The notes beneath the pieces are model-generated. The model did not search any database, was not told the origin of the DNA, and saw only the letters and a list, made by a program, of their open reading frames with translations. From Riemerella columbina (lineage in GTDB: Bacteria > Bacteroidota > Bacteroidia > Flavobacteriales > Weeksellaceae), in NCBI RefSeq assembly GCF_030517065.1, contig NZ_CP103950.1:1-64000 (forward strand): 64,000 nt of DNA, written 5' to 3'. Shown here in pieces: positions 1 through 64,000 of this stretch. The position numbers were made by a program, and so were the translations under genes. How positions within the stretch are numbered: position 1 is the first letter of the stretch; the number at the start of each line of letters is the position of its first letter.

Positions 1-9
1 ATAAACAAA

Positions 10-41
10 AAAAGCCGTGTACTGGTATGTACACGGCTTTT
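10..41 (-). terminator. rRNA operon terminator
   Basis: Perfect inverted repeat: AAAAGCCGTGTAC (10-22) pairs with GTACACGGCTTTT (29-41) around a 6-nt loop. Read on the minus strand the stem is followed by a T-rich run. It lies just past the 5S gene, so it is the intrinsic terminator of the rRNA operon. Confidence 0.9.
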
Positions 42-56
42 AACAAAAATAAAAAC

Positions 57-162
<106 letters not shown>

Positions 163-302
163 AGTTGGTTCCTATTTGCTCCTATGAAGCAAATGGTAGT
201 TTTATATTTTTATGCTATCTTGATTCAAGTAGCATAAATTATCGGTAATTAACATCACAAAGGCAAAACCTTGATTGCACTTATAAGGCTTGGTTTTATT
301 AA

Positions 303-3062
<2,760 letters not shown>

Positions 3063-3081
3063 CTAATTTATTGGTTACTCA

Positions 3082-3097
3082 AGCACTTATAAGTGCT
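3082..3097. repeat. 16-bp palindrome in the 23S leader
   Basis: AGCACTTATAAGTGCT is a perfect palindrome about 20 bp upstream of the mature 23S 5' end. It is inside the rRNA transcript, so it would form a small hairpin, perhaps part of precursor processing. The role is inference. Confidence 0.5.
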
Positions 3098-3133
3098 CGG
3101 TTTTCTCTTTGTGATGTCTTTTTACCGTTAATG

Positions 3134-3143
3134 TCAATGTTCT
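3134..3143 (-). promoter_or_regulatory. boxA-like leader motif before 23S
   Basis: Minus-strand AGAACATTGA, about 72-75 nt upstream of the 23S 5' end. The same 10-mer occurs at 5116-5125, at nearly the same distance before 16S. Position and repetition suggest an antitermination or processing signal of the rRNA transcript; the function is inferred. Confidence 0.5.
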
Positions 3144-3231
3144 TTAGTCTTGATTAGTCTCTATTGCTTTCCTTTAAACGAAATGGCTCTCATTTCTTTA
3201 CTATAAAGTCTTCCAATAGTCTAATCTATTG

Positions 3232-3305
3232 TGGAGAATAAGGGAGTCGAACCCTTGACCTCCTGCGTGCAAGGCAGGCGCTCTAGCCAGCTGAGCTAAT
3301 TCCCC
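3232..3305 (-). tRNA. tRNA-Ala (anticodon TGC)
   Basis: 74-nt cloverleaf on the minus strand. The acceptor GGGGAAT pairs with ATTCTCC (one G-T pair), followed by discriminator A at 3232. The anticodon arm CTGCCTTGCACGCAGG exposes TGC, and the T arm has GGGTTCGACTCCC. CCA is not encoded. It lies in the 16S-23S spacer, transcribed after tRNA-Ile. Confidence 0.96.
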
Positions 3306-3320
3306 CTCTCTTTCAATTAG

Positions 3321-3394
3321 TAGTCTCGGGCAGGCTCGAACTGCCGACCTCTACATTATCAGTGTAGCGCTCTAACCAGCTGAGCTACGAGACT
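3321..3394 (-). tRNA. tRNA-Ile (anticodon GAT)
   Basis: 74-nt cloverleaf on the minus strand. The acceptor AGTCTCG pairs with CGAGACT, with discriminator A. The anticodon arm CTACACTGATAATGTAG exposes GAT, and the T arm has GGCAGTTCGAGCCTGCC. CCA is not encoded. It follows 16S in the transcript, the usual Ile-Ala spacer order. Confidence 0.96.
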
Positions 3395-3522
3395 CTGTAA
3401 TCTCTTCCCTTTATACTAATCTTTAGGGGTTATATTTTTAATATTACAACCAACCAGTAAAAAACCAAAGCTTACTTTAAGTAAGTACTCTTGTTTTTGT
3501 TTATACTCCAAATGAGTCTCTA

Positions 3523-5042
<1,520 letters not shown>

Positions 5043-5115
5043 ATGTTTTTCCCGTCTCACTCAAAGTTTTTGTTACGCTTTGGTTTTTATCCTTACTTGG
5101 TTGTTATATCTTAAT

Positions 5116-5125
5116 TCAATGTTCT
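5116..5125 (-). promoter_or_regulatory. boxA-like leader motif before 16S
   Basis: Minus-strand AGAACATTGA about 75 nt upstream of the 16S 5' end, inside the predicted leader of all four rrn promoters. It is identical to the element before 23S. Confidence 0.5.
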
Positions 5126-5186
5126 CTATTCTTCTCTCGCTCACCTTCCTAAGCCCCTCTCAGAAACTTCGTCCGATTTGCGAGTG

Positions 5187-5216
5187 CAAAAGTAAAACTT
5201 ATTTTTGAAATGACAA
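5187..5216 (-). promoter_or_regulatory. rrn promoter P1 (closest to 16S)
   Basis: Minus strand: TTG (complement of 5214-5216), 19-nt spacer, TACTTTTG (complement of 5187-5194). This fits the Bacteroidota -33/-7 consensus TTG-N17-23-TAnnTTTG. The predicted start near 5180 gives a leader of about 140 nt. The segment 5175-5226 is nearly identical to that around P3. Confidence 0.85.
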
Positions 5217-5284
5217 AATATTTTTTAATATTTTTTCAGTAATCTTTTAAGCTTCTCTTGCGCTCCGTTTTTGAATTCGGACTG

Positions 5285-5314
5285 CAAAGATACAACTTAT
5301 TTTTTAACTACCAA
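5285..5314 (-). promoter_or_regulatory. rrn promoter P2
   Basis: Minus strand: TTG (5312-5314), 19-nt spacer, TATCTTTG (5285-5292). Located 98 bp upstream of P1, with the same spacing as P1 and P3. Confidence 0.8.
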
Positions 5315-5384
5315 ATTTTTTGTAAAAAATTTTTATCTTACCTTTCGTTCTCTTTCGCCGCTCACCATCTCTGATTTGCGAGTG

Positions 5385-5414
5385 CAAAAGTAAAACTTAT
5401 TTCTGATATGACAA
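5385..5414 (-). promoter_or_regulatory. rrn promoter P3
   Basis: Minus strand: TTG (5412-5414), 19-nt spacer, TACTTTTG (5385-5392). About 50 bp around it (5372-5425) repeat the P1 region with only two or three mismatches, which suggests P1 and P3 arose by duplication. Confidence 0.82.
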
Positions 5415-5487
5415 AATATTTTTTAATCTTTTTTTAAAAAATATTTCCTTAAATTCAATACCGCTCTACTCTCTCGTAATGAGGGTG

Positions 5488-5518
5488 CAAAAATACCCCT
5501 TACTCCTCAATCCTCCAA
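5488..5518 (-). promoter_or_regulatory. rrn promoter P4 (most distal)
   Basis: Minus strand: TTG (5516-5518), 20-nt spacer, TATTTTTG (5488-5495), 103 bp upstream of P3. The spacer is more GC-rich than those of the others. The rest of 5520-5670 is AT-rich with no gene seen. Confidence 0.7.
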
Positions 5519-5673
5519 ATCTTTTTACACCTTTTTTTACCCTATTATTACTAACACCCTGTTAATCAATGCTAAAAATTTTATACTCCCCCTGAAATAT
5601 AAAATACGGGATTGTCTGATGTACTATATATACTATAAGTATACACATATAAAAGTATATGAGTGGTTTTTTA

Positions 5674-5681
5674 TATCTTTG
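5674..5681 (+). promoter_or_regulatory. -7 element before the SprT-like gene
   Basis: TATCTTTG matches TAnnTTTG and ends only 5 nt before the ATG at 5687. No clear TTG lies at the right distance upstream. If it is used, transcription would start at or next to the ATG, giving a leaderless mRNA. Confidence 0.55.
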
Positions 5682-5686
5682 TATTT

Positions 5687-6292
5687 ATGTCGTTAGATGC
5701 TTTATCTTCTTTTATGCCTGTGGGCGCACTGAATTATCTTTCTGTTTGGGGGAGCGCATTTCCTATTCATATTAAAGTAACCCGCCCAAGACATTCTAAA
5801 CTGGGAGATTATCGGAAACTTAAAAATGGGAAACATCAAATCACGATTAACGGTAATTTGTCACCTTTTCTTTTCTTTTTTGTGCTGACTCACGAGATGG
5901 CACATTTAATCGCTTTTGAAAAATATCAAAGGATTAGCCCACATGGTAAGGAATGGAAACAGACTTTCGGGCAGTTACTTTTGGAAAGTTTGGAGGTTTA
6001 CCCTCAGGATTTGCAGGAAATTTTAAAATCATTCGCTAAAAATCCGAAAGCCAGTTTTAATGCTGATGTCTCTTTGGCGAGGTATTTTAAAGCCCCTCCT
6101 TCTCATCAATCCCTAATCGAAGATTTGGAACTCGGTGATGTGTTTTATTATAGATCGCAAGAATATCAAATCCACGAAAAAAGAAAAAAGCGTTACCTTT
6201 GTATCCACCTCGGTACAGGGCGACAGTATTTATTTAGCCCTACGGCAGAGGTTCAACCATTAAAATTACTGAATAATGAACATGAAAAATAA
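5687..6292 (+). CDS. SprT-like zinc metalloprotease domain protein
   Basis: About 201 aa, soluble. HEMAH (residues 69-73) is a zinc-metalloprotease HExxH motif, and a downstream SPHGKEWK segment carries the third histidine typical of SprT-like proteins. This family includes eukaryotic Spartan and bacterial SprT; the bacterial substrate is uncertain. The C-terminal part is basic and does not show the four-cysteine ribbon of classical SprT. The open frame extends 8 codons upstream, but the ATG at 5687 fits the -7 box just before it. The end overlaps the next gene by 11-17 bp, so the two are probably co-transcribed. Confidence 0.8.
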   Translation: MSLDALSSFMPVGALNYLSVWGSAFPIHIKVTRPRHSKLGDYRKLKNGKHQITINGNLSPFLFFFVLTHEMAHLIAFEKYQRISPHGKEWKQTFGQLLLESLEVYPQDLQEILKSFAKNPKASFNADVSLARYFKAPPSHQSLIEDLELGDVFYYRSQEYQIHEKRKKRYLCIHLGTGRQYLFSPTAEVQPLKLLNNEHEK

Positions 6293-7361
6293 TTATAGCG
6301 TTATTATGGCAGGAGGCATCGGCAGTCGCTTTTGGCCGCTGAGCACCCAAGATTTCCCTAAGCAATTTCAAGATATTTTAGGCGTAGGCAGAACGATGAT
6401 TCAGCAAACTTTTGACCGAATCTCTAAAGCGGTACCCATCGAGAATATTTTTGTAATTACTAATAAGGAATATGTGCAGCTGACTGCGGAGCAATTGCCC
6501 GAGCTGCCGCCACAAAATATCATAGGAGAACCGATGATGAAAAATACTGCCGCGTGTAATATTTATATGGCGAACATCATCTCTGAGCTTAATCCTAATG
6601 CCAATATCATTGTAACCCCTGCCGACCACATGATTTTAAAGGAGGGTTTGTTTTTGGAGAAAATCAACCTTGCTTTTTCTATCGTCGCACAGCACGATTA
6701 CCTTATTACTTTGGGCATCACGCCCACTCGCCCAGATACGGGTTACGGCTATATCCAAGTCATTGAACATCCTAACGATAGTCTTCTAAAAGTAAAAACT
6801 TTTACCGAAAAACCTAATTTAGAGTTAGCCAAAGCTTTTTTAGAAACAGGAGATTTCCTTTGGAATGCAGGTATTTTCATCTGGTCTGCTCAAAGTATTT
6901 TAAAAGCCTTCAGCACCCACCTCCCCGAAATGAAGCAATTGTTTGATGAATGCGACTACCAAGCCAATGATACCGAACCCAACTGCATCGAAAAAATTTA
7001 CTCTAAAGCCGAAAAAATCTCAATAGACCACGGTATTTTGGAAAAAGCCGAAAATGTTTATGTGATCCCTGCGGATTTAGGTTGGAGCGATTTAGGAACT
7101 TGGAATTCCGTTTATGATAACGCCGAGAAAGATGTCCACCATAATGCTATCAAATCTAAAAATATCCTGACCTATGATACCCAAGGTTGTATTGTTCGGT
7201 TAAAAAATGAACATAAAATCGCGATTATTGATGGATTAGAAGACTACATCATCGTGGATACTGAGAAAGCACTGCTCATCTGCCCAAGAGCTCACGATCA
7301 AAAAATAAAAGAATATGTTTTAGACCTGAAAGACAAAAAAAATGGCAATCAATTCATCTAA
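6282..7361 (+). CDS. manC: mannose-1-phosphate guanylyltransferase
   Basis: About 359 aa, cytoplasmic nucleotidyltransferase making GDP-mannose from mannose-1-phosphate and GTP, for glycan and LPS/O-antigen synthesis. The N-terminal signature is VIMAGGIGSRFWPLS followed by FPKQF (GGxGxR...PKQ), with FTEKP and a GWSDLGTW segment further on. The length matches the short form without the phosphomannose isomerase domain of longer ManC/AlgA enzymes. An alternative ATG two codons upstream (6276) exists; 6282 places the sheet-forming start as in relatives. It overlaps the SprT-like gene. Confidence 0.9.
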   Translation: MKNNYSVIMAGGIGSRFWPLSTQDFPKQFQDILGVGRTMIQQTFDRISKAVPIENIFVITNKEYVQLTAEQLPELPPQNIIGEPMMKNTAACNIYMANIISELNPNANIIVTPADHMILKEGLFLEKINLAFSIVAQHDYLITLGITPTRPDTGYGYIQVIEHPNDSLLKVKTFTEKPNLELAKAFLETGDFLWNAGIFIWSAQSILKAFSTHLPEMKQLFDECDYQANDTEPNCIEKIYSKAEKISIDHGILEKAENVYVIPADLGWSDLGTWNSVYDNAEKDVHHNAIKSKNILTYDTQGCIVRLKNEHKIAIIDGLEDYIIVDTEKALLICPRAHDQKIKEYVLDLKDKKNGNQFI

Positions 7362-7402
7362 ATCATAAAAAATGTTTATCTTTACTACCAAATCATATCG
7401 AA

Positions 7403-8935
7403 ATGTTAGTAAAGGTTTACGGCAGTGCCATCTATGGCGTTTCGGCACAGACCATCACGATAGAGGTTAATGTAGATAAAGGCATTGGCTACCATTTGGT
7501 GGGGCTTCCTGACAGCGCTATTAAGGAAAGTAGCCACAGAATCTCGGCAGCGTTAAAAAATGTAGGTTATAAATTACCTGGCAAAAAAATCATCATCAAT
7601 ATGGCACCAGCCGACCTTCGGAAAGAAGGCTCGGCGTATGATTTGAGCATTGCCATTGGGATTTTGGCGGCATCGGAGCAGATTGTTGCTGAAGATCTAC
7701 ACCGCTATATTATTATGGGCGAGCTTTCCTTAGACGGCGGACTGCAACCGATAAAAGGCGTTCTACCCATCGCCATCAAGGCGAGAGAAGAAGGCTTTAA
7801 AGGCATTATCCTCCCACAGCAAAATACGCGCGAAGCCGCCATTGTTAATGATTTAGAGGTCTACGGCGTAGAAAACATTAAAGAAGTAATTGATTTCTTT
7901 AATGAAGGAAAACCTCTTGTACCCACCACCATCAATACTCGAGAAGATTTTCAAAGCAAAATCAACCAATTCCCTTTTGATTTTTCCGAAGTTAAAGGGC
8001 AAGAAACCGCCAAACGCGCTATGGAAGTAGCAGCAGCAGGTGGGCATAACATCATTTTGATTGGTCCCCCAGGTAGCGGCAAGACCATGCTCGCCAAGAG
8101 AATTCCGAGTATTTTGCCTCCGCTCAGCTTGAAGGAAGCCTTGGAAACAACAAAAATTCATTCTGTGGCAGGGAAAATGGGCGCCGAAACCTCGCTAATG
8201 ACCATCAGACCTTTCCGAGCGCCGCACCACACCATCTCTGATGTAGCACTAGTGGGCGGTGGTGGCTACCCTCAACCTGGAGAAATCTCCTTGGCTCATA
8301 ACGGTGTTTTATTTTTAGATGAGATGCCCGAATTTAAACGAACGGTGTTAGAAGTGATGCGCCAACCGTTAGAAGATCGGGAGGTGACCATTTCTCGAGC
8401 CAAATTTACGGTCAACTACCCTGCCAGCTTTATGTTGGTTGCCTCTATGAACCCCAGCCCCAGCGGATTTTTCCCTGATGATCCCAACAACACCTCTTCG
8501 GCTTTTGAAATGCAACGCTATCTCAACAAACTCTCGGGACCACTATTAGACCGCATTGACATTCATATTGAGGTTCAAAAAGTGGATTTTGACCAACTGA
8601 CAGACCAGCGCCAAGGCGAACCCAGCCATAAAATAAGAGCGCGCGTGCTGAAAGCAAGGGAACAACAAAGTTTGCGCTTCAAAAATCTTCCCATAAGCTA
8701 TAATGCCCAAATGGGACCTAAAGAACTGAAATTGTTTTGCCAATTAGACGATGTCTCGCTCAAGTTGATTAAAACGGCGATGGAAAAACTCAACCTTTCA
8801 GCAAGGGCTTATGATAGGATTTTGAAAGTCGCCAGAACGATTGCCGATTTAGAAAATTCGGAGGATATTCTATCTCACCATATTGCGGAAGCCATACAAT
8901 ACCGAAGCCTTGACCGAGATTTTTGGAAAGTATAG
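7403..8935 (+). CDS. comM: YifB/ComM family Mg-chelatase-like AAA+ ATPase
   Basis: 510 aa. The N-terminal third is the Lon-protease-like ChlI domain (SAIYGVSAQTITIEVNVDKG onward). The central AAA+ Mg-chelatase domain has Walker A GPPGSGKTMLAKR near residue 220 and Walker B LFLDEMPEF, followed by the C-terminal ChlI helical domain. ComM of naturally transformable bacteria is a hexameric helicase that promotes branch migration during integration of incoming DNA. The gene follows manC by 41 bp and may be read from the same transcript. The function in this organism is inferred from the family. Confidence 0.9.
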   Translation: MLVKVYGSAIYGVSAQTITIEVNVDKGIGYHLVGLPDSAIKESSHRISAALKNVGYKLPGKKIIINMAPADLRKEGSAYDLSIAIGILAASEQIVAEDLHRYIIMGELSLDGGLQPIKGVLPIAIKAREEGFKGIILPQQNTREAAIVNDLEVYGVENIKEVIDFFNEGKPLVPTTINTREDFQSKINQFPFDFSEVKGQETAKRAMEVAAAGGHNIILIGPPGSGKTMLAKRIPSILPPLSLKEALETTKIHSVAGKMGAETSLMTIRPFRAPHHTISDVALVGGGGYPQPGEISLAHNGVLFLDEMPEFKRTVLEVMRQPLEDREVTISRAKFTVNYPASFMLVASMNPSPSGFFPDDPNNTSSAFEMQRYLNKLSGPLLDRIDIHIEVQKVDFDQLTDQRQGEPSHKIRARVLKAREQQSLRFKNLPISYNAQMGPKELKLFCQLDDVSLKLIKTAMEKLNLSARAYDRILKVARTIADLENSEDILSHHIAEAIQYRSLDRDFWKV

Positions 8936-8955
8936 CAAAAAAAACAATTAAAAAG

Positions 8956-8985
8956 TTGTATCATTAAAAAATAATCGCATATTTG
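8956..8985 (+). promoter_or_regulatory. promoter of the small secreted peptide gene
   Basis: TTG (8956-8958), 19-nt spacer, CATATTTG (8978-8985), one mismatch to TAnnTTTG. It lies 50 bp before the ATG at 9035. Confidence 0.55.
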
Positions 8986-9034
8986 TTTCATGAATAAAAT
9001 TTATTATTTTAATTAATTTAAAAGTTTTAACATT

Positions 9035-9272
9035 ATGAAAAGAAAAACATTTTTATTAAGTTTAGCATTAACATACATTTCTTCGTTTGTATTTGGATCG
9101 GAAAACTCAGTTAGTAATAACAGATGGCTCGATTAAGGAAGAGGGTTTTAATTACTTTATGATTAGTAACTGTGGCACATCTTCCGGACAATGGTGTGGT
9201 AGCGTGGAATCATTTGAAAAATTTGTAAAGAGTTTCCTTGCACAAGATTGTGGTAACAATAACACAAATTAA
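9035..9272 (+). pseudogene. small secreted peptide gene with a +1 frameshift
   Basis: From ATG 9035 the frame encodes a clear signal peptide (MKRKTFLLSLALTYISSFVFG), then stops after 33 codons. In the neighbouring frame the sequence continues open to TAA at 9272, ending with a Cys-containing tail (NCG, QWCGS, QDCG). Removing one A from the run at 9102-9105 joins the two into a single ~78-aa secreted peptide. This is either a recent inactivation or a sequencing error in the homopolymer. The family is not recognised. A promoter lies upstream and a hairpin directly downstream. Confidence 0.65.
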
Positions 9273-9285
9273 TCAAACAACTTTA

Positions 9286-9315
9286 TTAGCCTTTAAGCTT
9301 ATCCTTAAAGGCTAA
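9286..9315 (+). terminator. hairpin after the small peptide gene
   Basis: TTAGCCTTTAAG (9286-9297) pairs with CTTAAAGGCTAA (9304-9315) around a 6-nt loop. The following run is only moderately T-rich. It separates the peptide gene from the GLPGLI gene, so it may be a partial terminator. Confidence 0.6.
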
Positions 9316-9333
9316 TTTAATGATTTATTGTTT

Positions 9334-10125
9334 ATGAAAAATTTAGTATTATTTATAACTGTATTATTATGCCATCTTTATATGGGACAATATAGAGTGG
9401 ATTATCGTGTTTGGCACAGGGTAGATTCTGCGGTAAGTATGAAAGATGTAAAGCCTTATGATATGAGCCTTTATCTAAAAGATGCCAAACGCTCGGTTTA
9501 TATATCACCCTTAAAAATTTATAATGATTCTTTAAGCCAAAGCAGAAAATCAAAGACCCTAGCGGATGTTAATTATATACTTTCTGCTATAAAAAGAGGG
9601 GGTAACCAAAAAGAATATATCACTGTAGATTTACAAACAGCATCTATTGACCAATATATAGATGTAACAACAGATTGGTTTAAATACTCTTCCAAAGGTC
9701 CACAATGGAAATTATTAGACAGTACCAAAAACATAGGACCATTTCTTTGCCGTCAAGCGACTACGGAGCTCTCAGGAAGAACCTATACCGCTTGGTACAC
9801 TGAAGAAATCCCTATTTCTGCAGGACCTTTTAAGTTGATTGGACTACCAGGCTTAGTATTATCAGCAGAAGATCAAGCAGGAGATATTAAAATAGAATTG
9901 GTAGAAATTAAAAAGTCTAATAAAGGAATAGAAGATTTAAACTTAAGTGAAGAAAATGTCAGCGATGTCAAGAATTATAATCAATTTCTAGAATTGATAA
10001 AAGCCTCATTCTATAATCGAGTGCATCCAAAACTGTATGAAAGCTTTGATCAAAATAGTAAAAAGCAAGCCGATGAACGCTACCAAGCAAGAGTTCGAAG
10101 ATACAACAACTTTATAGAACGCTAA
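9334..10125 (+). CDS. GLPGLI family secreted protein
   Basis: 263 aa from ATG 9334 (the frame is open from a TTG two codons earlier). It begins with a signal peptide (MKNLVLFITVLLCHLYMGQ). Residues near 170-180 read FKLIGLPGLVLSAED, the motif that names the GLPGLI family, found almost only in Bacteroidota and of unknown function. The C-terminus is charged (KKQADERYQARVRRYNN) and lacks a type IX sorting domain. It is probably periplasmic or surface-exposed. Pairing with a small secreted peptide upstream is seen here, but whether they function together is unknown. Confidence 0.85.
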   Translation: MKNLVLFITVLLCHLYMGQYRVDYRVWHRVDSAVSMKDVKPYDMSLYLKDAKRSVYISPLKIYNDSLSQSRKSKTLADVNYILSAIKRGGNQKEYITVDLQTASIDQYIDVTTDWFKYSSKGPQWKLLDSTKNIGPFLCRQATTELSGRTYTAWYTEEIPISAGPFKLIGLPGLVLSAEDQAGDIKIELVEIKKSNKGIEDLNLSEENVSDVKNYNQFLELIKASFYNRVHPKLYESFDQNSKKQADERYQARVRRYNNFIER

Positions 10126-10143
10126 AATTTCTTATGCACAGAT

Positions 10144-10180
10144 AAAAAAAGACTGCCTCAAAATTGAAGCAGTCTTTTTT
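10144..10180. terminator. bidirectional terminator
   Basis: A-run, then GACTGC paired with GCAGTC, with additional TCAA/TTGA pairing in the loop, then a T-run. It sits between the convergent GLPGLI gene and rplY and has a T-tract on the 3' side for either strand. Confidence 0.85.
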
Positions 10181-10200
10181 TATTGTAAAAGATGACGCTA

Positions 10201-10830
10201 TTATTCTGCAGATTCAGCAGCTGGCGCTTCTCCTTCTGTTTCTTCTTCGTCTTCATCATCATCAGCGATAGCACCGCCTTTCATTGCAGTTCTTGACATC
10301 TTAACTGCCACAACCACTGCATTATCTGGATGCATAAAAGTGTAAGCTTCGTTTTTGATATCGCCAACATAGATTTTGTTACCAATTCTTAATTTGGTCA
10401 CATCAATCACGATTTCGTCTGGCAAATTAGCTGGTAGCGCTTTTAGTTTTAGTTTTCTGAAAGACTGTCTAAGCACACCACCGGCAACTACCCCTCTTGC
10501 TCTACCTGTAATTCTTACTGGTACTTCCATCACCACAGGCTTATCTTCGCTAAGTTGATAGAAATCTGCATGGAGAATTCTGTCTGTAATCGGGTGGAAC
10601 TGAATGTCTTGTAATACCGCTGGAATAGTCTCTCCATTTACTTCAATAGATACCGTGTGTGCATCTGGAGTATAAACCAAGTTTTTGAAAGATTTTTCTT
10701 CTGTAGAAAAATGTACTGGGTCATTACCTCCATAAACAACACAAGGGACTAATTCAGCATCGCGTAACGCTTTTGTTGCTTTTTTGCCTACGCTTTCTCT
10801 TTTCTGTCCTTGAATTGTAATAGATTTCAT
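10201..10830 (-). CDS. rplY: 50S ribosomal protein L25/Ctc
   Basis: 209 aa. The N-terminal L25 domain ([20 protein letters not shown]) binds 5S rRNA. The C-terminal TL5/Ctc-type beta domain ends in a very acidic tail ([20 protein letters not shown]), as is common in Bacteroidota. It lies 56 bp downstream of prs on the same strand; the prs-rplY pair is a conserved arrangement, so the two are likely co-transcribed and stop at the terminator at 10144-10180. Confidence 0.95.
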
Positions 10831-10886
10831 TTATAAAAATTTTAAATTGTTTTTAACTTTATTGTTTATTACTTACTGAAAATCAA

Positions 10887-11825
10887 TTAGATAATAAACT
10901 TATCACTGATGGATTTATGCTCGTGTACCATTTTCATCACCTCAGCAAATAATGGGGCGCAAGATAGCACTTTTATTTTAGATGGGCAATTATTTTTGAT
11001 AGGAATTGTGTCTGTTACAATAACTTCCGTTATTTTTGAGTTTTCAATATTCTCATAAGCCTTGCCAGAAAGCACAGGATGCGTTGCCATAGCTCTTACA
11101 CTTTTGGCACCTTTTTCTATCAAAATATCCGCCGCCTTGCAGAGGGTTCCTGCGGTGTCTATCATATCATCAATTAAAATCACATTTCTGCCCTCTACAT
11201 CTCCAATGAGGAACATCTCCTCTACCACATTGGCTTTCTTGCGTTCTTTGTAGGCGATAACCACCTCTGCACCCAAGTGCCCTGCATAATTTTTGGCACG
11301 CTTGGCACCTCCCATATCTGGCGATGCAATGGTGAGGTTGTCTAAATTTAAAGATTTAATGTAATCCACAAAAATGGTGGAAGCATAAAGATGATCCACA
11401 GGAATTTCAAAAAAGCCTTGGATTTGGTCGGCGTGGAGGTCCATCGTCATAATCCGTGTAGCACCAGCTGCCGTTAATAAATTAGCAACCAACTTGGCAC
11501 CAATAGGCGCTCTTGGCTTATCTTTTCTATCTTGTCTGGCTAATCCATAATAAGGTAAAACCACGGTAATACTCTTTGCTGATGCGCGTTTGGCGGCATC
11601 TATCATCAGTAATAATTCTAAAAGATTATCCGCTGGTGGAAAGGTAGAACCGATTAAAAAAACGCGACCGCCCCTCACCGATTGGTCTAATACGGGCTCA
11701 AATTCGCCATCGCTAAACGCTTGAAAATTGATTTTCCCTAATTCTTGTCCGTATTCTTTAGCAATTTTCTCCGCTAAATCTTTACTTGTTCTGGTACTAA
11801 ATAGATAGCTTGCTTGGTGTGACAT
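10887..11825 (-). CDS. prs: ribose-phosphate pyrophosphokinase
   Basis: 312 aa, cytoplasmic. It makes PRPP from ribose-5-phosphate and ATP for purine, pyrimidine, histidine, tryptophan and NAD synthesis. Visible motifs: ARQDRKDKPRAPIGAKLVAN (ATP/ribose-5-P loop), MDLHADQIQGFF and the PRPP-binding VILIDDMIDTAGT. The length is that of class I PRPP synthases. A TAATTTTG (-7 type, complement of 11846-11853) lies 21 bp before the ATG. No gene was seen in 11826-12043. Confidence 0.96.
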   Translation of the reverse strand: MSHQASYLFSTRTSKDLAEKIAKEYGQELGKINFQAFSDGEFEPVLDQSVRGGRVFLIGSTFPPADNLLELLLMIDAAKRASAKSITVVLPYYGLARQDRKDKPRAPIGAKLVANLLTAAGATRIMTMDLHADQIQGFFEIPVDHLYASTIFVDYIKSLNLDNLTIASPDMGGAKRAKNYAGHLGAEVVIAYKERKKANVVEEMFLIGDVEGRNVILIDDMIDTAGTLCKAADILIEKGAKSVRAMATHPVLSGKAYENIENSKITEVIVTDTIPIKNNCPSKIKVLSCAPLFAEVMKMVHEHKSISDKFII

Positions 11826-12043
11826 TTTTACTTTTTTACGCTGTGCAAAATTAAAAAATAAAACCTAACTTCCTACATATTCCATAAAAAATTAACCTTA
11901 AACTCAATGATGAAGATGCTTATAAAGGTGGAAACCGCCTCTCATAGTTAATAAGTTGGCAAGATTTTGTAATAAATCTACCTCAATATTCCCCAAAATA
12001 CAGAGTCGTAAAGCTATTTTTAAATATTATCAACATTTCTCCC

Positions 12044-12481
12044 CTACCGCTTTTCCTTAAAAAAATTTTTGATGATTAGGCTACATTCTTGTTCTAAAAT
12101 CCCCGTGACAATCTCTGTTTTGGGGTGGAGACTCAGTCCTTTATTGATAAAGCCTCGGTGGGTATCTCTGGCACCAATCACCACTTTTGAAATTTGGCTC
12201 CACGCTAAGGCTCCTGCGCACATCACGCAAGGTTCTAAAGTAACATAAAGCGTGCAATCGATCAGGTATTTGCCACCAAGAAAATGGGCTGTAGCAGTAA
12301 TAGCTTGCATCTCGGCGTGAGCCGTCACATCGTTTAGGGTTTCCGTTAAGTTATGCCCCCTTGCAATGATGCGCCCTTGGCTTACCATCACGCAACCTAC
12401 GGGAACTTCGCCACGCTCCAAGGCGGTCTCTGCCTCCATTAAGGCTTGCTTCATAAAGTATTGATCAGTCATCGTCATCAT
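12044..12481 (-). CDS. tadA: tRNA-specific adenosine deaminase (TadA type)
   Basis: 145 aa cytidine-deaminase-fold enzyme. Zinc and proton-shuttle motif HAEMQAI, and PCVMCAGAL with the two zinc cysteines. TadA converts A34 to inosine in tRNA-Arg(ACG). The FINKGLSLHPKTEIVTGILEQEC segment and short C-terminal helix agree with TadA, although related nucleoside deaminases are hard to exclude. The start is ambiguous among several early Met codons (MMTMTDQYFM). Confidence 0.88.
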   Translation of the reverse strand: MMTMTDQYFMKQALMEAETALERGEVPVGCVMVSQGRIIARGHNLTETLNDVTAHAEMQAITATAHFLGGKYLIDCTLYVTLEPCVMCAGALAWSQISKVVIGARDTHRGFINKGLSLHPKTEIVTGILEQECSLIIKNFFKEKR

Positions 12482-12569
12482 TTTAAAAGATGAGAGGCAA
12501 GAAAACCTGTCCTTACCTCTCTATTAACTATATGAAAAAACAATTGATGATTTTTCGGTTAAGAAAAAA

Positions 12570-13082
12570 TTACTTTTTAATCTCCACACAGCCTACTCTA
12601 CCGCCTGCATTTCCTGTAGGTTGCGAGGTGAAATCATCTACGCCAGCGTGGATAATGATGGCTTTACCAAAAAGATTTTTAGTGGCATCATCACATCCCA
12701 AACACCATTGGTCTGTGCTGAATACCAAATGGGCTTTGCCATCTTCGCCAGCCACTAAATTACCAATATCACCTTTATGAAACTGTTGGGTATCCCACTT
12801 GCCGTGATCGTGTCCTGTAGGGTTCCAGTGTCCACCCGCTGATTTCCCATCGGCAGAGGAGCAATCACCTTTTTCGTGGATGTGGATGGCGTGTTCCCCT
12901 GGTGTAAGATTGGCTACCTTTACATCTAAAGTCACCTGATTGCCTCTTTGAGAAAGTGTGGCGGTACCCTCTGTAGGCGTTCCGCTCTTAGGCGCTATGG
13001 TGTAAGTTTTTTTAACAGTGCTACAAGAAGCCACAGAAAGGGCAATCACAACGGCACCTAATGCTACTTTTAATGTTTTCAT
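12570..13082 (-). CDS. sodC: Cu-Zn superoxide dismutase family lipoprotein
   Basis: 170 aa. A lipoprotein signal ends at VASC (Cys20), so the enzyme is predicted to be anchored in the periplasm or outer membrane, where it dismutates superoxide. Copper/zinc ligands are visible in EHAIHIHEKGDC, GGHWNPTGHDHG and IIIHAGVDD. The C-terminus GNAGGRVGCVEI carries the disulfide cysteine and the active-site-loop arginine. An extra Cys pair (QWCLGCDD) precedes the last His segment, not usual in classical SodC. The gene stands alone between tadA and the PBP unit. Confidence 0.92.
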   Translation of the reverse strand: MKTLKVALGAVVIALSVASCSTVKKTYTIAPKSGTPTEGTATLSQRGNQVTLDVKVANLTPGEHAIHIHEKGDCSSADGKSAGGHWNPTGHDHGKWDTQQFHKGDIGNLVAGEDGKAHLVFSTDQWCLGCDDATKNLFGKAIIIHAGVDDFTSQPTGNAGGRVGCVEIKK

Positions 13083-13154
13083 AATGTTTTTATTTTAAGG
13101 TTAATGATGCTCGGCATCTAAAAATATGGGCTAAAATAGTGAAAAAAAAGCAAA

Positions 13155-13186
13155 CCGCCAGATTTTTAACCTTAAAAATCTGGCGG
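13155..13186 (-). terminator. terminator of ricT-gldH-pbp1A
   Basis: Perfect 14-bp arms CCGCCAGATTTTTA (13155-13168) and TAAAAATCTGGCGG (13173-13186). On the minus strand they are followed by TTTGCTTTTTTTT. It lies 11 bp past the PBP stop codon. Confidence 0.9.
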
Positions 13187-13196
13187 CAAGCGTTAG

Positions 13197-15557
13197 TTAT
13201 TGGTTAAAATCAATATCATCTGAGGAATTGATTTTCTCATTGATGTTTTCATCTTTTTTAGGTTGCGGCTTTGTGGTCTCCACAGGCTTAGGGTTTCGCA
13301 GTTCTTCTATGGTTTGCAGTGCACCTTCATCACCATAACCGCCCATTCCTCGGAGGTCATCACAACCGTTTGTCCAGTCGGAAGGTTTTACAAATTTCTC
13401 ATCAGGGGAAATATTGAGCTCTTTATTCGCCCAAACTTTCTTCATAAAAATAGCCCAAATAGGGAGTGCCATTTTCGCCCCTTGCCCTTCGCCAGTGCTC
13501 CAGAAGTGAGTGGCACGGTCTTCCCAACCTACCCAAACACCAGTGGTCAATTTCGGTACCATACCAATGAACCAACCGTCTGAGTTGTTATTGGTTGTCC
13601 CTGTTTTGGCGGCAATCTCTACTCCCTCGCTGATGCCTCTTCTGCGAAGTTCTCCAGATGCAGTACCATAACGGGCAACGCCTCTCATAATGTCTATCAT
13701 AGAATAGGCGTATTTCTCGTTCATCACTTCTTTCAGTTCAGTTTTAACCTCTGTGATCACCCTGCCGTTCGCATCTTCTATCCGCCAAATCATCTCTGGT
13801 TTTACATAATTACCAAAGTTGGCAAAGGTGCTATACGCGCCCAACATTTCATAAATGGTAATATCCGACGAACCTAATGCAATGGTGTTATTTCTCGGAA
13901 TATCACTCTCCACACCCAAATCTCGGGCTAAACGGATCACATTATCCACACCTGCGGCTTCTATCAATCTGGCTGCGACAGGGTTTTTGGAGTGTGCCAA
14001 GGCATCTCTAATGGTCAGCATACCGCCAGAACCTGCCACGCGCCAATTGCCTTTGGTGTAGGTGGCATTAGAAATAGGCGTACACGGCGTCATCCCTAAA
14101 TTCATAATGGCTGTAGCGTAAACAAACGGCTTGAAGGTAGACCCCACCTGGCGTTTTCCTTGTTTAATATGGTCGTACTGGAAGTGTTGCCAATCTATAC
14201 CGCCCACCCACGCTTTAATATCGCCAGTGGAAGGATCCATAGACATCAATCCAGCTTGTGCAATCTGCTTGTGGTAGCGGATGGAATCCCAAGGGGTCAT
14301 TTCTACCTCTTCCTCGCCTTGCCAAGTGAAGCGGGTCATCTTGGTTGGCTTATGGAAATCCATCATAATGGAATCTTCAGGAACGCCTGCGGCTTTAAGT
14401 TGCTGATAGCGCCCTGTTCTTCGCACGGCTTGCATCATAATATTGTCCGCACTTTTCTTGCTGATTTTATAGAACGGACGGTTAGGGTTTCTTCTCTGCT
14501 CGGCATCAAAAGATTTTTGAAGTTGGGTTAAATGCTCCTTAATGGCTTCCTCTGCGTATTTCTGCATTCTGGAATCTAAGGTAACATAAATTTTAAGCCC
14601 ATCTCGAAAGAGATTAACAGACTTTCCTGTCTTTTTTTCGTATTCTTGTAAATAATTATTGATTTCTTTTCTTAAATAATATTTATAATAAGCGGAATTC
14701 CCTTCTTCAATGTTTTTAATTGGAGTATAGTGAACAGCGACAGGTTGCGCAATCGCCTTCTCATAAGTGGCTTGGTCGATGTAACCTGTTTCTAACATCT
14801 GTTTGATTACCACATCTCGCCTCTTGGTGGCGCGCTCAATATTTCGCAAAGGGTTATTGGCGATGGGCGCTTCCAACATCGCTACGAACATTGCTGCCTC
14901 TGGGAGGGTCAGGTCTTTGGTGTGTTTGTTAAAGTAAATTTTAGAAGCCATCTCGATGCCGTGGGCATTATAGGTGAAATCAAACTTGTTGAAATACATC
15001 GTGATGATTTCTTCCTTAGTATATCGTTTTTCTAAACTCACGGCAACCACCCATTCTTTCAGTTTTTGACTGATTCTCAACAGTTTATTAGTGGAGGCTT
15101 TTTTGGTAAATAACAACTTTGCCAACTGTTGGGTAATGGTAGAACCGCCACCACGATCGCCACCGTAACGGATGGCTCTAAGGATTGACTTTAAGTCAAT
15201 CCCTGAGTGTTCTTTAAAACGCTCATCTTCCTTGGCTTGTAGGGCATAGATAAGGTATGGCGGCATATCTTTATAGGTAATAGGATCGGTTTTTTCCACC
15301 TCAAATTTACCCAAAGTTACCCCATCAGAAGAGATGATTTCCGAAGCCACATAGATGTCTGGATTTTCTAAGTCTTTCACATCTGGCATCTCTCCAAGTA
15401 AGCCTTGCGAAGTGGCAAAAAATAACCCTGTAATGCCCAGCACAAAGGCGATAAGCCCTATCCAAATCAAACCAATCCACTTTCTGTAACCCGTTGATTT
15501 TTTCTTCTTGGGCGGCAGTGGGAAGGTTGCTTTTTTAGTATTTTGTTTAGAATCCAT
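13197..15557 (-). CDS. penicillin-binding protein 1A (bifunctional)
   Basis: 786 aa class A PBP. Cytoplasmic tail, one membrane helix (residues ~28-50), then a GT51 glycosyltransferase domain (KEDERFKEHSGID, GGGSTITQQLAK) that polymerises lipid II. The transpeptidase domain has STFKPF (SxxK), SKN (SKNPVAARL) and KTGTTNN (KTG) that cross-link peptidoglycan. The C-terminus is charged and low-complexity. It is 12 bp downstream of gldH on the same strand, so probably in one unit with ricT and gldH, and is closed by the strong hairpin at 13155-13186. Confidence 0.94.
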   Translation of the reverse strand: MDSKQNTKKATFPLPPKKKKSTGYRKWIGLIWIGLIAFVLGITGLFFATSQGLLGEMPDVKDLENPDIYVASEIISSDGVTLGKFEVEKTDPITYKDMPPYLIYALQAKEDERFKEHSGIDLKSILRAIRYGGDRGGGSTITQQLAKLLFTKKASTNKLLRISQKLKEWVVAVSLEKRYTKEEIITMYFNKFDFTYNAHGIEMASKIYFNKHTKDLTLPEAAMFVAMLEAPIANNPLRNIERATKRRDVVIKQMLETGYIDQATYEKAIAQPVAVHYTPIKNIEEGNSAYYKYYLRKEINNYLQEYEKKTGKSVNLFRDGLKIYVTLDSRMQKYAEEAIKEHLTQLQKSFDAEQRRNPNRPFYKISKKSADNIMMQAVRRTGRYQQLKAAGVPEDSIMMDFHKPTKMTRFTWQGEEEVEMTPWDSIRYHKQIAQAGLMSMDPSTGDIKAWVGGIDWQHFQYDHIKQGKRQVGSTFKPFVYATAIMNLGMTPCTPISNATYTKGNWRVAGSGGMLTIRDALAHSKNPVAARLIEAAGVDNVIRLARDLGVESDIPRNNTIALGSSDITIYEMLGAYSTFANFGNYVKPEMIWRIEDANGRVITEVKTELKEVMNEKYAYSMIDIMRGVARYGTASGELRRRGISEGVEIAAKTGTTNNNSDGWFIGMVPKLTTGVWVGWEDRATHFWSTGEGQGAKMALPIWAIFMKKVWANKELNISPDEKFVKPSDWTNGCDDLRGMGGYGDEGALQTIEELRNPKPVETTKPQPKKDENINEKINSSDDIDFNQ

Positions 15558-15569
15558 TGTTTTAGTCTT

Positions 15570-16031
15570 CTATTTTGATGTTAATGTTTGTATTTTTATG
15601 CCAATATCTTCTATCCCTCTCAGAGTATCTTGGCGCATTCCCTGCTTTATACTTAGTGTATAGATTCCATTTTTAGGAAATTGATAATATTCTTTATATT
15701 GAAACCAGCCTTCTTTGGTATCTCCAAAACCACTACCAATCCAGCTGCCATCAGGGTTGGCTAATCTATAATTAAGCGTGTCCGTTTTAATCGGTTTGCC
15801 GTTCTGTGCCAGCGTAGCGATGAGGAACAGATTGCTATACGGATAGTTTTGGTTATTTCTGATGATAAAAATGAGGTTTTTAGGCACATCGGCATCTTTA
15901 ATATCCAACTGAAACTCCTGGGCTTGGTTTTTCGCCCACAGATTATTGACATCACGCATCTGCACCTCGCCAGCATCTTGCTGACAGGAAATCCCCAATA
16001 CCACGATGATCCATAGCCACCACTTATGCAT
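15570..16031 (-). CDS. gldH: gliding motility lipoprotein GldH
   Basis: About 153 aa. The start at 16031 (MHKWWLW) gives a proper lipoprotein signal ending in LGISC (Cys16); the frame is open for 10 more codons upstream but inside ricT. The body contains NNQNYPYSNLFLI and a terminal IEDIGIKI segment characteristic of GldH. GldH is needed for gliding in Flavobacterium johnsoniae and is retained in many non-gliding flavobacteria. The first codons overlap the end of ricT by 8 bp, implying translational coupling. Confidence 0.88.
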   Translation of the reverse strand: MHKWWLWIIVVLGISCQQDAGEVQMRDVNNLWAKNQAQEFQLDIKDADVPKNLIFIIRNNQNYPYSNLFLIATLAQNGKPIKTDTLNYRLANPDGSWIGSGFGDTKEGWFQYKEYYQFPKNGIYTLSIKQGMRQDTLRGIEDIGIKIQTLTSK

Positions 16032-17322
16032 TGCCTGTATTGTTTTTAGGTTTGCCACCACCGCGCTTAAAGTTCTTAGACTTTAGGCGTGGTTTTTTAT
16101 CTCTGTTTGAGGGATTATTCCGTCTTGAATGGCCTTGCTGCTGCGGTTTCTCTCCCTGCGGCGTGTTAGGCGTTTCTCTTTTTTTAGAAGGATCCGAAGA
16201 TTTTCTATTTCTACTTTTTTTCTTCTGTGGCTTGCGCTTTTCAAAACGGTCTACGCTATTCTCTTGGATTAAATCTACCGTTTCTAAAACATTGGTGTTG
16301 AGCGCTTTTACCTCTTCTAACGATGGTGTTTTCTCTCCTTTTTTATTGGTTCTGATGAGTTCTTTAACCTCATCGGTGTCCAAATCATACCAAACCATCG
16401 GGTTTTCCGCATAAGCGAACCACATCTTCTTCTTGAAAACATCTATTTTGATGCAGAACGCCTTGCCTTTTTCGGTGTTCAGCGTGGTATTGGTAGACGG
16501 AAAATCATCTAAGGCATCTAAATAACTCTCCAACTCAAAGTTGAGACAGCATTTGAGTTTCCCGCACTGCCCTGCCAATTTTTGAGGGTTGATACTCAAC
16601 TGTTGGTAGCGTGCCGCATTGGTATTAACCGACCTAAAATCCGTCAACCAAGTGGAACAGCAAAGCTCTCTTCCGCAGGAGCCAATCCCACCAACTTTAG
16701 CCGCTTCTTGCCGATACCCGATTTGTTTCATATCAATTTTAGTCCGAAACATCGTGGCAAATTCCTTGATCAACTGGCGGAAATCCACGCGCCCATCGGC
16801 GGTATAGTAAAAAGTCGCCTTAGTGCCATCACCCTGAAACTCTACATCTGAAATTTTCATTTGAAGGTTAAGGTTTCTGGCTATTTTTCGAGCTTGTAAC
16901 TTCACGCCATCTTCCTTTGCTCTGGCGGCTTGCCAAGTGTCAATATCCTTTTGGTTGGCTAATCTATAAACTTTTGGGCATTCCTCTGCTCTGGCTTTTT
17001 TCTTTCGCATTTGGATTTTCACCAACTCGCCAGCCAAGCTCACTATGCCTATATCGTGCCCCGGATTTACCTCTACTGTAACTATGCTGCCTACGCTTAA
17101 TGGCAGGTTACTTGCGTTTTTAAAAAAAGCTTTTCTCTCGTTTTTAAACCTGACCTCTACAAACTCATTGGCTGTTTTGGTGGGTGGCTTAATGTTAGAA
17201 AGCCAATCAAAAACGCTTAATTTATAACTATTGCCACAGGTGTCTACGCTGGCGCAGCCTGTAGCGGATTTAGTTCCACAACTATGGTTAGAGGTTCCGG
17301 ATGCTCCACATCCACAACTCAT
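16024..17322 (-). CDS. ricT: RicT/YaaT-like PSP1 domain protein
   Basis: 432 aa. A cysteine-rich N-terminus (MSCGCGASG... TCGNSYK), then a PSP1 domain with GGIGSCGRELCCSTWL and QCGKLKCCLNFE. In Bacillus subtilis the RicT subunit of the RicAFT complex ligates [4Fe-4S] clusters and influences RNase Y. Here the extra N-terminal cysteines could add a metal site. The last ~100 residues are a basic, low-complexity tail (KKKSRNRKSSDPSKKRE) that may bind RNA. A TATTTTTG box (complement of 17353-17360) lies upstream. It is first in the unit with gldH and pbp1A. Confidence 0.88.
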   Translation of the reverse strand: MSCGCGASGTSNHSCGTKSATGCASVDTCGNSYKLSVFDWLSNIKPPTKTANEFVEVRFKNERKAFFKNASNLPLSVGSIVTVEVNPGHDIGIVSLAGELVKIQMRKKKARAEECPKVYRLANQKDIDTWQAARAKEDGVKLQARKIARNLNLQMKISDVEFQGDGTKATFYYTADGRVDFRQLIKEFATMFRTKIDMKQIGYRQEAAKVGGIGSCGRELCCSTWLTDFRSVNTNAARYQQLSINPQKLAGQCGKLKCCLNFELESYLDALDDFPSTNTTLNTEKGKAFCIKIDVFKKKMWFAYAENPMVWYDLDTDEVKELIRTNKKGEKTPSLEEVKALNTNVLETVDLIQENSVDRFEKRKPQKKKSRNRKSSDPSKKRETPNTPQGEKPQQQGHSRRNNPSNRDKKPRLKSKNFKRGGGKPKNNTGNA

Positions 17323-17669
17323 ATGTATTCTATTTTAACTATTATATAAATGCAAAAATAGCATAAATTTATTTTATAGCCTTATTTTTTTACAAAGGAT
17401 TGATTTCTATGGCGTTCTCTCGATTGGAGTAATGCTATTTCTGCCAAAGTAATAAAGTTTAAAGCAAATAAGCCAACAATCAGGCACAAGCGCTAAACTG
17501 TTTAATATTAAACAGAAATTTTATCAGAGTTAATTTTAGCCTTTATTACCTTGTAATATAGCTATTTATTTATTCTATGCATATTATTTATCATCAAACA
17601 CCATCAATTAAATGGCAGTTGTTTAAAAAAAATGTTTATATTTGGACACTCTTATATAATTCAAAACTT
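17323..17669. other. intergenic region between divergent ricT and fadL
   Basis: 347 bp without a convincing gene. It holds -7-type boxes for both sides (minus TATTTTTG at 17353-17360; plus TATATTTG at 17637-17644) and an 18-bp palindrome at 17498-17515. The open frame that starts at 17577 is only the upstream extension of the porin gene. Confidence 0.6.
17498..17515. repeat. 18-bp perfect palindrome, candidate operator
   Basis: CTGTTTAAT followed directly by ATTAAACAG, an uninterrupted 18-bp dyad. It lies 122 bp before the predicted -7 box of the FadL-like gene. Its size suits a dimeric HTH regulator, but no regulator is encoded nearby. Confidence 0.5.
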
Positions 17670-18905
17670 ATGAAAAAAATATTGATTACCGCAAGCGTTT
17701 TATGTGGACTTACGGCTTATGCAGGGGGCTTTAGAGTATCTTTACAAGGGGTTAAGCAACTGGCAATGGCGCACACCAGTGCCCACGCAGAAGATGCCAG
17801 CATCGCCTTTTTTAACCCTGCAGGAATTTCTTTTATCCCTACGAAATTGAGCATCGTGGCAGGTGGTTTTGGTGTAAAAACCGATATAGATTATCAGAAT
17901 CTAAATACTTTAGAATCTTATTCTACAGAAAATCCGATAGGAACGCCTATCTATGCCGCTATTGCGTATAAAGTAACCGATCAGTTTTCGGTAGGGTTTA
18001 GTTTTACCACGCCTTTTGGAAGTACCATCCAATGGCCTTCGGACTGGAGTGGCAAAGAAATGGTACAGAAAATGGAGCTGAAGAGTTTCTATTTCCAACC
18101 TATGGTGTCTTTTAAATTGGCAGACTGGGTTTCTGTGGGTGGTAGCTACATCTACGCCAAAGGAAGCGTGAACTGGGACAAAGCCGTTACCAGCGCCAAT
18201 GGTACGATGAACATTAAAGACGACCAAGCCTCTGGTCATGGGTTTGGGTTAGGCTTTTATTTCCAACCGAATGACAAGTTAGATGTGAGCATTGCCTACC
18301 GTTCGCCAGTAGATATAAAAGCGGACAACGGCACCGTCACTTTTAATATGCCGAAATCACTCTTCGCCCTTAGAGGATTGGACAGCAATGGTCAAGACCG
18401 ATTTAAAGCCACTTTACCTTTGGCAGAAGAATACACCATTGGTGCTACTTATAAAATCACACCGAAATGGTTAGTTTCCGCAGATTTCAACTATACTGGT
18501 TGGTCAAGATACGGTCAATTGACTTTAGATTTTGACAAAGCCACCTTAGGCAACCAACCTGATGACAATACCGTTTTGATCACGCCTAAAAACTTCAAAA
18601 ATACCCAAACTTGGCGTGTAGGTACACAATATATGGTAACGGATAAAATAGCGGCGCGCTTAGGTTATTATTACGATGAATCGCCCTACGCAGATGAAGA
18701 TTTTATCCCAGAAACACCATCGTTCAATGCGCAAGTGCTCACCGCTGGGTTAGGCTTTAAGCTCAATCGTTTTGGTGTAGATTTGGGCGTGGGTATTCCA
18801 TTCTACAAATCCAGAGCCGTTAATAACGATTACTACAACTTCTATGGACAAGCTAAGGCTAAAGCCGTTTACTTCGGTTTAGGACTTTCTTATAATGCAT
18901 TTTAA
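17670..18905 (+). CDS. OmpP1/FadL/TodX family outer-membrane channel
   Basis: 412 aa from ATG 17670, which is followed by a signal peptide (MKKILITASVLCGLTAYAGG). The upstream 31 codons of open frame contain the promoter and are not expected to be translated. The mature N-terminus GGFRVSLQGVKQLAMAHTSA and the SIAFFNPAGISF segment are the FadL-type hatch with the NPA motif; the rest is alternating beta-barrel strands ending in Tyr/Phe-rich YFGLGLSYNAF. It imports hydrophobic compounds such as fatty acids. The gene is followed after 11 bp by an SGNH lipoprotein, a pairing that suggests lipid hydrolysis plus uptake. Confidence 0.92.
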   Translation: MKKILITASVLCGLTAYAGGFRVSLQGVKQLAMAHTSAHAEDASIAFFNPAGISFIPTKLSIVAGGFGVKTDIDYQNLNTLESYSTENPIGTPIYAAIAYKVTDQFSVGFSFTTPFGSTIQWPSDWSGKEMVQKMELKSFYFQPMVSFKLADWVSVGGSYIYAKGSVNWDKAVTSANGTMNIKDDQASGHGFGLGFYFQPNDKLDVSIAYRSPVDIKADNGTVTFNMPKSLFALRGLDSNGQDRFKATLPLAEEYTIGATYKITPKWLVSADFNYTGWSRYGQLTLDFDKATLGNQPDDNTVLITPKNFKNTQTWRVGTQYMVTDKIAARLGYYYDESPYADEDFIPETPSFNAQVLTAGLGFKLNRFGVDLGVGIPFYKSRAVNNDYYNFYGQAKAKAVYFGLGLSYNAF

Positions 18906-18916
18906 TCTCAACTATT

Positions 18917-20428
18917 ATGAAAAAAATAATCATATCTTCATTCGCAATAGCTGCCCTATTTTCGGTAGCCAGCTGTAATAATGATTTTGACAACGATGTT
19001 ACTTCTACCGTAATTTCTAATGGCGAAGCCGACTTTTCTAACTATGTAGCCTTAGGGAACTCCCTTACTTCGGGGTACAGAGACGGAACTCTATACGCCA
19101 GCGGACAGGAGGAATCTTACCCTGTGATGGTGGCAGCACAAATGCAAAAAGCTGGTGGTGGCACCTTCACTCAACCTATGATGCCTAACGACATTGGTGG
19201 CTTTACCAATATCCCAGGTTTTGCAGGGAAACTTACTTTAAAAGTAGTAGACAACTCTTTAGCGCCTGTGGCTTCAGCGCCAGCTGCGGCATTAGACCAT
19301 ATTTCTGGCAAGTTCAATAATATGGGCGTGCCAGGTGCTAAATCATTCCATCTCTTAGCAGAAGGCTATGGTAACCCTGCCGCTTTAGCGGTAGGAAAAG
19401 CCAACCCTTTCTTTGTGAGGTTTGCCTCAGCGCCAACCACGTCCGTGCTAAAAGATGCGATGGCACAAAAACCGACTTTCTTCTCATTATGGATCGGGAA
19501 TAATGACGTCCTTTCTTATGCCTCTTCAGGCGGCGTGGGCGTGGACCAAAAAGGAAATTTAGACCCACGCACCTACGGAAGTAACGATATTAGCGACCCC
19601 GATGTAGTGGCTGGTTCTATTAAAGCTATCCTTGAAGGAATGAAAGCCGTGGGCGCCACCAAAGGTGTTATCGCGAATATTCCTAATGTGACTTCTATTC
19701 CGTTTTTCACAACAATACCTTATAATCCTGTGCCGTTAGACCAAGCGACCGCAGATTTATTCAACCAAAAAGTGGCAGGCATTAAGCAAATTTTAACTGC
19801 CTATGGCGAGGGGAATAGAATTGCGACCTTAAAAGCGGGCGCCAACCCTTTACTCATCAAAGATGAGGCATTGAAAGATTTATCCAAAGAAATTACAACG
19901 GCTTTAGTGCAGGCAGGCGTTCCTTTAGCTCAAGCGGCAGTAGCTGGAAAAATCTTTGGGCAGGCAAGGCATACCACTTCGGAGGATTTAATCCCTCTAA
20001 CGACCAAAAGTGCTATCAACACCCAGCCTAATTACCCTTATGCTGTAGAGCCTTTTAACCGTTATGGCATTACTTTCCCACTGGAAGACCAGCATGTGCT
20101 CACCGTTACAGAAAAACAAGAGGTACTGACTGCAACAGCAGCTTATAACCAAAGAATTAAAGCTTTAGCCGATGCTTATGGTTTAGCTTTTGTAGATGCC
20201 AGTAGCAAGCTAAACGAGCTTTCAAAATCATCAGGTATTCGGTTTGATGGGGTTAAATATACCGCTACTTATATTGCTGGTGGTGCATTCTCCTTAGATG
20301 GCGTTCACTTAACAGGTAGAGGATACGCTGTGATAGCGAATGAGTTCATCAAAGCGATTAACGCCCAATACAAATCGACTTTACCACAAGTCAACCCTAA
20401 TGCTTACTCAGGGGTTCAGTTCCCTTAA
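18917..20428 (+). CDS. SGNH/GDSL-type hydrolase lipoprotein
   Basis: 503 aa. A lipoprotein signal ends at VASC (Cys20). The catalytic Ser is in block I, YVALGNSLTSGYRDG; the Asn block is LWIGNNDVL; the C-terminal block is LDGVHLTGRGYAVIANEF with the Asp-x-x-His pair. This is an esterase/lipase fold anchored to a membrane, probably the outer one. Together with the upstream FadL-like channel it may release and import fatty acids; the substrate is inferred. A strong terminator follows. Confidence 0.9.
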   Translation: MKKIIISSFAIAALFSVASCNNDFDNDVTSTVISNGEADFSNYVALGNSLTSGYRDGTLYASGQEESYPVMVAAQMQKAGGGTFTQPMMPNDIGGFTNIPGFAGKLTLKVVDNSLAPVASAPAAALDHISGKFNNMGVPGAKSFHLLAEGYGNPAALAVGKANPFFVRFASAPTTSVLKDAMAQKPTFFSLWIGNNDVLSYASSGGVGVDQKGNLDPRTYGSNDISDPDVVAGSIKAILEGMKAVGATKGVIANIPNVTSIPFFTTIPYNPVPLDQATADLFNQKVAGIKQILTAYGEGNRIATLKAGANPLLIKDEALKDLSKEITTALVQAGVPLAQAAVAGKIFGQARHTTSEDLIPLTTKSAINTQPNYPYAVEPFNRYGITFPLEDQHVLTVTEKQEVLTATAAYNQRIKALADAYGLAFVDASSKLNELSKSSGIRFDGVKYTATYIAGGAFSLDGVHLTGRGYAVIANEFIKAINAQYKSTLPQVNPNAYSGVQFP

Positions 20429-20437
20429 AATCAATAA

Positions 20438-20475
20438 CAAAAAAGCCGGTTAGAATTTTTAACCGGCTTTTTTTA
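20438..20475 (+). terminator. terminator of the fadL-SGNH unit
   Basis: AAAAAGCCGGTTA pairs with TAACCGGCTTTTT, followed by further Ts. Confidence 0.92.
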
Positions 20476-20715
20476 TGGTAAAAAACCACTTAGCGGAAGT
20501 TTCATTTACAACAATTTTATTCATCAAAAAAAGGCAATGGCTCAAAAATAAATCCAAGTTTTTTTAATCTACCTCACTTCCTAAATCTTTCATACCAGTT
20601 TGCAATACTTCCTACCCCCTTCAAAGGGGAATTGAGCAAATCCAATCATTCAACCTTCTATTCACTCCACCAACTACCGTTCAGCAGCGTAAAACAACGG
20701 TTCGGGAAGTTATTT
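20476..20715. other. intergenic stretch with a short palindrome
   Basis: No gene seen. It includes CCCCTTCAAAGGGG (20616-20629) followed by AATTG, resembling the palindromic repeats at 23464-23485 and 25487-25507. Confidence 0.5.
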
Positions 20716-20746
20716 TTGTGTGCCTTTGGGGCGAGGATTATCTTTG
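20716..20746 (+). promoter_or_regulatory. promoter of the TPR-lytS-lytTR unit
   Basis: TTG (20716-20718), 20-nt spacer, TATCTTTG (20739-20746), 26 bp before the ATG at 20773. Both elements match the Bacteroidota consensus. Confidence 0.8.
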
Positions 20747-20772
20747 CTTCATCATCTTAAAAGCATATCAAA

Positions 20773-21441
20773 ATGAAAACAAAATTTCAAATTTCAAAAT
20801 GGGCATTGGCACTCGGTTTTACCGTGATTTCTTACCTTGGTTACGCCCAAACCAATGACGAAAAAACGATGGCAGAACAAATTCATCTGCTGCAACAAGC
20901 CCAAACCCCAGAAGATTTTGATGCAGTGGCTCAACAGTTTAGCCACATAGCCGAACAAACGCCAGAAGATTGGTTACCAGCTTATTACACAGCATTGGCA
21001 TTACTCCAAGAAGGGCGGCGGATGCTGAAAGACTCCACTCAAATACCGCAATTGGATCCCCTCACTGATAAGGCTTGGGAGTACATCAAAAAAGCCGAAG
21101 CCGTGTCGCCTCCAAATGCAGAAATTTATATTTTGAAGAAAATATATCATAATTTAAAATTAGTTGTAAATCCTCAAAAACGCTACCTTACGGAGATCCC
21201 CGAAGGCAAAAAAGCCCTTAAAATGGCTCAACTTTTGGATCCTGAAAACCCAAGAATTACCCTACTCCAAGCGGAAGAAGCCTACTTTATCCCACCCAAT
21301 TTTGGAGGCAACCGCACGCAAGCGATGGCTTTGTTTAAGAAGGCTTTAACTCAATTTGAAACCTATCGCCCCAAAACAGCTTTGTCTCCCAATTGGGGAA
21401 AAGAAGAAGCAATGTATTTCATCAATTCGCAATCATTTTAA
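20773..21441 (+). CDS. secreted TPR-like protein of unknown function
   Basis: 222 aa. A signal peptide (WALALGFTVISYLGYAQ) is followed by helical, Ala/Leu-rich repeats resembling degenerate tetratricopeptide units (EDWLPAYYTALALLQEG; AWEYIKKAEAVSPPNAEIYILK; ALKMAQLLDPENPRITLLQAEEAYF). It is probably periplasmic. No catalytic motif was recognised. It is the first gene of a unit with a LytS-type kinase and LytTR regulator; the kinase frame begins inside it, although the likely kinase start is 30 bp downstream. It could be an accessory sensor or target of that system; this is inference from position. Confidence 0.75.
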   Translation: MKTKFQISKWALALGFTVISYLGYAQTNDEKTMAEQIHLLQQAQTPEDFDAVAQQFSHIAEQTPEDWLPAYYTALALLQEGRRMLKDSTQIPQLDPLTDKAWEYIKKAEAVSPPNAEIYILKKIYHNLKLVVNPQKRYLTEIPEGKKALKMAQLLDPENPRITLLQAEEAYFIPPNFGGNRTQAMALFKKALTQFETYRPKTALSPNWGKEEAMYFINSQSF

Positions 21442-21470
21442 GTATTTTTGTTTCATTTAATAATAATTCT

Positions 21471-22487
21471 ATGCGAAAATTCCTTTGGGAGCTCTTCATT
21501 TTTATGATGATCAGCATCGCCATATTCTTACCTCAAGAACACAAAACTTGGTACAAATTCTTTCTATCATTCAGTATATCAGCGGTTTATTTTTTAGGAT
21601 TTGGTTTGTCCAACGGGCTTCTTCACCAAGTGCTTAATCAAAAAATGTCTTGGAAAACGCCAATTCATACGCGTTTCTTTTGGACGATTTTGACCACGAT
21701 AGGTCTCAATTTAACGATGACTTTTTTAGTGAGTTTCGTGAGTATTCAACTGATACAAAGGCAGTCTGTGGATATGTTTAGCGAGAAAATGATGTTTGCC
21801 AATGGGCTGATTTTCTCCCTTGCTCTGTTTATTTCGGTGGGTTTTTATTACTATTATTCGATGGTGGAGGTCAAACGAAATTACGAAGCTAAATTGGAGG
21901 CGGAACAACGCTTGGCACAGGCAAAAATCTCCCAATTTGAAGGGTTAAAAAGCCAGTTGGACCCTCATTTTTTGTTCAATTCGCTGAATATTCTCACGGC
22001 GCTCATTGCGGAAAATCCCGAAAAAGCCCAACGCTTTACCGAAGAATTATCCCATATTTACCGCTATATTTTGGAGCAAAAAGAACGCCCTTGGGTGAAC
22101 ATCTCCGAAGAAATGGCTTTTGCGAAATCTTACCTTCATCTGTTGAAAACCCGCTTTGAGGAGAGCATTCAATTTGAAATTTTAGGTGAAATTCCTGAGG
22201 AAAAATGGCTGATTCCGTTATCTTTGCAATTGTTGCTGGAAAATGCCATCAAGCACAATATCGCCACGCTCCAGCAACCCTTAAAAATCCGAATTTATGC
22301 CGAAAATAACCATTTAATCGTGGAAAATAATTTGCAAAAACGCCCTAAAAACACCGCTCGGAAAGGCTTCGGTTTGACGAATATCCAAAAACGCTATGCC
22401 TTGCAAACGCAACAGACCGTGGGCATAGAGGAAACCGCTACGAAATTCAGCGTTAAACTGCCCATTATCAACCTTTTAAACTCATAA
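21471..22487 (+). CDS. LytS/YehU-family sensor histidine kinase
   Basis: 338 aa from ATG 21471 (the frame is open 26 codons further upstream, overlapping the previous gene). Four predicted membrane helices in residues ~1-150, a short coiled coil (EAKLEAEQRLAQAKISQFEGLK), then the His_kinase domain with LDPHFLFNSLN (phosphorylated His), the N box LLENAIKHN and the GFGLTNIQKRY ATP lid. The membrane part has no recognised ligand-binding domain. The partner response regulator follows after 6 bp. Confidence 0.9.
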   Translation: MRKFLWELFIFMMISIAIFLPQEHKTWYKFFLSFSISAVYFLGFGLSNGLLHQVLNQKMSWKTPIHTRFFWTILTTIGLNLTMTFLVSFVSIQLIQRQSVDMFSEKMMFANGLIFSLALFISVGFYYYYSMVEVKRNYEAKLEAEQRLAQAKISQFEGLKSQLDPHFLFNSLNILTALIAENPEKAQRFTEELSHIYRYILEQKERPWVNISEEMAFAKSYLHLLKTRFEESIQFEILGEIPEEKWLIPLSLQLLLENAIKHNIATLQQPLKIRIYAENNHLIVENNLQKRPKNTARKGFGLTNIQKRYALQTQQTVGIEETATKFSVKLPIINLLNS

Positions 22488-22493
22488 AAAACA

Positions 22494-23240
22494 ATGATTA
22501 AAACGGTTATTATAGAAGATGAAGCCTTGGCAATGAGGCGGTTACAAAAGATGCTCAGCCATTTTCCAGAAGTGGAAATCGTGGGTGTTATCCGCTCGGT
22601 GGCAGAGGGTGTGGCATACTTTAAAAATCACCCGCACCCCGACCTTATTTTGTCGGATATTGCCCTTGGGGATGGGCTTTCTTTTGATATTTTTGAGGAA
22701 ATTCCTACACAGAGTTTCATCATCTACACCACCGCTTTTGACCAATATACGCTGCGTGCCTTCCAACTCAACTCCATTGATTATCTCCTGAAACCCTTTA
22801 CCCAAGAGGCTTTACAGCAAGCGATAGAAAAATACAAAACTTTTAGACCGCCACAACAGAGCTACCAGCAACTCAATTTTAGAGAGCTGATACAAAAAGA
22901 GCCGCCCAAGCTCGCTCGGCTATTGGTGAAAATCGGTTACAACCTGAAAATCATTGCGATAGAGGAGGTTTTATGCTTTTACACCGAACACAAAATCGTG
23001 TATGCTCAAACGGCGGAGCGTGCCTATCCCATTGATTTTTCGTTGGAAGAATTGGAAAAAGTGTTGGAACCCACCTTGTTTTTTCGGGTCAATCGGCAGA
23101 CCATTCTTGGGCTCTCGCACATCAAAAACATCCACACATCGCCCACTTACACCGTGGAACTCTACCACCACAGCACGCCCATCAGCATCAGCCGCGAGCG
23201 TGTAAAAAACTTTAAAGACTGGCTGGAAGGGAAAAATTAA
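22494..23240 (+). CDS. LytTR-type response regulator
   Basis: 248 aa. Receiver domain (IIEDE near residue 8, phospho-acceptor Asp55 in LILSDIALGDG, Lys in YLLKPF) followed by a C-terminal LytTR DNA-binding domain (LVKIGYNLKIIAIEEVLCF ... FFRVNRQTILGLSHI). It is the cognate partner of the adjacent LytS-like kinase. Targets are unknown; the upstream secreted TPR-like gene is an obvious candidate for autoregulation. Confidence 0.93.
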   Translation: MIKTVIIEDEALAMRRLQKMLSHFPEVEIVGVIRSVAEGVAYFKNHPHPDLILSDIALGDGLSFDIFEEIPTQSFIIYTTAFDQYTLRAFQLNSIDYLLKPFTQEALQQAIEKYKTFRPPQQSYQQLNFRELIQKEPPKLARLLVKIGYNLKIIAIEEVLCFYTEHKIVYAQTAERAYPIDFSLEELEKVLEPTLFFRVNRQTILGLSHIKNIHTSPTYTVELYHHSTPISISRERVKNFKDWLEGKN

Positions 23241-23280
23241 ATTTTTTAAGTCTGATATAAACTTGTGATAGCTTTCCTTG

Positions 23281-23860
23281 TCTCCTCAAAAGGGGCTTCC
23301 GCAAGCAATAATACCCATTCAGGCGGGGGTGGCAGGTAGCAGCCTCAGGCGATTTTGACACGAACTTGCGAACTCGGCGGAGCCAATTTTAATCTTTGAA
23401 TAATTTTAAATTATGAAATTTGGCATATGAAATACCTTTGGACAAACACTTCACTCGACGGACACCTCTCTTTAAAAAAGAGGGGAATTATTCACAACTT
23501 CACGCACAATTTTCTCCTTTCGGAGGGTTGAACGGGTAGTACCCAAAAGCGATTTTTTTTGTAAAAATGAATAATTGCTTGCAGGTGCCACCTGCCTCTC
23601 CGTTTGCGTGAGGGCGGAGGGCATTGTTGGAGCTCTTTTTTGATTTTTTTTGAGAAAAATCAAAAAAAGCGACTGCCCGTAGACCGACGCACTGCCTTTT
23701 TCCCTTGAAAAAAAGGCAGTGCAGCACGCCCAAAATAAAATATTCAAAAATTTAATAATTTAAAGATTGAAGAATTGGCTACGCTTTGATAATCGCCTGC
23801 GGAGGCTCTCCGCTCCCCCTTCGGAGGAAGCAGGGGTAGGTAGGCAAGCTCGTGTCAAAC
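23281..23860. repeat. composite inverted-repeat intergenic region
   Basis: 620 bp between lytTR and the transporter gene with no convincing gene. Segment 23342-23410 (CCTCAGGCGATT ... GAGCCAATTTTAATCTTTGAA) reappears in inverted, partly deleted form at 23755-23815. TTTGACACGAACTTGC near 23353 has an inverted partner at 23840-23858. Between them lie strong hairpins: TTTTTTGATTTT/AAAAATCAAAAAA (23636-23667) and GCACTGCCTTTTT/AAAAAGGCAGTGC (23689-23722). The minus-strand open frame 23472-23747 is low-complexity and looks like repeat DNA, not a gene. A decayed MITE-like element or nested dispersed repeats would explain this. Confidence 0.6.
23464..23485 (-). repeat. palindromic repeat copy A
   Basis: CTCTTT-AAA-AAAGAG core flanked by CC/GG. 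On the minus strand the palindrome is followed by GGTGTCCGTCGAGTG. It is related to the copy at 25487-25507 on the other side of the transporter gene, in the opposite orientation. Confidence 0.6.
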
Positions 23861-25183
23861 CTACGAACTGGGGGAAGTTAATTTTGAATCTACTTCCTCC
23901 GTATGGCGTTTCCCAAAGGCGATCCACAGCAAGGCACTGATGAGCAACAACAACGGATAAAATGAATAGCTGAGCAAAGTTAAATATTGGATTTTCTCTT
24001 CGCTGAGGGCAATCAAGATGAGTACCTGCGCGCCATATGGCAACACGCCCTGCACCACGCACGAAAAAATATCTAATACCGATGCCATATTTTTGGGTTG
24101 GATACGAAAAGTTTCGCTGATGGTTTTTGCCACTTTGCCCGAAATAATGATGGAAATCGTGTTGTTTGCCGTCGCCATATCCACCACTGCCACCAAGCTC
24201 CCCACGCCCAACAATGCCGTGCGATAGCCTGAAATCCGCTGTTTGATGGCACTCAAAATATAGGTAATGCCACCCGCTTTTTCCACCATCGCTGCCAGTC
24301 CGCCTGTGAGGAGCGAGAGGAGGAAAATTTCTTGCATACTCGTAAAGCCTTCGTAGATTTTTTTGCTGAGCCCCATCACATCTAAACCGCTCAAAATCAA
24401 GCCTAAACCTCCGCTAAACGCCACACCGATCAGCAATACCAAAAAGACATTAACGCCCAATAACGAAAGGACAATCACGAGCAAATACGGCAATGCCAAG
24501 AGCCAATTTCCGCCATCGTTTTGAGGAAGATTGGGCACGGTGGAGAGCACCGCTTCTTGGGTGAAAACAATGTAAAGCACGATGGACAACACCGCTGCTG
24601 GCAAGGCAATGGCGATATTGGTTTTGAATTTATCCTTCATAGAACAGCCCAAAGATTGCGTTGCGGCGATGGTGGTATCGGAAATCATCGAGAGGTTGTC
24701 GCCGAGCATCGCACCGCCCAAAAGCGCTGCCCCAATATAATTGGCATCTACGCCACCTTCGGCAAAGCCCATCGCCACAGAACCGAGCGCCACAATCGTG
24801 CCCACAGAAGTCCCCGAAGCTATGGAAATAAACGCGGCAATCACGAAAATCCCCACAGGAATATACGCCAGCGGCACCCATTGCAAACCGTAATTAACGA
24901 TGACCTCCACGCTTCCCACCGATTTTGAAACCGTAGCAAACGCTCCTGCCAGTAGGTAAATAATGCACATACTCAGGATTTTATGGTCGCCGCAGCCCGA
25001 GAGAAATTGTTCCACTTTGTCGTTGAAACTGCCTTTAAACAGGATAAAAGCGGCGATAATTCCCACCAAAACCGCCACAGGGGAAGGCAAGGCGTAAAAA
25101 TCACCAAAATAAATGCCGCAGCCTAAAAAGACCAGCACAAAAATCAACAAGGGCAAAATGCTTGTAAAAGATACCGTTTTCAT
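23861..25183 (-). CDS. NhaC-superfamily transporter, probable methionine transporter MetT
   Basis: 440 aa from ATG 25183 (19 more upstream codons are open but begin in the leader). About 11 hydrophobic helices with NhaC-type segments (IASGTSVGTIVALGSVAMG, LGGAMLGDNLSMISDTTIAA, VDMATANNTISIIISGKVAK). By sequence it belongs to the Na+/H+ antiporter NhaC superfamily. In that superfamily MetT proteins were proposed as methionine transporters because their genes follow S-box riboswitches. An S-box-like element lies 146 bp upstream here, so methionine uptake is more likely than Na+/H+ exchange. The assignment is inference; the family is secure. Confidence 0.8.
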   Translation of the reverse strand: MKTVSFTSILPLLIFVLVFLGCGIYFGDFYALPSPVAVLVGIIAAFILFKGSFNDKVEQFLSGCGDHKILSMCIIYLLAGAFATVSKSVGSVEVIVNYGLQWVPLAYIPVGIFVIAAFISIASGTSVGTIVALGSVAMGFAEGGVDANYIGAALLGGAMLGDNLSMISDTTIAATQSLGCSMKDKFKTNIAIALPAAVLSIVLYIVFTQEAVLSTVPNLPQNDGGNWLLALPYLLVIVLSLLGVNVFLVLLIGVAFSGGLGLILSGLDVMGLSKKIYEGFTSMQEIFLLSLLTGGLAAMVEKAGGITYILSAIKQRISGYRTALLGVGSLVAVVDMATANNTISIIISGKVAKTISETFRIQPKNMASVLDIFSCVVQGVLPYGAQVLILIALSEEKIQYLTLLSYSFYPLLLLISALLWIAFGKRHTEEVDSKLTSPSS

Positions 25184-25246
25184 TTTCAATTTGTTATGTA
25201 TTAAATTCAACTGAGTTGTAGCGAAGTTTTTCCTCGCCATAACGCG

Positions 25247-25278
25247 ATCAAAGACCTCTTAGGCAAGCCTTGTTTGAT
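25247..25278 (-). promoter_or_regulatory. hairpin in the transporter leader
   Basis: ATCAAA (25247-25252) pairs with TTTGAT (25273-25278), enclosing AGGC/GCCT. It lies between the S-box-like element and the start codon and could serve as its expression platform. No T-tract follows, so classical termination is not evident. Confidence 0.4.
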
Positions 25279-25329
25279 AGAAAAAACGGTACATATTGGG
25301 GTAAGTATCAACATTTTTTCCAGAACTGG

Positions 25330-25395
25330 CTTATCATTTTTAGCACCTTGCTTGTTGTTGCAGGTTGCTACCTCCCTCCGAGGTTCTTGATAATA
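25330..25395 (-). ncRNA. compact S-box (SAM-I)-like riboswitch
   Basis: On the minus strand, in order: TTATCAAGA, ACCTCGGAGGGAGGT, AGCAACC, TGC, AACAACAA, GCAAGGTGCTAA, TGATAA. These are the conserved blocks of SAM-I riboswitches in the right order. P1 forms from TTATCA/TGATAA. P3 forms from AGC/GCT, CC/GG and TGC/GCA with loop AACAACAA. P2 is reduced to ACCTC/GAGGT, lacking the usual GGCCC loop, and no P4 is visible. It begins at the predicted transcription start of the NhaC-type transporter gene. It may be a compact variant or a decayed copy. Confidence 0.68.
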
Positions 25396-25400
25396 GACCG

Positions 25401-25433
25401 CAAATATAGGGAATTTTGTTTGTATGATTCCAA
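25401..25433 (-). promoter_or_regulatory. promoter of the S-box-like leader and transporter
   Basis: Minus strand: TTG (25431-25433), 22-nt spacer, TATATTTG (25401-25408). The predicted start, 6-7 nt downstream, falls at the first bases of the riboswitch P1 stem near 25394. Confidence 0.7.
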
Positions 25434-25781
25434 ATTTTGGATTGAAAGTTTGAAAAATTTGTGAGATAATAAACTTGCAGATAATTCCCCTCTTTAAAAA
25501 AGAGGGGTGGCACACAGTGACGGGGGGTTGCCGAAAGGTATTTAGCTTCGTTCAGTCGCAAGCTCTTGTCAGATTTAATATTCATCATTTAAAATTGGGC
25601 AACAAGCCTGTGTACTGGGCGAAGGCAATTTTTAAATCTTTCGCTTTCCAACAATGATTTCCCTTTATTTTTTATAATTTAGCCGAATGAAATTTTTGTG
25701 TAGAAGTGGACTTTTTTATGGAGTTCCGCTTGATGAAAACAAAAATTCAACGCTATATTTATAATCAATATCTACCTGAGA
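25434..25781. other. intergenic region upstream of the DUF1304 gene
   Basis: 348 bp with no convincing gene on either strand. It contains palindromic repeat copy B (25487-25507) and its tail. The minus-strand frames here (25207-25515, 25340-25588) cross the riboswitch and repeats and are spurious. Confidence 0.6.
25487..25507 (+). repeat. palindromic repeat copy B
   Basis: Perfect arms CCCCTCTTT and AAAGAGGGG around AAA, followed on the plus strand by TGGCACACAGTGACGGGGGG. It has the same layout as copy A, but in the opposite orientation on the far side of the transporter gene. Confidence 0.65.
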
Positions 25782-26141
25782 ATGAGCCTATTTACTAAAT
25801 TTTTAATCGGAATTATTGCGGCAGAGCACCTTTATATTATGTATTTTGAAATGCTGGCGTGGGAACGCATTGGCAAAAGGGTTTTTAAGTTTTTGCCTGA
25901 AAATTTATTTACACCCACCAAAGGTTTGGCAGCGAACCAAGGGCTTTATAATGGTTTTTTGGCAGCAGGATTACTCTGGACTTTTTTTATCACCGATGCC
26001 ATTTGGGCGAAAAATATCGCTCTTTTTTTCTTGGTCTGCGTTGCTGTGGCTGGCATTTATGGGGCTATTAGTGGCACGAGAAAAATTTTCTTCTTACAAG
26101 CCTTACCCGTCCTCATCGCTATTATAAGTTTGATGATTTAA
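25782..26141 (+). CDS. DUF1304 family membrane protein
   Basis: 119 aa with four predicted membrane helices. The conserved DUF1304 features are visible: an N-terminal helix with AAEHLYIMYFEMLAW, then the loop FTPTKGLAANQGLYNGFLAAG. The family's function is unknown. The gene stands alone, preceded by the repeat-containing intergenic region and followed by a hairpin shared with convergent poxB. Confidence 0.85.
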   Translation: MSLFTKFLIGIIAAEHLYIMYFEMLAWERIGKRVFKFLPENLFTPTKGLAANQGLYNGFLAAGLLWTFFITDAIWAKNIALFFLVCVAVAGIYGAISGTRKIFFLQALPVLIAIISLMI

Positions 26142-26188
26142 TGGACGGATTTCATCTTTCATCGTGTTATCTTTCTCTTTTTTGACCT

Positions 26189-26226
26189 AAAAAAGGCATT
26201 CCAACATACGCTGAAATGCCCTTTTA
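26189..26226. terminator. bidirectional terminator DUF1304/poxB
   Basis: AAAAGGCATT pairs with AATGCC plus CTTTT, with CA/TG pairs inside. An A-run precedes and a T-run follows. It sits between two convergent genes. Confidence 0.75.
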
Positions 26227-26274
26227 TTTATGATAAAATCATCAAAAAGTTGGTGCTTTTTTGAAAATCCGACT

Positions 26275-28014
26275 CTACAAAAGCTCGCCCAAATGCCCAA
26301 TATTGGCACTGATGGCACTTTCTACATCGCCAAATTTACCTTCGGCTAATTTTTTAAACATAGAAGTGGTGAAGCCTTTCATCTGTTGGAGCGTGATGTG
26401 CGGCGGCATCGCTAAGGAATTCGGATTGGTGTAAACATTGAGCAAGGCAGGTCCCTCGTGTGCGAAAATTTCCTTTAAGGCACTCTCCACCTCTTCGGCT
26501 TTGTGCACCGCCATACTCTTCATCCCCATCAGCGTACCGATTTTGTCAAATTCGGGATTGACCATATTGGTTTGCCAATCCACATAGCCGTTCACCTGCA
26601 TTTCCAGCTTTACCATTCCCAAACTGCGGTTGTTAAACACGATGATTTTAATCGGAAATTGATACTGCATAATGGTCGCCAAATCACCCAAAAGCATAGA
26701 AATTCCACCATCTCCACACATCGCAATCACTTGTCTGTCTTTTTGGGAAGCCGCCGCCCCAATCGCCATCGGCATTGCATTCGCCATAGAGCCGTGGTTG
26801 AAGGAGCCCGTGAGGTAACGCTGGCGTTTGCCCTTGATAAAACGCGCCGCCCACACGGAGGTCATCCCTGTATCTACGGTAAAAATGGCATCATCATCCG
26901 CCAGTTGGTTGATCATATGTGCCACATATTCAGGGTGAATTTCATCGATTTTGCCATCAGTATTGACGAATTTATCCAATGCTTCCTCACTTTTGCGGTG
27001 TTCTTTTTGCATTTCGGTAAGGAAATCGGTGTCAATATTGCCCTTCAATAGCGGTAACAATGCGGTAAGGGTGTCCTTAATATCGCCTGCCAAGCCCATA
27101 CTGACTTTGGCTCTTCGCCCTATGCGAGCGGGTTGGTGGTCTATTTGCACGATTTTCGTTTTCTGCGGTAAAAATTCGGCATAAGGGAAATCGGTGCCGA
27201 GCATCAGCAAAACATCGGCTTCGTTGCAAGTGAGATAGCCCGAACGATGCCCCAAAAGCCCATTGAGCCCCGTAGCAAAGGCATTATCATCGGTATCAAA
27301 AAATATTTTCCCTCGGAATGAAAACGCCATCGGTGCATTGAGTTTCGCTGCCAATGCCTTGACTTCTACCACTGCGTGCCGACAGCCGTGTCCGCAATAG
27401 AGTGCGATTTTTTTGTTTTCGTTGAGAAGGTCTGCCAAAGCCTGCAACTCCGCATCAGAAGGGCGAAAGATGCTTTGGGTATTGTAATTTCGCTGCGAGG
27501 TGATGATGTCCACCGCTGGTGCCGCCGCTACATCGCCTGGTAAACCGACCACCGCCACGCCTTTTTGCTCCGTAGCCACCTGTATGGCGTGCTGCAACAT
27601 ATGCGGAAACTGGGTGGGCGTATTGGCAACATACACATATTTACTGCAATCTTGGAAGAGATAAAACGGATTGGTCTCTTGGAAATAATCTTGCCCAAAT
27701 TTGTTGGAAGGGCAGGTGCTGGCAATCGCAATTACGGGGTTTCCGGATCTGTTGGCATCATAAAGACCGTTGATCAGATGCACATGCCCTGGCCCAGAAC
27801 TGCCCATACAACAGCCAATGCCGTTGAGTTCCGCATCCATAGAGGCGGCATAAGCTCCCGCTTCTTCGTGGCGGACATGGATCCATTCTATTCGCCCATC
27901 TCTGCGGATGGCATCATTCACAGGATTGAGGCTATCGCCAGTAATGCCATAGACGCGCTTCACGCCTGCATTAACCAGCATTTCTACTAATTGATCAGCT
28001 ACTGTTTTGGACAT
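26275..28014 (-). CDS. poxB: pyruvate dehydrogenase (quinone)/pyruvate oxidase
   Basis: 579 aa thiamine-diphosphate enzyme. The N-terminal PYR domain has the catalytic Glu in RHEEAGAYAA; the central domain binds FAD; the C-terminal PP domain has the ThDP/Mg motif MCGDGGISMLLGDLATIMQY ... IIVFNN. PoxB oxidises pyruvate to acetate and CO2, passing electrons to quinone at the membrane. LNGIGCCMGSSGPGHVHLINGLYDA is close to E. coli PoxB and argues against acetolactate synthase. A TAACTTTG box (complement of 28035-28042) lies 21 bp upstream. Single-gene unit. Confidence 0.9.
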   Translation of the reverse strand: MSKTVADQLVEMLVNAGVKRVYGITGDSLNPVNDAIRRDGRIEWIHVRHEEAGAYAASMDAELNGIGCCMGSSGPGHVHLINGLYDANRSGNPVIAIASTCPSNKFGQDYFQETNPFYLFQDCSKYVYVANTPTQFPHMLQHAIQVATEQKGVAVVGLPGDVAAAPAVDIITSQRNYNTQSIFRPSDAELQALADLLNENKKIALYCGHGCRHAVVEVKALAAKLNAPMAFSFRGKIFFDTDDNAFATGLNGLLGHRSGYLTCNEADVLLMLGTDFPYAEFLPQKTKIVQIDHQPARIGRRAKVSMGLAGDIKDTLTALLPLLKGNIDTDFLTEMQKEHRKSEEALDKFVNTDGKIDEIHPEYVAHMINQLADDDAIFTVDTGMTSVWAARFIKGKRQRYLTGSFNHGSMANAMPMAIGAAASQKDRQVIAMCGDGGISMLLGDLATIMQYQFPIKIIVFNNRSLGMVKLEMQVNGYVDWQTNMVNPEFDKIGTLMGMKSMAVHKAEEVESALKEIFAHEGPALLNVYTNPNSLAMPPHITLQQMKGFTTSMFKKLAEGKFGDVESAISANIGHLGELL

Positions 28015-28090
28015 TTTATAAGGGTTTTAAAGTTCAAAGTTAGTAAAGATTTTTGAGATGGAGGCTTTTATCATTTTTGAAAATAAAAAA

Positions 28091-28117
28091 ACTCACACCT
28101 TTTTATTTGGTATGAGT
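28091..28117 (-). terminator. terminator of the NlpC/P60 gene
   Basis: ACTCACACC (28091-28099) pairs with GGTATGAGT (28109-28117) with one mismatch. On the minus strand a T-run (GTTTTTTTATTTT) follows. Confidence 0.7.
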
Positions 28118-28143
28118 TGTATATTTTTTAATCTATCCTTGAA

Positions 28144-28806
28144 TTAGTTTTCTTGGATAATTCTTTTAGCAAATCTGTAGCGTGGTCCCCAGTAACCATC
28201 ATTCAACGAAGAAATCATAACGCCTCTTGATGTCGCTGCGTGGATGAATTTTACCTCGCCATCTTCTGTCACTTCTTGTACAATCCCTACATGAGAAATG
28301 CGTCTGCCGTGTGAGAAGAATACCAAATCGCCTCTTTTGAGTTCTGATTTAGCCACTCTTTCGCCTTCTTGAGCTTGTGCTGCCGCTACTCTTGGCAAAC
28401 TAATTCCTGTTGCTTCATTAAATACTGAAAGTACGAATGCTGAGCAATCAATCCCTCTTCTACTCGTTCCTCCGAAGCGGTAAGGGGTTCCAATATAAGT
28501 GCTGGCTTGGTTGAGAATATCGTCTATAGTTTTCTCGTGTTGTATGGCTTTTTCTATTTCAGCTCTGGCTTCTAATTTGTTGAGTTCCGTTAGTGTGGCT
28601 TTTGCTGCTTCAAAATTATCATCAGCATAGAGTGATTTTTTCGCTGATACTAAACTTGCCTTGCTGATTTTGGGTACATTGGCATTGGTTTTGTTATAAA
28701 AGTCTTGCTGAGATGGTGTAGCGCTAACCACATAATTGCTCACACAAGATTGTAAAGATAATATAGAAATAGCCGCAACGATATAGGTTAAAAATTGATT
28801 TCTCAT
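28144..28806 (-). CDS. NlpC/P60 (C40) cell-wall peptidase lipoprotein
   Basis: 220 aa from ATG 28806 (MRNQFLTY; seven more open codons upstream are not needed). A lipoprotein signal ends at LQSC. A helical linker precedes the NlpC/P60 domain, with catalytic Cys in GIDCSAFVLSVF, His in RISHVGIV and a polar residue in FIHAATS. Such enzymes cleave D-Glu-diaminopimelate bonds in peptidoglycan peptides. The gene has its own promoter and terminator. Confidence 0.92.
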   Translation of the reverse strand: MRNQFLTYIVAAISILSLQSCVSNYVVSATPSQQDFYNKTNANVPKISKASLVSAKKSLYADDNFEAAKATLTELNKLEARAEIEKAIQHEKTIDDILNQASTYIGTPYRFGGTSRRGIDCSAFVLSVFNEATGISLPRVAAAQAQEGERVAKSELKRGDLVFFSHGRRISHVGIVQEVTEDGEVKFIHAATSRGVMISSLNDGYWGPRYRFAKRIIQEN

Positions 28807-28832
28807 TTTTTTATTTTGGAATAACAACGAAG

Positions 28833-28860
28833 CAAAAATACATATTGCATATTAAGTCAA
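28833..28860 (-). promoter_or_regulatory. promoter of the NlpC/P60 gene
   Basis: Minus strand: TTG (28858-28860; TTGACT), 17-nt spacer, TATTTTTG (28833-28840), 26 bp before the ATG. Confidence 0.82.
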
Positions 28861-28928
28861 GGCTTTATTCTCCCTTGAAAATTATTTTTTTAACACTTTT
28901 TAACATTTTTCAACCGATTTCTTAAAGA

Positions 28929-28978
28929 AAAAACTGCCACAAATGCCCTATTTAGGCTCTGCAGCAGTTCTTTTTTTT
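28929..28978 (-). terminator. terminator of glnN
   Basis: AACTGC ... GCAGTT stem, strengthened by GCCC/GGGC-type pairing in the middle. On the minus strand it ends in TTTTTTCTTT. It lies 20 bp past the glnN stop. Confidence 0.78.
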
Positions 28979-28998
28979 TAATATTTTTTAACATCTTC

Positions 28999-31200
28999 CT
29001 ATCTCGTGAAGAGTAATTCCCTGTATTTGGTGAGTGGCCAAAGCTCATCATCTACCATCATTTCTAAAGCATCGGAGGCTTCTCTAATGGCATCAAACTT
29101 AGGTTTTACCTCTTGGCAATACGCCTCGGCTTGCTTCTGATGATTGCTGATGGCTTGCGCCTTGGCTTTGGCTTTTAACAACTCATCTACACCAACTTTA
29201 ATTTTAGATACATTTTCAGAAATATCCTTAATGAGCTCCATTTGTTCTTTACCCAAACTCTTAAACTCCTGAGCACCAAAGATTTCCTTTAAACCTTTAA
29301 CATTGTCTATCAGACGGTTTTGGTATTTTAACGCCGCTGGGATAATGTGATTTCTTGCAATATCCGACAGTACTTTGGCTTCTATATCAATATTAGCGGA
29401 ATATTTTTCTAATTTGATTTCGTTCCTTGCCTCAAACTCTCGGTGGTTGTAAATTTCTAGGTCTTGAAATAAATCTACAAACTTTTTATCTAACTCATTC
29501 TTAAGGGCTTCTGGTGTAGTTTTAAGATTGTTGAGTCCTCGTTTTTTGGCTTCTTTTGCCCAATCTTCGGAGTAGCCATCGCCCTCAAAAATAATCCTTT
29601 TACAATCCCGAACATATTCTCTAAGGACATTGAATATCGCCTCATCTTTTTTGAGATTTTTGCGGTCTATCACTGCATCTACTTCGGCTTTAAACAATCT
29701 TAACTGTTTAGCAACCATCGCATTAAGCGCGGTCATCGGTTCGCCACAATTGGCAGAAGAACCTACGGCTCTCAGTTCGAATTTGTTCCCTGTAAAGGCG
29801 AATGGCGAAGTTCGGTTTCTATCCGTGTTATCTAAAAGAATTTCAGGGATTTTGCCGACTACATTTAGTTTTAAATCAGTTTTTTCCTCTGGGGATAATT
29901 TACCATCGGTTACCTTTTCCAACTCTTCTAAAACGGCAGAAAGTTGTGAACCAATAAACGCCGAAATAATGGCTGGTGGAGCTTCGTTGGCGCCCAAACG
30001 GTGGTCGTTACTCGCAGAAGCGATGCTGGCTCTGAGCAAATCGGCATAATCGTGAACGGCTTTTAAGGTATTGATAAAAAAAGTTAAGAATTGTAAGTTT
30101 TTCTTCGGATTTTTGCCTGGACTTAGGAGATTTTCGCCCGTGTCTGTCGCCAACGACCAGTTGTTATGCTTGCCGCTGCCATTAACGCCTGCAAACGGCT
30201 TTTCGTGGAACAAAATATGAAAATGATGTTTGTGTGCCACCCTCGCCATAATATCCATCAATAGGGAGTTATGGTCTACTGCCACATTGGTTTCTTCAAA
30301 CATCGGTGCGAGCTCAAACTGGTTAGGCGCTACCTCGTTATGCCTTGTGGTAACGGGAATGCCGAGTTTCATACACTCAATTTCCAATTCCTTCATAAAA
30401 TTCATCACCCGTGTAGGAATGGAGCCAAAATAATGGTCATCCAACTGTTGTCCCTTCGCTGGAGAATGCCCCAAAAGCGTACGACCCGTAAAAATTAAAT
30501 CTGGTCTGGACTGATACAGCGCGCTATCCACCAAAAAATACTCTTGCTCCCAACCCAAAGTAGCGGTTACCTTGGTTACATTTTTGTCAAAATAAGCTTT
30601 GCAAATGCTGGTCGCTGCCTCATCTACCGCGTGGAGGGCTTTGAGAAGAGGTGTTTTATAATCCAAGGTTTCGCCTGTATAAGAAATAAAAATCGATGGA
30701 ATACAGAGTGTTGTACCCACGATAAACGCTGGCGATGTAGGATCCCAAGCGGTATAACCACGGGCTTCAAAGGTATTTCTAATGCCACCATTCGGGAAGG
30801 AAGAGGCATCGGGTTCTTGCTGAATGAGCATTCCGCCATCAAAGCGTTCTATAGCCCTGTCGCTCTCTATGGGCGTGAAAAAAGAGTCGTGTTTTTCTGC
30901 CGTAGATCCCGTAAGTGGCTGGAACCAGTGGGTATAATGCGTAGCCCCCTTAGAGAGCGCCCAGTCCTTCATCGCTACTGCCACTTGGTCTGCAATATCT
31001 CGCTGAATTTTGGCACCTTTTTTCACGGCATCCATAATGGAGCTAAACGCCTCTTTGGTGAGGTACGCCCTCATGGTTTGCTCTGAGAATACATTTTCGC
31101 AAAATAACTCGGAGAGTTTTTTAGGGACATTCACGGCGTTGTCTTTTCTGAAATCCATAAAAGGCAACTTAGCTAACGCTTTAAATCTTAGTGATGACAT
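28999..31200 (-). CDS. glnN: glutamine synthetase type III
   Basis: 733 aa, the length of GSIII, much longer than GSI. It condenses glutamate and ammonia with ATP to glutamine. GSIII signatures are visible: FQPLTGSTAEKHDSFF near the N-terminus, LGWEQEYFLVD, EVAPNQFELAPMFEETNVA, GVNGSGKHNNWSL and NDHRLGANEAPPAIIS. A helical C-terminal domain of ~200 aa closes the protein. It is the only glutamine synthetase in the window. A TAATTTAG (near TAnnTTTG) box lies about 20 bp upstream. Confidence 0.96.
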   Translation of the reverse strand: MSSLRFKALAKLPFMDFRKDNAVNVPKKLSELFCENVFSEQTMRAYLTKEAFSSIMDAVKKGAKIQRDIADQVAVAMKDWALSKGATHYTHWFQPLTGSTAEKHDSFFTPIESDRAIERFDGGMLIQQEPDASSFPNGGIRNTFEARGYTAWDPTSPAFIVGTTLCIPSIFISYTGETLDYKTPLLKALHAVDEAATSICKAYFDKNVTKVTATLGWEQEYFLVDSALYQSRPDLIFTGRTLLGHSPAKGQQLDDHYFGSIPTRVMNFMKELEIECMKLGIPVTTRHNEVAPNQFELAPMFEETNVAVDHNSLLMDIMARVAHKHHFHILFHEKPFAGVNGSGKHNNWSLATDTGENLLSPGKNPKKNLQFLTFFINTLKAVHDYADLLRASIASASNDHRLGANEAPPAIISAFIGSQLSAVLEELEKVTDGKLSPEEKTDLKLNVVGKIPEILLDNTDRNRTSPFAFTGNKFELRAVGSSANCGEPMTALNAMVAKQLRLFKAEVDAVIDRKNLKKDEAIFNVLREYVRDCKRIIFEGDGYSEDWAKEAKKRGLNNLKTTPEALKNELDKKFVDLFQDLEIYNHREFEARNEIKLEKYSANIDIEAKVLSDIARNHIIPAALKYQNRLIDNVKGLKEIFGAQEFKSLGKEQMELIKDISENVSKIKVGVDELLKAKAKAQAISNHQKQAEAYCQEVKPKFDAIREASDALEMMVDDELWPLTKYRELLFTR

Positions 31201-31246
31201 AATGAGTGTATTTTTTATGGGGCTAAATTACAAAAAATACTTAAAT

Positions 31247-31285
31247 AAAAACCATTACCCCTAAAATAATTAGGGGTGATGGTTT
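31247..31285 (-). terminator. terminator of trmH-DUF885
   Basis: AAACCATTACCCCTAA pairs with TTAGGGGTGATGGTTT (one G-T). On the minus strand it is followed by TTATTTAAG. It lies between the DUF885 gene and glnN. Confidence 0.85.
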
Positions 31286-31299
31286 AATTTATATAAAAT

Positions 31300-33096
31300 C
31301 TACTTCCGAACTCGCTTTGCCCAATTGTCCATTTTTTGCTCTAAAACCTGCAGTGGGAGGCAACCTTGGTTCAATAACTCATCGTGAAATTGAGCCAAAT
31401 TGAATTGATTACCCAATTCTGTGGCATATTTTTGCCTCAATGATTGTATTTTCATTGCACCAGTTTTATAACTAAGTGCTTGCCCAGGATAAGCCATATA
31501 GCGCTCTATTTCTGCCGTTGCTGCGGCTTCATCATAGGCGACATTGCTCAGAAAATACTGAATGGCTTGCTCACGGTTCATTTTTCCAGTATGGATCCCC
31601 GTGTCTACCACTAAGCGCACAGCACGCATCATTTCATCGCTTAGAGCGCCCATTTTTTGATAAGGATCTGTATAAAGCCCCAATTCCGGGCCCAAGGATT
31701 CACAATAGAGCGCCCAACCCTCGCCATAAGCACCAATCCAACCGAAACGCAAAAATTTAGGCAGCGCCGTATTCTCTTGCTGTAACGCGATTTGATAGTG
31801 GTGCCCAGGTATAGCCTCGTGGAGAAATAGGGACTCCATTCCAGAAGTTACATTAAATTCTTTAGGGTCAGGAATGGGAATATAAAAAATACCATTGCGC
31901 TTGCCATCGGGCGTTCCAGGCAGATATTCTGCACTGGCTGAAGCTTCTCTAAATTTTTCGGTTTGCCTAATTTCAAAGCCTGTTTTTGGGACTACATTAA
32001 ACATCGTTTTTAGCTTAGGCTCTATTTTAGCAAGCACTGCATTGAAGGCGTTCAATATTTCTTGAGAGGTATGGTAAGGCTTGGCTTTAGGGTCTTTTTT
32101 CACAAAGGATAAAAATTCCTCTAAACTCCCTTGAAAATTGAGTTGGTTTTTTACTTTCTCCATTTCGGCTCTCAGGCGCGCCACTTCTTCTAAGCCTTTT
32201 TGATGAATTTCTTCAGGCGTTTCATTCGTGGTCGTCCAATGCTTCACTTGGTATTGATAGATTTCTTTTCCCTTAGGCAGGGCGTTGTAGCCATCAGTAT
32301 CCCGAGCATTAGGCAAATATTCTTCTTCTAAAAATTTTGCCATTTTTTGATAAGCGGGTATAATTTGATCGAGGATCACCGCTCTATATCGTTTTGTAAA
32401 ATCTTGCCGTTCCACCGAAGATAGCGCCTTTGGAAAGTGATGAATAGGGTTAAAAAAGATATTTTTAGACTCTTTGGTAGAAGTCAACTCCTCGGCATTC
32501 ATCTGCGGTATCATCTTTAAAACTAAACTTTTCGGCAGCGCCATATGGTCTTTAATTCCTAATCTAAAATTGGTGATCGCCATATCCATCCAATTGGGAA
32601 AAGCCTCCATTCTTTTGAGCCAATTTTCATAATCTTCCTTCGTTTCAAAAGGTTGGCTCCCCTGCCCACTACCCAACAACGGAAACTCCAATGGCAAGCC
32701 AGAAAACTGGGTAAATGGAAAATATTCTGGGTGATAGCTATAGCTTTCTATTTGGTCTTTTAGCTGATAATCCAATACATTATACACCACCTTTTGGGCA
32801 TCGGTTAGTTGGTTGTAATTGATGCCTTCCAACCTCTTAATCATCTGATGATAAAACGCTGTTTCCTCCGATATTTGGGCTTTATCTAAATTTTGCGGTA
32901 AGATATCATTAAAGCGTCTATCGCCCTGCGCTGTAGCCTCCAGCGGATGGTATTTAAGGTAGCCATCGTAATAAGTTGCTGCAAGGCTGTCAAGGCTCGT
33001 GTGCTCTGGAACAACAGCTATAGGCGTATCACTTTTTTTGCAAGCTCCTAAACAAAATAGAGCGATGAAACTTATATAATTTAAAATTGATTTCAT
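31300..33096 (-). CDS. DUF885 family lipoprotein, putative zinc peptidase
   Basis: 598 aa. A lipoprotein signal ends at LGAC (Cys19). The C-terminal half carries HEAIPGHHYQ (HExxH) and YGEGWALYCESLG with a downstream Glu, the metallopeptidase signature of the DUF885/gluzincin-like group. It probably acts in the periplasm on peptides; the substrate is unknown. It starts 18 bp after trmH on the same strand, so the two are likely co-transcribed, and ends at the hairpin at 31247-31285. Confidence 0.87.
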   Translation of the reverse strand: MKSILNYISFIALFCLGACKKSDTPIAVVPEHTSLDSLAATYYDGYLKYHPLEATAQGDRRFNDILPQNLDKAQISEETAFYHQMIKRLEGINYNQLTDAQKVVYNVLDYQLKDQIESYSYHPEYFPFTQFSGLPLEFPLLGSGQGSQPFETKEDYENWLKRMEAFPNWMDMAITNFRLGIKDHMALPKSLVLKMIPQMNAEELTSTKESKNIFFNPIHHFPKALSSVERQDFTKRYRAVILDQIIPAYQKMAKFLEEEYLPNARDTDGYNALPKGKEIYQYQVKHWTTTNETPEEIHQKGLEEVARLRAEMEKVKNQLNFQGSLEEFLSFVKKDPKAKPYHTSQEILNAFNAVLAKIEPKLKTMFNVVPKTGFEIRQTEKFREASASAEYLPGTPDGKRNGIFYIPIPDPKEFNVTSGMESLFLHEAIPGHHYQIALQQENTALPKFLRFGWIGAYGEGWALYCESLGPELGLYTDPYQKMGALSDEMMRAVRLVVDTGIHTGKMNREQAIQYFLSNVAYDEAAATAEIERYMAYPGQALSYKTGAMKIQSLRQKYATELGNQFNLAQFHDELLNQGCLPLQVLEQKMDNWAKRVRK

Positions 33097-33114
33097 TATT
33101 GATAATATTGAATT

Positions 33115-33651
33115 TTATTTTTTAAACATTTGAGAAAAGAAATTCCACATCACAATACCGCCGCAAACACTCACATTTAAAGAATGTTTGGTACCATATT
33201 GAGGGATTTCAATAAAGGCATCATATTGTGCCAAAGCGGACTCGCTAAGCCCTTCTACCTCGTTGCCAAGAACCAGTGCATATTTTACTGAAGGTTCTAT
33301 TTTAAAGTCATCCAACATCACGCTATCTGTGGTTTGCTCTATGCCTATAATTTGATAACCTACTGTTTTTAAATGAGATAAAGCCGTGTTTATGTCTTTT
33401 TCATAATGCCAATCCACGCTTTCTGTAGCGCCCAAAGCGGCTTTATGAATCTCCCGATGAGGCGGATGAGGCGTAATCCCGCAAAGCACCAATTTTTCAA
33501 CCGTAAAGGCATCTGCGGTACGGAATATAGCGCCTACATTATGCATACTTCTAATTTGGTCTAAAACCACTACCAATGGCATCTTTTCCTGCGCTTTAAA
33601 GGTTTCTATATCCACCCTGTTCAGCTCTTCTAATTTCAGTTTTTTCGTCAT
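33115..33651 (-). CDS. TrmH-family (SpoU) RNA methyltransferase
   Basis: 178 aa. SPOUT-fold motifs: motif 1 VVLDQIRSMHNVGAIFRTADAF, motif 2 YALVLGNEVEGLS and motif 3 IPQYGTKHSLNVSVCGGIVMW. These enzymes 2'-O-methylate ribose in tRNA or rRNA with SAM; the target base cannot be told from sequence. No extra RNA-binding N-terminal domain is present, so it is the short form. Confidence 0.9.
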   Translation of the reverse strand: MTKKLKLEELNRVDIETFKAQEKMPLVVVLDQIRSMHNVGAIFRTADAFTVEKLVLCGITPHPPHREIHKAALGATESVDWHYEKDINTALSHLKTVGYQIIGIEQTTDSVMLDDFKIEPSVKYALVLGNEVEGLSESALAQYDAFIEIPQYGTKHSLNVSVCGGIVMWNFFSQMFKK

Positions 33652-33692
33652 TTTAGTATTAAAGTCAGAAATTTTTAATCTGCGATAGGGTA

Positions 33693-33700
33693 CAAAGATA
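33693..33700 (-). promoter_or_regulatory. -7 element of trmH
   Basis: Minus-strand TATCTTTG, 42 bp before the trmH ATG. It is embedded in AAAACCTTATCTTTG, a 15-mer that also occurs at the divergent flavoprotein gene and at glmM. No clear TTG at 17-23 nt. Confidence 0.6.
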
Positions 33701-33743
33701 AGGTTTTAATTGATTTACATTATTTCTTCTTCTCAAAAAACCT

Positions 33744-33751
33744 TATCTTTG
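33744..33751 (+). promoter_or_regulatory. -7 element of the flavoprotein gene
   Basis: TATCTTTG, ending 5 nt before the ATG at 33757. With the trmH box it forms an inverted repeat CAAAGATAAGG ... CCTTATCTTTG. A start 5-7 nt downstream would make the mRNA leaderless. Confidence 0.6.
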
Positions 33752-33756
33752 CCTTT

Positions 33757-34986
33757 ATGATTGAGCGTTTACCTCGTGTTGTGATTATTGGTGGTGGAGC
33801 GGCAGGTTTTTTCTGTGCGGCTAATTTAGACCATTCTCGGTACCATATCCAGATTTTGGAACAAAATGCCGAGGTGCTCCAGAAAGTCAAAATCTCTGGT
33901 GGTGGGCGCTGTAACCTTACCCACGCTTGTTTTGACCCACGCGAGTTGGTACGGTTTTACCCTCGTGGGCATAAAGAATTGTTGAGCGTTTTCAGTAAAT
34001 TTCAGCCTGCCGATACTATGGCGTGGTTTCATGCCGAAGGTGTTCCTTTAAAAATAGAAGCCGACCAGCGCGTGTTTCCAGAGTCTAACAGCTCGCAGAC
34101 CATTATCGATACACTGTGCCGAAAAGTGGAAAATCAAGTGGAAGTCCTAACCAAAATCACAGTGAAAGACATCACCCCGCGCGAAAACGGCGGTTACCTC
34201 ATCACAACAAACCAAAACGATATAGAGGCAGACCTCATCATTTTTACCACAGGGAGTTCGCCTAAGGCTTTTCGGTTGTTGGAGCGGTTGGGGCATCGCC
34301 TAATTCCGCCTGTGCCTTCTTTGTTTACTTTCAATATTAAAGATGCCCTTTTAGAAGGACTTTCAGGCACCAGTTTTCCTTATGCTGAGGTCAAAATCAC
34401 CTTATCTAAAGCCGAGGAAAGCGGCGCACTACTGATCACCCACTGGGGTTTGAGCGGTCCTGCCATCTTAAAATTATCCGCTTGGCAAGCCCGCCATTTA
34501 GCCGATTTGAATTATCAATTCGACTTGGAAGTCAATTTTTTAGGCACCACCGTGGAAGACGCTTTTCAAAATTTAAAAGATTTTAAAACAGAACACGCTC
34601 ATAAAAAATTATACCAAATCAAACCGTTTGAAATCACTTCTCGCTTTTGGGTTCGGATATTAGAAACGGTATCCATCAACCCTGAGGAACGATGGGCGCA
34701 GCTTTCTAAGGCGCAATTATTGCTCATCGCTGAGACTTTATGTAAAAAGCGTTTTAAAGTCAATGGCAAGTCTACCTTTAAAGAGGAATTTGTAACGGCA
34801 GGTGGGGTGAGCCTTAAAGAAATAGATTTTAAAACCATGGCATCTAAACGACTCCCGAATTTCTACATTGCGGGAGAAGTGCTGGATATAGACGCCGTTA
34901 CAGGTGGATTTAACTTCCAAGCTTGCTGGAGTGAGGCGTGGCTGATTGCCCAACACCTGAACCAAACAACACATCATCAACCATAA
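33757..34986 (+). CDS. HI0933-family NAD(P)/FAD-dependent oxidoreductase
   Basis: 409 aa. The N-terminal FAD-binding Rossmann motif VVIIGGGAAGFFCAANL starts at residue ~8, followed by KVKISGGGRCNLTH, the hallmark of the HI0933/BaiN group. The C-terminal VTAGGVSLKEIDFKTM, AGEVLDIDAVTGGFNFQACWSEAW closes the FAD domain. The physiological substrate is generally unknown; in gut bacteria BaiN reduces bile-acid intermediates. The start is well fixed because the Rossmann strand begins right after it. The DUF853 gene follows after 16 bp. Confidence 0.9.
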   Translation: MIERLPRVVIIGGGAAGFFCAANLDHSRYHIQILEQNAEVLQKVKISGGGRCNLTHACFDPRELVRFYPRGHKELLSVFSKFQPADTMAWFHAEGVPLKIEADQRVFPESNSSQTIIDTLCRKVENQVEVLTKITVKDITPRENGGYLITTNQNDIEADLIIFTTGSSPKAFRLLERLGHRLIPPVPSLFTFNIKDALLEGLSGTSFPYAEVKITLSKAEESGALLITHWGLSGPAILKLSAWQARHLADLNYQFDLEVNFLGTTVEDAFQNLKDFKTEHAHKKLYQIKPFEITSRFWVRILETVSINPEERWAQLSKAQLLLIAETLCKKRFKVNGKSTFKEEFVTAGGVSLKEIDFKTMASKRLPNFYIAGEVLDIDAVTGGFNFQACWSEAWLIAQHLNQTTHHQP

Positions 34987-35002
34987 AAAATACTTTAAAA
35001 CT

Positions 35003-36550
35003 ATGGCAAATAAAGCACAATTTATAGAAGATCTCAACAGCAGATACCAATCTAAAGGCGAGAGTATTGCCCTCGGAAAAGGAATGTTAGACGGTGAAGT
35101 TATCAAAGAAGTAGATGTTAAACTTCCGCTAAAAACCATTAACCGCCACGGGCTGATTGCTGGTGCCACGGGAACAGGAAAAACCAAAACGGTGCAAGTT
35201 TTTGTGGAACAACTTTCTCACGCAGGCATTCCTACATTAGTTATGGACATTAAAGGGGATTTTTCTGGCATCGCTGAAAAAGGGGCAGAGAACGACATCA
35301 TAAAAGAGCGCTACGCCAAAACTGAACTTCCGTACACGCCGCAAGCCTTTCCAGTGGAATTGATGAGCATTTCTGGCGCTAAGGGCGTGCAACTGAGAGC
35401 TACCGTGACCGAGTTTGGTCCTGTTTTGCTAAGTAAAATTTTGGGGCTTAACGATACGCAGAGTAGCATTATGTCCATTGTTTTCAAATATTGTGATGAT
35501 AAAAATTTACCCCTCATCGACTTAGAAGACCTGAAAAAAGTGCTACAATATGTTACCACAGATACCGAGGGCAAAAAGGAACTTTCGGAAAATTATGGTT
35601 CCATTGCGCCTGCCTCCCTTGGGGCTATTCTGCGTTCCATTGTGGCATTAGAGCAAGAGGGCGCCACCACCTTTTTTGGAGAACCGAGCTTTGAGGTGCA
35701 AGATCTCCTCCAAACCAGAGATGGCAAGGGCGTCGTTAATATTATGAGAGTAGATGATATTCAAAATAAGCCCAATCTGTTCTCTACTTTTATGCTGTCT
35801 TTGTTTGCGGAGATTTACCTCACTTTTCCAGAAGAAGGCGATAGCGGCAAACCGAAATTAGTTCTCTTTATTGATGAAGCCCACTTGATTTTTAAAGAAG
35901 CCTCTAAAACACTCTTAGCGCAGATAGAAACAATGGTGAAGCTCATCCGTTCCAAAGGTGTCGGCATTTATTTCATCACGCAAATCCCTGGAGATGTGCC
36001 AGAAAATGTATTGAGCCAACTGGGGCTGAAAATCCAGCACGCCCTGAGAGGCTTTACCGCCAAAGACAGAAAAGAAATAGACAAAGCCATAGAAAATTAC
36101 CCTATCACGCCTTATTATAAAGCCACAGAACTCATCCAAAATTTAGGTATTGGCGAGGCGTTTGTAACGGCATTAGATGAAAAAGGCATCCCTACACCAT
36201 TGGTTCAGACCTATTTAATTTCGCCAGAAAGTAGAATGGGTACGCTCACAGCTTCAGAAATAGACAGCCTGACTCAAAATTCAACATTGGTGAGAAAATA
36301 CCAAAACAGCATTGATAAAGAAAGTGCCTACGAAATTTTAACCCAACGGATGACGCCTGCCAATGCGCCTGCAACCGAGCAAAAAAGTGCCCCTGCCGAG
36401 CGCAAAAAAACAGCGGAAGAGCCCAGCGTTTTTGATAGTGTACTCAAAAGCCCAATGGCAAAAACTTTCGGTACCACGCTGATGAGAGAAGGCGCCAAAG
36501 CCATCTTAGGAATGTTAGGGCTAAAAGCGACCACCAGACGCAGAAGATAA
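35003..36550 (+). CDS. HerA-like/DUF853 ATPase
   Basis: 515 aa. FtsK/HerA-type P-loop ATPase: Walker A GLIAGATGTGKTKTVQVF (residues ~48-65), Walker B LVLFIDEAHLIF, and an arginine-rich region GLKIQHALRGFTAKDRK. The C-terminal third is a charged linker plus a basic tail (GLKATTRRRR). HerA-like enzymes pump or translocate DNA; the DUF853 branch is uncharacterised. No NurA nuclease neighbour is present, so a HerA-NurA resection role is not indicated. Probably co-transcribed with the flavoprotein gene. Confidence 0.87.
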   Translation: MANKAQFIEDLNSRYQSKGESIALGKGMLDGEVIKEVDVKLPLKTINRHGLIAGATGTGKTKTVQVFVEQLSHAGIPTLVMDIKGDFSGIAEKGAENDIIKERYAKTELPYTPQAFPVELMSISGAKGVQLRATVTEFGPVLLSKILGLNDTQSSIMSIVFKYCDDKNLPLIDLEDLKKVLQYVTTDTEGKKELSENYGSIAPASLGAILRSIVALEQEGATTFFGEPSFEVQDLLQTRDGKGVVNIMRVDDIQNKPNLFSTFMLSLFAEIYLTFPEEGDSGKPKLVLFIDEAHLIFKEASKTLLAQIETMVKLIRSKGVGIYFITQIPGDVPENVLSQLGLKIQHALRGFTAKDRKEIDKAIENYPITPYYKATELIQNLGIGEAFVTALDEKGIPTPLVQTYLISPESRMGTLTASEIDSLTQNSTLVRKYQNSIDKESAYEILTQRMTPANAPATEQKSAPAERKKTAEEPSVFDSVLKSPMAKTFGTTLMREGAKAILGMLGLKATTRRRR

Positions 36551-36648
36551 TTCAAAAATTTGAGCAGCGGGGTCTTGGTGGCAAGGGCTTTTTTATGAAA
36601 ATCTACTTGGCGCCAAGACTTCAGCCTTTGTAAAAAGCAAGAAAATAG

Positions 36649-37854
36649 ATGTATTCCATTATAGATATAGAGAGTAATGGTGGTGCGTTTCGGGAGGAGT
36701 GCATTATAGAAATTGCGATCTACCAATTTGACGGGCATCAGATTACCGACCAGTTTAGCTCCATCATCAACCCTGAGGCTAAAATTTCTTTTTTTGTACA
36801 GAAATTAACGGGTATTACGCCTAAAATGGTAAAAACAGCGCCTAAATTCCACGAAGTGGCTAAGCGCGTGATAGAGATCACACAAAACACCACTTTGGTG
36901 GGACACAATGTGGAATTTGATTATCGGATGCTCAAGCAATCCTTCAAGCGGTTAGGCTATGATTTTGAGATAGAGACCATAGACACCCTCCCTTTGGCAA
37001 AAAAACTAATTCCTGATGAAGCCAGTTATTCGCTGGGGAAGCTCTCCAAATCCTTAGGGTTTCCTATTGCGGAGCACCATAGAGCCGCCGGCGATGCCAG
37101 AGCAACTTTGGATTTATTTAAGCTCCTACTGACCAAAGATAGAGCCCACGAAATTATAGAAGCCCACCACCAAGAGCGGCAAGCCAAAACTTACCTCAAC
37201 CATACCAAAGTGATTACGGAACATCTGCCCGCTCGCAAGGGAATTATTTATTTTCAAAATGCGGATGGCAAGGTGCTTTTCTTCCGTTATGTGGAGGATA
37301 TTTATCGGTTTGCGAAGACCGTTTTCAACGCCCATTCTCCGCGTTGGCACAAGCTACAAAAGGCGACTACGCAGGTTTCTTTTGAGTTGGCACCTTCGGA
37401 TTTATTAGCGCATCTTATGGCTTCCACACAAGGTTTGAGTATTAAAAGTGCTTTCAATTATGGGCTTTATTTCCAAGATGAAATATGGACGGTTGCCAAG
37501 AGTACGCGCAATGCTTTGGTCAAATTTCGCACCCTTTCTCAGGCGAAAAAAGCTTTGGAATACATCAATCAAAAGCAATTTAACGAGGGTGAGTTGAAAG
37601 CGCTCATTTCGGTTAAAAATCAAAATTTACTCCTGACAGGACAAGGCAGAACCCGTGGCGAAAAGTCCTTTATATTGCTGGAAAATGGGAAAATCACAGG
37701 CTACGGCTTTTACGATTGGTTTTCGCAAATCAGTACCTATGATAAAATTTCTAAACTTAAAATCTCTGTAGAGCATACCACGCCTGCGGTCTATAACGAG
37801 CTCAAGTTGGCTTTTTTAAGAAATGAGTTTAAAAAACAAGAAATTCCCGCTTAG
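36649..37854 (+). CDS. DnaQ-like 3'-5' exonuclease with degenerate GIY-YIG-like region
   Basis: 401 aa. The N-terminal DEDD exonuclease domain (residues 1-~165) has IIDIESNGG (Asp-x-Glu), VGHNVEFDYRML and EHHRAAGDARAT (HxAxxD). The middle segment LPARKGIIYFQNADGKVLFFRYVEDI aligns with the UvrC/Cho GIY-YIG opening, but the GIY and YIG triads read GII and FFR, so nuclease function is doubtful there. DnaQ-GIY-YIG fusions are known and act in DNA repair or processing. The gene converges with the TPR gene, overlapping it by 4 bp. Confidence 0.83.
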   Translation: MYSIIDIESNGGAFREECIIEIAIYQFDGHQITDQFSSIINPEAKISFFVQKLTGITPKMVKTAPKFHEVAKRVIEITQNTTLVGHNVEFDYRMLKQSFKRLGYDFEIETIDTLPLAKKLIPDEASYSLGKLSKSLGFPIAEHHRAAGDARATLDLFKLLLTKDRAHEIIEAHHQERQAKTYLNHTKVITEHLPARKGIIYFQNADGKVLFFRYVEDIYRFAKTVFNAHSPRWHKLQKATTQVSFELAPSDLLAHLMASTQGLSIKSAFNYGLYFQDEIWTVAKSTRNALVKFRTLSQAKKALEYINQKQFNEGELKALISVKNQNLLLTGQGRTRGEKSFILLENGKITGYGFYDWFSQISTYDKISKLKISVEHTTPAVYNELKLAFLRNEFKKQEIPA

Positions 37855-39230
37855 TTTTCTTTGCGTTTTTTGGTTTTAGCGCCTTTAAATTCATCACGGA
37901 TAAATGGGTATTTCTGTTGCATATCTTGCACCAAACTTGGATCCATCGTGAGAGCGATTGCCAAATATTCTCGGGCTTCTAAACTTTTACCAATGTTAAA
38001 ATAAGCATTGCTCAACTGATAAAAAAGTTCGGCTCTATGGTGGATCTTTAAGGCTTTGTGCAGGGCTTCCACCGCCTCTTGATAACGCTCCACAAGCATC
38101 AACACTTCGGAATAAGCGTACCAATTATAGAAACGATTGGGCTCTGCCTCCACCAACCGATGCAAGCATTCTAAACTTTCTTCAAATTTTTCCGAATCAA
38201 TGTACAGAAAAGCCAATCTTTTCTGATATTCTATATTGTTCTCATTAAGCAAAGTGGCTTCTTTTGCGAAATAAAGTGCCTCTTGCATATTGCCCATATC
38301 CTCGTAGAGGAAAGATTGTTCCATCATCGCTAAATAAAACTGTGGGTCTTCTCTTAGCGCTTGCTGGAAGGCTTGCATCGCTTTTAGAGGTTGGGCTGCC
38401 GCCTTATAGCAGAGTCCTATTTTATAATAAGTATAGGCTTTGGTGTACTCTATTTCTAACATTTCTTGGTACACAGCAATAGCTTTGTCCCAATCTTTTA
38501 GCGCTTCGTAACAGGCAGCTTTATTGGCATAAACGCCTATAGCATCAGAGTTGATTGCCAGAAGATAGTCAAAACCACGGATGGCTTCTTCATAATTTTT
38601 CTTGTTGAAATACAACTGTCCGTACTCAAACCACGCCGTTTCTGAAAATGGAAACTCGTTGATATAGTGATTGATAAACTCTTGCGCTTCCTCGTTTCGG
38701 TTGAGTTTACCGAAGCACATCATCACATTTTCTAAGGCATAATCATCTTGTGGGTCGTATTTTAATGCCGTTTGATAATGTTTTAATGCGTTAAAAGGGT
38801 CGTCTAAATTGACATACTCATCTGCGATGAAGTTGTGCAAAAAATTCTCTTCTTCTTTGAGTTCCAGGGCTTCTTCGCAATAGTCTATGGCGCGTTTGGA
38901 ATTGCCTAAAATAGAATAATATTTAGCACAGCACACCAAAAAATCAGTGGTTTCTATCGCCACATTTTTAAGTTCTTGGATGAGTTGCTTGGCATGCGAA
39001 TATTGCTGCAATTCTAAAAGCACTTCTAACTTTTTAGTTTTGAGAGCGATAGACTGCGGATGCAACTTTAATCCAAAATTAACTGCCATTTCGGCAAAGG
39101 TAATATCTCCTAATTCTAAATAGTGGATGACTATTTCCTCTAAATCATCAGCATCAAAATAGCGTTCTTCATTGTTTTCTATCATTTCTTCGAACTGTCT
39201 TGCCAGCTCGTTTTCAAAAAATTCTTCCAT
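37851..39230 (-). CDS. tetratricopeptide repeat protein
   Basis: 459 aa, no signal peptide; mostly tandem TPR units (for example YYKIGLCYKAAAQPLKAMQAFQQALREDPQF and SNAYFNIGKSLEAREYLAIALTMDP) with an acidic N-terminus and a basic C-terminal tail (KGAKTKKRKEN). A cytoplasmic scaffold is likely. It lies 49 bp downstream of glmM on the same strand and may be in the same unit. No enzymatic motif was seen. Confidence 0.85.
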   Translation of the reverse strand: MEEFFENELARQFEEMIENNEERYFDADDLEEIVIHYLELGDITFAEMAVNFGLKLHPQSIALKTKKLEVLLELQQYSHAKQLIQELKNVAIETTDFLVCCAKYYSILGNSKRAIDYCEEALELKEEENFLHNFIADEYVNLDDPFNALKHYQTALKYDPQDDYALENVMMCFGKLNRNEEAQEFINHYINEFPFSETAWFEYGQLYFNKKNYEEAIRGFDYLLAINSDAIGVYANKAACYEALKDWDKAIAVYQEMLEIEYTKAYTYYKIGLCYKAAAQPLKAMQAFQQALREDPQFYLAMMEQSFLYEDMGNMQEALYFAKEATLLNENNIEYQKRLAFLYIDSEKFEESLECLHRLVEAEPNRFYNWYAYSEVLMLVERYQEAVEALHKALKIHHRAELFYQLSNAYFNIGKSLEAREYLAIALTMDPSLVQDMQQKYPFIRDEFKGAKTKKRKEN

Positions 39231-39279
39231 ATAAAATGTAGCATCTGTGCTTGTGTTCTAAAGGCTAAATGCCCCAACC

Positions 39280-40665
39280 TTAAGCAATGCTTTGTTTAAT
39301 TTCTTCTATAATTTGATCTGCCAAGGCATCTGCCTCTTGCTGAGAAGCAGCCTCGGTGTAGATGCGTATAATAGGCTCTGTATTGGATTTTCTTAAATGA
39401 ACCCAATTGTTTGGAAAGTCTATTTTTACGCCATCTACAGTTGATATTTCTTCGTTTTTGTAGCGCTCTGCCATTTTTTCTAAAAGAGCATCTACATCAA
39501 TATCAGGGGTGAGTTCTATTTTCTTTTTACCCATAAAATAGGCTGGGTATGTTTTTCTCAGTTCTGATACGGTTTTATTCTCCTTAGCCAAATGGGTCAA
39601 AAATAAAGCCACACCCACCAAAGAATCTCTGCCATAGTGCAAATCTGGATAAATAATACCGCCATTGCCCTCGCCGCCTATCACGGCATTTTCGGCTTTC
39701 ATCAATGTGACAACATTCACTTCGCCCACGGCACTGGCTTTATAATCTGAACCCAAGTTTCTCGCCACATCTCTAAGTGCTCGGCTGGAAGAAAGGTTGG
39801 ACACTGCCACGCCTTTTTGATGTCTTAATAAATAATCTGCCACGGCAACCAGCGTGTATTCCTCACCAAACATCTCGCCATTTTCATCTATCAAGGCTAA
39901 TCTGTCCACATCTGGATCTACCACGATGCCTAAATCGGCGTGTTCTTTTTTCACCAACTCGCAAATGTCGGTCAGATGTTCTTTTAATGGCTCTGGATTG
40001 TGCGGAAAATGACCATTAGGCTCGCAGTAGAGTTGGACCACCTCGCAGCCCAATTGCTCCAATAGTGGCGGCAGCGCAATGCCTCCCGTAGAATTAACGG
40101 CATCTAAAACGACTTTAAATTTCTTCGCTTTAATGGCTTCTGCATCTACCATCGGTAGGTCTAAAATCTTTTGGATATGAATATCAAAACCATCATTTCG
40201 AGTTTTATAAGTTCCTAATGCGTCTACCTCTGCATATTGGAAATCTTCGCTTTCGGCTAATGCCAAAACTTGAGCGCCATCTTCGCCGCTGATAAACTCG
40301 CCTTTGTCGTTCAACAACTTCAAGGCATTCCATTGTTTCGGGTTGTGAGATGCTGTGAGGATAATCCCGCCATCAGCCTTCAACTCTGGCACTATCACTT
40401 CTACCGTTGGTGTGGTAGAAAGCCCTAAATCTATCACATGAATACCCAAACCTTGCAGCGTAGCCACCACAAGAGAAGAGACCATAGCGCCAGAAATACG
40501 GGCATCGCGCCCAATTACCAAAGTGAGGTCTTTTTTATTTTTCTCCTGCTGTAGCCAAGTTCCAAAAGCGGAGGTAAATTTAACCACATCCAGCGGCGTT
40601 AGGTTATCATTAACCGCACCACCAATAGTTCCACGAATTCCTGAGATAGATTTAATCAGTGCCAT
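39280..40665 (-). CDS. glmM: phosphoglucosamine mutase / phosphomannomutase
   Basis: 461 aa from ATG 40665 (MALIKSISGIRGTIGG); seven more open codons upstream are unneeded. Active-site phosphoserine loop TASHNPKQWN, metal loop DPDVDRLALID, sugar loop GEGNGG and the phosphate-binding RKSNTEPIIRIY are in order. It interconverts hexosamine (or hexose) 1- and 6-phosphates; GlmM feeds UDP-GlcNAc for peptidoglycan and LPS. The exact sugar cannot be fixed from sequence. A TATCTTTG box lies at 40695-40702. Confidence 0.9.
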   Translation of the reverse strand: MALIKSISGIRGTIGGAVNDNLTPLDVVKFTSAFGTWLQQEKNKKDLTLVIGRDARISGAMVSSLVVATLQGLGIHVIDLGLSTTPTVEVIVPELKADGGIILTASHNPKQWNALKLLNDKGEFISGEDGAQVLALAESEDFQYAEVDALGTYKTRNDGFDIHIQKILDLPMVDAEAIKAKKFKVVLDAVNSTGGIALPPLLEQLGCEVVQLYCEPNGHFPHNPEPLKEHLTDICELVKKEHADLGIVVDPDVDRLALIDENGEMFGEEYTLVAVADYLLRHQKGVAVSNLSSSRALRDVARNLGSDYKASAVGEVNVVTLMKAENAVIGGEGNGGIIYPDLHYGRDSLVGVALFLTHLAKENKTVSELRKTYPAYFMGKKKIELTPDIDVDALLEKMAERYKNEEISTVDGVKIDFPNNWVHLRKSNTEPIIRIYTEAASQQEADALADQIIEEIKQSIA

Positions 40666-40694
40666 TTTGTTTAGTTTAATGTCCAATTGATATG

Positions 40695-40702
40695 CAAAGA
40701 TA
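40695..40702 (-). promoter_or_regulatory. -7 element of glmM
   Basis: Minus-strand TATCTTTG within the 15-mer AAAACCTTATCTTTG, 29 bp before the ATG. A TTG lies 11 nt upstream, too close for the usual -33 element. Confidence 0.6.
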
Positions 40703-40834
40703 AGGTTTTATCTCAACTTAATCCACATAATTTCTCAACAAAATAAGGCCTCAATAAAATCAAGATTCACCCCCTCCAACTTAAACCCCAAATACAGGGA
40801 AAGCGCAAGCACCGCTCATCAAACAAAAATCATC

Positions 40835-40865
40835 TTGGGGCTTCAAATAAAAAATGCTACTTTTG
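40835..40865 (+). promoter_or_regulatory. promoter of the sulfur-handling operon
   Basis: TTG (40835-40837), 20-nt spacer, TACTTTTG (40858-40865). The start would be near 40871, after the first in-frame ATG at 40867. The real start of the first gene is therefore the ATG at 40888. Confidence 0.8.
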
Positions 40866-40887
40866 TATGGTTTTAAAATCAACTCTT

Positions 40888-41331
40888 ATGAAAAAAGAAA
40901 ATATCATCAAAAAAATTATTGAAGAACAACAGAAAGTCATCAGCAACTTCCAAAACTCTGTGGAGCGCTTCCGCAATGCATCAGACTTAGATGAAGAAGC
41001 CACGCACGACAGAGAGGACTTCTCCCACCAGACCGAGGCTAAGGATATGCAACTCCGCTTTGAGCAATTGGTAAAAAGCGCCGAAGCCAACCTCCTCTTT
41101 TTAGAAAAAGCCATAGATGAACCCCGCACGGGCATAGAATCTGGCGCCTTAATAGAAACGGATAAAAACTATATTTTCATCGGGATTTCCGTATCGCCGT
41201 TTAAAATCCAAGATAAGGAGGTCATCTGCATCTCCGAAGAAGCCCCTATTTTCGCCAAAATAAAAGATGCCAAAATAGGCGACACCATTGATTTTGGTAG
41301 CCATCAAATTCAAATCATCAGCATTTCTTAA
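40888..41331 (+). CDS. GreA/GreB C-terminal-like protein
   Basis: 147 aa. A helical N-terminal half (IIKKIIEEQQKVISNFQNSVERF) with EATHDREDFSHQTEAKDMQLRFEQL, then a C-terminal beta domain (GALIETDKNYIFIGISVSP ... IFAKIKDAKIGDTIDFGSHQIQIISIS) resembling the FKBP-like domain of Gre transcript-cleavage factors. The acidic tip of true GreA is not obvious, so binding in the RNA polymerase secondary channel without cleavage is possible. It is the first gene of the seven-gene unit, 11 bp before the lipoprotein. Function unknown. Confidence 0.65.
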   Translation: MKKENIIKKIIEEQQKVISNFQNSVERFRNASDLDEEATHDREDFSHQTEAKDMQLRFEQLVKSAEANLLFLEKAIDEPRTGIESGALIETDKNYIFIGISVSPFKIQDKEVICISEEAPIFAKIKDAKIGDTIDFGSHQIQIISIS

Positions 41332-41342
41332 ATCCTAACCTT

Positions 41343-41720
41343 ATGAACACACGCAACATCAAACCCTTCGCCATAGGCTTAGCCCTACTGAGCGTGGTCT
41401 ATTGCAAGAAAACAGAGGCTACACCAGCCACCACAGCAGAAAGCGCCACCACGGTAGAGGAAGATTTGGTACAGCCTGAAATCATCTTAACCAATGCCGA
41501 GGGCACGCCGCTTAAAGTCGTTTACTTCGCCGAAGGCAATGCCGTAGCGGTTAAGCTGACCAAGGCGGAAGAACCGCAGAAAACCCTACACGCCAAAGGC
41601 ACTTCCGAGAAGGGCAACCCCCTCTTTACCGACGGCGAGTGGACTTGGGAGATGTCCGAAGATGGCACAGGCGGCACCCTTACCGATGTCCAAGGCAAAA
41701 CCAGCGTTTTTAAAAAATAA
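41343..41720 (+). CDS. small putative lipoprotein
   Basis: 125 aa. A hydrophobic leader ends at VVYCKK (Cys21); Tyr before the Cys is unusual for a lipobox, but CKK is common after flavobacterial lipoprotein sites. An Ala/Thr-rich linker precedes a small beta domain (LKVVYFAEGNAVAVKLTKAEEPQKTLHAKGTSEKG) faintly like MliC lysozyme-inhibitor folds. No function is assigned. It lies 3 bp before the TauE gene, thus in the sulfur operon. Confidence 0.7.
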   Translation: MNTRNIKPFAIGLALLSVVYCKKTEATPATTAESATTVEEDLVQPEIILTNAEGTPLKVVYFAEGNAVAVKLTKAEEPQKTLHAKGTSEKGNPLFTDGEWTWEMSEDGTGGTLTDVQGKTSVFKK

Positions 41721-41723
41721 ACT

Positions 41724-42524
41724 ATGGAAGTCTTAGGCTATGGTTGTGCAGTCATCATAGGGCTCATCCTTGGGCTCATCGGGGGCGGAGGCAGTATCCT
41801 GAGCGTTCCCGTGCTGGCGTACCTCTACCATTTAGATGCCGTTACAGCGACCGCCTATTCCTTATTTGTGGTGGGCTGTACCAGTGCTGTGGGCTCCGTG
41901 GGGTATTTTAAAGCGCGCCAAGTCCGCCTAAGCACAGCGCTATGGTTTGGGTTACCCTCGCTACTGGGGGTTATTTTCTCCAGACGCTTGGTGGTGCCGC
42001 ACCTCCCCCACTACATTATCCACCGCTGGGGCATTACTCTGACCAAAGATATGTTCCTGCTCCTCGTTTTTGCAGTGCTGATGCTCTTAGCCGCCTATAA
42101 AATGATTGCCGCTGCCAGCATCTCCCCCACCAGCGCCAAACCCTCGGCAGCACGCACCACGCTACTGATTTCGCAGGGATTGTTGGTCGGCATTGTTACA
42201 GGGCTCATCGGCGCTGGCGGGGGCTTCCTCATCGTGCCTGCCTTAGTGATGCTCTTAGGGCTTAAGATGAAAGAAGCCGTGGGAACTTCCCTATTCATCA
42301 TCGCCATCAATTCGTTGATTGGCTTTGCCAGTTCGTTGGATAGCCTCAGTATCCGCTGGACTTTCCTCCTTACCTTTACCGCTTTATCCATTTTAGGGAT
42401 TTCAATCGGGCTGATGCTCGCTAAAAGGATAGACGGCAAGAGACTAAAACCGCTCTTTGGGTGGTTGGTACTCGTCATGGGCATTTACATTATCATTAAA
42501 GAATTATTATTAACCTCAAGATAA
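41724..42524 (+). CDS. TauE/SafE family sulfite/sulfonate exporter
   Basis: 266 aa with about eight predicted membrane helices in two inverted halves. Each half opens with the family glycine motif: IIGLILGLIGGGGSILSVPVLAY (N-terminal) and LVGIVTGLIGAGGGFLIVPALVM (second half). TauE/SafE proteins export sulfite, sulfoacetate or related organosulfur anions. Its place directly before a persulfide dioxygenase suggests export of the sulfite made by that enzyme. Confidence 0.9.
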   Translation: MEVLGYGCAVIIGLILGLIGGGGSILSVPVLAYLYHLDAVTATAYSLFVVGCTSAVGSVGYFKARQVRLSTALWFGLPSLLGVIFSRRLVVPHLPHYIIHRWGITLTKDMFLLLVFAVLMLLAAYKMIAAASISPTSAKPSAARTTLLISQGLLVGIVTGLIGAGGGFLIVPALVMLLGLKMKEAVGTSLFIIAINSLIGFASSLDSLSIRWTFLLTFTALSILGISIGLMLAKRIDGKRLKPLFGWLVLVMGIYIIIKELLLTSR

Positions 42525-42546
42525 AACCATAAAAAAAGATCTCACA

Positions 42547-43953
42547 ATGAATATAGAACAAATATACACAGGCTGTTTAGCACAAGGCGCTTACTACATT
42601 ACCGATGGGAAAGAAGCCGCCATTATAGACCCTCTTCGCGAGGTACAGCCCTATATAGACCGCTTGGAGAAAGATGGCGCTACGCTTAAATATATTTTTG
42701 AAACCCACTTCCACGCCGATTTCGTTTCTGGGCATTTAGACCTTAGCCGAAAGACTGGCGCACCCATTATCTACGGCCCTACAGCCAACCCAGATTTTGA
42801 AGCCACCATTGCCGAAGATGGCGCTATTTTTCCGTTAGGGAATATCAAAATCAAAGTCCTCCACACCCCAGGGCATACTATGGAGAGCAGCTGTTTCCTC
42901 CTGATTGATGAGCAAGGCAAGGAAATCGCTCTTTTTAGCGGCGACACCCTATTCTTAGGCGATGTGGGGCGCCCCGACTTAGCACAGAAAGCCACCAACC
43001 TCACACAAGAGGCTTTAGCGGGACTCCTCTACGATAGCCTTTATCAAAAAATACGCCCTCTGCCAGATGAGGTGACCGTATACCCTGCACACGGGGCGGG
43101 CTCGGCGTGTGGCAAGAATATGATGAAGGAAACCGTGGACACCTTAGGACACCAGAAAGAAATCAATTACGCCCTCAACCAGCCCAATAAAGAAGCCTTT
43201 ATCAATGCCGTTTTAGATGGGCTAACCGCACCACCGCAATATTTCGGAATGAATGTCGCAATGAACAAAAGCGGCTACAAAAGCTTTGATGAAGTGATGA
43301 GCCACGGGCACCGCCCCCTTTCTGTGGAAGACTTTGAAGCCATTGCCGAGGAAAGCCACGCCTTAATTTTAGACACCAGAAACGCCGCCGACTTCCACAA
43401 AGGCTTTATCCCGAATGCCATCAACATTGGTTTAAAGGGAAGCTTTGCCCCTTGGGTAGGCGCTATGATTGTAGATGTACAGCAACCGCTCCTCTTGGTT
43501 TGTGATAAAGGCACCGAGGAAGAAGTGATCACCCGACTTTCGCGCGTGGGCTTTGACCATGTTTTAGGCTTTTTAGATGGCGGTTTTGAAGCTTGGAAAA
43601 ACGCAGGCAAAGAAATAGACACCATTACCCGAATTTCTGCGGAAGACTTTGCAAAGCGCTATACGCCAGATGCCCAAGTGGTAGATGTAAGGAACCTCGG
43701 AGAGTATAGTGCCGAACATCTTGTAGATGCCCTGCATTATCCATTAGGAGAGCTCAACCAATGGGCGATCAAGTTGGGCGACCAGCCCTTCTACCTCCAC
43801 TGTGCTGGGGGCTACCGCAGTATGATTGCCGCCAGCATCCTCAACTCTCGGGGGATTAGAAATTTCATCGAGATTGACGGCGGATACAATAAAATCAAGG
43901 ATACAGACCTCCCCAAAACGGATTTTGTCTGTCCTTCGCAACTTAAATCTTAA
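42547..43953 (+). CDS. persulfide dioxygenase-like MBL fold fused to two rhodanese domains
   Basis: 468 aa. Residues 1-~220 are a metallo-beta-lactamase fold with THFHADFVSGH (His54, His56, Asp58, His63), HTPGHTMES and SGDTLFLGDVGRPD, as in ETHE1-type persulfide dioxygenases that oxidise glutathione persulfide to sulfite. The His of the usual HADH is Phe59. Two rhodanese domains follow: LLVCDKGTEEEV and YLHCAGGYRSM, each with the sulfur-carrying Cys. Such fusions pass sulfane sulfur between persulfide and thiosulfate/sulfite. Confidence 0.9.
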   Translation: MNIEQIYTGCLAQGAYYITDGKEAAIIDPLREVQPYIDRLEKDGATLKYIFETHFHADFVSGHLDLSRKTGAPIIYGPTANPDFEATIAEDGAIFPLGNIKIKVLHTPGHTMESSCFLLIDEQGKEIALFSGDTLFLGDVGRPDLAQKATNLTQEALAGLLYDSLYQKIRPLPDEVTVYPAHGAGSACGKNMMKETVDTLGHQKEINYALNQPNKEAFINAVLDGLTAPPQYFGMNVAMNKSGYKSFDEVMSHGHRPLSVEDFEAIAEESHALILDTRNAADFHKGFIPNAINIGLKGSFAPWVGAMIVDVQQPLLLVCDKGTEEEVITRLSRVGFDHVLGFLDGGFEAWKNAGKEIDTITRISAEDFAKRYTPDAQVVDVRNLGEYSAEHLVDALHYPLGELNQWAIKLGDQPFYLHCAGGYRSMIAASILNSRGIRNFIEIDGGYNKIKDTDLPKTDFVCPSQLKS

Positions 43954-43956
43954 CCG

Positions 43957-44613
43957 ATGATGAAGACGAAATACTGGCTTTTCAGTTGTATTTTAGCCTT
44001 AGGCATAGGCTTCGGCAGGGCGCAGAAAGTGGCACTTGCCGACCTCATCAACCAAAAACAAACGGTACTCATTGATGTGCGCACACCAGAGGAGTTCGCC
44101 GAAGGCAGCGCCGCAGGAGCGCTCAACCTCCCGCTGAGCCAATTGGCTCAGCATTTAGACCGTGTGCCCAAACATCAGCCCATTATCGTGTTTTGCAGAA
44201 GTGGCAAAAGAGCCGCCGAAGCAAAGAAATTATTGGAGCAAAAACAATATCATCAAGTGTATAACGGAGGCTCTTGGCAGTCTATAAAATCTTTACAAAA
44301 AATGAATATCTTAGACCAAATTCAGTTCAGTGCAGAAAAACCCAGTGTGGTGATCATCAAAAAAGATGAAACCGTAAAATACTTTGCCGTAGGTTTGGCA
44401 AAAAATACCGTGTTAAAAAAACACACCACCCCCGTACCCACCACCTTGGTTGTGATTAAAGGCAGCGTGGACTTCCTCATTCAAGGGGAGCGCCTTCGCC
44501 TTAACAGCTATGACACCTACGATATTCCTGTGAATATAGAACACGAGGTGGTGGGCGTAGAGGAGGAAAATATATTTTTAATCACCCAAGAAATCGGTTC
44601 TAAAGATGCTTAG
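43957..44613 (+). CDS. exported rhodanese-cupin fusion protein
   Basis: 218 aa. A signal peptide (YWLFSCILALGIGFGRAQ) is followed by a rhodanese domain (LIDVRTPEEFAEGSAAGALNLPL, IVFCRSGKRA with catalytic Cys). The C-terminal cupin-like barrel (LKKHTTPVPTTLVVIKGSVDFLIQGERL ... DIPVNIEHEVVGVEEENIFLI) may bind a metal or an anionic ligand. The fusion is unusual. It starts 3 bp after the dioxygenase gene and overlaps the next rhodanese gene by 8 bp. It probably handles sulfane sulfur in the periplasm. Confidence 0.8.
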   Translation: MMKTKYWLFSCILALGIGFGRAQKVALADLINQKQTVLIDVRTPEEFAEGSAAGALNLPLSQLAQHLDRVPKHQPIIVFCRSGKRAAEAKKLLEQKQYHQVYNGGSWQSIKSLQKMNILDQIQFSAEKPSVVIIKKDETVKYFAVGLAKNTVLKKHTTPVPTTLVVIKGSVDFLIQGERLRLNSYDTYDIPVNIEHEVVGVEEENIFLITQEIGSKDA

Positions 44614-44917
44614 TTGGTTCAAAAGTTTATTCGGAAAGTCGGCACCCAATTTCAAAAAAATGGTGCAGGAGGGCGCTCAGATTGTAGATGTTCGCACTGG
44701 CGCCGAGTTTTCTAATGGGCATATCCCCAATGCGCAGAACCTACCGCTCCAAGATTTGAAACAACAATGGCATCATTTAGATAAAAACAAACCCGTGATT
44801 ACCTGTTGTGCCAGCGGTGTTAGGAGCGCTTCGGCAGCGGCATTGCTCAAGAATAATGGCTTTATCGCCTATAATGGCGGCAGCTGGAAATCGCTACAAA
44901 GACAAATTTCAAACTAA
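44606..44917 (+). CDS. single-domain rhodanese
   Basis: 103 aa cytoplasmic sulfurtransferase: IVDVRTGAEFSNGHIPNAQNLPL and the active-site loop VITCCASGVRSASAAALL with the persulfide Cys. It is translationally coupled to the exported rhodanese-cupin gene by an 8-bp overlap and followed after 17 bp by thioredoxin, which could reduce its persulfide. Confidence 0.9.
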   Translation: MLSWFKSLFGKSAPNFKKMVQEGAQIVDVRTGAEFSNGHIPNAQNLPLQDLKQQWHHLDKNKPVITCCASGVRSASAAALLKNNGFIAYNGGSWKSLQRQISN

Positions 44918-44934
44918 CTAAAAAAAGAAAAACG

Positions 44935-45234
44935 ATGTCCCAAAAGTTTAATGAATTGATACAGTCCGAACAGCCTGTGCTCGTGGATTTTTTTGCCACT
45001 TGGTGCCAGCCGTGCAAAGTGCAATCTTCGGTTTTAGAGCCTGTGAAAGCCAACATCGGTGAGGCTGCGAGAATTGTAAAAGTGGATATTGACCGCTATC
45101 CAGACATAGCCGCCACTTACCAAGTGCGCAGCGTGCCTACTTTAATTTTATTCCAAAAAGGCGAGGTACTTTGGCGCGGCAGCGGCGTCCACGATGTGAA
45201 CACCCTCACTCAAATCATTCAGCAACATTTATAA
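44935..45234 (+). CDS. trxA: thioredoxin
   Basis: 99 aa. Thioredoxin fold with active site FATWCQPCKVQSS (WCxPC with Gln instead of the usual Gly) and the cis-proline loop RSVPTLILFQKG. It is the last gene of the sulfur operon and likely reduces persulfides or disulfides formed by the rhodaneses. A terminator follows at 45253-45288. Whether it is the main thioredoxin of the cell is unknown. Confidence 0.9.
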   Translation: MSQKFNELIQSEQPVLVDFFATWCQPCKVQSSVLEPVKANIGEAARIVKVDIDRYPDIAATYQVRSVPTLILFQKGEVLWRGSGVHDVNTLTQIIQQHL

Positions 45235-45252
45235 TTTTAATCCTTATCCATA

Positions 45253-45288
45253 AAAAATCCATAGACCTATAACGCTCTATGGATTTTT
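45253..45288. terminator. bidirectional terminator trx/surE
   Basis: AAAAATCCATAGA (45253-45265) pairs perfectly with TCTATGGATTTTT (45276-45288) between convergent genes. Confidence 0.92.
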
Positions 45289-45308
45289 GGTTGAATTTGA
45301 TTTTGCTG

Positions 45309-46076
45309 TTAGCAATTGAGGATGTTCCCCAAAGACTCAATATGCTCGTGGGCGGTCAGGTCAAATTTAACTGGCACTATGGTGATGTAGCCCTCGGCAA
45401 GGGCGTTTTCATCAGCCTCTGGCGAGGTATCCATATTATTAAAATAGCCTGTGAGCCAGTAGTATTTTTTGCCGTGAGGATTGGTGCGCTCGTCAAAATT
45501 TTCTTCCCATTTGGCATCGGCTTGTTTGCAAACCTTCACGCCTTTAATCTCTTCTTTTTTCAGTTTTGGGATATTGACATTCAGCACAATGCCTTTGGGT
45601 AAAGGGTGGGCTAAGGTTTTCTTCACAATCTCTTGGATGTAAGTTTTGGCTTGAGAGAAATCGGCATCCCAGCTGAAGTCTAATAATGAAAAGCCTATCG
45701 CCTGCAAGCCCTCCACACCTGCTTCCACCGCGGCAGACATCGTCCCTGAGTAGATCACATTGATAGAAGAATTGGCACCGTGGTTGATGCCAGACACCAC
45801 TATATCGGGCTTTCGGGTTAATATTTTGTCCAGCGCGAATTTAACGCAATCCACTGGCGTGCCGCTTAGCGCATAGTCTTTCTGCGGTCCTTCCATAGAG
45901 ATTTCCTCATAAGTAAGCGTGGAATTGATGGTAATGGCGTGCCCCTTCCCTGACTGTGGGGAGTTAGGTGCCACCACCACGACATCGCCAATTTCGTTCA
46001 TAAAATCAACTAAATTCCGAATCCCAGGTGCGGTAATGCCATCATCATTGGTGACCAATATCAGTGGTTTTTTCAT
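45309..46076 (-). CDS. surE: 5'/3'-nucleotidase SurE
   Basis: 255 aa. N-terminal metal-binding LVTNDDGITAPGI, then VVVAPNSPQSGKGHAIT, GTPVDCVKFAL and VVSGINHGANSSINVIYSGTMSAA, all SurE landmarks. It hydrolyses nucleoside monophosphates and polyphosphate with a divalent metal. A TAATTTTG box (complement of 46093-46100) lies close upstream, so the leader is short. Single-gene unit divergent from the protease gene. Confidence 0.95.
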   Translation of the reverse strand: MKKPLILVTNDDGITAPGIRNLVDFMNEIGDVVVVAPNSPQSGKGHAITINSTLTYEEISMEGPQKDYALSGTPVDCVKFALDKILTRKPDIVVSGINHGANSSINVIYSGTMSAAVEAGVEGLQAIGFSLLDFSWDADFSQAKTYIQEIVKKTLAHPLPKGIVLNVNIPKLKKEEIKGVKVCKQADAKWEENFDERTNPHGKKYYWLTGYFNNMDTSPEADENALAEGYITIVPVKFDLTAHEHIESLGNILNC

Positions 46077-46138
46077 AAAAAATAATTTTTCACAAAATTA
46101 ACTAAAAAATCTGTAGTAATGAGAAAATAGCCCTAAAT

Positions 46139-46168
46139 TTGTCAGTTAAAAAATTATCATTACTTTTG
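46139..46168 (+). promoter_or_regulatory. promoter of the tail-specific protease gene
   Basis: TTG (46139-46141), 19-nt spacer, TACTTTTG (46161-46168), 23 bp before the ATG at 46192. The -7 box and spacer length equal those of rrn P1 and P3. Confidence 0.85.
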
Positions 46169-46191
46169 AGTTTAAATATCCACTTTATATT

Positions 46192-48312
46192 ATGTTTAAA
46201 AATTTAAAAATATCCAAGCTTTTACTCTTCATCCCGTTTACTACGCTTATTTTTTGTTTTAATTCGCCGAAGAATGATGATGAGAAAATGCAAACCATTA
46301 TGGTGAGCGTTAAGAACACTTTGTCTTACCTCCACTATAGCCCTAAACCGATTAACGATGCCTATTCCAAAGAGGTTTATAAAGAATATTTAGGAAAAAT
46401 AGACCCTGTAAAACGCTATTTCTTAAAATCTGATATTCAGGAGTTTGAAAAACACAAAACCCTATTAGATGATTACCTTAACCAAGGCGATTTAACTTTC
46501 TATAAATTAACGGTAGACCGCCTGTACCAGCGTGTGGAGGATATTGACAAGATTACGCAGGATATCTTTAGCCACCCTATTGATTTAAATGAAAATGAGG
46601 AGCTTATTTTAGAACCTAAACTCAAAACCTATCCTGCCGACCAAAAAGCCCTCTATGCCGAGTGGAAAAAATACATTAAGTATAACATTCTCCAAGAGAT
46701 AGAAACCATCAACAGTCGAGAAGAGAGAAGAAAAAAAATGAAAGACTCTCTGATTGCCAATAAATTACCTGATACCATTAACCTTAAAATCCTCTCTCCT
46801 GAAGAGAAAAAAGTCAAAGCCACGAAGGAGATTAAAGACCTGATGAACAATATGTTCCGTAGATTTCAGAAAAGAAAAAGAATGGACTGGTTTACGGTTT
46901 ATATGAACGCCTACACTGAGGTTTTTGACCCACACACCAACTATTATTCACCGAAGAATAAAGAGGATTTTGATGCCCAGTTCAAGGGTAAATTCATCGG
47001 AATTGGTGCCATTATCCAAGAGAAAAAAGGTAGCATTTATTTGGGCGAGCTGACTGTGGGTGCCCCTGCGTGGAAGTCTAAACAGCTGAATGCAGGAGAT
47101 AAAATCCTCAAAGTAAAACCATCTCCAAAGGAAGAACCCATCAACGCCAGCGGAATGTTGGTTGATGAGATTGTAAGATACATCCGTGGTAAAAAAGGCG
47201 TGCCCGTAGTGCTCACCGTAATGAAACGCGATGGTACCATAAAAGATGTCACCCTCATCCGAGATGAGGTGCAGATAGAAGACACCTTTGCCCGAAGCCT
47301 GATGGTCAATAATGACAAAGGCGAAAAAATTGGCTACATCTACCTCCCAGGGTTTAATGTAGACTTTAAAGACCCCAATGGCAAAAACGCCTCTGATGAT
47401 GTAAAAGCCGAAATCTTGAAGTTGAAAAAAGAAGGCGCCACACGCTTAATTTTAGACATCAGAAACAACGGCGGCGGCTCCCTCTCCGAGGTGGTGGATA
47501 TGATGGGGCTCTTTATGAAAAACGGTCCCGTGGTACAAGTGAAAGATGGCAATGGCAAAATAGAAGTTTATAAAAATAAGACCAACACACCTGTTTGGGA
47601 TGGTCCGCTATTGATTATGCAGAATGAACTCTCCGCCTCTGCCTCAGAAATTTTAGCCGCCGCGATGAAAGCCTATGGCAGAGCCGTAATCTTCGGTTCT
47701 CCGCAGTCTTTTGGCAAGGGAACCGTGCAAGTGATGGTAGACCTCAACCGCTTCCTCAACACTTCTGATGATTTTGGCGCGGTTAAGCTGACCATACAGA
47801 AATTTTACGGCATAGACGGCTCTTCTAACCAACTGAAAGGCGTGCCTTCGGATATTGTGCTTAAGGACTTTTTCTCTTATGCCGAAATTGGAGAACGCTA
47901 TGAAGACTATGCCTTACCTTGGGATAAAATCGGTGCGGCGGAGTTCAAGGCTTTAGATGCTTTAGACCTGCCTACCCTCAACAAAAAAAGCCAAGAGAGA
48001 GTGGCTCAAAACAAAACCTACCAAATGCTCCAAGAATCTGCCATCTGGAAAGAAAAATTGGATAAAGAGGAAACAATCACCTTAAACCAAGCCCAATTTG
48101 ATGCCTTAATGACGAAAAGAAAAAAACAATTGGAAGCCTTTAAACCTTTGGAAAAATACAACAATGGCTTGCAGTTTATTCTGCACCAAGATGAGCAACA
48201 ACGGATGAAAACCGACACTACTTTCGCCAGAAAAAGCAAGCAATGGATCAAAAACCTTAAACGCGATCTATACCTACAAGAAAGTGTGAATGTTGTTTCT
48301 GATATTAAATAA
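46192..48312 (+). CDS. carboxy-terminal processing (tail-specific) S41 protease
   Basis: 706 aa, Prc-like. A short hydrophobic leader (LLLFIPFTTLIFCFN) suggests export, possibly as a lipoprotein. A large N-terminal helical part, a PDZ domain (KGKFIGIGAIIQEKKGSIYLGEL ... APAWKSKQLNAGDKIL), then the S41 core with RLILDIRNNGGGSLSEV, catalytic Ser in NELSASASEIL and Lys in QSFGKGTVQ. A C-terminal DUF3340-like helical segment follows. It degrades or trims periplasmic proteins from the C-terminus. MscS follows after 44 bp. Confidence 0.92.
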   Translation: MFKNLKISKLLLFIPFTTLIFCFNSPKNDDEKMQTIMVSVKNTLSYLHYSPKPINDAYSKEVYKEYLGKIDPVKRYFLKSDIQEFEKHKTLLDDYLNQGDLTFYKLTVDRLYQRVEDIDKITQDIFSHPIDLNENEELILEPKLKTYPADQKALYAEWKKYIKYNILQEIETINSREERRKKMKDSLIANKLPDTINLKILSPEEKKVKATKEIKDLMNNMFRRFQKRKRMDWFTVYMNAYTEVFDPHTNYYSPKNKEDFDAQFKGKFIGIGAIIQEKKGSIYLGELTVGAPAWKSKQLNAGDKILKVKPSPKEEPINASGMLVDEIVRYIRGKKGVPVVLTVMKRDGTIKDVTLIRDEVQIEDTFARSLMVNNDKGEKIGYIYLPGFNVDFKDPNGKNASDDVKAEILKLKKEGATRLILDIRNNGGGSLSEVVDMMGLFMKNGPVVQVKDGNGKIEVYKNKTNTPVWDGPLLIMQNELSASASEILAAAMKAYGRAVIFGSPQSFGKGTVQVMVDLNRFLNTSDDFGAVKLTIQKFYGIDGSSNQLKGVPSDIVLKDFFSYAEIGERYEDYALPWDKIGAAEFKALDALDLPTLNKKSQERVAQNKTYQMLQESAIWKEKLDKEETITLNQAQFDALMTKRKKQLEAFKPLEKYNNGLQFILHQDEQQRMKTDTTFARKSKQWIKNLKRDLYLQESVNVVSDIK

Positions 48313-48356
48313 TTCTCAAAAATTAACCCTATACCCAACCAAAATAACACAACAGA

Positions 48357-49259
48357 ATGAAAGAAAATGTAGACAAAATAACCGATGATGTTAGTCTTAC
48401 ATTTAAACAAATTTTAGAATACGAAATCTTTTCATTAGGCAAATACAGTCTTAGCGTTTATGAAATTGCCGCCGCTGCCATTATTGCGCTCATAGGCTTT
48501 TTCATCGCGAAGATGGTTAAAAAACTCATCTACAAAACCGATAGACTGGACCTTGGTAAGAAATTCGCTTTTTCACAAATCATCCAATACATTGTCTTTA
48601 TCATCACTTTTTTTGTGGTGATGAAATCTTTGGGCATCAATATTTCACCGCTTTTGGTAGGTTCTGGTGCCATTTTGGTGGGGGTTGGTTTAGGACTTCA
48701 AAATTTATTTTTAGACTTCATCTCTGGCGTTATCATCCTCATTGACAGAACAATAAAGGTCGGCGATGTGATAGATATTGGCGGCGTGGTGGGGCGCGTG
48801 GAGCAAATCCATATGAGAACCACCTCCGTGATGACACGCGACCATAAAAGTATGATTTTCCCCAACTCTGTGCTCACTAAGGAAAAACTGATCAATTTTT
48901 CCCACGCTGATGATATGGTGCGCTTTGAGATAGAAGTGGGCGTACACTATGATACCGATATAGACCTCGCCACACAACTCCTCATTGAAGCCGCTTTGGA
49001 AAATGATTTCGTGGTTAAAGAAGAAACCTATCAACCCTTGGTCAGATTAGAAAACTTTGGTGATAGCGCCTTAGAGCTCAAACTTTTTTACTTCTCGGTA
49101 CACCTGTTCCGTGCGCCACAAACCCGAAATGAAATCCGCAGGAGCATTCTCAAAAAATTCAGAGAAAAAGGCATCAACATTCCTTATCCTATCCGAACTT
49201 TGGAGTTAGGGCAAGACCTCGCCGAGCGCCTTCCATTCGGGAAAACAGAAGCAAAATAG
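48357..49259 (+). CDS. MscS-family mechanosensitive channel
   Basis: 300 aa. Three membrane helices in the first ~130 residues, with the pore-lining helix LLVGSGAILVGVGLGLQNLFLDFISG, then the MscS beta domain (GDVIDIGGVVGRVEQIHMRTTSVMTRDHKSMIFPNS) and an alpha/beta C-terminal domain. It opens under hypo-osmotic stress to release solutes. The small size is that of E. coli MscS. Probably read through from the protease promoter; no separate promoter was noticed. Confidence 0.94.
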   Translation: MKENVDKITDDVSLTFKQILEYEIFSLGKYSLSVYEIAAAAIIALIGFFIAKMVKKLIYKTDRLDLGKKFAFSQIIQYIVFIITFFVVMKSLGINISPLLVGSGAILVGVGLGLQNLFLDFISGVIILIDRTIKVGDVIDIGGVVGRVEQIHMRTTSVMTRDHKSMIFPNSVLTKEKLINFSHADDMVRFEIEVGVHYDTDIDLATQLLIEAALENDFVVKEETYQPLVRLENFGDSALELKLFYFSVHLFRAPQTRNEIRRSILKKFREKGINIPYPIRTLELGQDLAERLPFGKTEAK

Positions 49260-49339
49260 TCGTTTTTTGTCACAATTACCACTTTTTTCTATTGGCGTAG
49301 TTTTGGTAGAAAATCCAAGGTCTATTCAAACCCATTACA

Positions 49340-50872
49340 ATGAACCTCAATCTGATTACACAGCCTTTTTTAGAGAAATTCCCTGGTGATACTTCCGACA
49401 ATCCTATGCAGCGGCAAACACCAAAAATGCTCTTTGCCACAGCGCTGCCTGTCCATTTTCCTCAACATCAATTGTTGGCTTTTAACCAAAACCTAAGCGA
49501 GGCGATTGGGCTGGGCGACATCACTTCTGCTCAAGATGAAGATTTTTTAGCCGCACAGAATTTGCCGCCTCACATTAAAACCTATGCTACGGCTTACGCG
49601 GGACATCAGTTTGGCAATTGGGCTGGGCAGTTAGGCGACGGCAGAGCTTTATTCGCGGGAGAAATTAAAAATACCAAAGGGCAACCTACCGAACTGCAAT
49701 GGAAAGGCGCTGGCGCCACGCCTTATTCCAGATTTGCTGATGGGCGCGCTGTGCTCAGATCTTCCGTACGAGAATTTCTGATGAGCGAAGCGATGCACCA
49801 TTTGGGCGTGCCAACCACCAGAGCCTTATCTCTCAGCGAAACGGGCGAACCCGTGGTTAGAGATATCTTATATGATGGGCATCCCAAAGCCGAAAAAGGC
49901 GCCATTGTGATGCGCACCGCTCCAACTTTTTTAAGGTTTGGACACTTTCAGTTGTTGAGCGCTCAAGAGGAAATAGAGACCCTAAAATACCTCGCAGATG
50001 ATACTATTCTCCGCTATTTCCCTGAAATTGAGACACAAGAGGAACAAAAATACCATCATTTCTTTAGAGCTATTGTGCAAAAAACCGCACATCTGATGGT
50101 GGAATGGCAGCGCGTGGGCTTTACCCACGGCGTGATGAACACGGATAATATGAGCATTTTAGGGCTAACGATTGACTATGGTCCATTTTCAATGTTAGAT
50201 GCCTACGACCTTAACTTTACCCCCAACACCACCGACCTGCCTGGGCGCCGCTATGCCTTTGGCAGACAAGCCGAAATGGCTCAATGGAATTTATGGCAAC
50301 TCGGGAACGCTTTATTTCCGTTGATTAAAGAAGCCGCGTGGATTGAGGCGTGTTTAGAAGAATTTGCCACGCTATTTTGGAAAGGCTTTGATGAAATGTT
50401 AGCACAAAAATTCGGATTGGAAACCTTGATGCCAGAGGACACTTCATTTTTTACCCAATGGCAACAAATGATAATGGATTTAGAGTTGGATTATACCTTA
50501 TTTTTTAATGCTATTGAAGATTCATCCCAAGCACCTAACTGGAATGAAATAAGCTATAAACCACTGGATACCAAAGAACAACAAACTTTGGAACAATGGT
50601 GGGAACGCTACCAAGAGCGCCTTTCAAAAAATCAAAATCCCCCTGAACAGCGCCGCCAAATGATGCAAAAGGTGAATCCTAAATTTATTTTGAGAAATTA
50701 CCTCCTCTACGAGTGTATAGAAGCCCTCAACAACGGCGATACAACGATGCTCCACCAACTTATAGACGCACTAAAACACCCTTATGAAATGAAATATCCG
50801 CACTGGGCAGCCAAAAGACCTGAAAAATACAATAGTGTGGCGGGCTGTTCCACCCTTTCTTGCAGTTCTTAG
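49340..50872 (+). CDS. selO: protein adenylyltransferase SelO (YdiU/UPF0061)
   Basis: 510 aa pseudokinase-fold AMPylator. Conserved segments: AYAGHQFGNWAGQLGDGRA, ATPYSRFADGRAVLRSSVREF and GFTHGVMNTDNMSILGLTIDYGPF with the metal/catalytic Asp. The C-terminus CSTLSCSS carries the Cys that is selenocysteine in some eukaryotic homologues. SelO AMPylates proteins on Ser/Thr/Tyr and takes part in redox stress responses in E. coli. It stands alone between MscS and the membrane protein gene. A TAGTTTTG box at 49298-49305 may be its -7 element. Confidence 0.94.
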   Translation: MNLNLITQPFLEKFPGDTSDNPMQRQTPKMLFATALPVHFPQHQLLAFNQNLSEAIGLGDITSAQDEDFLAAQNLPPHIKTYATAYAGHQFGNWAGQLGDGRALFAGEIKNTKGQPTELQWKGAGATPYSRFADGRAVLRSSVREFLMSEAMHHLGVPTTRALSLSETGEPVVRDILYDGHPKAEKGAIVMRTAPTFLRFGHFQLLSAQEEIETLKYLADDTILRYFPEIETQEEQKYHHFFRAIVQKTAHLMVEWQRVGFTHGVMNTDNMSILGLTIDYGPFSMLDAYDLNFTPNTTDLPGRRYAFGRQAEMAQWNLWQLGNALFPLIKEAAWIEACLEEFATLFWKGFDEMLAQKFGLETLMPEDTSFFTQWQQMIMDLELDYTLFFNAIEDSSQAPNWNEISYKPLDTKEQQTLEQWWERYQERLSKNQNPPEQRRQMMQKVNPKFILRNYLLYECIEALNNGDTTMLHQLIDALKHPYEMKYPHWAAKRPEKYNSVAGCSTLSCSS

Positions 50873-50962
50873 CGGTTTTTAAGGTCATAAATCCAAGGGG
50901 AATTTAAAATCTAAACCTTATATTTAGGATAATTAGATTATTTTTGCAGAAATTTATATTTT

Positions 50963-52225
50963 GTGAAAACGCGGCGCTTTCATTGGCTTCAAATCATCTT
51001 TCCTTGCTCTTGGGTAGAGTGGGCGTTGTGGGCATTTTTCCTATTAGCCTATGGCAGTTTGAGCGTAGATATTGCGCAGAATTTCAGAATTATTTTTGAT
51101 GATAGAATCCCGTGGGATGCCTATTTCAGCTTTGATAACAGAGCCATTGTGATGACTGGCGGCGGCTACGAGCGGCACCCATTGTCCAATTATTTTTTTG
51201 AAGCCATTAGGACTTTTTCGCTTTGGGTTTCCTCAGGGCAGAAGGGTGCCACTTTTAGAACTGCTTTAGCGTTGCTGAGTACCTTTACGGTCAGCCTTAG
51301 TATGGTGCAGGTTTACAAATACCTCCGAAACATCATTGCACTTTCCATCACTCCGAGTTTGCTTTTGGTGGGCTTTTTTAGCCTTTTCAGCACCAATATT
51401 TTGCTGTCTTTTACGCCAGAAACTTACACTTATACCCTATTCTTTTTAACCACTTTTAACTATTATGCCGCGCTAAAACTTAAGCACCACCAGAAGCTTT
51501 CTTTTGGAGCGCTCACCATTGCTAGCATCACGATTGGAGGGCTCACCATTACCAATATCGTGAAGGTTTATATCCCTGTTTTATTTGAAAAAGGGGCATT
51601 CCGTACGCCCAAAGAATGGCTCAAAACCTCCGCCAAAGTTCTGGGTTCTTTTGGTATTTTTATGCTGCTCTTTATGTCACGTGTAGGGTTTCAGTTTTCT
51701 GCATTTTTGGATAAATCGGGGCAACAGTACGAAAAATTTTCGCAGCCAAAGGTAGTACCCGTTTGGGATATGGTGGTTTCTTGGTTTTGGGGTGGCAATA
51801 TGCTGTTTTCCAGTTTTTTGATCAGGGATTATCATTACCTCAACCAATTTCACTACAAAGCCTTATTTATGGAGGCTTACAGTGCGCCAATGTCTTATAT
51901 TTTTGTGGGGGTTATTTTTCTTCTCATCGTGTGGGGTTATCTCAAAAATTTTAAAAAGCCTTTGGTTCAAATTCTGATGCTCTCTTTCCTCGTGGATGTT
52001 GTGATTCATGCGGTGCTTAAATTTGGTTTGCACACGGCGTATATCTATGGTGGTCATTTTATTTTTATTGTACCGCTGATGTTGGGCTGGCTCTATGCCT
52101 CGCTAAAAAGTAAATATCAAAACTATGCCTTGATGGTGCTCATCATTTTGACCTTATTTTTAGCGCTCAATAACGGCTACCGAATGCAAGAGTTTTTTGA
52201 ATTTTTACACCTTTATTATCAATAA
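50963..52225 (+). CDS. polytopic membrane protein, glycosyltransferase-like, unknown function
   Basis: 420 aa, GTG start with no ATG close by; a TATTTTTG box at 50939-50946 sits just upstream. About ten predicted helices, with an extracytoplasmic first loop containing DRIPWDAYFSFDNRAIVMTGGGYERHP. The arrangement resembles GT-C-type membrane glycosyltransferases and DUF6080-like proteins, but no definite signature was recognised. The end of the gene is 14 bp before tsaB, so the two are probably co-transcribed. Function cannot be assigned. Confidence 0.68.
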   Translation: MKTRRFHWLQIIFPCSWVEWALWAFFLLAYGSLSVDIAQNFRIIFDDRIPWDAYFSFDNRAIVMTGGGYERHPLSNYFFEAIRTFSLWVSSGQKGATFRTALALLSTFTVSLSMVQVYKYLRNIIALSITPSLLLVGFFSLFSTNILLSFTPETYTYTLFFLTTFNYYAALKLKHHQKLSFGALTIASITIGGLTITNIVKVYIPVLFEKGAFRTPKEWLKTSAKVLGSFGIFMLLFMSRVGFQFSAFLDKSGQQYEKFSQPKVVPVWDMVVSWFWGGNMLFSSFLIRDYHYLNQFHYKALFMEAYSAPMSYIFVGVIFLLIVWGYLKNFKKPLVQILMLSFLVDVVIHAVLKFGLHTAYIYGGHFIFIVPLMLGWLYASLKSKYQNYALMVLIILTLFLALNNGYRMQEFFEFLHLYYQ

Positions 52226-52239
52226 TTTATTTTAATGCT

Positions 52240-52911
52240 ATGAAAATCCTCTATATAGAAACCTCATCTAAAAATTGCTCCGTTGCCATTTCTGATCACG
52301 CACAATTGCTTTGCCTCTGCGAAGAAGCCTCGGAGAATTATAAACAAAGTGAAAGCCTACACACCTTTATCCAGTGGGCATTAGAAGGGGCGGAACTTCA
52401 GTTGCAAGATTTAGATGCCGTTGCCTTAGGAATGGGACCTGGCTCTTATACAGGATTGAGAATTGGTGCCGCTTCTGCCAAGGGTTTTTGTTATGGATTG
52501 GGCATTCCCCTCATCGCGATCAATTCTTTGGAAACACTGGTGGCGCCTTATATAGGACAAGATTTTGATTACATTATCCCAATGGTGGACGCCCGTAGAA
52601 TGGAAGTTTATACCGCCATCTATCACGGACAAACAGGCGAAGCTGTTACGCCCACAGAAGCGAAAATTTTAGACGAAAAAGCCTACCAAGAATGGGCTGA
52701 TAAAAAATTGCTTTTCGTAGGTGATGGTGCCAAGAAAACCCAAGAGCTCATCAATCTGCCCTATGCCACTTTTCTGCCTCAGAATTACCCTTCGGCACAG
52801 TATTTAATCAAAAAAGCGGTAGAAAAATACCGCTCTCAAGATTTTGAAAATATCGCTTATTTTGAGCCTTTTTATCTTAAAGACTTCCATGGTGTGAAGC
52901 GCCAACGCTGA
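52240..52911 (+). CDS. tsaB: TsaB, t6A37 biosynthesis dimerisation subunit
   Basis: 223 aa ASKHA-fold protein: MKILYIETSSKNCSVAI, the GMGPGSYTGLRIGAASAKGFC signature and a shorter C-terminal half than the catalytic TsaD. With TsaC, TsaD and TsaE it makes threonylcarbamoyladenosine on ANN-decoding tRNAs. Its stop codon directly abuts the convergent sprE stop (52911/52912) with no gap and no terminator between them. Confidence 0.93.
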   Translation: MKILYIETSSKNCSVAISDHAQLLCLCEEASENYKQSESLHTFIQWALEGAELQLQDLDAVALGMGPGSYTGLRIGAASAKGFCYGLGIPLIAINSLETLVAPYIGQDFDYIIPMVDARRMEVYTAIYHGQTGEAVTPTEAKILDEKAYQEWADKKLLFVGDGAKKTQELINLPYATFLPQNYPSAQYLIKKAVEKYRSQDFENIAYFEPFYLKDFHGVKRQR

Positions 52912-55317
52912 TTATAACTCTTTGACTTTCGGTTTTTTACGCTGACTTGGCGGTAATCTTTTCTTTTCAATGATATTATCATCTGGGCTGGGTACCTCTG
53001 GCTCAGGTTCTGCCGTTTTTATATTATTTTGCGGTATCTTATTTGGCGTAGCCTGTGCAGGCGCTTGGGGCTGTTCCAAATCGCTTTTGAGGTAATTGAG
53101 TAATTGTTGTGCCTTCTCCCCTTCTGGAAGTTTTTCATAATTGAGGGCAATTTGCTGAAGTTGCAAAATCATCACCTCTTTGCCTACGGTTTTTCCAGTA
53201 TTATAAGCATTGAGTAAGGTTAATTTCGGCACCAATGCATCATTAGGATATTGCTCTAAAGTTTTATCTATCAATACTTTACTATTCTCATATGCGCCAT
53301 CATTGTAAAGTTGAAATGCATTTTCATAAGCTTGAACCACCTCTGGCGCGCCTGCCATCAGCTGTTTTCTTTTCGGATTTCTTACAAATTCCGCATAAGG
53401 TGTATAAGGGAAGTCTTTCAAAATCAATTCTTTGGCTTCCTCTGCGGCGGCTGGATTTTTATCATAATTCATTGAAAATACCTGATAGAGGGCTTGTAAT
53501 TTCACTTGATCTTCTGGCTGTGCCTTCACCAGATCCATTAAAGTTTTGGTGGCGAGTGGCGTGTTGTCAAAATAATCCTCATACATCTGCCCAAGTGCCA
53601 AAGTTGCCGTATCTCGCTCTTGTTTTAGGTGAGCAATTTCATCGGCATTGGTAGGAATTTGCTCCATATAAAACGCTGCCTCAAACCGCCGTGGATTTTT
53701 GGTTTCCGTTTTTCCCAGTGCTTGATTTTTCAAATCTTCAATGGTATTGGTCTCCGCAGAATAGCGCCAATTGTCCGCCAAAGCCCTATCCCCCCAGATT
53801 TGTTTAAAGTTAGCCTCGCCCTTAGAAACGGCAGTGGTATTCGCAAAATAAAAACCTTTGGAGGTATTTTGTCCAAAATCAACAAAGCCCCTCTGTTGGT
53901 CTTGCCCCAGAGAAGAGGCAAATTCTACCGTGCTAAAATCTTGATTTTTTTCGGCTTTCAGGCGAGCTTCCTCTTGGGCTTCTTGCTGTTTTAGGCGTTC
54001 TATATGAGTATTGAAAAAAGCTTGTTTCTGAGCATCATCCATTTTTGTTAATGCCAAAATGCTATCGTTTTTCTTAATCAAATAATAATTTTTTGACAGT
54101 TTTTTAATATTAGATGACAACTTCTCAAGTTCCTCTTTCTGAGGGCGATAAGTCATTGCTGCAACAGCACTATCATAATAACTGCCTGCCGCAATATAAT
54201 CATCTTTACTGAGGTATTTCTTCCCGATTTCATAATAGGTGAGCCCTCTAATCTGTCCATCTGAAGCCTTTTCTTTTAGGGCTTTTTCAAAAAATTGTTG
54301 TGCCTCCTCATCCTTGCCTGCACGGAGCGCCATCAGCCCCAAGGCGTAATAAAATTCGTTCTTACGAGAGGCATATGTTCCTTTTTTAGAAAGGCTTTCC
54401 AAATAGCGCTTAGCCCCTTCATAATCATCAGTAGAAGCGTTAAAAGTCTTAGCGATTTCAATCTGAGATTTCACTTCAAATTCAAAATTATTGGATTTTT
54501 GGTAAGCCGTTGCAAAACTCTCCCTCGCCTCTTCATTCTTGCCCAAACTCGCGAGAATTTGCCCTCGGAGAAAGGCTATTCTACTTCTCAGATTTCTATT
54601 TTTGGTATCGGCATAGGCTTGGGAAAGAGCTTCTACGGCTTCCTCTTTTTGCCCCTGCGCCAATAGATTTTCGGCATAAAAAGCATTGAGCAAGCCTCGG
54701 TATTTTTTCTTGATATCGGCTTGTTGGAGTGTTTTAAAAATTTCATCGGCGCGGTGCTCATCTTTCATTTTAGAATAAAGACGAGCTTCGTAAATCTGTG
54801 CCAAAGGCAGGCGCTTATCCTGTTTCATATGCGACAGAATAAAGTTAATCGCATCTAAGGCTTCCAAATATTTGCCTTGGTACATTCTGGCTTGGGCTAA
54901 AATAAGATAAGCCTCAAACATCATCTTGTTGCGCTCCTCGCCATCTTTCATCACGCTATGGTTTTCAATGGCTTTTAGAGCTTTCGCTTCGGCAATTTCC
55001 AGCGTTTTAGCTCCTTTGGGATTGTTGTCCTCTTCGGGTGCATTGAACCCTGCAGCAAAGCGTGGCGTAGGATTTTCTTCTTCCGTTGCCTCCGCCTCAT
55101 TTTCAAATGTAAATAACTGAATATAAGGCTTATAAAAGTTATCTTGATAATTTTTATTTCTCGTATTGAGTTCCGTTTCTAAGGCTTCTTTCCCATTAAA
55201 CAAAGTGTTATAATAGGCTAAAAAATTATGGGTAACACGGTTGGTTGGGGCTTTCTTCCGAGAGGAACACGCTATCGCCACCGCCATTATGGTTAAAATT
55301 AGAATATATTTTTTCAT
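52912..55317 (-). CDS. sprE: type IX secretion/gliding lipoprotein SprE (PorW)
   Basis: 801 aa. A lipoprotein signal ends at AIAC (Cys17). The N-terminus (NRVTHNFLAYYNTLFNGKEALE) is the conserved SprE/PorW opening, followed by many TPR units over ~600 aa and a basic Pro/Lys-rich C-terminus. SprE is needed for type IX secretion and gliding in Flavobacterium johnsoniae; PorW in Porphyromonas gingivalis links core ring components. It is last in a minus-strand run after maf, with a 50-bp gap. Together with gldH it indicates a T9SS-bearing cell. Confidence 0.85.
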   Translation of the reverse strand: MKKYILILTIMAVAIACSSRKKAPTNRVTHNFLAYYNTLFNGKEALETELNTRNKNYQDNFYKPYIQLFTFENEAEATEEENPTPRFAAGFNAPEEDNNPKGAKTLEIAEAKALKAIENHSVMKDGEERNKMMFEAYLILAQARMYQGKYLEALDAINFILSHMKQDKRLPLAQIYEARLYSKMKDEHRADEIFKTLQQADIKKKYRGLLNAFYAENLLAQGQKEEAVEALSQAYADTKNRNLRSRIAFLRGQILASLGKNEEARESFATAYQKSNNFEFEVKSQIEIAKTFNASTDDYEGAKRYLESLSKKGTYASRKNEFYYALGLMALRAGKDEEAQQFFEKALKEKASDGQIRGLTYYEIGKKYLSKDDYIAAGSYYDSAVAAMTYRPQKEELEKLSSNIKKLSKNYYLIKKNDSILALTKMDDAQKQAFFNTHIERLKQQEAQEEARLKAEKNQDFSTVEFASSLGQDQQRGFVDFGQNTSKGFYFANTTAVSKGEANFKQIWGDRALADNWRYSAETNTIEDLKNQALGKTETKNPRRFEAAFYMEQIPTNADEIAHLKQERDTATLALGQMYEDYFDNTPLATKTLMDLVKAQPEDQVKLQALYQVFSMNYDKNPAAAEEAKELILKDFPYTPYAEFVRNPKRKQLMAGAPEVVQAYENAFQLYNDGAYENSKVLIDKTLEQYPNDALVPKLTLLNAYNTGKTVGKEVMILQLQQIALNYEKLPEGEKAQQLLNYLKSDLEQPQAPAQATPNKIPQNNIKTAEPEPEVPSPDDNIIEKKRLPPSQRKKPKVKEL

Positions 55318-55367
55318 CGTTATTTAGTATAACTTTTTAATGTTGAATTTATTATGAAGCACAACGA

Positions 55368-55940
55368 TTATTTTTCATCGCTTATTGTACTCAGAATTTC
55401 GTACACCAAATGGGTGGGAAGTCCCATAATCGTATAAAAACTGCCTTCTATTTTTTGAATTTTTGCCATCCCTAACCATTCCTGAATGCCGTAAGCCCCA
55501 GCTTTATCCCAAGGTTTAAACTTTTGAATATAAAAATCCATCTCCGCCTCTGTCATTGGGAAAAAAGTGACTTTGGCAACATCGGTTTTCGTGATGATTC
55601 GTTCCGCCGTGCGCAGGCTAATCCCTGTATAAACCTGATGCGTTCTCCCTGACAATTGCCTTAGCATCGTTTTGGCGTGGGCTTCATCTTTGGGCTTTCC
55701 TAAAACTTCGTTTTCTACGGCAATAATGGTGTCCGCAGTTAGTAGCACCTCGTGAGGTTCTAATGCCCGAAAGGCTTCTGCTTTAAGTTGCGAAAGGTAA
55801 CCTGCCACCTCCGAAACGGGCATTTCCTTGGGATAAATCTCCTCGCAATTGATGCTCACCACCTGAAATGGATAGCCCAACTGTTCTAATAATTCCTTCC
55901 GCCGCGGCGACTGCGACGCCAAATAGAGTTGCTTCCTCAT
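55368..55940 (-). CDS. maf: Maf-family nucleotide pyrophosphatase
   Basis: 190 aa. N-terminal LYLASQSPRRKELLEQLGYPF (Ser and Arg-Arg of the nucleotide site), LTADTIIAVENEVLGKPKD with the catalytic Asp, and SGRTHQVYTGISL. Maf enzymes hydrolyse dTTP/UTP or modified nucleoside triphosphates and affect division. Here AYGIQEW supports the YhdE (dTTP/UTP) type. It lies between kdsC and sprE on the same strand. Confidence 0.92.
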   Translation of the reverse strand: MRKQLYLASQSPRRKELLEQLGYPFQVVSINCEEIYPKEMPVSEVAGYLSQLKAEAFRALEPHEVLLTADTIIAVENEVLGKPKDEAHAKTMLRQLSGRTHQVYTGISLRTAERIITKTDVAKVTFFPMTEAEMDFYIQKFKPWDKAGAYGIQEWLGMAKIQKIEGSFYTIMGLPTHLVYEILSTISDEK

Positions 55941-56023
55941 CTCAAACTATTAACGCCACAATAGTACTCATTTATGATGAAAAATGCAATTTATCTGTTG
56001 CTTTTTTTATGGTAAAAAAGCCC

Positions 56024-56542
56024 TTAAACCGAGCGGGTATCATCTTCTGACCATTGGTTTTGGGCTTTTAGCACTTGCTCTATCACATCTCTAACGGCAC
56101 CACTACCCCCCAAAGTGGGTGAAATATAATCCGAAATGGCTTTGACTTCTGGTCGTGCATTGGGCGGACAAGTAGCTATGGCAGAGGCTTTCATCATCGG
56201 GAGGTCGGGTAAATCATCTCCCATGGTAAGGATATCCTCATCTTTGAGCTGATGTTGATTTTTAAACGCCTCATAATCCAATAATTTATCCGAAGATTTG
56301 GGGTAATAATCTGTGATGCCTAAATATTGCAGCCGATTTTTCACCATCGGGTCGTTGCCGCCTGTAATCACGCCGATTTTATAAGATTTCCTCAAAGCCT
56401 TGACCACCGCATAGCCATCTAACACATTCATTACCCGAGACATACTCCCATCTGGCATCAAAAAAATACTACCGTCGGTAAATACGCCATCTACATCAAA
56501 AACGAAAGCTTTAATCTGTTTTAACCGCTGTTTATAACTCAT
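56024..56542 (-). CDS. kdsC: 3-deoxy-manno-octulosonate-8-phosphatase (HAD-IIIA)
   Basis: 172 aa, small HAD hydrolase without cap. FVFDVDGVFTDGS (nucleophile Asp and second Asp), VITGGNDPM, DEDILTMGDDLPDLPMM and IADYISPTLGGSGAVRDVIEQVL-type C-terminal segment (here ISDYISPT). The whole matches KdsC, which makes KDO for lipid A-KDO core LPS. It overlaps the start of the DUF2520 gene's stop by 11 bp, so they are coupled. Confidence 0.92.
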   Translation of the reverse strand: MSYKQRLKQIKAFVFDVDGVFTDGSIFLMPDGSMSRVMNVLDGYAVVKALRKSYKIGVITGGNDPMVKNRLQYLGITDYYPKSSDKLLDYEAFKNQHQLKDEDILTMGDDLPDLPMMKASAIATCPPNARPEVKAISDYISPTLGGSGAVRDVIEQVLKAQNQWSEDDTRSV

Positions 56543-57293
56543 ACATTTGTTTTATCGATTGGTTCATTATTTCGTAAATTTTAAGCTGCATCGGGTCTTT
56601 AATGATGGCTTTATGAAGCTCCAGAACGCGTTGGTCTTGCCTTACCGCTGGTCCTGTTTGGGCTTCTTTGGGCGGAATATGGTAAATTTTGTCCGTGGTT
56701 TCCTCTATCAATGGTAAAAAATAATAAAACGGAATTCCCTGAGCATCTGCAATTTCCTTCGCTCTGGCATAGAGGTGATTTACAAAATTACACACAAAAA
56801 CGGCTGTGAGATGGATGTACTTTCGCTTTTCATAGTCTGCCTCCATCACCCGTGGGGATATTTTTAAGGCTATCGTTTTAAGCGTTGCCGCATCTTCCGT
56901 CGTTTCGGCTTCCACAAAAAACGGAATTTCCGAATAGTCTAAAAATTTAGTTTTAGAGAAAGTTTGCAAAGGATAAAAAGAGGCTTTCCGATAATTGCCC
57001 TCCAAAATTTCCTTTGGCAGAGAGCCCGAAGTATGCGCCACTAAAGCATCTACATTGGTAATGTGTTGAGAAACCTCTGCCACGGCATCATCTTTTACAC
57101 AGAGAATGTAGAGGTCTGCCTCCGCCAAATCTGTGGTGCTATAGGGTAGTTGATTTTCCTCTGCAATGGCTTTTAGCGCCTCCTCATTGCGCCCAAAAAC
57201 TTGCACCACATTAAGTTCAGCCTCTTTAAACGCTTTGCTGAGGTGGTACGCTACATTCCCAGAGCCTATCATCACGATTCTCATTTCATTCAT
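56532..57293 (-). CDS. Rossmann-like/DUF2520 NAD(P)-binding protein
   Basis: 253 aa. N-terminal Rossmann motif MRIVMIGSGNVAYHLSKAF, C-terminal DUF2520 helical domain (YIHLTAVFVCNFVNHLYARAKEIA ... LPLIEETTDKI). It resembles F420/NADP oxidoreductase-like or pyrroline-5-carboxylate reductase-like folds; the reaction is unknown. Start choices are 57293 (MNEM) or 57284 (MRIV); the frame also opens at a TTG (57305) that lies inside the TATCTTTG box region (57303-57310) and is unlikely. It overlaps kdsC, with which it is widely co-located in Bacteroidota. Confidence 0.85.
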   Translation of the reverse strand: MNEMRIVMIGSGNVAYHLSKAFKEAELNVVQVFGRNEEALKAIAEENQLPYSTTDLAEADLYILCVKDDAVAEVSQHITNVDALVAHTSGSLPKEILEGNYRKASFYPLQTFSKTKFLDYSEIPFFVEAETTEDAATLKTIALKISPRVMEADYEKRKYIHLTAVFVCNFVNHLYARAKEIADAQGIPFYYFLPLIEETTDKIYHIPPKEAQTGPAVRQDQRVLELHKAIIKDPMQLKIYEIMNQSIKQMYEL

Positions 57294-57401
57294 TTTAATA
57301 AACAAAGATAAAAAATTTTAAGGAGTTGGGCTTTATCTCATTTTTAAACATTAAATTTAACTTTTTAAAATTGCGAACATCTAACCCAAGAACAGACGCA
57401 G

Positions 57402-57956
57402 ATGGATATTGTGGAAAATGAAATCATCAGCCTAATGAACACGCCTGAGCACCAAGAAAAAGGGCTTAGGAAGATGATGGATGCCTTCCAAGAACGGCTC
57501 TATTGGCATATCCGTCGGCTGGTGGTAAGCCATGATACGGCGCAAGATGTATTGCAGGAAACTTTCATTAAAGCTTATCAAAATTTTAGTCAATTTAAAA
57601 AGGAAAGTAAGCTCTATACTTGGCTTTATCGCATTGCTACTAATGAAGCACTGCAAGAATTGAGAAAAATGCAAAGAAAACTCCAGAACGAAAGTACCTT
57701 GGTGGATGAAATGCATCACCTCGTTTCTAACCACACACCCCACGATGCCGATGAGGTTCAGCGTCTGTTGCAGCAAGCCATCCACACCTTGCCAGAGAAG
57801 CAAAAAATTGTTTTTACGCTGAGGTATTACGATGATTTGCCTTATGAAGAATTGAGTAAAATGCTCAATATGAGCGTGGGGACTTTGAAAACCAATTACC
57901 ACTACGCCAAACAGAAAATAGAGGATTATATTACCGCTCAACACGACTCCATTTAA
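57402..57956 (+). CDS. ECF-type RNA polymerase sigma factor
   Basis: 184 aa. Region 2: LYWHIRRLVVSHDTAQDVLQETFIKAYQNFSQFK ... LYTWLYRIATNEAL. Region 4: LPEKQKIVFTLRYYDDLPYEELSKMLNMSVGTLKTNYHYAKQKI. No sigma 1.1 or region 3, thus ECF/group 4. The two downstream genes (12 bp and 3 bp gaps) encode a membrane anti-sigma-like protein and a small exported protein, a typical cell-envelope stress module. The stimulus is unknown. Confidence 0.93.
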   Translation: MDIVENEIISLMNTPEHQEKGLRKMMDAFQERLYWHIRRLVVSHDTAQDVLQETFIKAYQNFSQFKKESKLYTWLYRIATNEALQELRKMQRKLQNESTLVDEMHHLVSNHTPHDADEVQRLLQQAIHTLPEKQKIVFTLRYYDDLPYEELSKMLNMSVGTLKTNYHYAKQKIEDYITAQHDSI

Positions 57957-57967
57957 AAACCGATGCT

Positions 57968-58498
57968 ATGAAAAAATTAGATATAGACCATTTAGATAAA
58001 AAGATGCCGTACGACATTCCAGAAGGCTTTTTTGATGATTTTCAGGAGCAAGTCATCAGCAAAATACAACCTCGGAAGCAAGAAAAAACGCCCATTTTCA
58101 GATTGAAATCGTGGTATTGGGCAGCCGCCGTGGTGTGCTTAATCGGTAGTTTGATTTTATTTTTACAAAACACTGATTTTCAAAATAATGAACCTCAAAT
58201 AGCGGTAACAAATTCCTCTATTACAGCGCCTAACACTGGCTTAGAAGAAACGATAACGGCGCCCATAGCCGCCATAACAGCACCTGAAAAAGAAAATTTT
58301 AATCCTGATTTAACTTTAACGGAAAAGGTGCATCAAAGAGATGAAACGAAACCAAAGCCAATACCTCAAACGCCACCAGCGAAAGCCCATTTAGGAAAAG
58401 AAAATGCTGATTTTATCTTGGCAAGTTTTACCCCTAAAGAGGTGAATGAGGTGACGCAAAATATAGAACAAGACATTTATTTAGACTTATATTATTAA
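57968..58498 (+). CDS. single-pass membrane protein, putative anti-sigma factor
   Basis: 176 aa. An N-terminal cytoplasmic segment of ~45 aa (PYDIPEGFFDDFQEQVISKI) is followed by one membrane helix (WYWAAAVVCLIGSLILFLQ) and a Pro/Thr-rich periplasmic part. No recognised anti-sigma domain. Topology and position directly after an ECF sigma gene suggest that it sequesters the sigma factor; this is inference. Confidence 0.68.
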   Translation: MKKLDIDHLDKKMPYDIPEGFFDDFQEQVISKIQPRKQEKTPIFRLKSWYWAAAVVCLIGSLILFLQNTDFQNNEPQIAVTNSSITAPNTGLEETITAPIAAITAPEKENFNPDLTLTEKVHQRDETKPKPIPQTPPAKAHLGKENADFILASFTPKEVNEVTQNIEQDIYLDLYY

Positions 58499-58501
58499 AA
58501 G

Positions 58502-58984
58502 ATGAAAACTGTAATCCTTTCATTATTATTAGTTTTAGGGCTCAATTTTTCTTTTGCTCAAAACCAAAAACCGTGGCAAGAGGCTAAAAATGAAACCTCA
58601 CAAACTGCCTCTACACCCCCTTCTCACGAGGAGCATATGGCGCGCATTCTTCAGTATAAACAAGAACAGGTGCTCAAAGCGCTGAATTTACCCGAGGAAA
58701 AGAGAAAGGCATTTGTGCCACTATACCAAGCGTATCAGAACAAAATGATGGAGATTAAACACAGCTTTAAGCCTATTAAAAATCCTGATGCCGTTTCTGA
58801 CCAAGAGGCTCGGGAAGATTTGGAGAAAAGTTTTAAAGTAGGGCAAGCGCTATTAGACCAGCGAAAAGTCTATGCCGCCAAGTTTTTGCAAATCCTAACA
58901 CCTCAACAGGTGATTAAAATATTCCAAACCGAAGGATTGTTGCGCGACAAAATGATCAAACACAAAGCCGAACACTGCAAATAG
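58502..58984 (+). CDS. small exported protein, Spy/CpxP-like
   Basis: 160 aa. Signal peptide (VILSLLLVLGLNFSFAQN), then long helices: ARILQYKQEQVLKALNLPEEKRKAFVPLYQAYQNKM and YAAKFLQILTPQQVIKIFQTE. The latter resembles the LTxxQ motif of Spy/CpxP periplasmic chaperones. It lies 3 bp after the anti-sigma-like gene and may be a chaperone or signal modulator for the sigma module. No terminator was identified. Confidence 0.7.
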   Translation: MKTVILSLLLVLGLNFSFAQNQKPWQEAKNETSQTASTPPSHEEHMARILQYKQEQVLKALNLPEEKRKAFVPLYQAYQNKMMEIKHSFKPIKNPDAVSDQEAREDLEKSFKVGQALLDQRKVYAAKFLQILTPQQVIKIFQTEGLLRDKMIKHKAEHCK

Positions 58985-59044
58985 TTTTTTTTCATATATT
59001 ATTATTTTTCCCCGAAGTGGCCAATGGTTGCTTTGGAGTTTTTG

Positions 59045-59413
59045 TTAGAAATCAACACTCTCAAAGGCGTTTTTTATATGCGTGAGTTCCAAGGTTTGTT
59101 GTGGCGTTTTCAGGATAGAAATAATATCAAAACGGACTTCTACATCATCCGGATAAGCGTTCAGAAAATCATCGGTGGCTAAGATGATCCGTTGGATTTT
59201 CTTCCTATCTACGGCGGATTGTGGCGCTACCATTGTATCATGCTGCCGTGCTTTTACTTCTACAACCACCAACAAGTCCCCTAACCGTGTAATGAGATCT
59301 AACTCCGCTTTTTGATAGCGGTAATTGCGAGCCACAATGGCATAACCCAATTTCTGAAGGTAATTTGCGGCAAAATTTTCCGCCTCTTTGCCAAAATCGT
59401 TATGCTCTGCCAC
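59045..59413 (-). CDS. YraN/UPF0102 family endonuclease-fold protein
   Basis: 122 aa. HNDFGKEAENFAANYLQKLGYAIVARNYRYQKAELDLI with ELDLI and VVEVKAR forming a PD-(D/E)xK-like nuclease core (normally GEIDLI; here AELDLI). The biological role of YraN is unclear. It is last of three tightly packed genes (6 bp after the LD-carboxypeptidase). Confidence 0.9.
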   Translation of the reverse strand: MAEHNDFGKEAENFAANYLQKLGYAIVARNYRYQKAELDLITRLGDLLVVVEVKARQHDTMVAPQSAVDRKKIQRIILATDDFLNAYPDDVEVRFDIISILKTPQQTLELTHIKNAFESVDF

Positions 59414-59419
59414 GATGAA

Positions 59420-60349
59420 TTATTGGTATGTTAAACTCACGGCTTTTGGCGAAACTTTCATCCGAACTTCTGCGCCAATCACCAGTGGAAGATTTTCGTA
59501 AATATGCCCATTCGGGAAGCCGTAAATAATAGGAAAATCGTAATCTTTAAGCCGATGGGCGATGATTTGATAAGCTTTGTCATCAAAACTCGCTTCGTAT
59601 GCTGGATTGTCTTTCTCGCTGCCCATATTGGTCATTCCGCCCACCACCAAGCCTTTAATTTTTCTAAAAACACCCGCTAAATCTAAAGCCATCAGCATTC
59701 TATCCAATGCGTAAAATTGCTCGCCAATATCTTCTATAAACAGAATTTTATCTTTAAAATTAAAGCTATAAGGCGTTCCTAATAAGGCATAAATCAGTGC
59801 GAGATTGCCACCGACCAAAATACCTTGTGCTTCGCCCTTTTGGTTTAAATGATGATGCTGGAACTGATAATGAGGCATTTGACCTTCCAATAGAGAGAAA
59901 ATCATCGGATAAGCCTCTGCTGTCACTCCAAAAGATGAAGTTTTGAGTGTTTGCCCATGAATACTGGCGATGTTATTTTTAAGCAATAGACTCTGTATCA
60001 CGGTGTTATCGGAATATCCAATGTACCATTTCGGCATTTTTTTGAGGGGAGGCATTTTCAAATGACGGAGTAGATGTTGGCAGCCGTAGCCGCCTCTTGT
60101 AGCCCAAATGGCAGAAAAAGAAGGGTTGGAAAAAGCCCAATTTAAGTCAGAAATGCGCTCTTCCTCCGTGCCAGAGTAAGCATAACCCTCTTCATATCGT
60201 CCCAAAGCGTGCGGCGAAAGTACGGGCTGATAGCCATATTCTTTTATTAAATCCAAAGTGGATTGAATTTGAGCGTGCTCCACGGCGCCTGCTGGCGATA
60301 CCACCGCGATTAAATCGCCTTTTTTTACTGTTTTTGGTTTTTGTATCAT
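59420..60349 (-). CDS. ldcA: LD-carboxypeptidase (S66 family)
   Basis: 309 aa. S66 signatures: LIAVVSPAGAV at the N-terminus, ATRGGYGCQHLL, the nucleophile Ser in YIGYSDNTVIQ, FIEDIGEQFYALDRML with the Glu of the Ser-Glu-His triad and IIYGFPNGHIYENLPLVIG with the His. It releases the terminal D-Ala from cytoplasmic murein tetrapeptides during recycling. It lies between lysE-like and yraN in one unit. Confidence 0.92.
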   Translation of the reverse strand: MIQKPKTVKKGDLIAVVSPAGAVEHAQIQSTLDLIKEYGYQPVLSPHALGRYEEGYAYSGTEEERISDLNWAFSNPSFSAIWATRGGYGCQHLLRHLKMPPLKKMPKWYIGYSDNTVIQSLLLKNNIASIHGQTLKTSSFGVTAEAYPMIFSLLEGQMPHYQFQHHHLNQKGEAQGILVGGNLALIYALLGTPYSFNFKDKILFIEDIGEQFYALDRMLMALDLAGVFRKIKGLVVGGMTNMGSEKDNPAYEASFDDKAYQIIAHRLKDYDFPIIYGFPNGHIYENLPLVIGAEVRMKVSPKAVSLTYQ

Positions 60350-60351
60350 AT

Positions 60352-61038
60352 TTATTTAGAATGCCTTAGCGTATCTTTCACATAGCCGCTTCTTTCTAAT
60401 TCTTGGTCAAATTTATTAAACTTTTTAAAGCTTTGCATAAAAATAAAAACACTGATAATCAGAAGGATTACGCCTACACCTTTTCTGATGCTATTGGCTA
60501 TTTTCTGCGTTAATTTATAGTGAAACTGTTTTGCCAGCACAATTTTAATCAAATCAATACCGATATAAGTGCTGATCATTAGCCCGATGTAGAGGATAAA
60601 TTCGTAGGGGTTAGGGTATTGGTTTCTCACGGAAATCACGGTTACCAGCCAAAATAAGACCACCCCAATATTGATTATATTGAGAAAAAAGCCGTTTAAA
60701 AAAGTTTTAAAATAATTTTGGTTGATGATTTGCTTTTCGCCTTCTATGTGCATTTTGGTCTTAGACACCATCATAAAAATGCCATAAACAAAGATAATCA
60801 GCGCAGTGATTCTATAAAAACTGGGGTGCTTATCAATGAGTTCTACCAAATCATCACTGGCAAAATAAGCCGCTAAAATGCAGAGTAAATCTGCAGAAAT
60901 CACGCCTAAATCTAATGCCAAAGCATGCTTAGGACCTCTGGAAAAACTGGTTTCTATCAGCAAAAAAAAGATAGGCCCTATAAACACTAAACTAAGCATT
61001 AGCCCTAACATAATCGCCGAAATGATGAGTTCTAACAT
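60352..61038 (-). CDS. LysE family membrane transporter
   Basis: 228 aa from ATG 61038 (MLELIISAIM); seven more codons are open upstream (61059). Six predicted helices; LSLVFIGPIFFLLIETSFSRGPKHALALDLG matches the LysE/RhtB N-terminal signature (GPxxxxxxxxxxxxGxxxxx). Such carriers export amino acids. It ends 2 bp before the LD-carboxypeptidase gene, so export of amino acids from wall recycling is an attractive but unproven link. Confidence 0.85.
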   Translation of the reverse strand: MLELIISAIMLGLMLSLVFIGPIFFLLIETSFSRGPKHALALDLGVISADLLCILAAYFASDDLVELIDKHPSFYRITALIIFVYGIFMMVSKTKMHIEGEKQIINQNYFKTFLNGFFLNIINIGVVLFWLVTVISVRNQYPNPYEFILYIGLMISTYIGIDLIKIVLAKQFHYKLTQKIANSIRKGVGVILLIISVFIFMQSFKKFNKFDQELERSGYVKDTLRHSK

Positions 61039-61173
61039 ACTGTCAATTTTAGCCTCCATCTATAGAAAGCTTAATTCAAGAAAGTAAAAATACTAAAAAA
61101 ACAGCAAACTAAAGTTATATTTGGAGTTTTTTAGCATTTTTACTATCCAATAGTGCCTATTTTCCGTTTTAAA

Positions 61174-62022
61174 TTACCTCAACAAGGCTTTAAAAGTATC
61201 GCCTTGGGAGATGTCGCCAGTTTCGTAGCCTTTAATGAACCACGCTTTGCGTTGCTCCGAACTGCCGTGGGTAAAGGCTTCTTGGTTGACATAGCCTTGA
61301 CCTCGCTTTTGGATGTTATCATCACCCACCGCTTCGGCGGCACTGATGGCACTTTCTATATCGCCAGGCTCTAAAATATGGGCTCTGTTGTCAGTTTTTC
61401 TCGCCCAAAGCCCTGCAAAGAAATCCGCTTGAAGCTCCGTAGCCACAGACACACGATTGAGCTGAGCCTCCGAATAACGCCCACTTCTTCGTAAATCATT
61501 CACTTGTTGCGTGGTGCCCAATAAGGTTTGGATATGATGCCCTTGCTCGTGCGCAAAGACATACGCTACGGAAAACTCCGTAACCTTAGCTCCGAAACGC
61601 TTTTCTAACTCGTTGAAGAAGCTCATATCCATATAAATGGTCTCATCAGCTGGGCAATAGAATGGCCCCATTTCTGCCTGTGCCACACCGCAACCCGACT
61701 GGGTAACATTCTCAAACAACACCACACGAGGCGCCCGATACTTCATTCCGTTCTCTTGGAATACCTTCTCCCAAGTGAGGTCGTTCTCGGCGTGCAGCAT
61801 CTCTACAAACTCTCTAACTTTCAGTTCTTGAGGGCTCAAATCACGCTGTTCAGTTGCGGTAGGTGCATTCATCCCAGAGCCGATGACCGCGGAAGGATCA
61901 CCACCTAAGAAAAACACAATAGCGGCAATAATCAGCGTGCCAATACCGCCGCCAATAAGCCCGCCACCTACGCCACTGCCACGGCGATCATCTATTTCGC
62001 TTCTATTATTTGTCCATTTCAT
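61174..62022 (-). CDS. YpfJ/KPN_02809-type neutral zinc metallopeptidase
   Basis: 282 aa. A short cytoplasmic N-terminus (KWTNNRSEIDDRRG), a Gly-rich membrane helix (GGGLIGGGIGTLIIAAIVFFL), then a periplasmic domain with MGPFYCPADETIYMDMSFF, HEQGHHIQTLLG (HExxH) and LQADFFAGLWAR. Members are putative metallopeptidases of unknown substrate. It is 35 bp downstream of the LtaS-like gene on the same strand. Confidence 0.92.
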   Translation of the reverse strand: MKWTNNRSEIDDRRGSGVGGGLIGGGIGTLIIAAIVFFLGGDPSAVIGSGMNAPTATEQRDLSPQELKVREFVEMLHAENDLTWEKVFQENGMKYRAPRVVLFENVTQSGCGVAQAEMGPFYCPADETIYMDMSFFNELEKRFGAKVTEFSVAYVFAHEQGHHIQTLLGTTQQVNDLRRSGRYSEAQLNRVSVATELQADFFAGLWARKTDNRAHILEPGDIESAISAAEAVGDDNIQKRGQGYVNQEAFTHGSSEQRKAWFIKGYETGDISQGDTFKALLR

Positions 62023-62057
62023 ATATAAAGTTAGTTTTATGGATTATTTAATTTTAC

Positions 62058-64000
62058 CTATCGGTTGAGTATTTTATGTTTTAGCCAAAACGAAACCATT
62101 TCGTAAGTAGCTATATTTTCTTGTACTAAATGATTCTCAGTCTGTACCACTGGTATCTCATCATAATAGAGTTTATAGGCTTCTGGTAGTTCAGAATACT
62201 GATGCTTAAGCTGATACTGCTTCACTTTTCTTATAGGCGATATAATGGTTAGCTTATTTTCTTTTATCAATCCTAAATCTTGATAAGTAGCAATATAAGC
62301 TCTGGGCTGATAATTCTCAGTAAAGACATCTTGCCCTAAAAATTTCGTTCGATAATTAAAATTGAGTAGACCTAATACCGTAGGCATTAAATCAATTTGA
62401 GACATTAATCCTGTAAATTTCTGTGGTTTAATAAAACCTTCTGAAAAAACTATTGCTGGGATACGATATTTATCCATTGGGAGTTCTGTTTTTCCTGCAC
62501 TAGAAGCACAATGGTCTGCTACAATTACAAAAATAGTATTTTTATACCATGTTTGTTTTTTTGCCATAGCAAAAAATTGCTTTAAGGCATAGTCGGTGTA
62601 CTTTACTCCCCCTTCTCGGGATTTAGCGTTACCTGGAATATCAATTTTACCTTCAGGATAAGTAAATGGACGGTGGTTACTAACCGTCATCCAATGGTTA
62701 AAAAAGGGTTTTCCTGCTTGGGCTTCTTTATTCATTACTTGGATAGCTTTTCTAGCCATATCTTCATCACAAACACCCCAAACATTGGCAAATGTAATTT
62801 CCTCTGGAGAAAAGTGGTCTCTATCTACAATATCATAACCATTTCCTCCAAAAAAGTCTTTCATATTATCAAAATAACTATACCCCCCGTAGAGGTATTT
62901 AACCTGATAGCCTTTTTGCTTGAATATACTACCCGTGGTAAATTTATCCTTATTATTTTTCCTTTTAATTACACTTTCTCCAGCGGTTGGCGGTATGCAG
63001 AGTGTTAATGCTTCTAACCCTCGTACAGTACGGTTTCCTGCGGCATAGAGCTGGGTAAACATAAGAGAATGATTGGCTAAACTATCCAAGAACGGCGTAA
63101 TATTTTGTTCATTACCATAATGCTTCATAAAATCAGCCGAGAGGCTCTCTATAGAAATTAACACTACATTTTTATGTAGTTCCTCTCCTCTGCCTTTTAC
63201 TATTCTCTCTAATTGACTTGGCTGAAACTGATTTAAATACAGTTTAGCAGCTTGCTGCCGAGGCATAGTTGGATAAAACTGAAAAAAATCTAATTCGTTA
63301 TGGGTAAATGCATAGTAGAATTTATAAACACCATTGGCTTGAATTTCAGTAGCAAAATGGTTTTCCTTAGGTAGCCAACGCTCAGATTTTGGTATCGCCC
63401 ATATACTCAAAACTGAAAGTAATAAAAAGCAAAACAGAAGTATTAATTTTTGTGATAAATTAGGTAAAGTTAATAAGGTATCTTTGGTTTTTTGGTAAAT
63501 ATAGAAAGTTAGCACTAATGCCGTAACTAATATCACCGAAAATAATGGAATAATAGGATAGCTCTCTAAAATATTACCAATAACTTCATTCGTATAAATT
63601 AAATAATCTACTGCGATAAAATTATACCGTACACCAAATTCATTCCAAAAAAAATACTCGCTCACTGCATTAAATATAATCAATAACACATACAAAAACA
63701 GTGTAAAACTATATAGCCCTCTACGGATACTTTGTCTCTGTTTTGGAAGGAAAAGCATTATAGCAAAAATAAGTGTTTTCATACCAACGAAACTCAAGGC
63801 AATCTCCACCAATGAACCTCCATACTGTCTGAAAATATTATTCGGTATTAACCAAATATATAAAAATAAGAGTATCATTCCTGCTAAAATTAGTACCCCC
63901 CAAGGGCGATTATATTTAGCATTAGATAAAAACAAAAAATAAATAGCTAAAAAACTACTTATCAAAATAAAAATAGGAATATCTACTACAATTCCCCTAA
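62058..64000 (-). CDS. LTA synthase-like sulfatase-fold membrane protein (5' end beyond window)
   Basis: At least 647 aa; the frame stays open to the window edge, so the start is missing. A visible TTG at 63965 is just an internal codon. About five membrane helices in the first 200 residues, then an alkaline-phosphatase/sulfatase domain: NVVLISIESLSADFMKHYG (metal Glu), GNRTVRGLEALTL (nucleophile Thr), FVIVADHCASS (metal Asp/His). Related proteins transfer glycerol phosphate or phosphoethanolamine to envelope glycans. Gram-negative flavobacteria lack LTA, so the substrate is unknown. Confidence 0.88.
   Translation of the reverse strand, partial: RGIVVDIPIFILISSFLAIYFLFLSNAKYNRPWGVLILAGMILLFLYIWLIPNNIFRQYGGSLVEIALSFVGMKTLIFAIMLFLPKQRQSIRRGLYSFTLFLYVLLIIFNAVSEYFFWNEFGVRYNFIAVDYLIYTNEVIGNILESYPIIPLFSVILVTALVLTFYIYQKTKDTLLTLPNLSQKLILLFCFLLLSVLSIWAIPKSERWLPKENHFATEIQANGVYKFYYAFTHNELDFFQFYPTMPRQQAAKLYLNQFQPSQLERIVKGRGEELHKNVVLISIESLSADFMKHYGNEQNITPFLDSLANHSLMFTQLYAAGNRTVRGLEALTLCIPPTAGESVIKRKNNKDKFTTGSIFKQKGYQVKYLYGGYSYFDNMKDFFGGNGYDIVDRDHFSPEEITFANVWGVCDEDMARKAIQVMNKEAQAGKPFFNHWMTVSNHRPFTYPEGKIDIPGNAKSREGGVKYTDYALKQFFAMAKKQTWYKNTIFVIVADHCASSAGKTELPMDKYRIPAIVFSEGFIKPQKFTGLMSQIDLMPTVLGLLNFNYRTKFLGQDVFTENYQPRAYIATYQDLGLIKENKLTIISPIRKVKQYQLKHQYSELPEAYKLYYDEIPVVQTENHLVQENIATYEMVSFWLKHKILNR

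Follow-up and report, generated by a model that had tools for sequence, protein, structure and literature searches.

The minus strand of the window (the whole stretch of DNA analysed here, 64 kb from Riemerella columbina) carries, in the direction of transcription, a promoter, a full-length SAM-I/IV aptamer and a gene (23861 to 25183) encoding a transporter of 440 amino acids. The protein belongs to the NhaC family of Na+/H+ antiporter-like transporters, with 66.5 bits against PF03553 (cut-off 23) and 84.5 bits against the NhaC equivalog model TIGR00931, which is below the cut-off of 370. A score below the equivalog cut-off would fit a related transporter with another substrate. We take the protein to be a probable MetT (methionine uptake), following the association between S-boxes and MetT; by this analogy and from the genomic context, methionine is the presumable substrate.

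The promoter (25401 to 25434) follows the Bacteroidota pattern TTTG-N22-TATATTTG, with the -33 TTTG at 25434-25431 and the -7 box TATATTTG at 25408-25401. Nine matches to this pattern were found in the window versus 3.9 expected. In Flavobacterium, TAnnTTTG is located at -12 to -5 (PMC9723704), and this position, applied to the box in the window, predicts a transcription start near 25396, three nucleotides ahead of helix P1 of the aptamer, in agreement with an earlier note on this DNA which had placed the start at P1. TAnnTTTG-like boxes also recur ahead of the aptamers of relatives. Upstream of the promoter (25440-25600, minus strand) lies a repeat, including the palindrome CCCCTCTTTTTTAAAGAGGGG, of which eight more partial copies occur in the genome. 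Five further matches to the promoter pattern are clustered at 5177-5519 upstream of an rRNA operon, four of them on the operon's strand with a spacing of about 100 nt, which suggests tandem promoters.

Identity and architecture of the aptamer

A search of the 64-kb window with all Rfam models assigned the minus-strand segment 25304-25398 to RF01725 (SAM-I/IV). The match covers model positions 1-99 of 99 and scores 57.0 bits, i.e., 16 bits over the curated gathering score of 41.1; with E-values of 1e-6 for the whole window and 4.7e-9 for 301 nt, a match by chance is improbable. It is the sole riboswitch match above a curated cut-off in the window. At the same place the SAM-I model RF00162 reached 28.4 bits and stayed under its gathering cut-off of 44.4, and no second match to RF01725 or RF00162 was found in the 2.04-Mb genome. 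The earlier note had proposed running SAM-I and SAM-clan models on a compact S-box-like element that might escape them: the SAM-I model indeed fails, but the SAM-I/IV model recognizes the element from end to end. The interval that had been given, 25330-25395, ends about 20 nt early inside the element, leaving P5 and the 3' strand of the pseudoknot PK2 outside. Read from 25393, the minus strand is UUAUCAAGAACCUCGGAGGGAGGUAGCAACCUGCAACAACAAGCAAGGUGCUAAAAAUGAUAAGCCAGUUCUGGAAAAAAUGUUG.

Two alignments were used, A1 with 18 relatives from the family of the window and A2 with 19 relatives from two families. Helix P1 is formed by the 5' strand UUAUC (25389-25393) and the 3' strand GAUAA (25331-25335), as indicated by the RF01725 match and by A2, in which two of the five pairs show compensatory changes. 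P2 (25370-25384) is a 5-bp hairpin without internal loop, and four of its five pairs change on both sides. P3 with its loop (25342-25369) contains the near-invariant core AGCAACC/GGUGCU in both alignments; since P3 hardly varies, its pairing is neither supported nor opposed by covariation. The pairing of P1 and P3 that the earlier note had described is confirmed. The P5 hairpin (CCAGUUCUGG, 25320-25329) was derived from the RF01725 match and A2. PK2 joins CAACA in the P3 loop (25353-25357) with UGUUG in the 3' tail (25309-25313); it is paired in all 19 sequences, with compensatory changes in three of five pairs, and its forms include CAACA/UGUUG, AAACA/UGUUU, UAACG/CGUUA, UAACA/UGUUA and UAAUA/UAUUA.

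Across A2, P1, P2, P3, P5 and PK2 are paired in 98.8% of the cells (P5 in 96.5%, PK2 in 100%, both with compensatory changes), and ten pairs carry double changes. None of 500 shuffles reached the covariation score, and sliding the partners by one to three columns reduced pairing to 31-40%. The identity and architecture of the aptamer thus rest on sequence and covariation.

The blocks TTATCAAGA, GGAGGGA, AGCAACC, AAGGTGCTAA and GATAA, read earlier as conserved S-box elements, do occur in this order on the minus strand. GGAGGGA, however, is located within the P2 hairpin and is missing even in congeners. The sequence of P2 varies freely among relatives with the pairs being kept, so that this block is a coincidence and is ruled out as a conserved S-box element. 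The description of P2 and P4 was correct in that P2 is a plain 5-bp hairpin without a SAM-I-type P2 pseudoknot and P4 is missing, only unpaired nucleotides lying between P3 and P1 in the window; what was regarded as lacking is the normal shape of SAM-I/IV. The SAM-I traits (P2 kink-turn, P2-loop pseudoknot and P4 hairpin) are absent from the window and all aligned relatives, and a single short P2 replaces the SAM-IV traits (split P2a/P2b and PK-1) in both. With no part missing, the element belongs to a known Rfam family and stands in front of a probable methionine transporter gene; the copy in the window is probably functional. A complete SAM-I/IV RNA can look truncated when the interval ends 20 nt early.

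Distribution and associated genes

Of 323 genomes in the family to which the window belongs, 103 carry RF01725, in two sequence types, that of the window (AGCAACCUGCAA..) and CACCAACCGAG.. A model built on the sequence type of the window (R1) had matches in 30 of the 398 genomes sampled from the order and in 30 of 400 Flavobacteriaceae-type genomes (f3; 22 genera). Across the class it gave two matches in 295 sampled genomes, both from members of the order that had already been found. In the genomes surveyed the P4-less aptamer subclass is confined to Flavobacteriales, usually before a gene for an NhaC-family, MetT-like transporter. In the window's genus, aptamer and NhaC gene occur together in five of six genomes and the remaining one (G316) is devoid of both; the pair recurs across a second family, presumably the Flavobacteriaceae. 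The RF01725 match and the genome surveys hence uphold the earlier proposal of a lineage-restricted SAM riboswitch of the S-box clan before an NhaC/MetT-type gene. A false lead, the minimal SAM aptamer, gives way to a defined Flavobacteriales subclass with a conserved gene partner.

Several further observations were made in these surveys. In one congener (G312, L192) an in-frame TAA interrupts the transporter match, which may point to a broken gene. Members of the CACCAACCGAG.. type belong to the same family and are located before other genes (L010-L012, L016, L019, L020, L027, L029), and two copies of this type sometimes lie close together (L106, L108). An exact-word scan of viral contigs matched five contigs. 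In the large-genome genus g6, and likewise in g10, a short ORF of 41-42 or 62 amino acids comes after the aptamer and precedes a TonB-dependent-receptor-like gene, named by eye; in g6 this arrangement takes the place of the transporter gene. The short ORF lies about 46-53 nt after PK2 (L005, L006, L017, L018, L021-L024, L026, L028, L031, L099, L137, L145-L155, L158) and nearly always ends with MCCC, one residue and the stop codon, one g10 copy having MYCCC. In an alignment of 18 g6 copies, all differences in the three Cys codons are synonymous (TGT/TGC); over the whole g6 ORF, single-nucleotide codon differences amount to 664 synonymous and 695 nonsynonymous ones. The arrangement resembles a SAM riboswitch combined with a putative leader peptide that would sense cysteine.

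Proposed expression platform

For 34 leaders, duplex energies of two pairings were compared with those of dinucleotide shuffles of the leader: an ON pairing of the aptamer 5' half with the leader, and an OFF pairing of the leader with the start-codon region. Group statistics were based on one leader per genus (23 genera). The ON pairing was significant at p <= 0.05 in 19 genera and not in the other four (Fisher p 3e-19 for all 23 combined); the OFF pairing was weaker, with seven genera significant singly, 16 not, and a combined Fisher p of 1e-7. As related genera are not fully independent, both combined values overstate the certainty. In the more conservative swap test between genera, none of 20000 swaps was as good as the native ON pairings and two of 20000 were as good as the native OFF pairings. 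The controls gave no significant signal, neither for start-codon pairing in 38 ordinary genes of the window (p 0.31) nor for the aptamer 3' half (p 0.09) or a reversed leader (p 0.16). In 22 of 23 genera both pairings share at least 6 leader nucleotides and are therefore mutually exclusive. In one leader (L207), for instance, AAAAGGAGAUAGCAA pairs with UUGCUAUUUCCUUUU, and the same strand pairs with GAAAUGGC at the start codon; L207 and another Flavobacteriaceae leader, L217, have alternative helices of 15-16 bp. In two congeners (L003, L014) the free fold corresponds to the ON form and the fold with the aptamer imposed to the OFF form. These leader pairings support a translational shut-off by SAM in the group.

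In the window's own leader, a candidate anti-aptamer strand (25246-25269), proposed from the family pattern, could pair without SAM with 25392-25369, from the P1 5' strand through P2 (-23.6 kcal/mol, p 0.020 versus shuffles). A candidate sequestering strand with the core UACCGUUUUU (25273-25293) could pair with the start-codon region 25190-25170 (-15.3 kcal/mol, p 0.013), and this pairing is seen in the leader fold with the aptamer imposed. Anti-P2 pairing alone was rejected as the switch (p 0.107 with a 60-nt leader); p fell to 0.020 when the leader was taken in full and the P1 5' strand was added. The two strands do not overlap, but the two duplexes cross, so that forming both at once would need a pseudoknot; we infer that they compete. 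With 125 nt the leader is longer than the other 33 (41-79 nt), and its unconstrained fold shows no anti-aptamer helix, the P3/PK strand pairing with codons about 8-15 instead. The translational model is well supported for the group and, on account of the long leader, the non-overlapping strands and this different free fold, only moderately for the copy in the window.

Taken together, high levels of S-adenosylmethionine probably cause the SAM-I/IV riboswitch to turn off the MetT-like transporter, with translation as the most likely level of control; ligand, direction of control and transporter substrate are deduced. Transcription would start just before P1. With SAM bound, P1, P2, P3, P5 and PK2 would form, and a downstream leader strand would be available for pairing with the start-codon region, so that translation is blocked. 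In the absence of SAM, the aptamer 5' half (P1 5' strand, P2 and J2/3) would pair with a complementary strand of the leader; this would open the aptamer and keep the start codon accessible. On balance, we lean towards the view that the P4-less SAM-I/IV subclass of the Flavobacteriales shares an apparently undescribed platform, in which one leader strand has two alternative partners: it either invades the aptamer 5' half, at the P1 5' strand or P2/J2-3 in place of the P1 3' strand that is usually targeted, or it covers the start codon.

It is rather unlikely, though conceivable, that a functional SAM-I/IV aptamer acts in the window through another output, such as termination that depends on Rho or on pausing, or decay of the RNA, and that the start-codon pairing is incidental. 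The unusually long leader with its non-overlapping switching strands would agree with this, as would the nearest congener (G315, L004), which is weak for both strands (ON p 0.06, OFF p 0.65). However, both pairings of the window reach p values of 0.01-0.02 and are strong in the group, and no intrinsic-terminator-like site was found in the leader, so that an intrinsic terminator platform was rejected. A SAM-clan variant shifted to a related ligand, e.g., S-adenosylhomocysteine, is very improbable, as the core follows the SAM-I/IV consensus and an uptake-type transporter suits feedback by SAM and not the clearance of SAH. Least credible is a decaying, non-functional S-box remnant, suggested solely by the small size and the missing P4: the full SAM-I/IV architecture with core and pseudoknot is intact and conserved, all near-invariant positions of the subclass are retained, PK2 and P5 are complete, a promoter precedes the element and the gene behind it is open, and the full RF01725 match with the covariation in A2 rules out a minimal or decaying S-box.

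In the literature searched, largely without subscription journals, we found no published work on flavobacterial or Chryseobacterium SAM riboswitches and no description of the subclass boundaries or the expression platform; no priority is claimed. Judging by the same literature, translational shut-off by SAM offers a testable model for bacteria whose riboswitch output is little studied.

Comparison with known SAM riboswitches

In its proposed output, the riboswitch resembles the translational SAM-I riboswitch of Xanthomonas, in which SAM control is exerted mainly at translation (PMC7270179), but the latter belongs to another aptamer class and controls another gene, the met operon. With SAM-I (S-box, RF00162) the element shares the ligand-core blocks UUAUCAAGA, AGCAACC and GGUGCU. 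It differs in having neither kink-turn P2, P2 pseudoknot nor P4; P5 and PK2 are in place and replace P4 and the P2 pseudoknot of SAM-I. With SAM-IV (PMC6890682) it has the missing P4 and the presence of P5 and PK2 in common, but its P2 is not split into P2a and P2b and PK-1 does not exist. According to published comparisons (PMC2864571; PMC6890682), SAM-I/IV RNAs (RF01725; Weinberg 2010, PMC2864571; PDB 4L81) have neither PK-1 nor an internal loop in P2. The element agrees with them in the unsplit P2, the P1/P3 core, the downstream P5 and the pseudoknot PK2 that links the P3 loop to the 3' tail. The crystallized SAM-I/IV example (PDB 4L81) possesses a P4 hairpin, CACCGGAGACGGUG (sequence in PMC5393176), in contrast to the window and its Flavobacteriales relatives. 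P4 is also absent from the Rfam consensus structure and therefore not decisive for membership in RF01725; compared with the crystallized example, the element of the window is thus a P4-less SAM-I/IV RNA.
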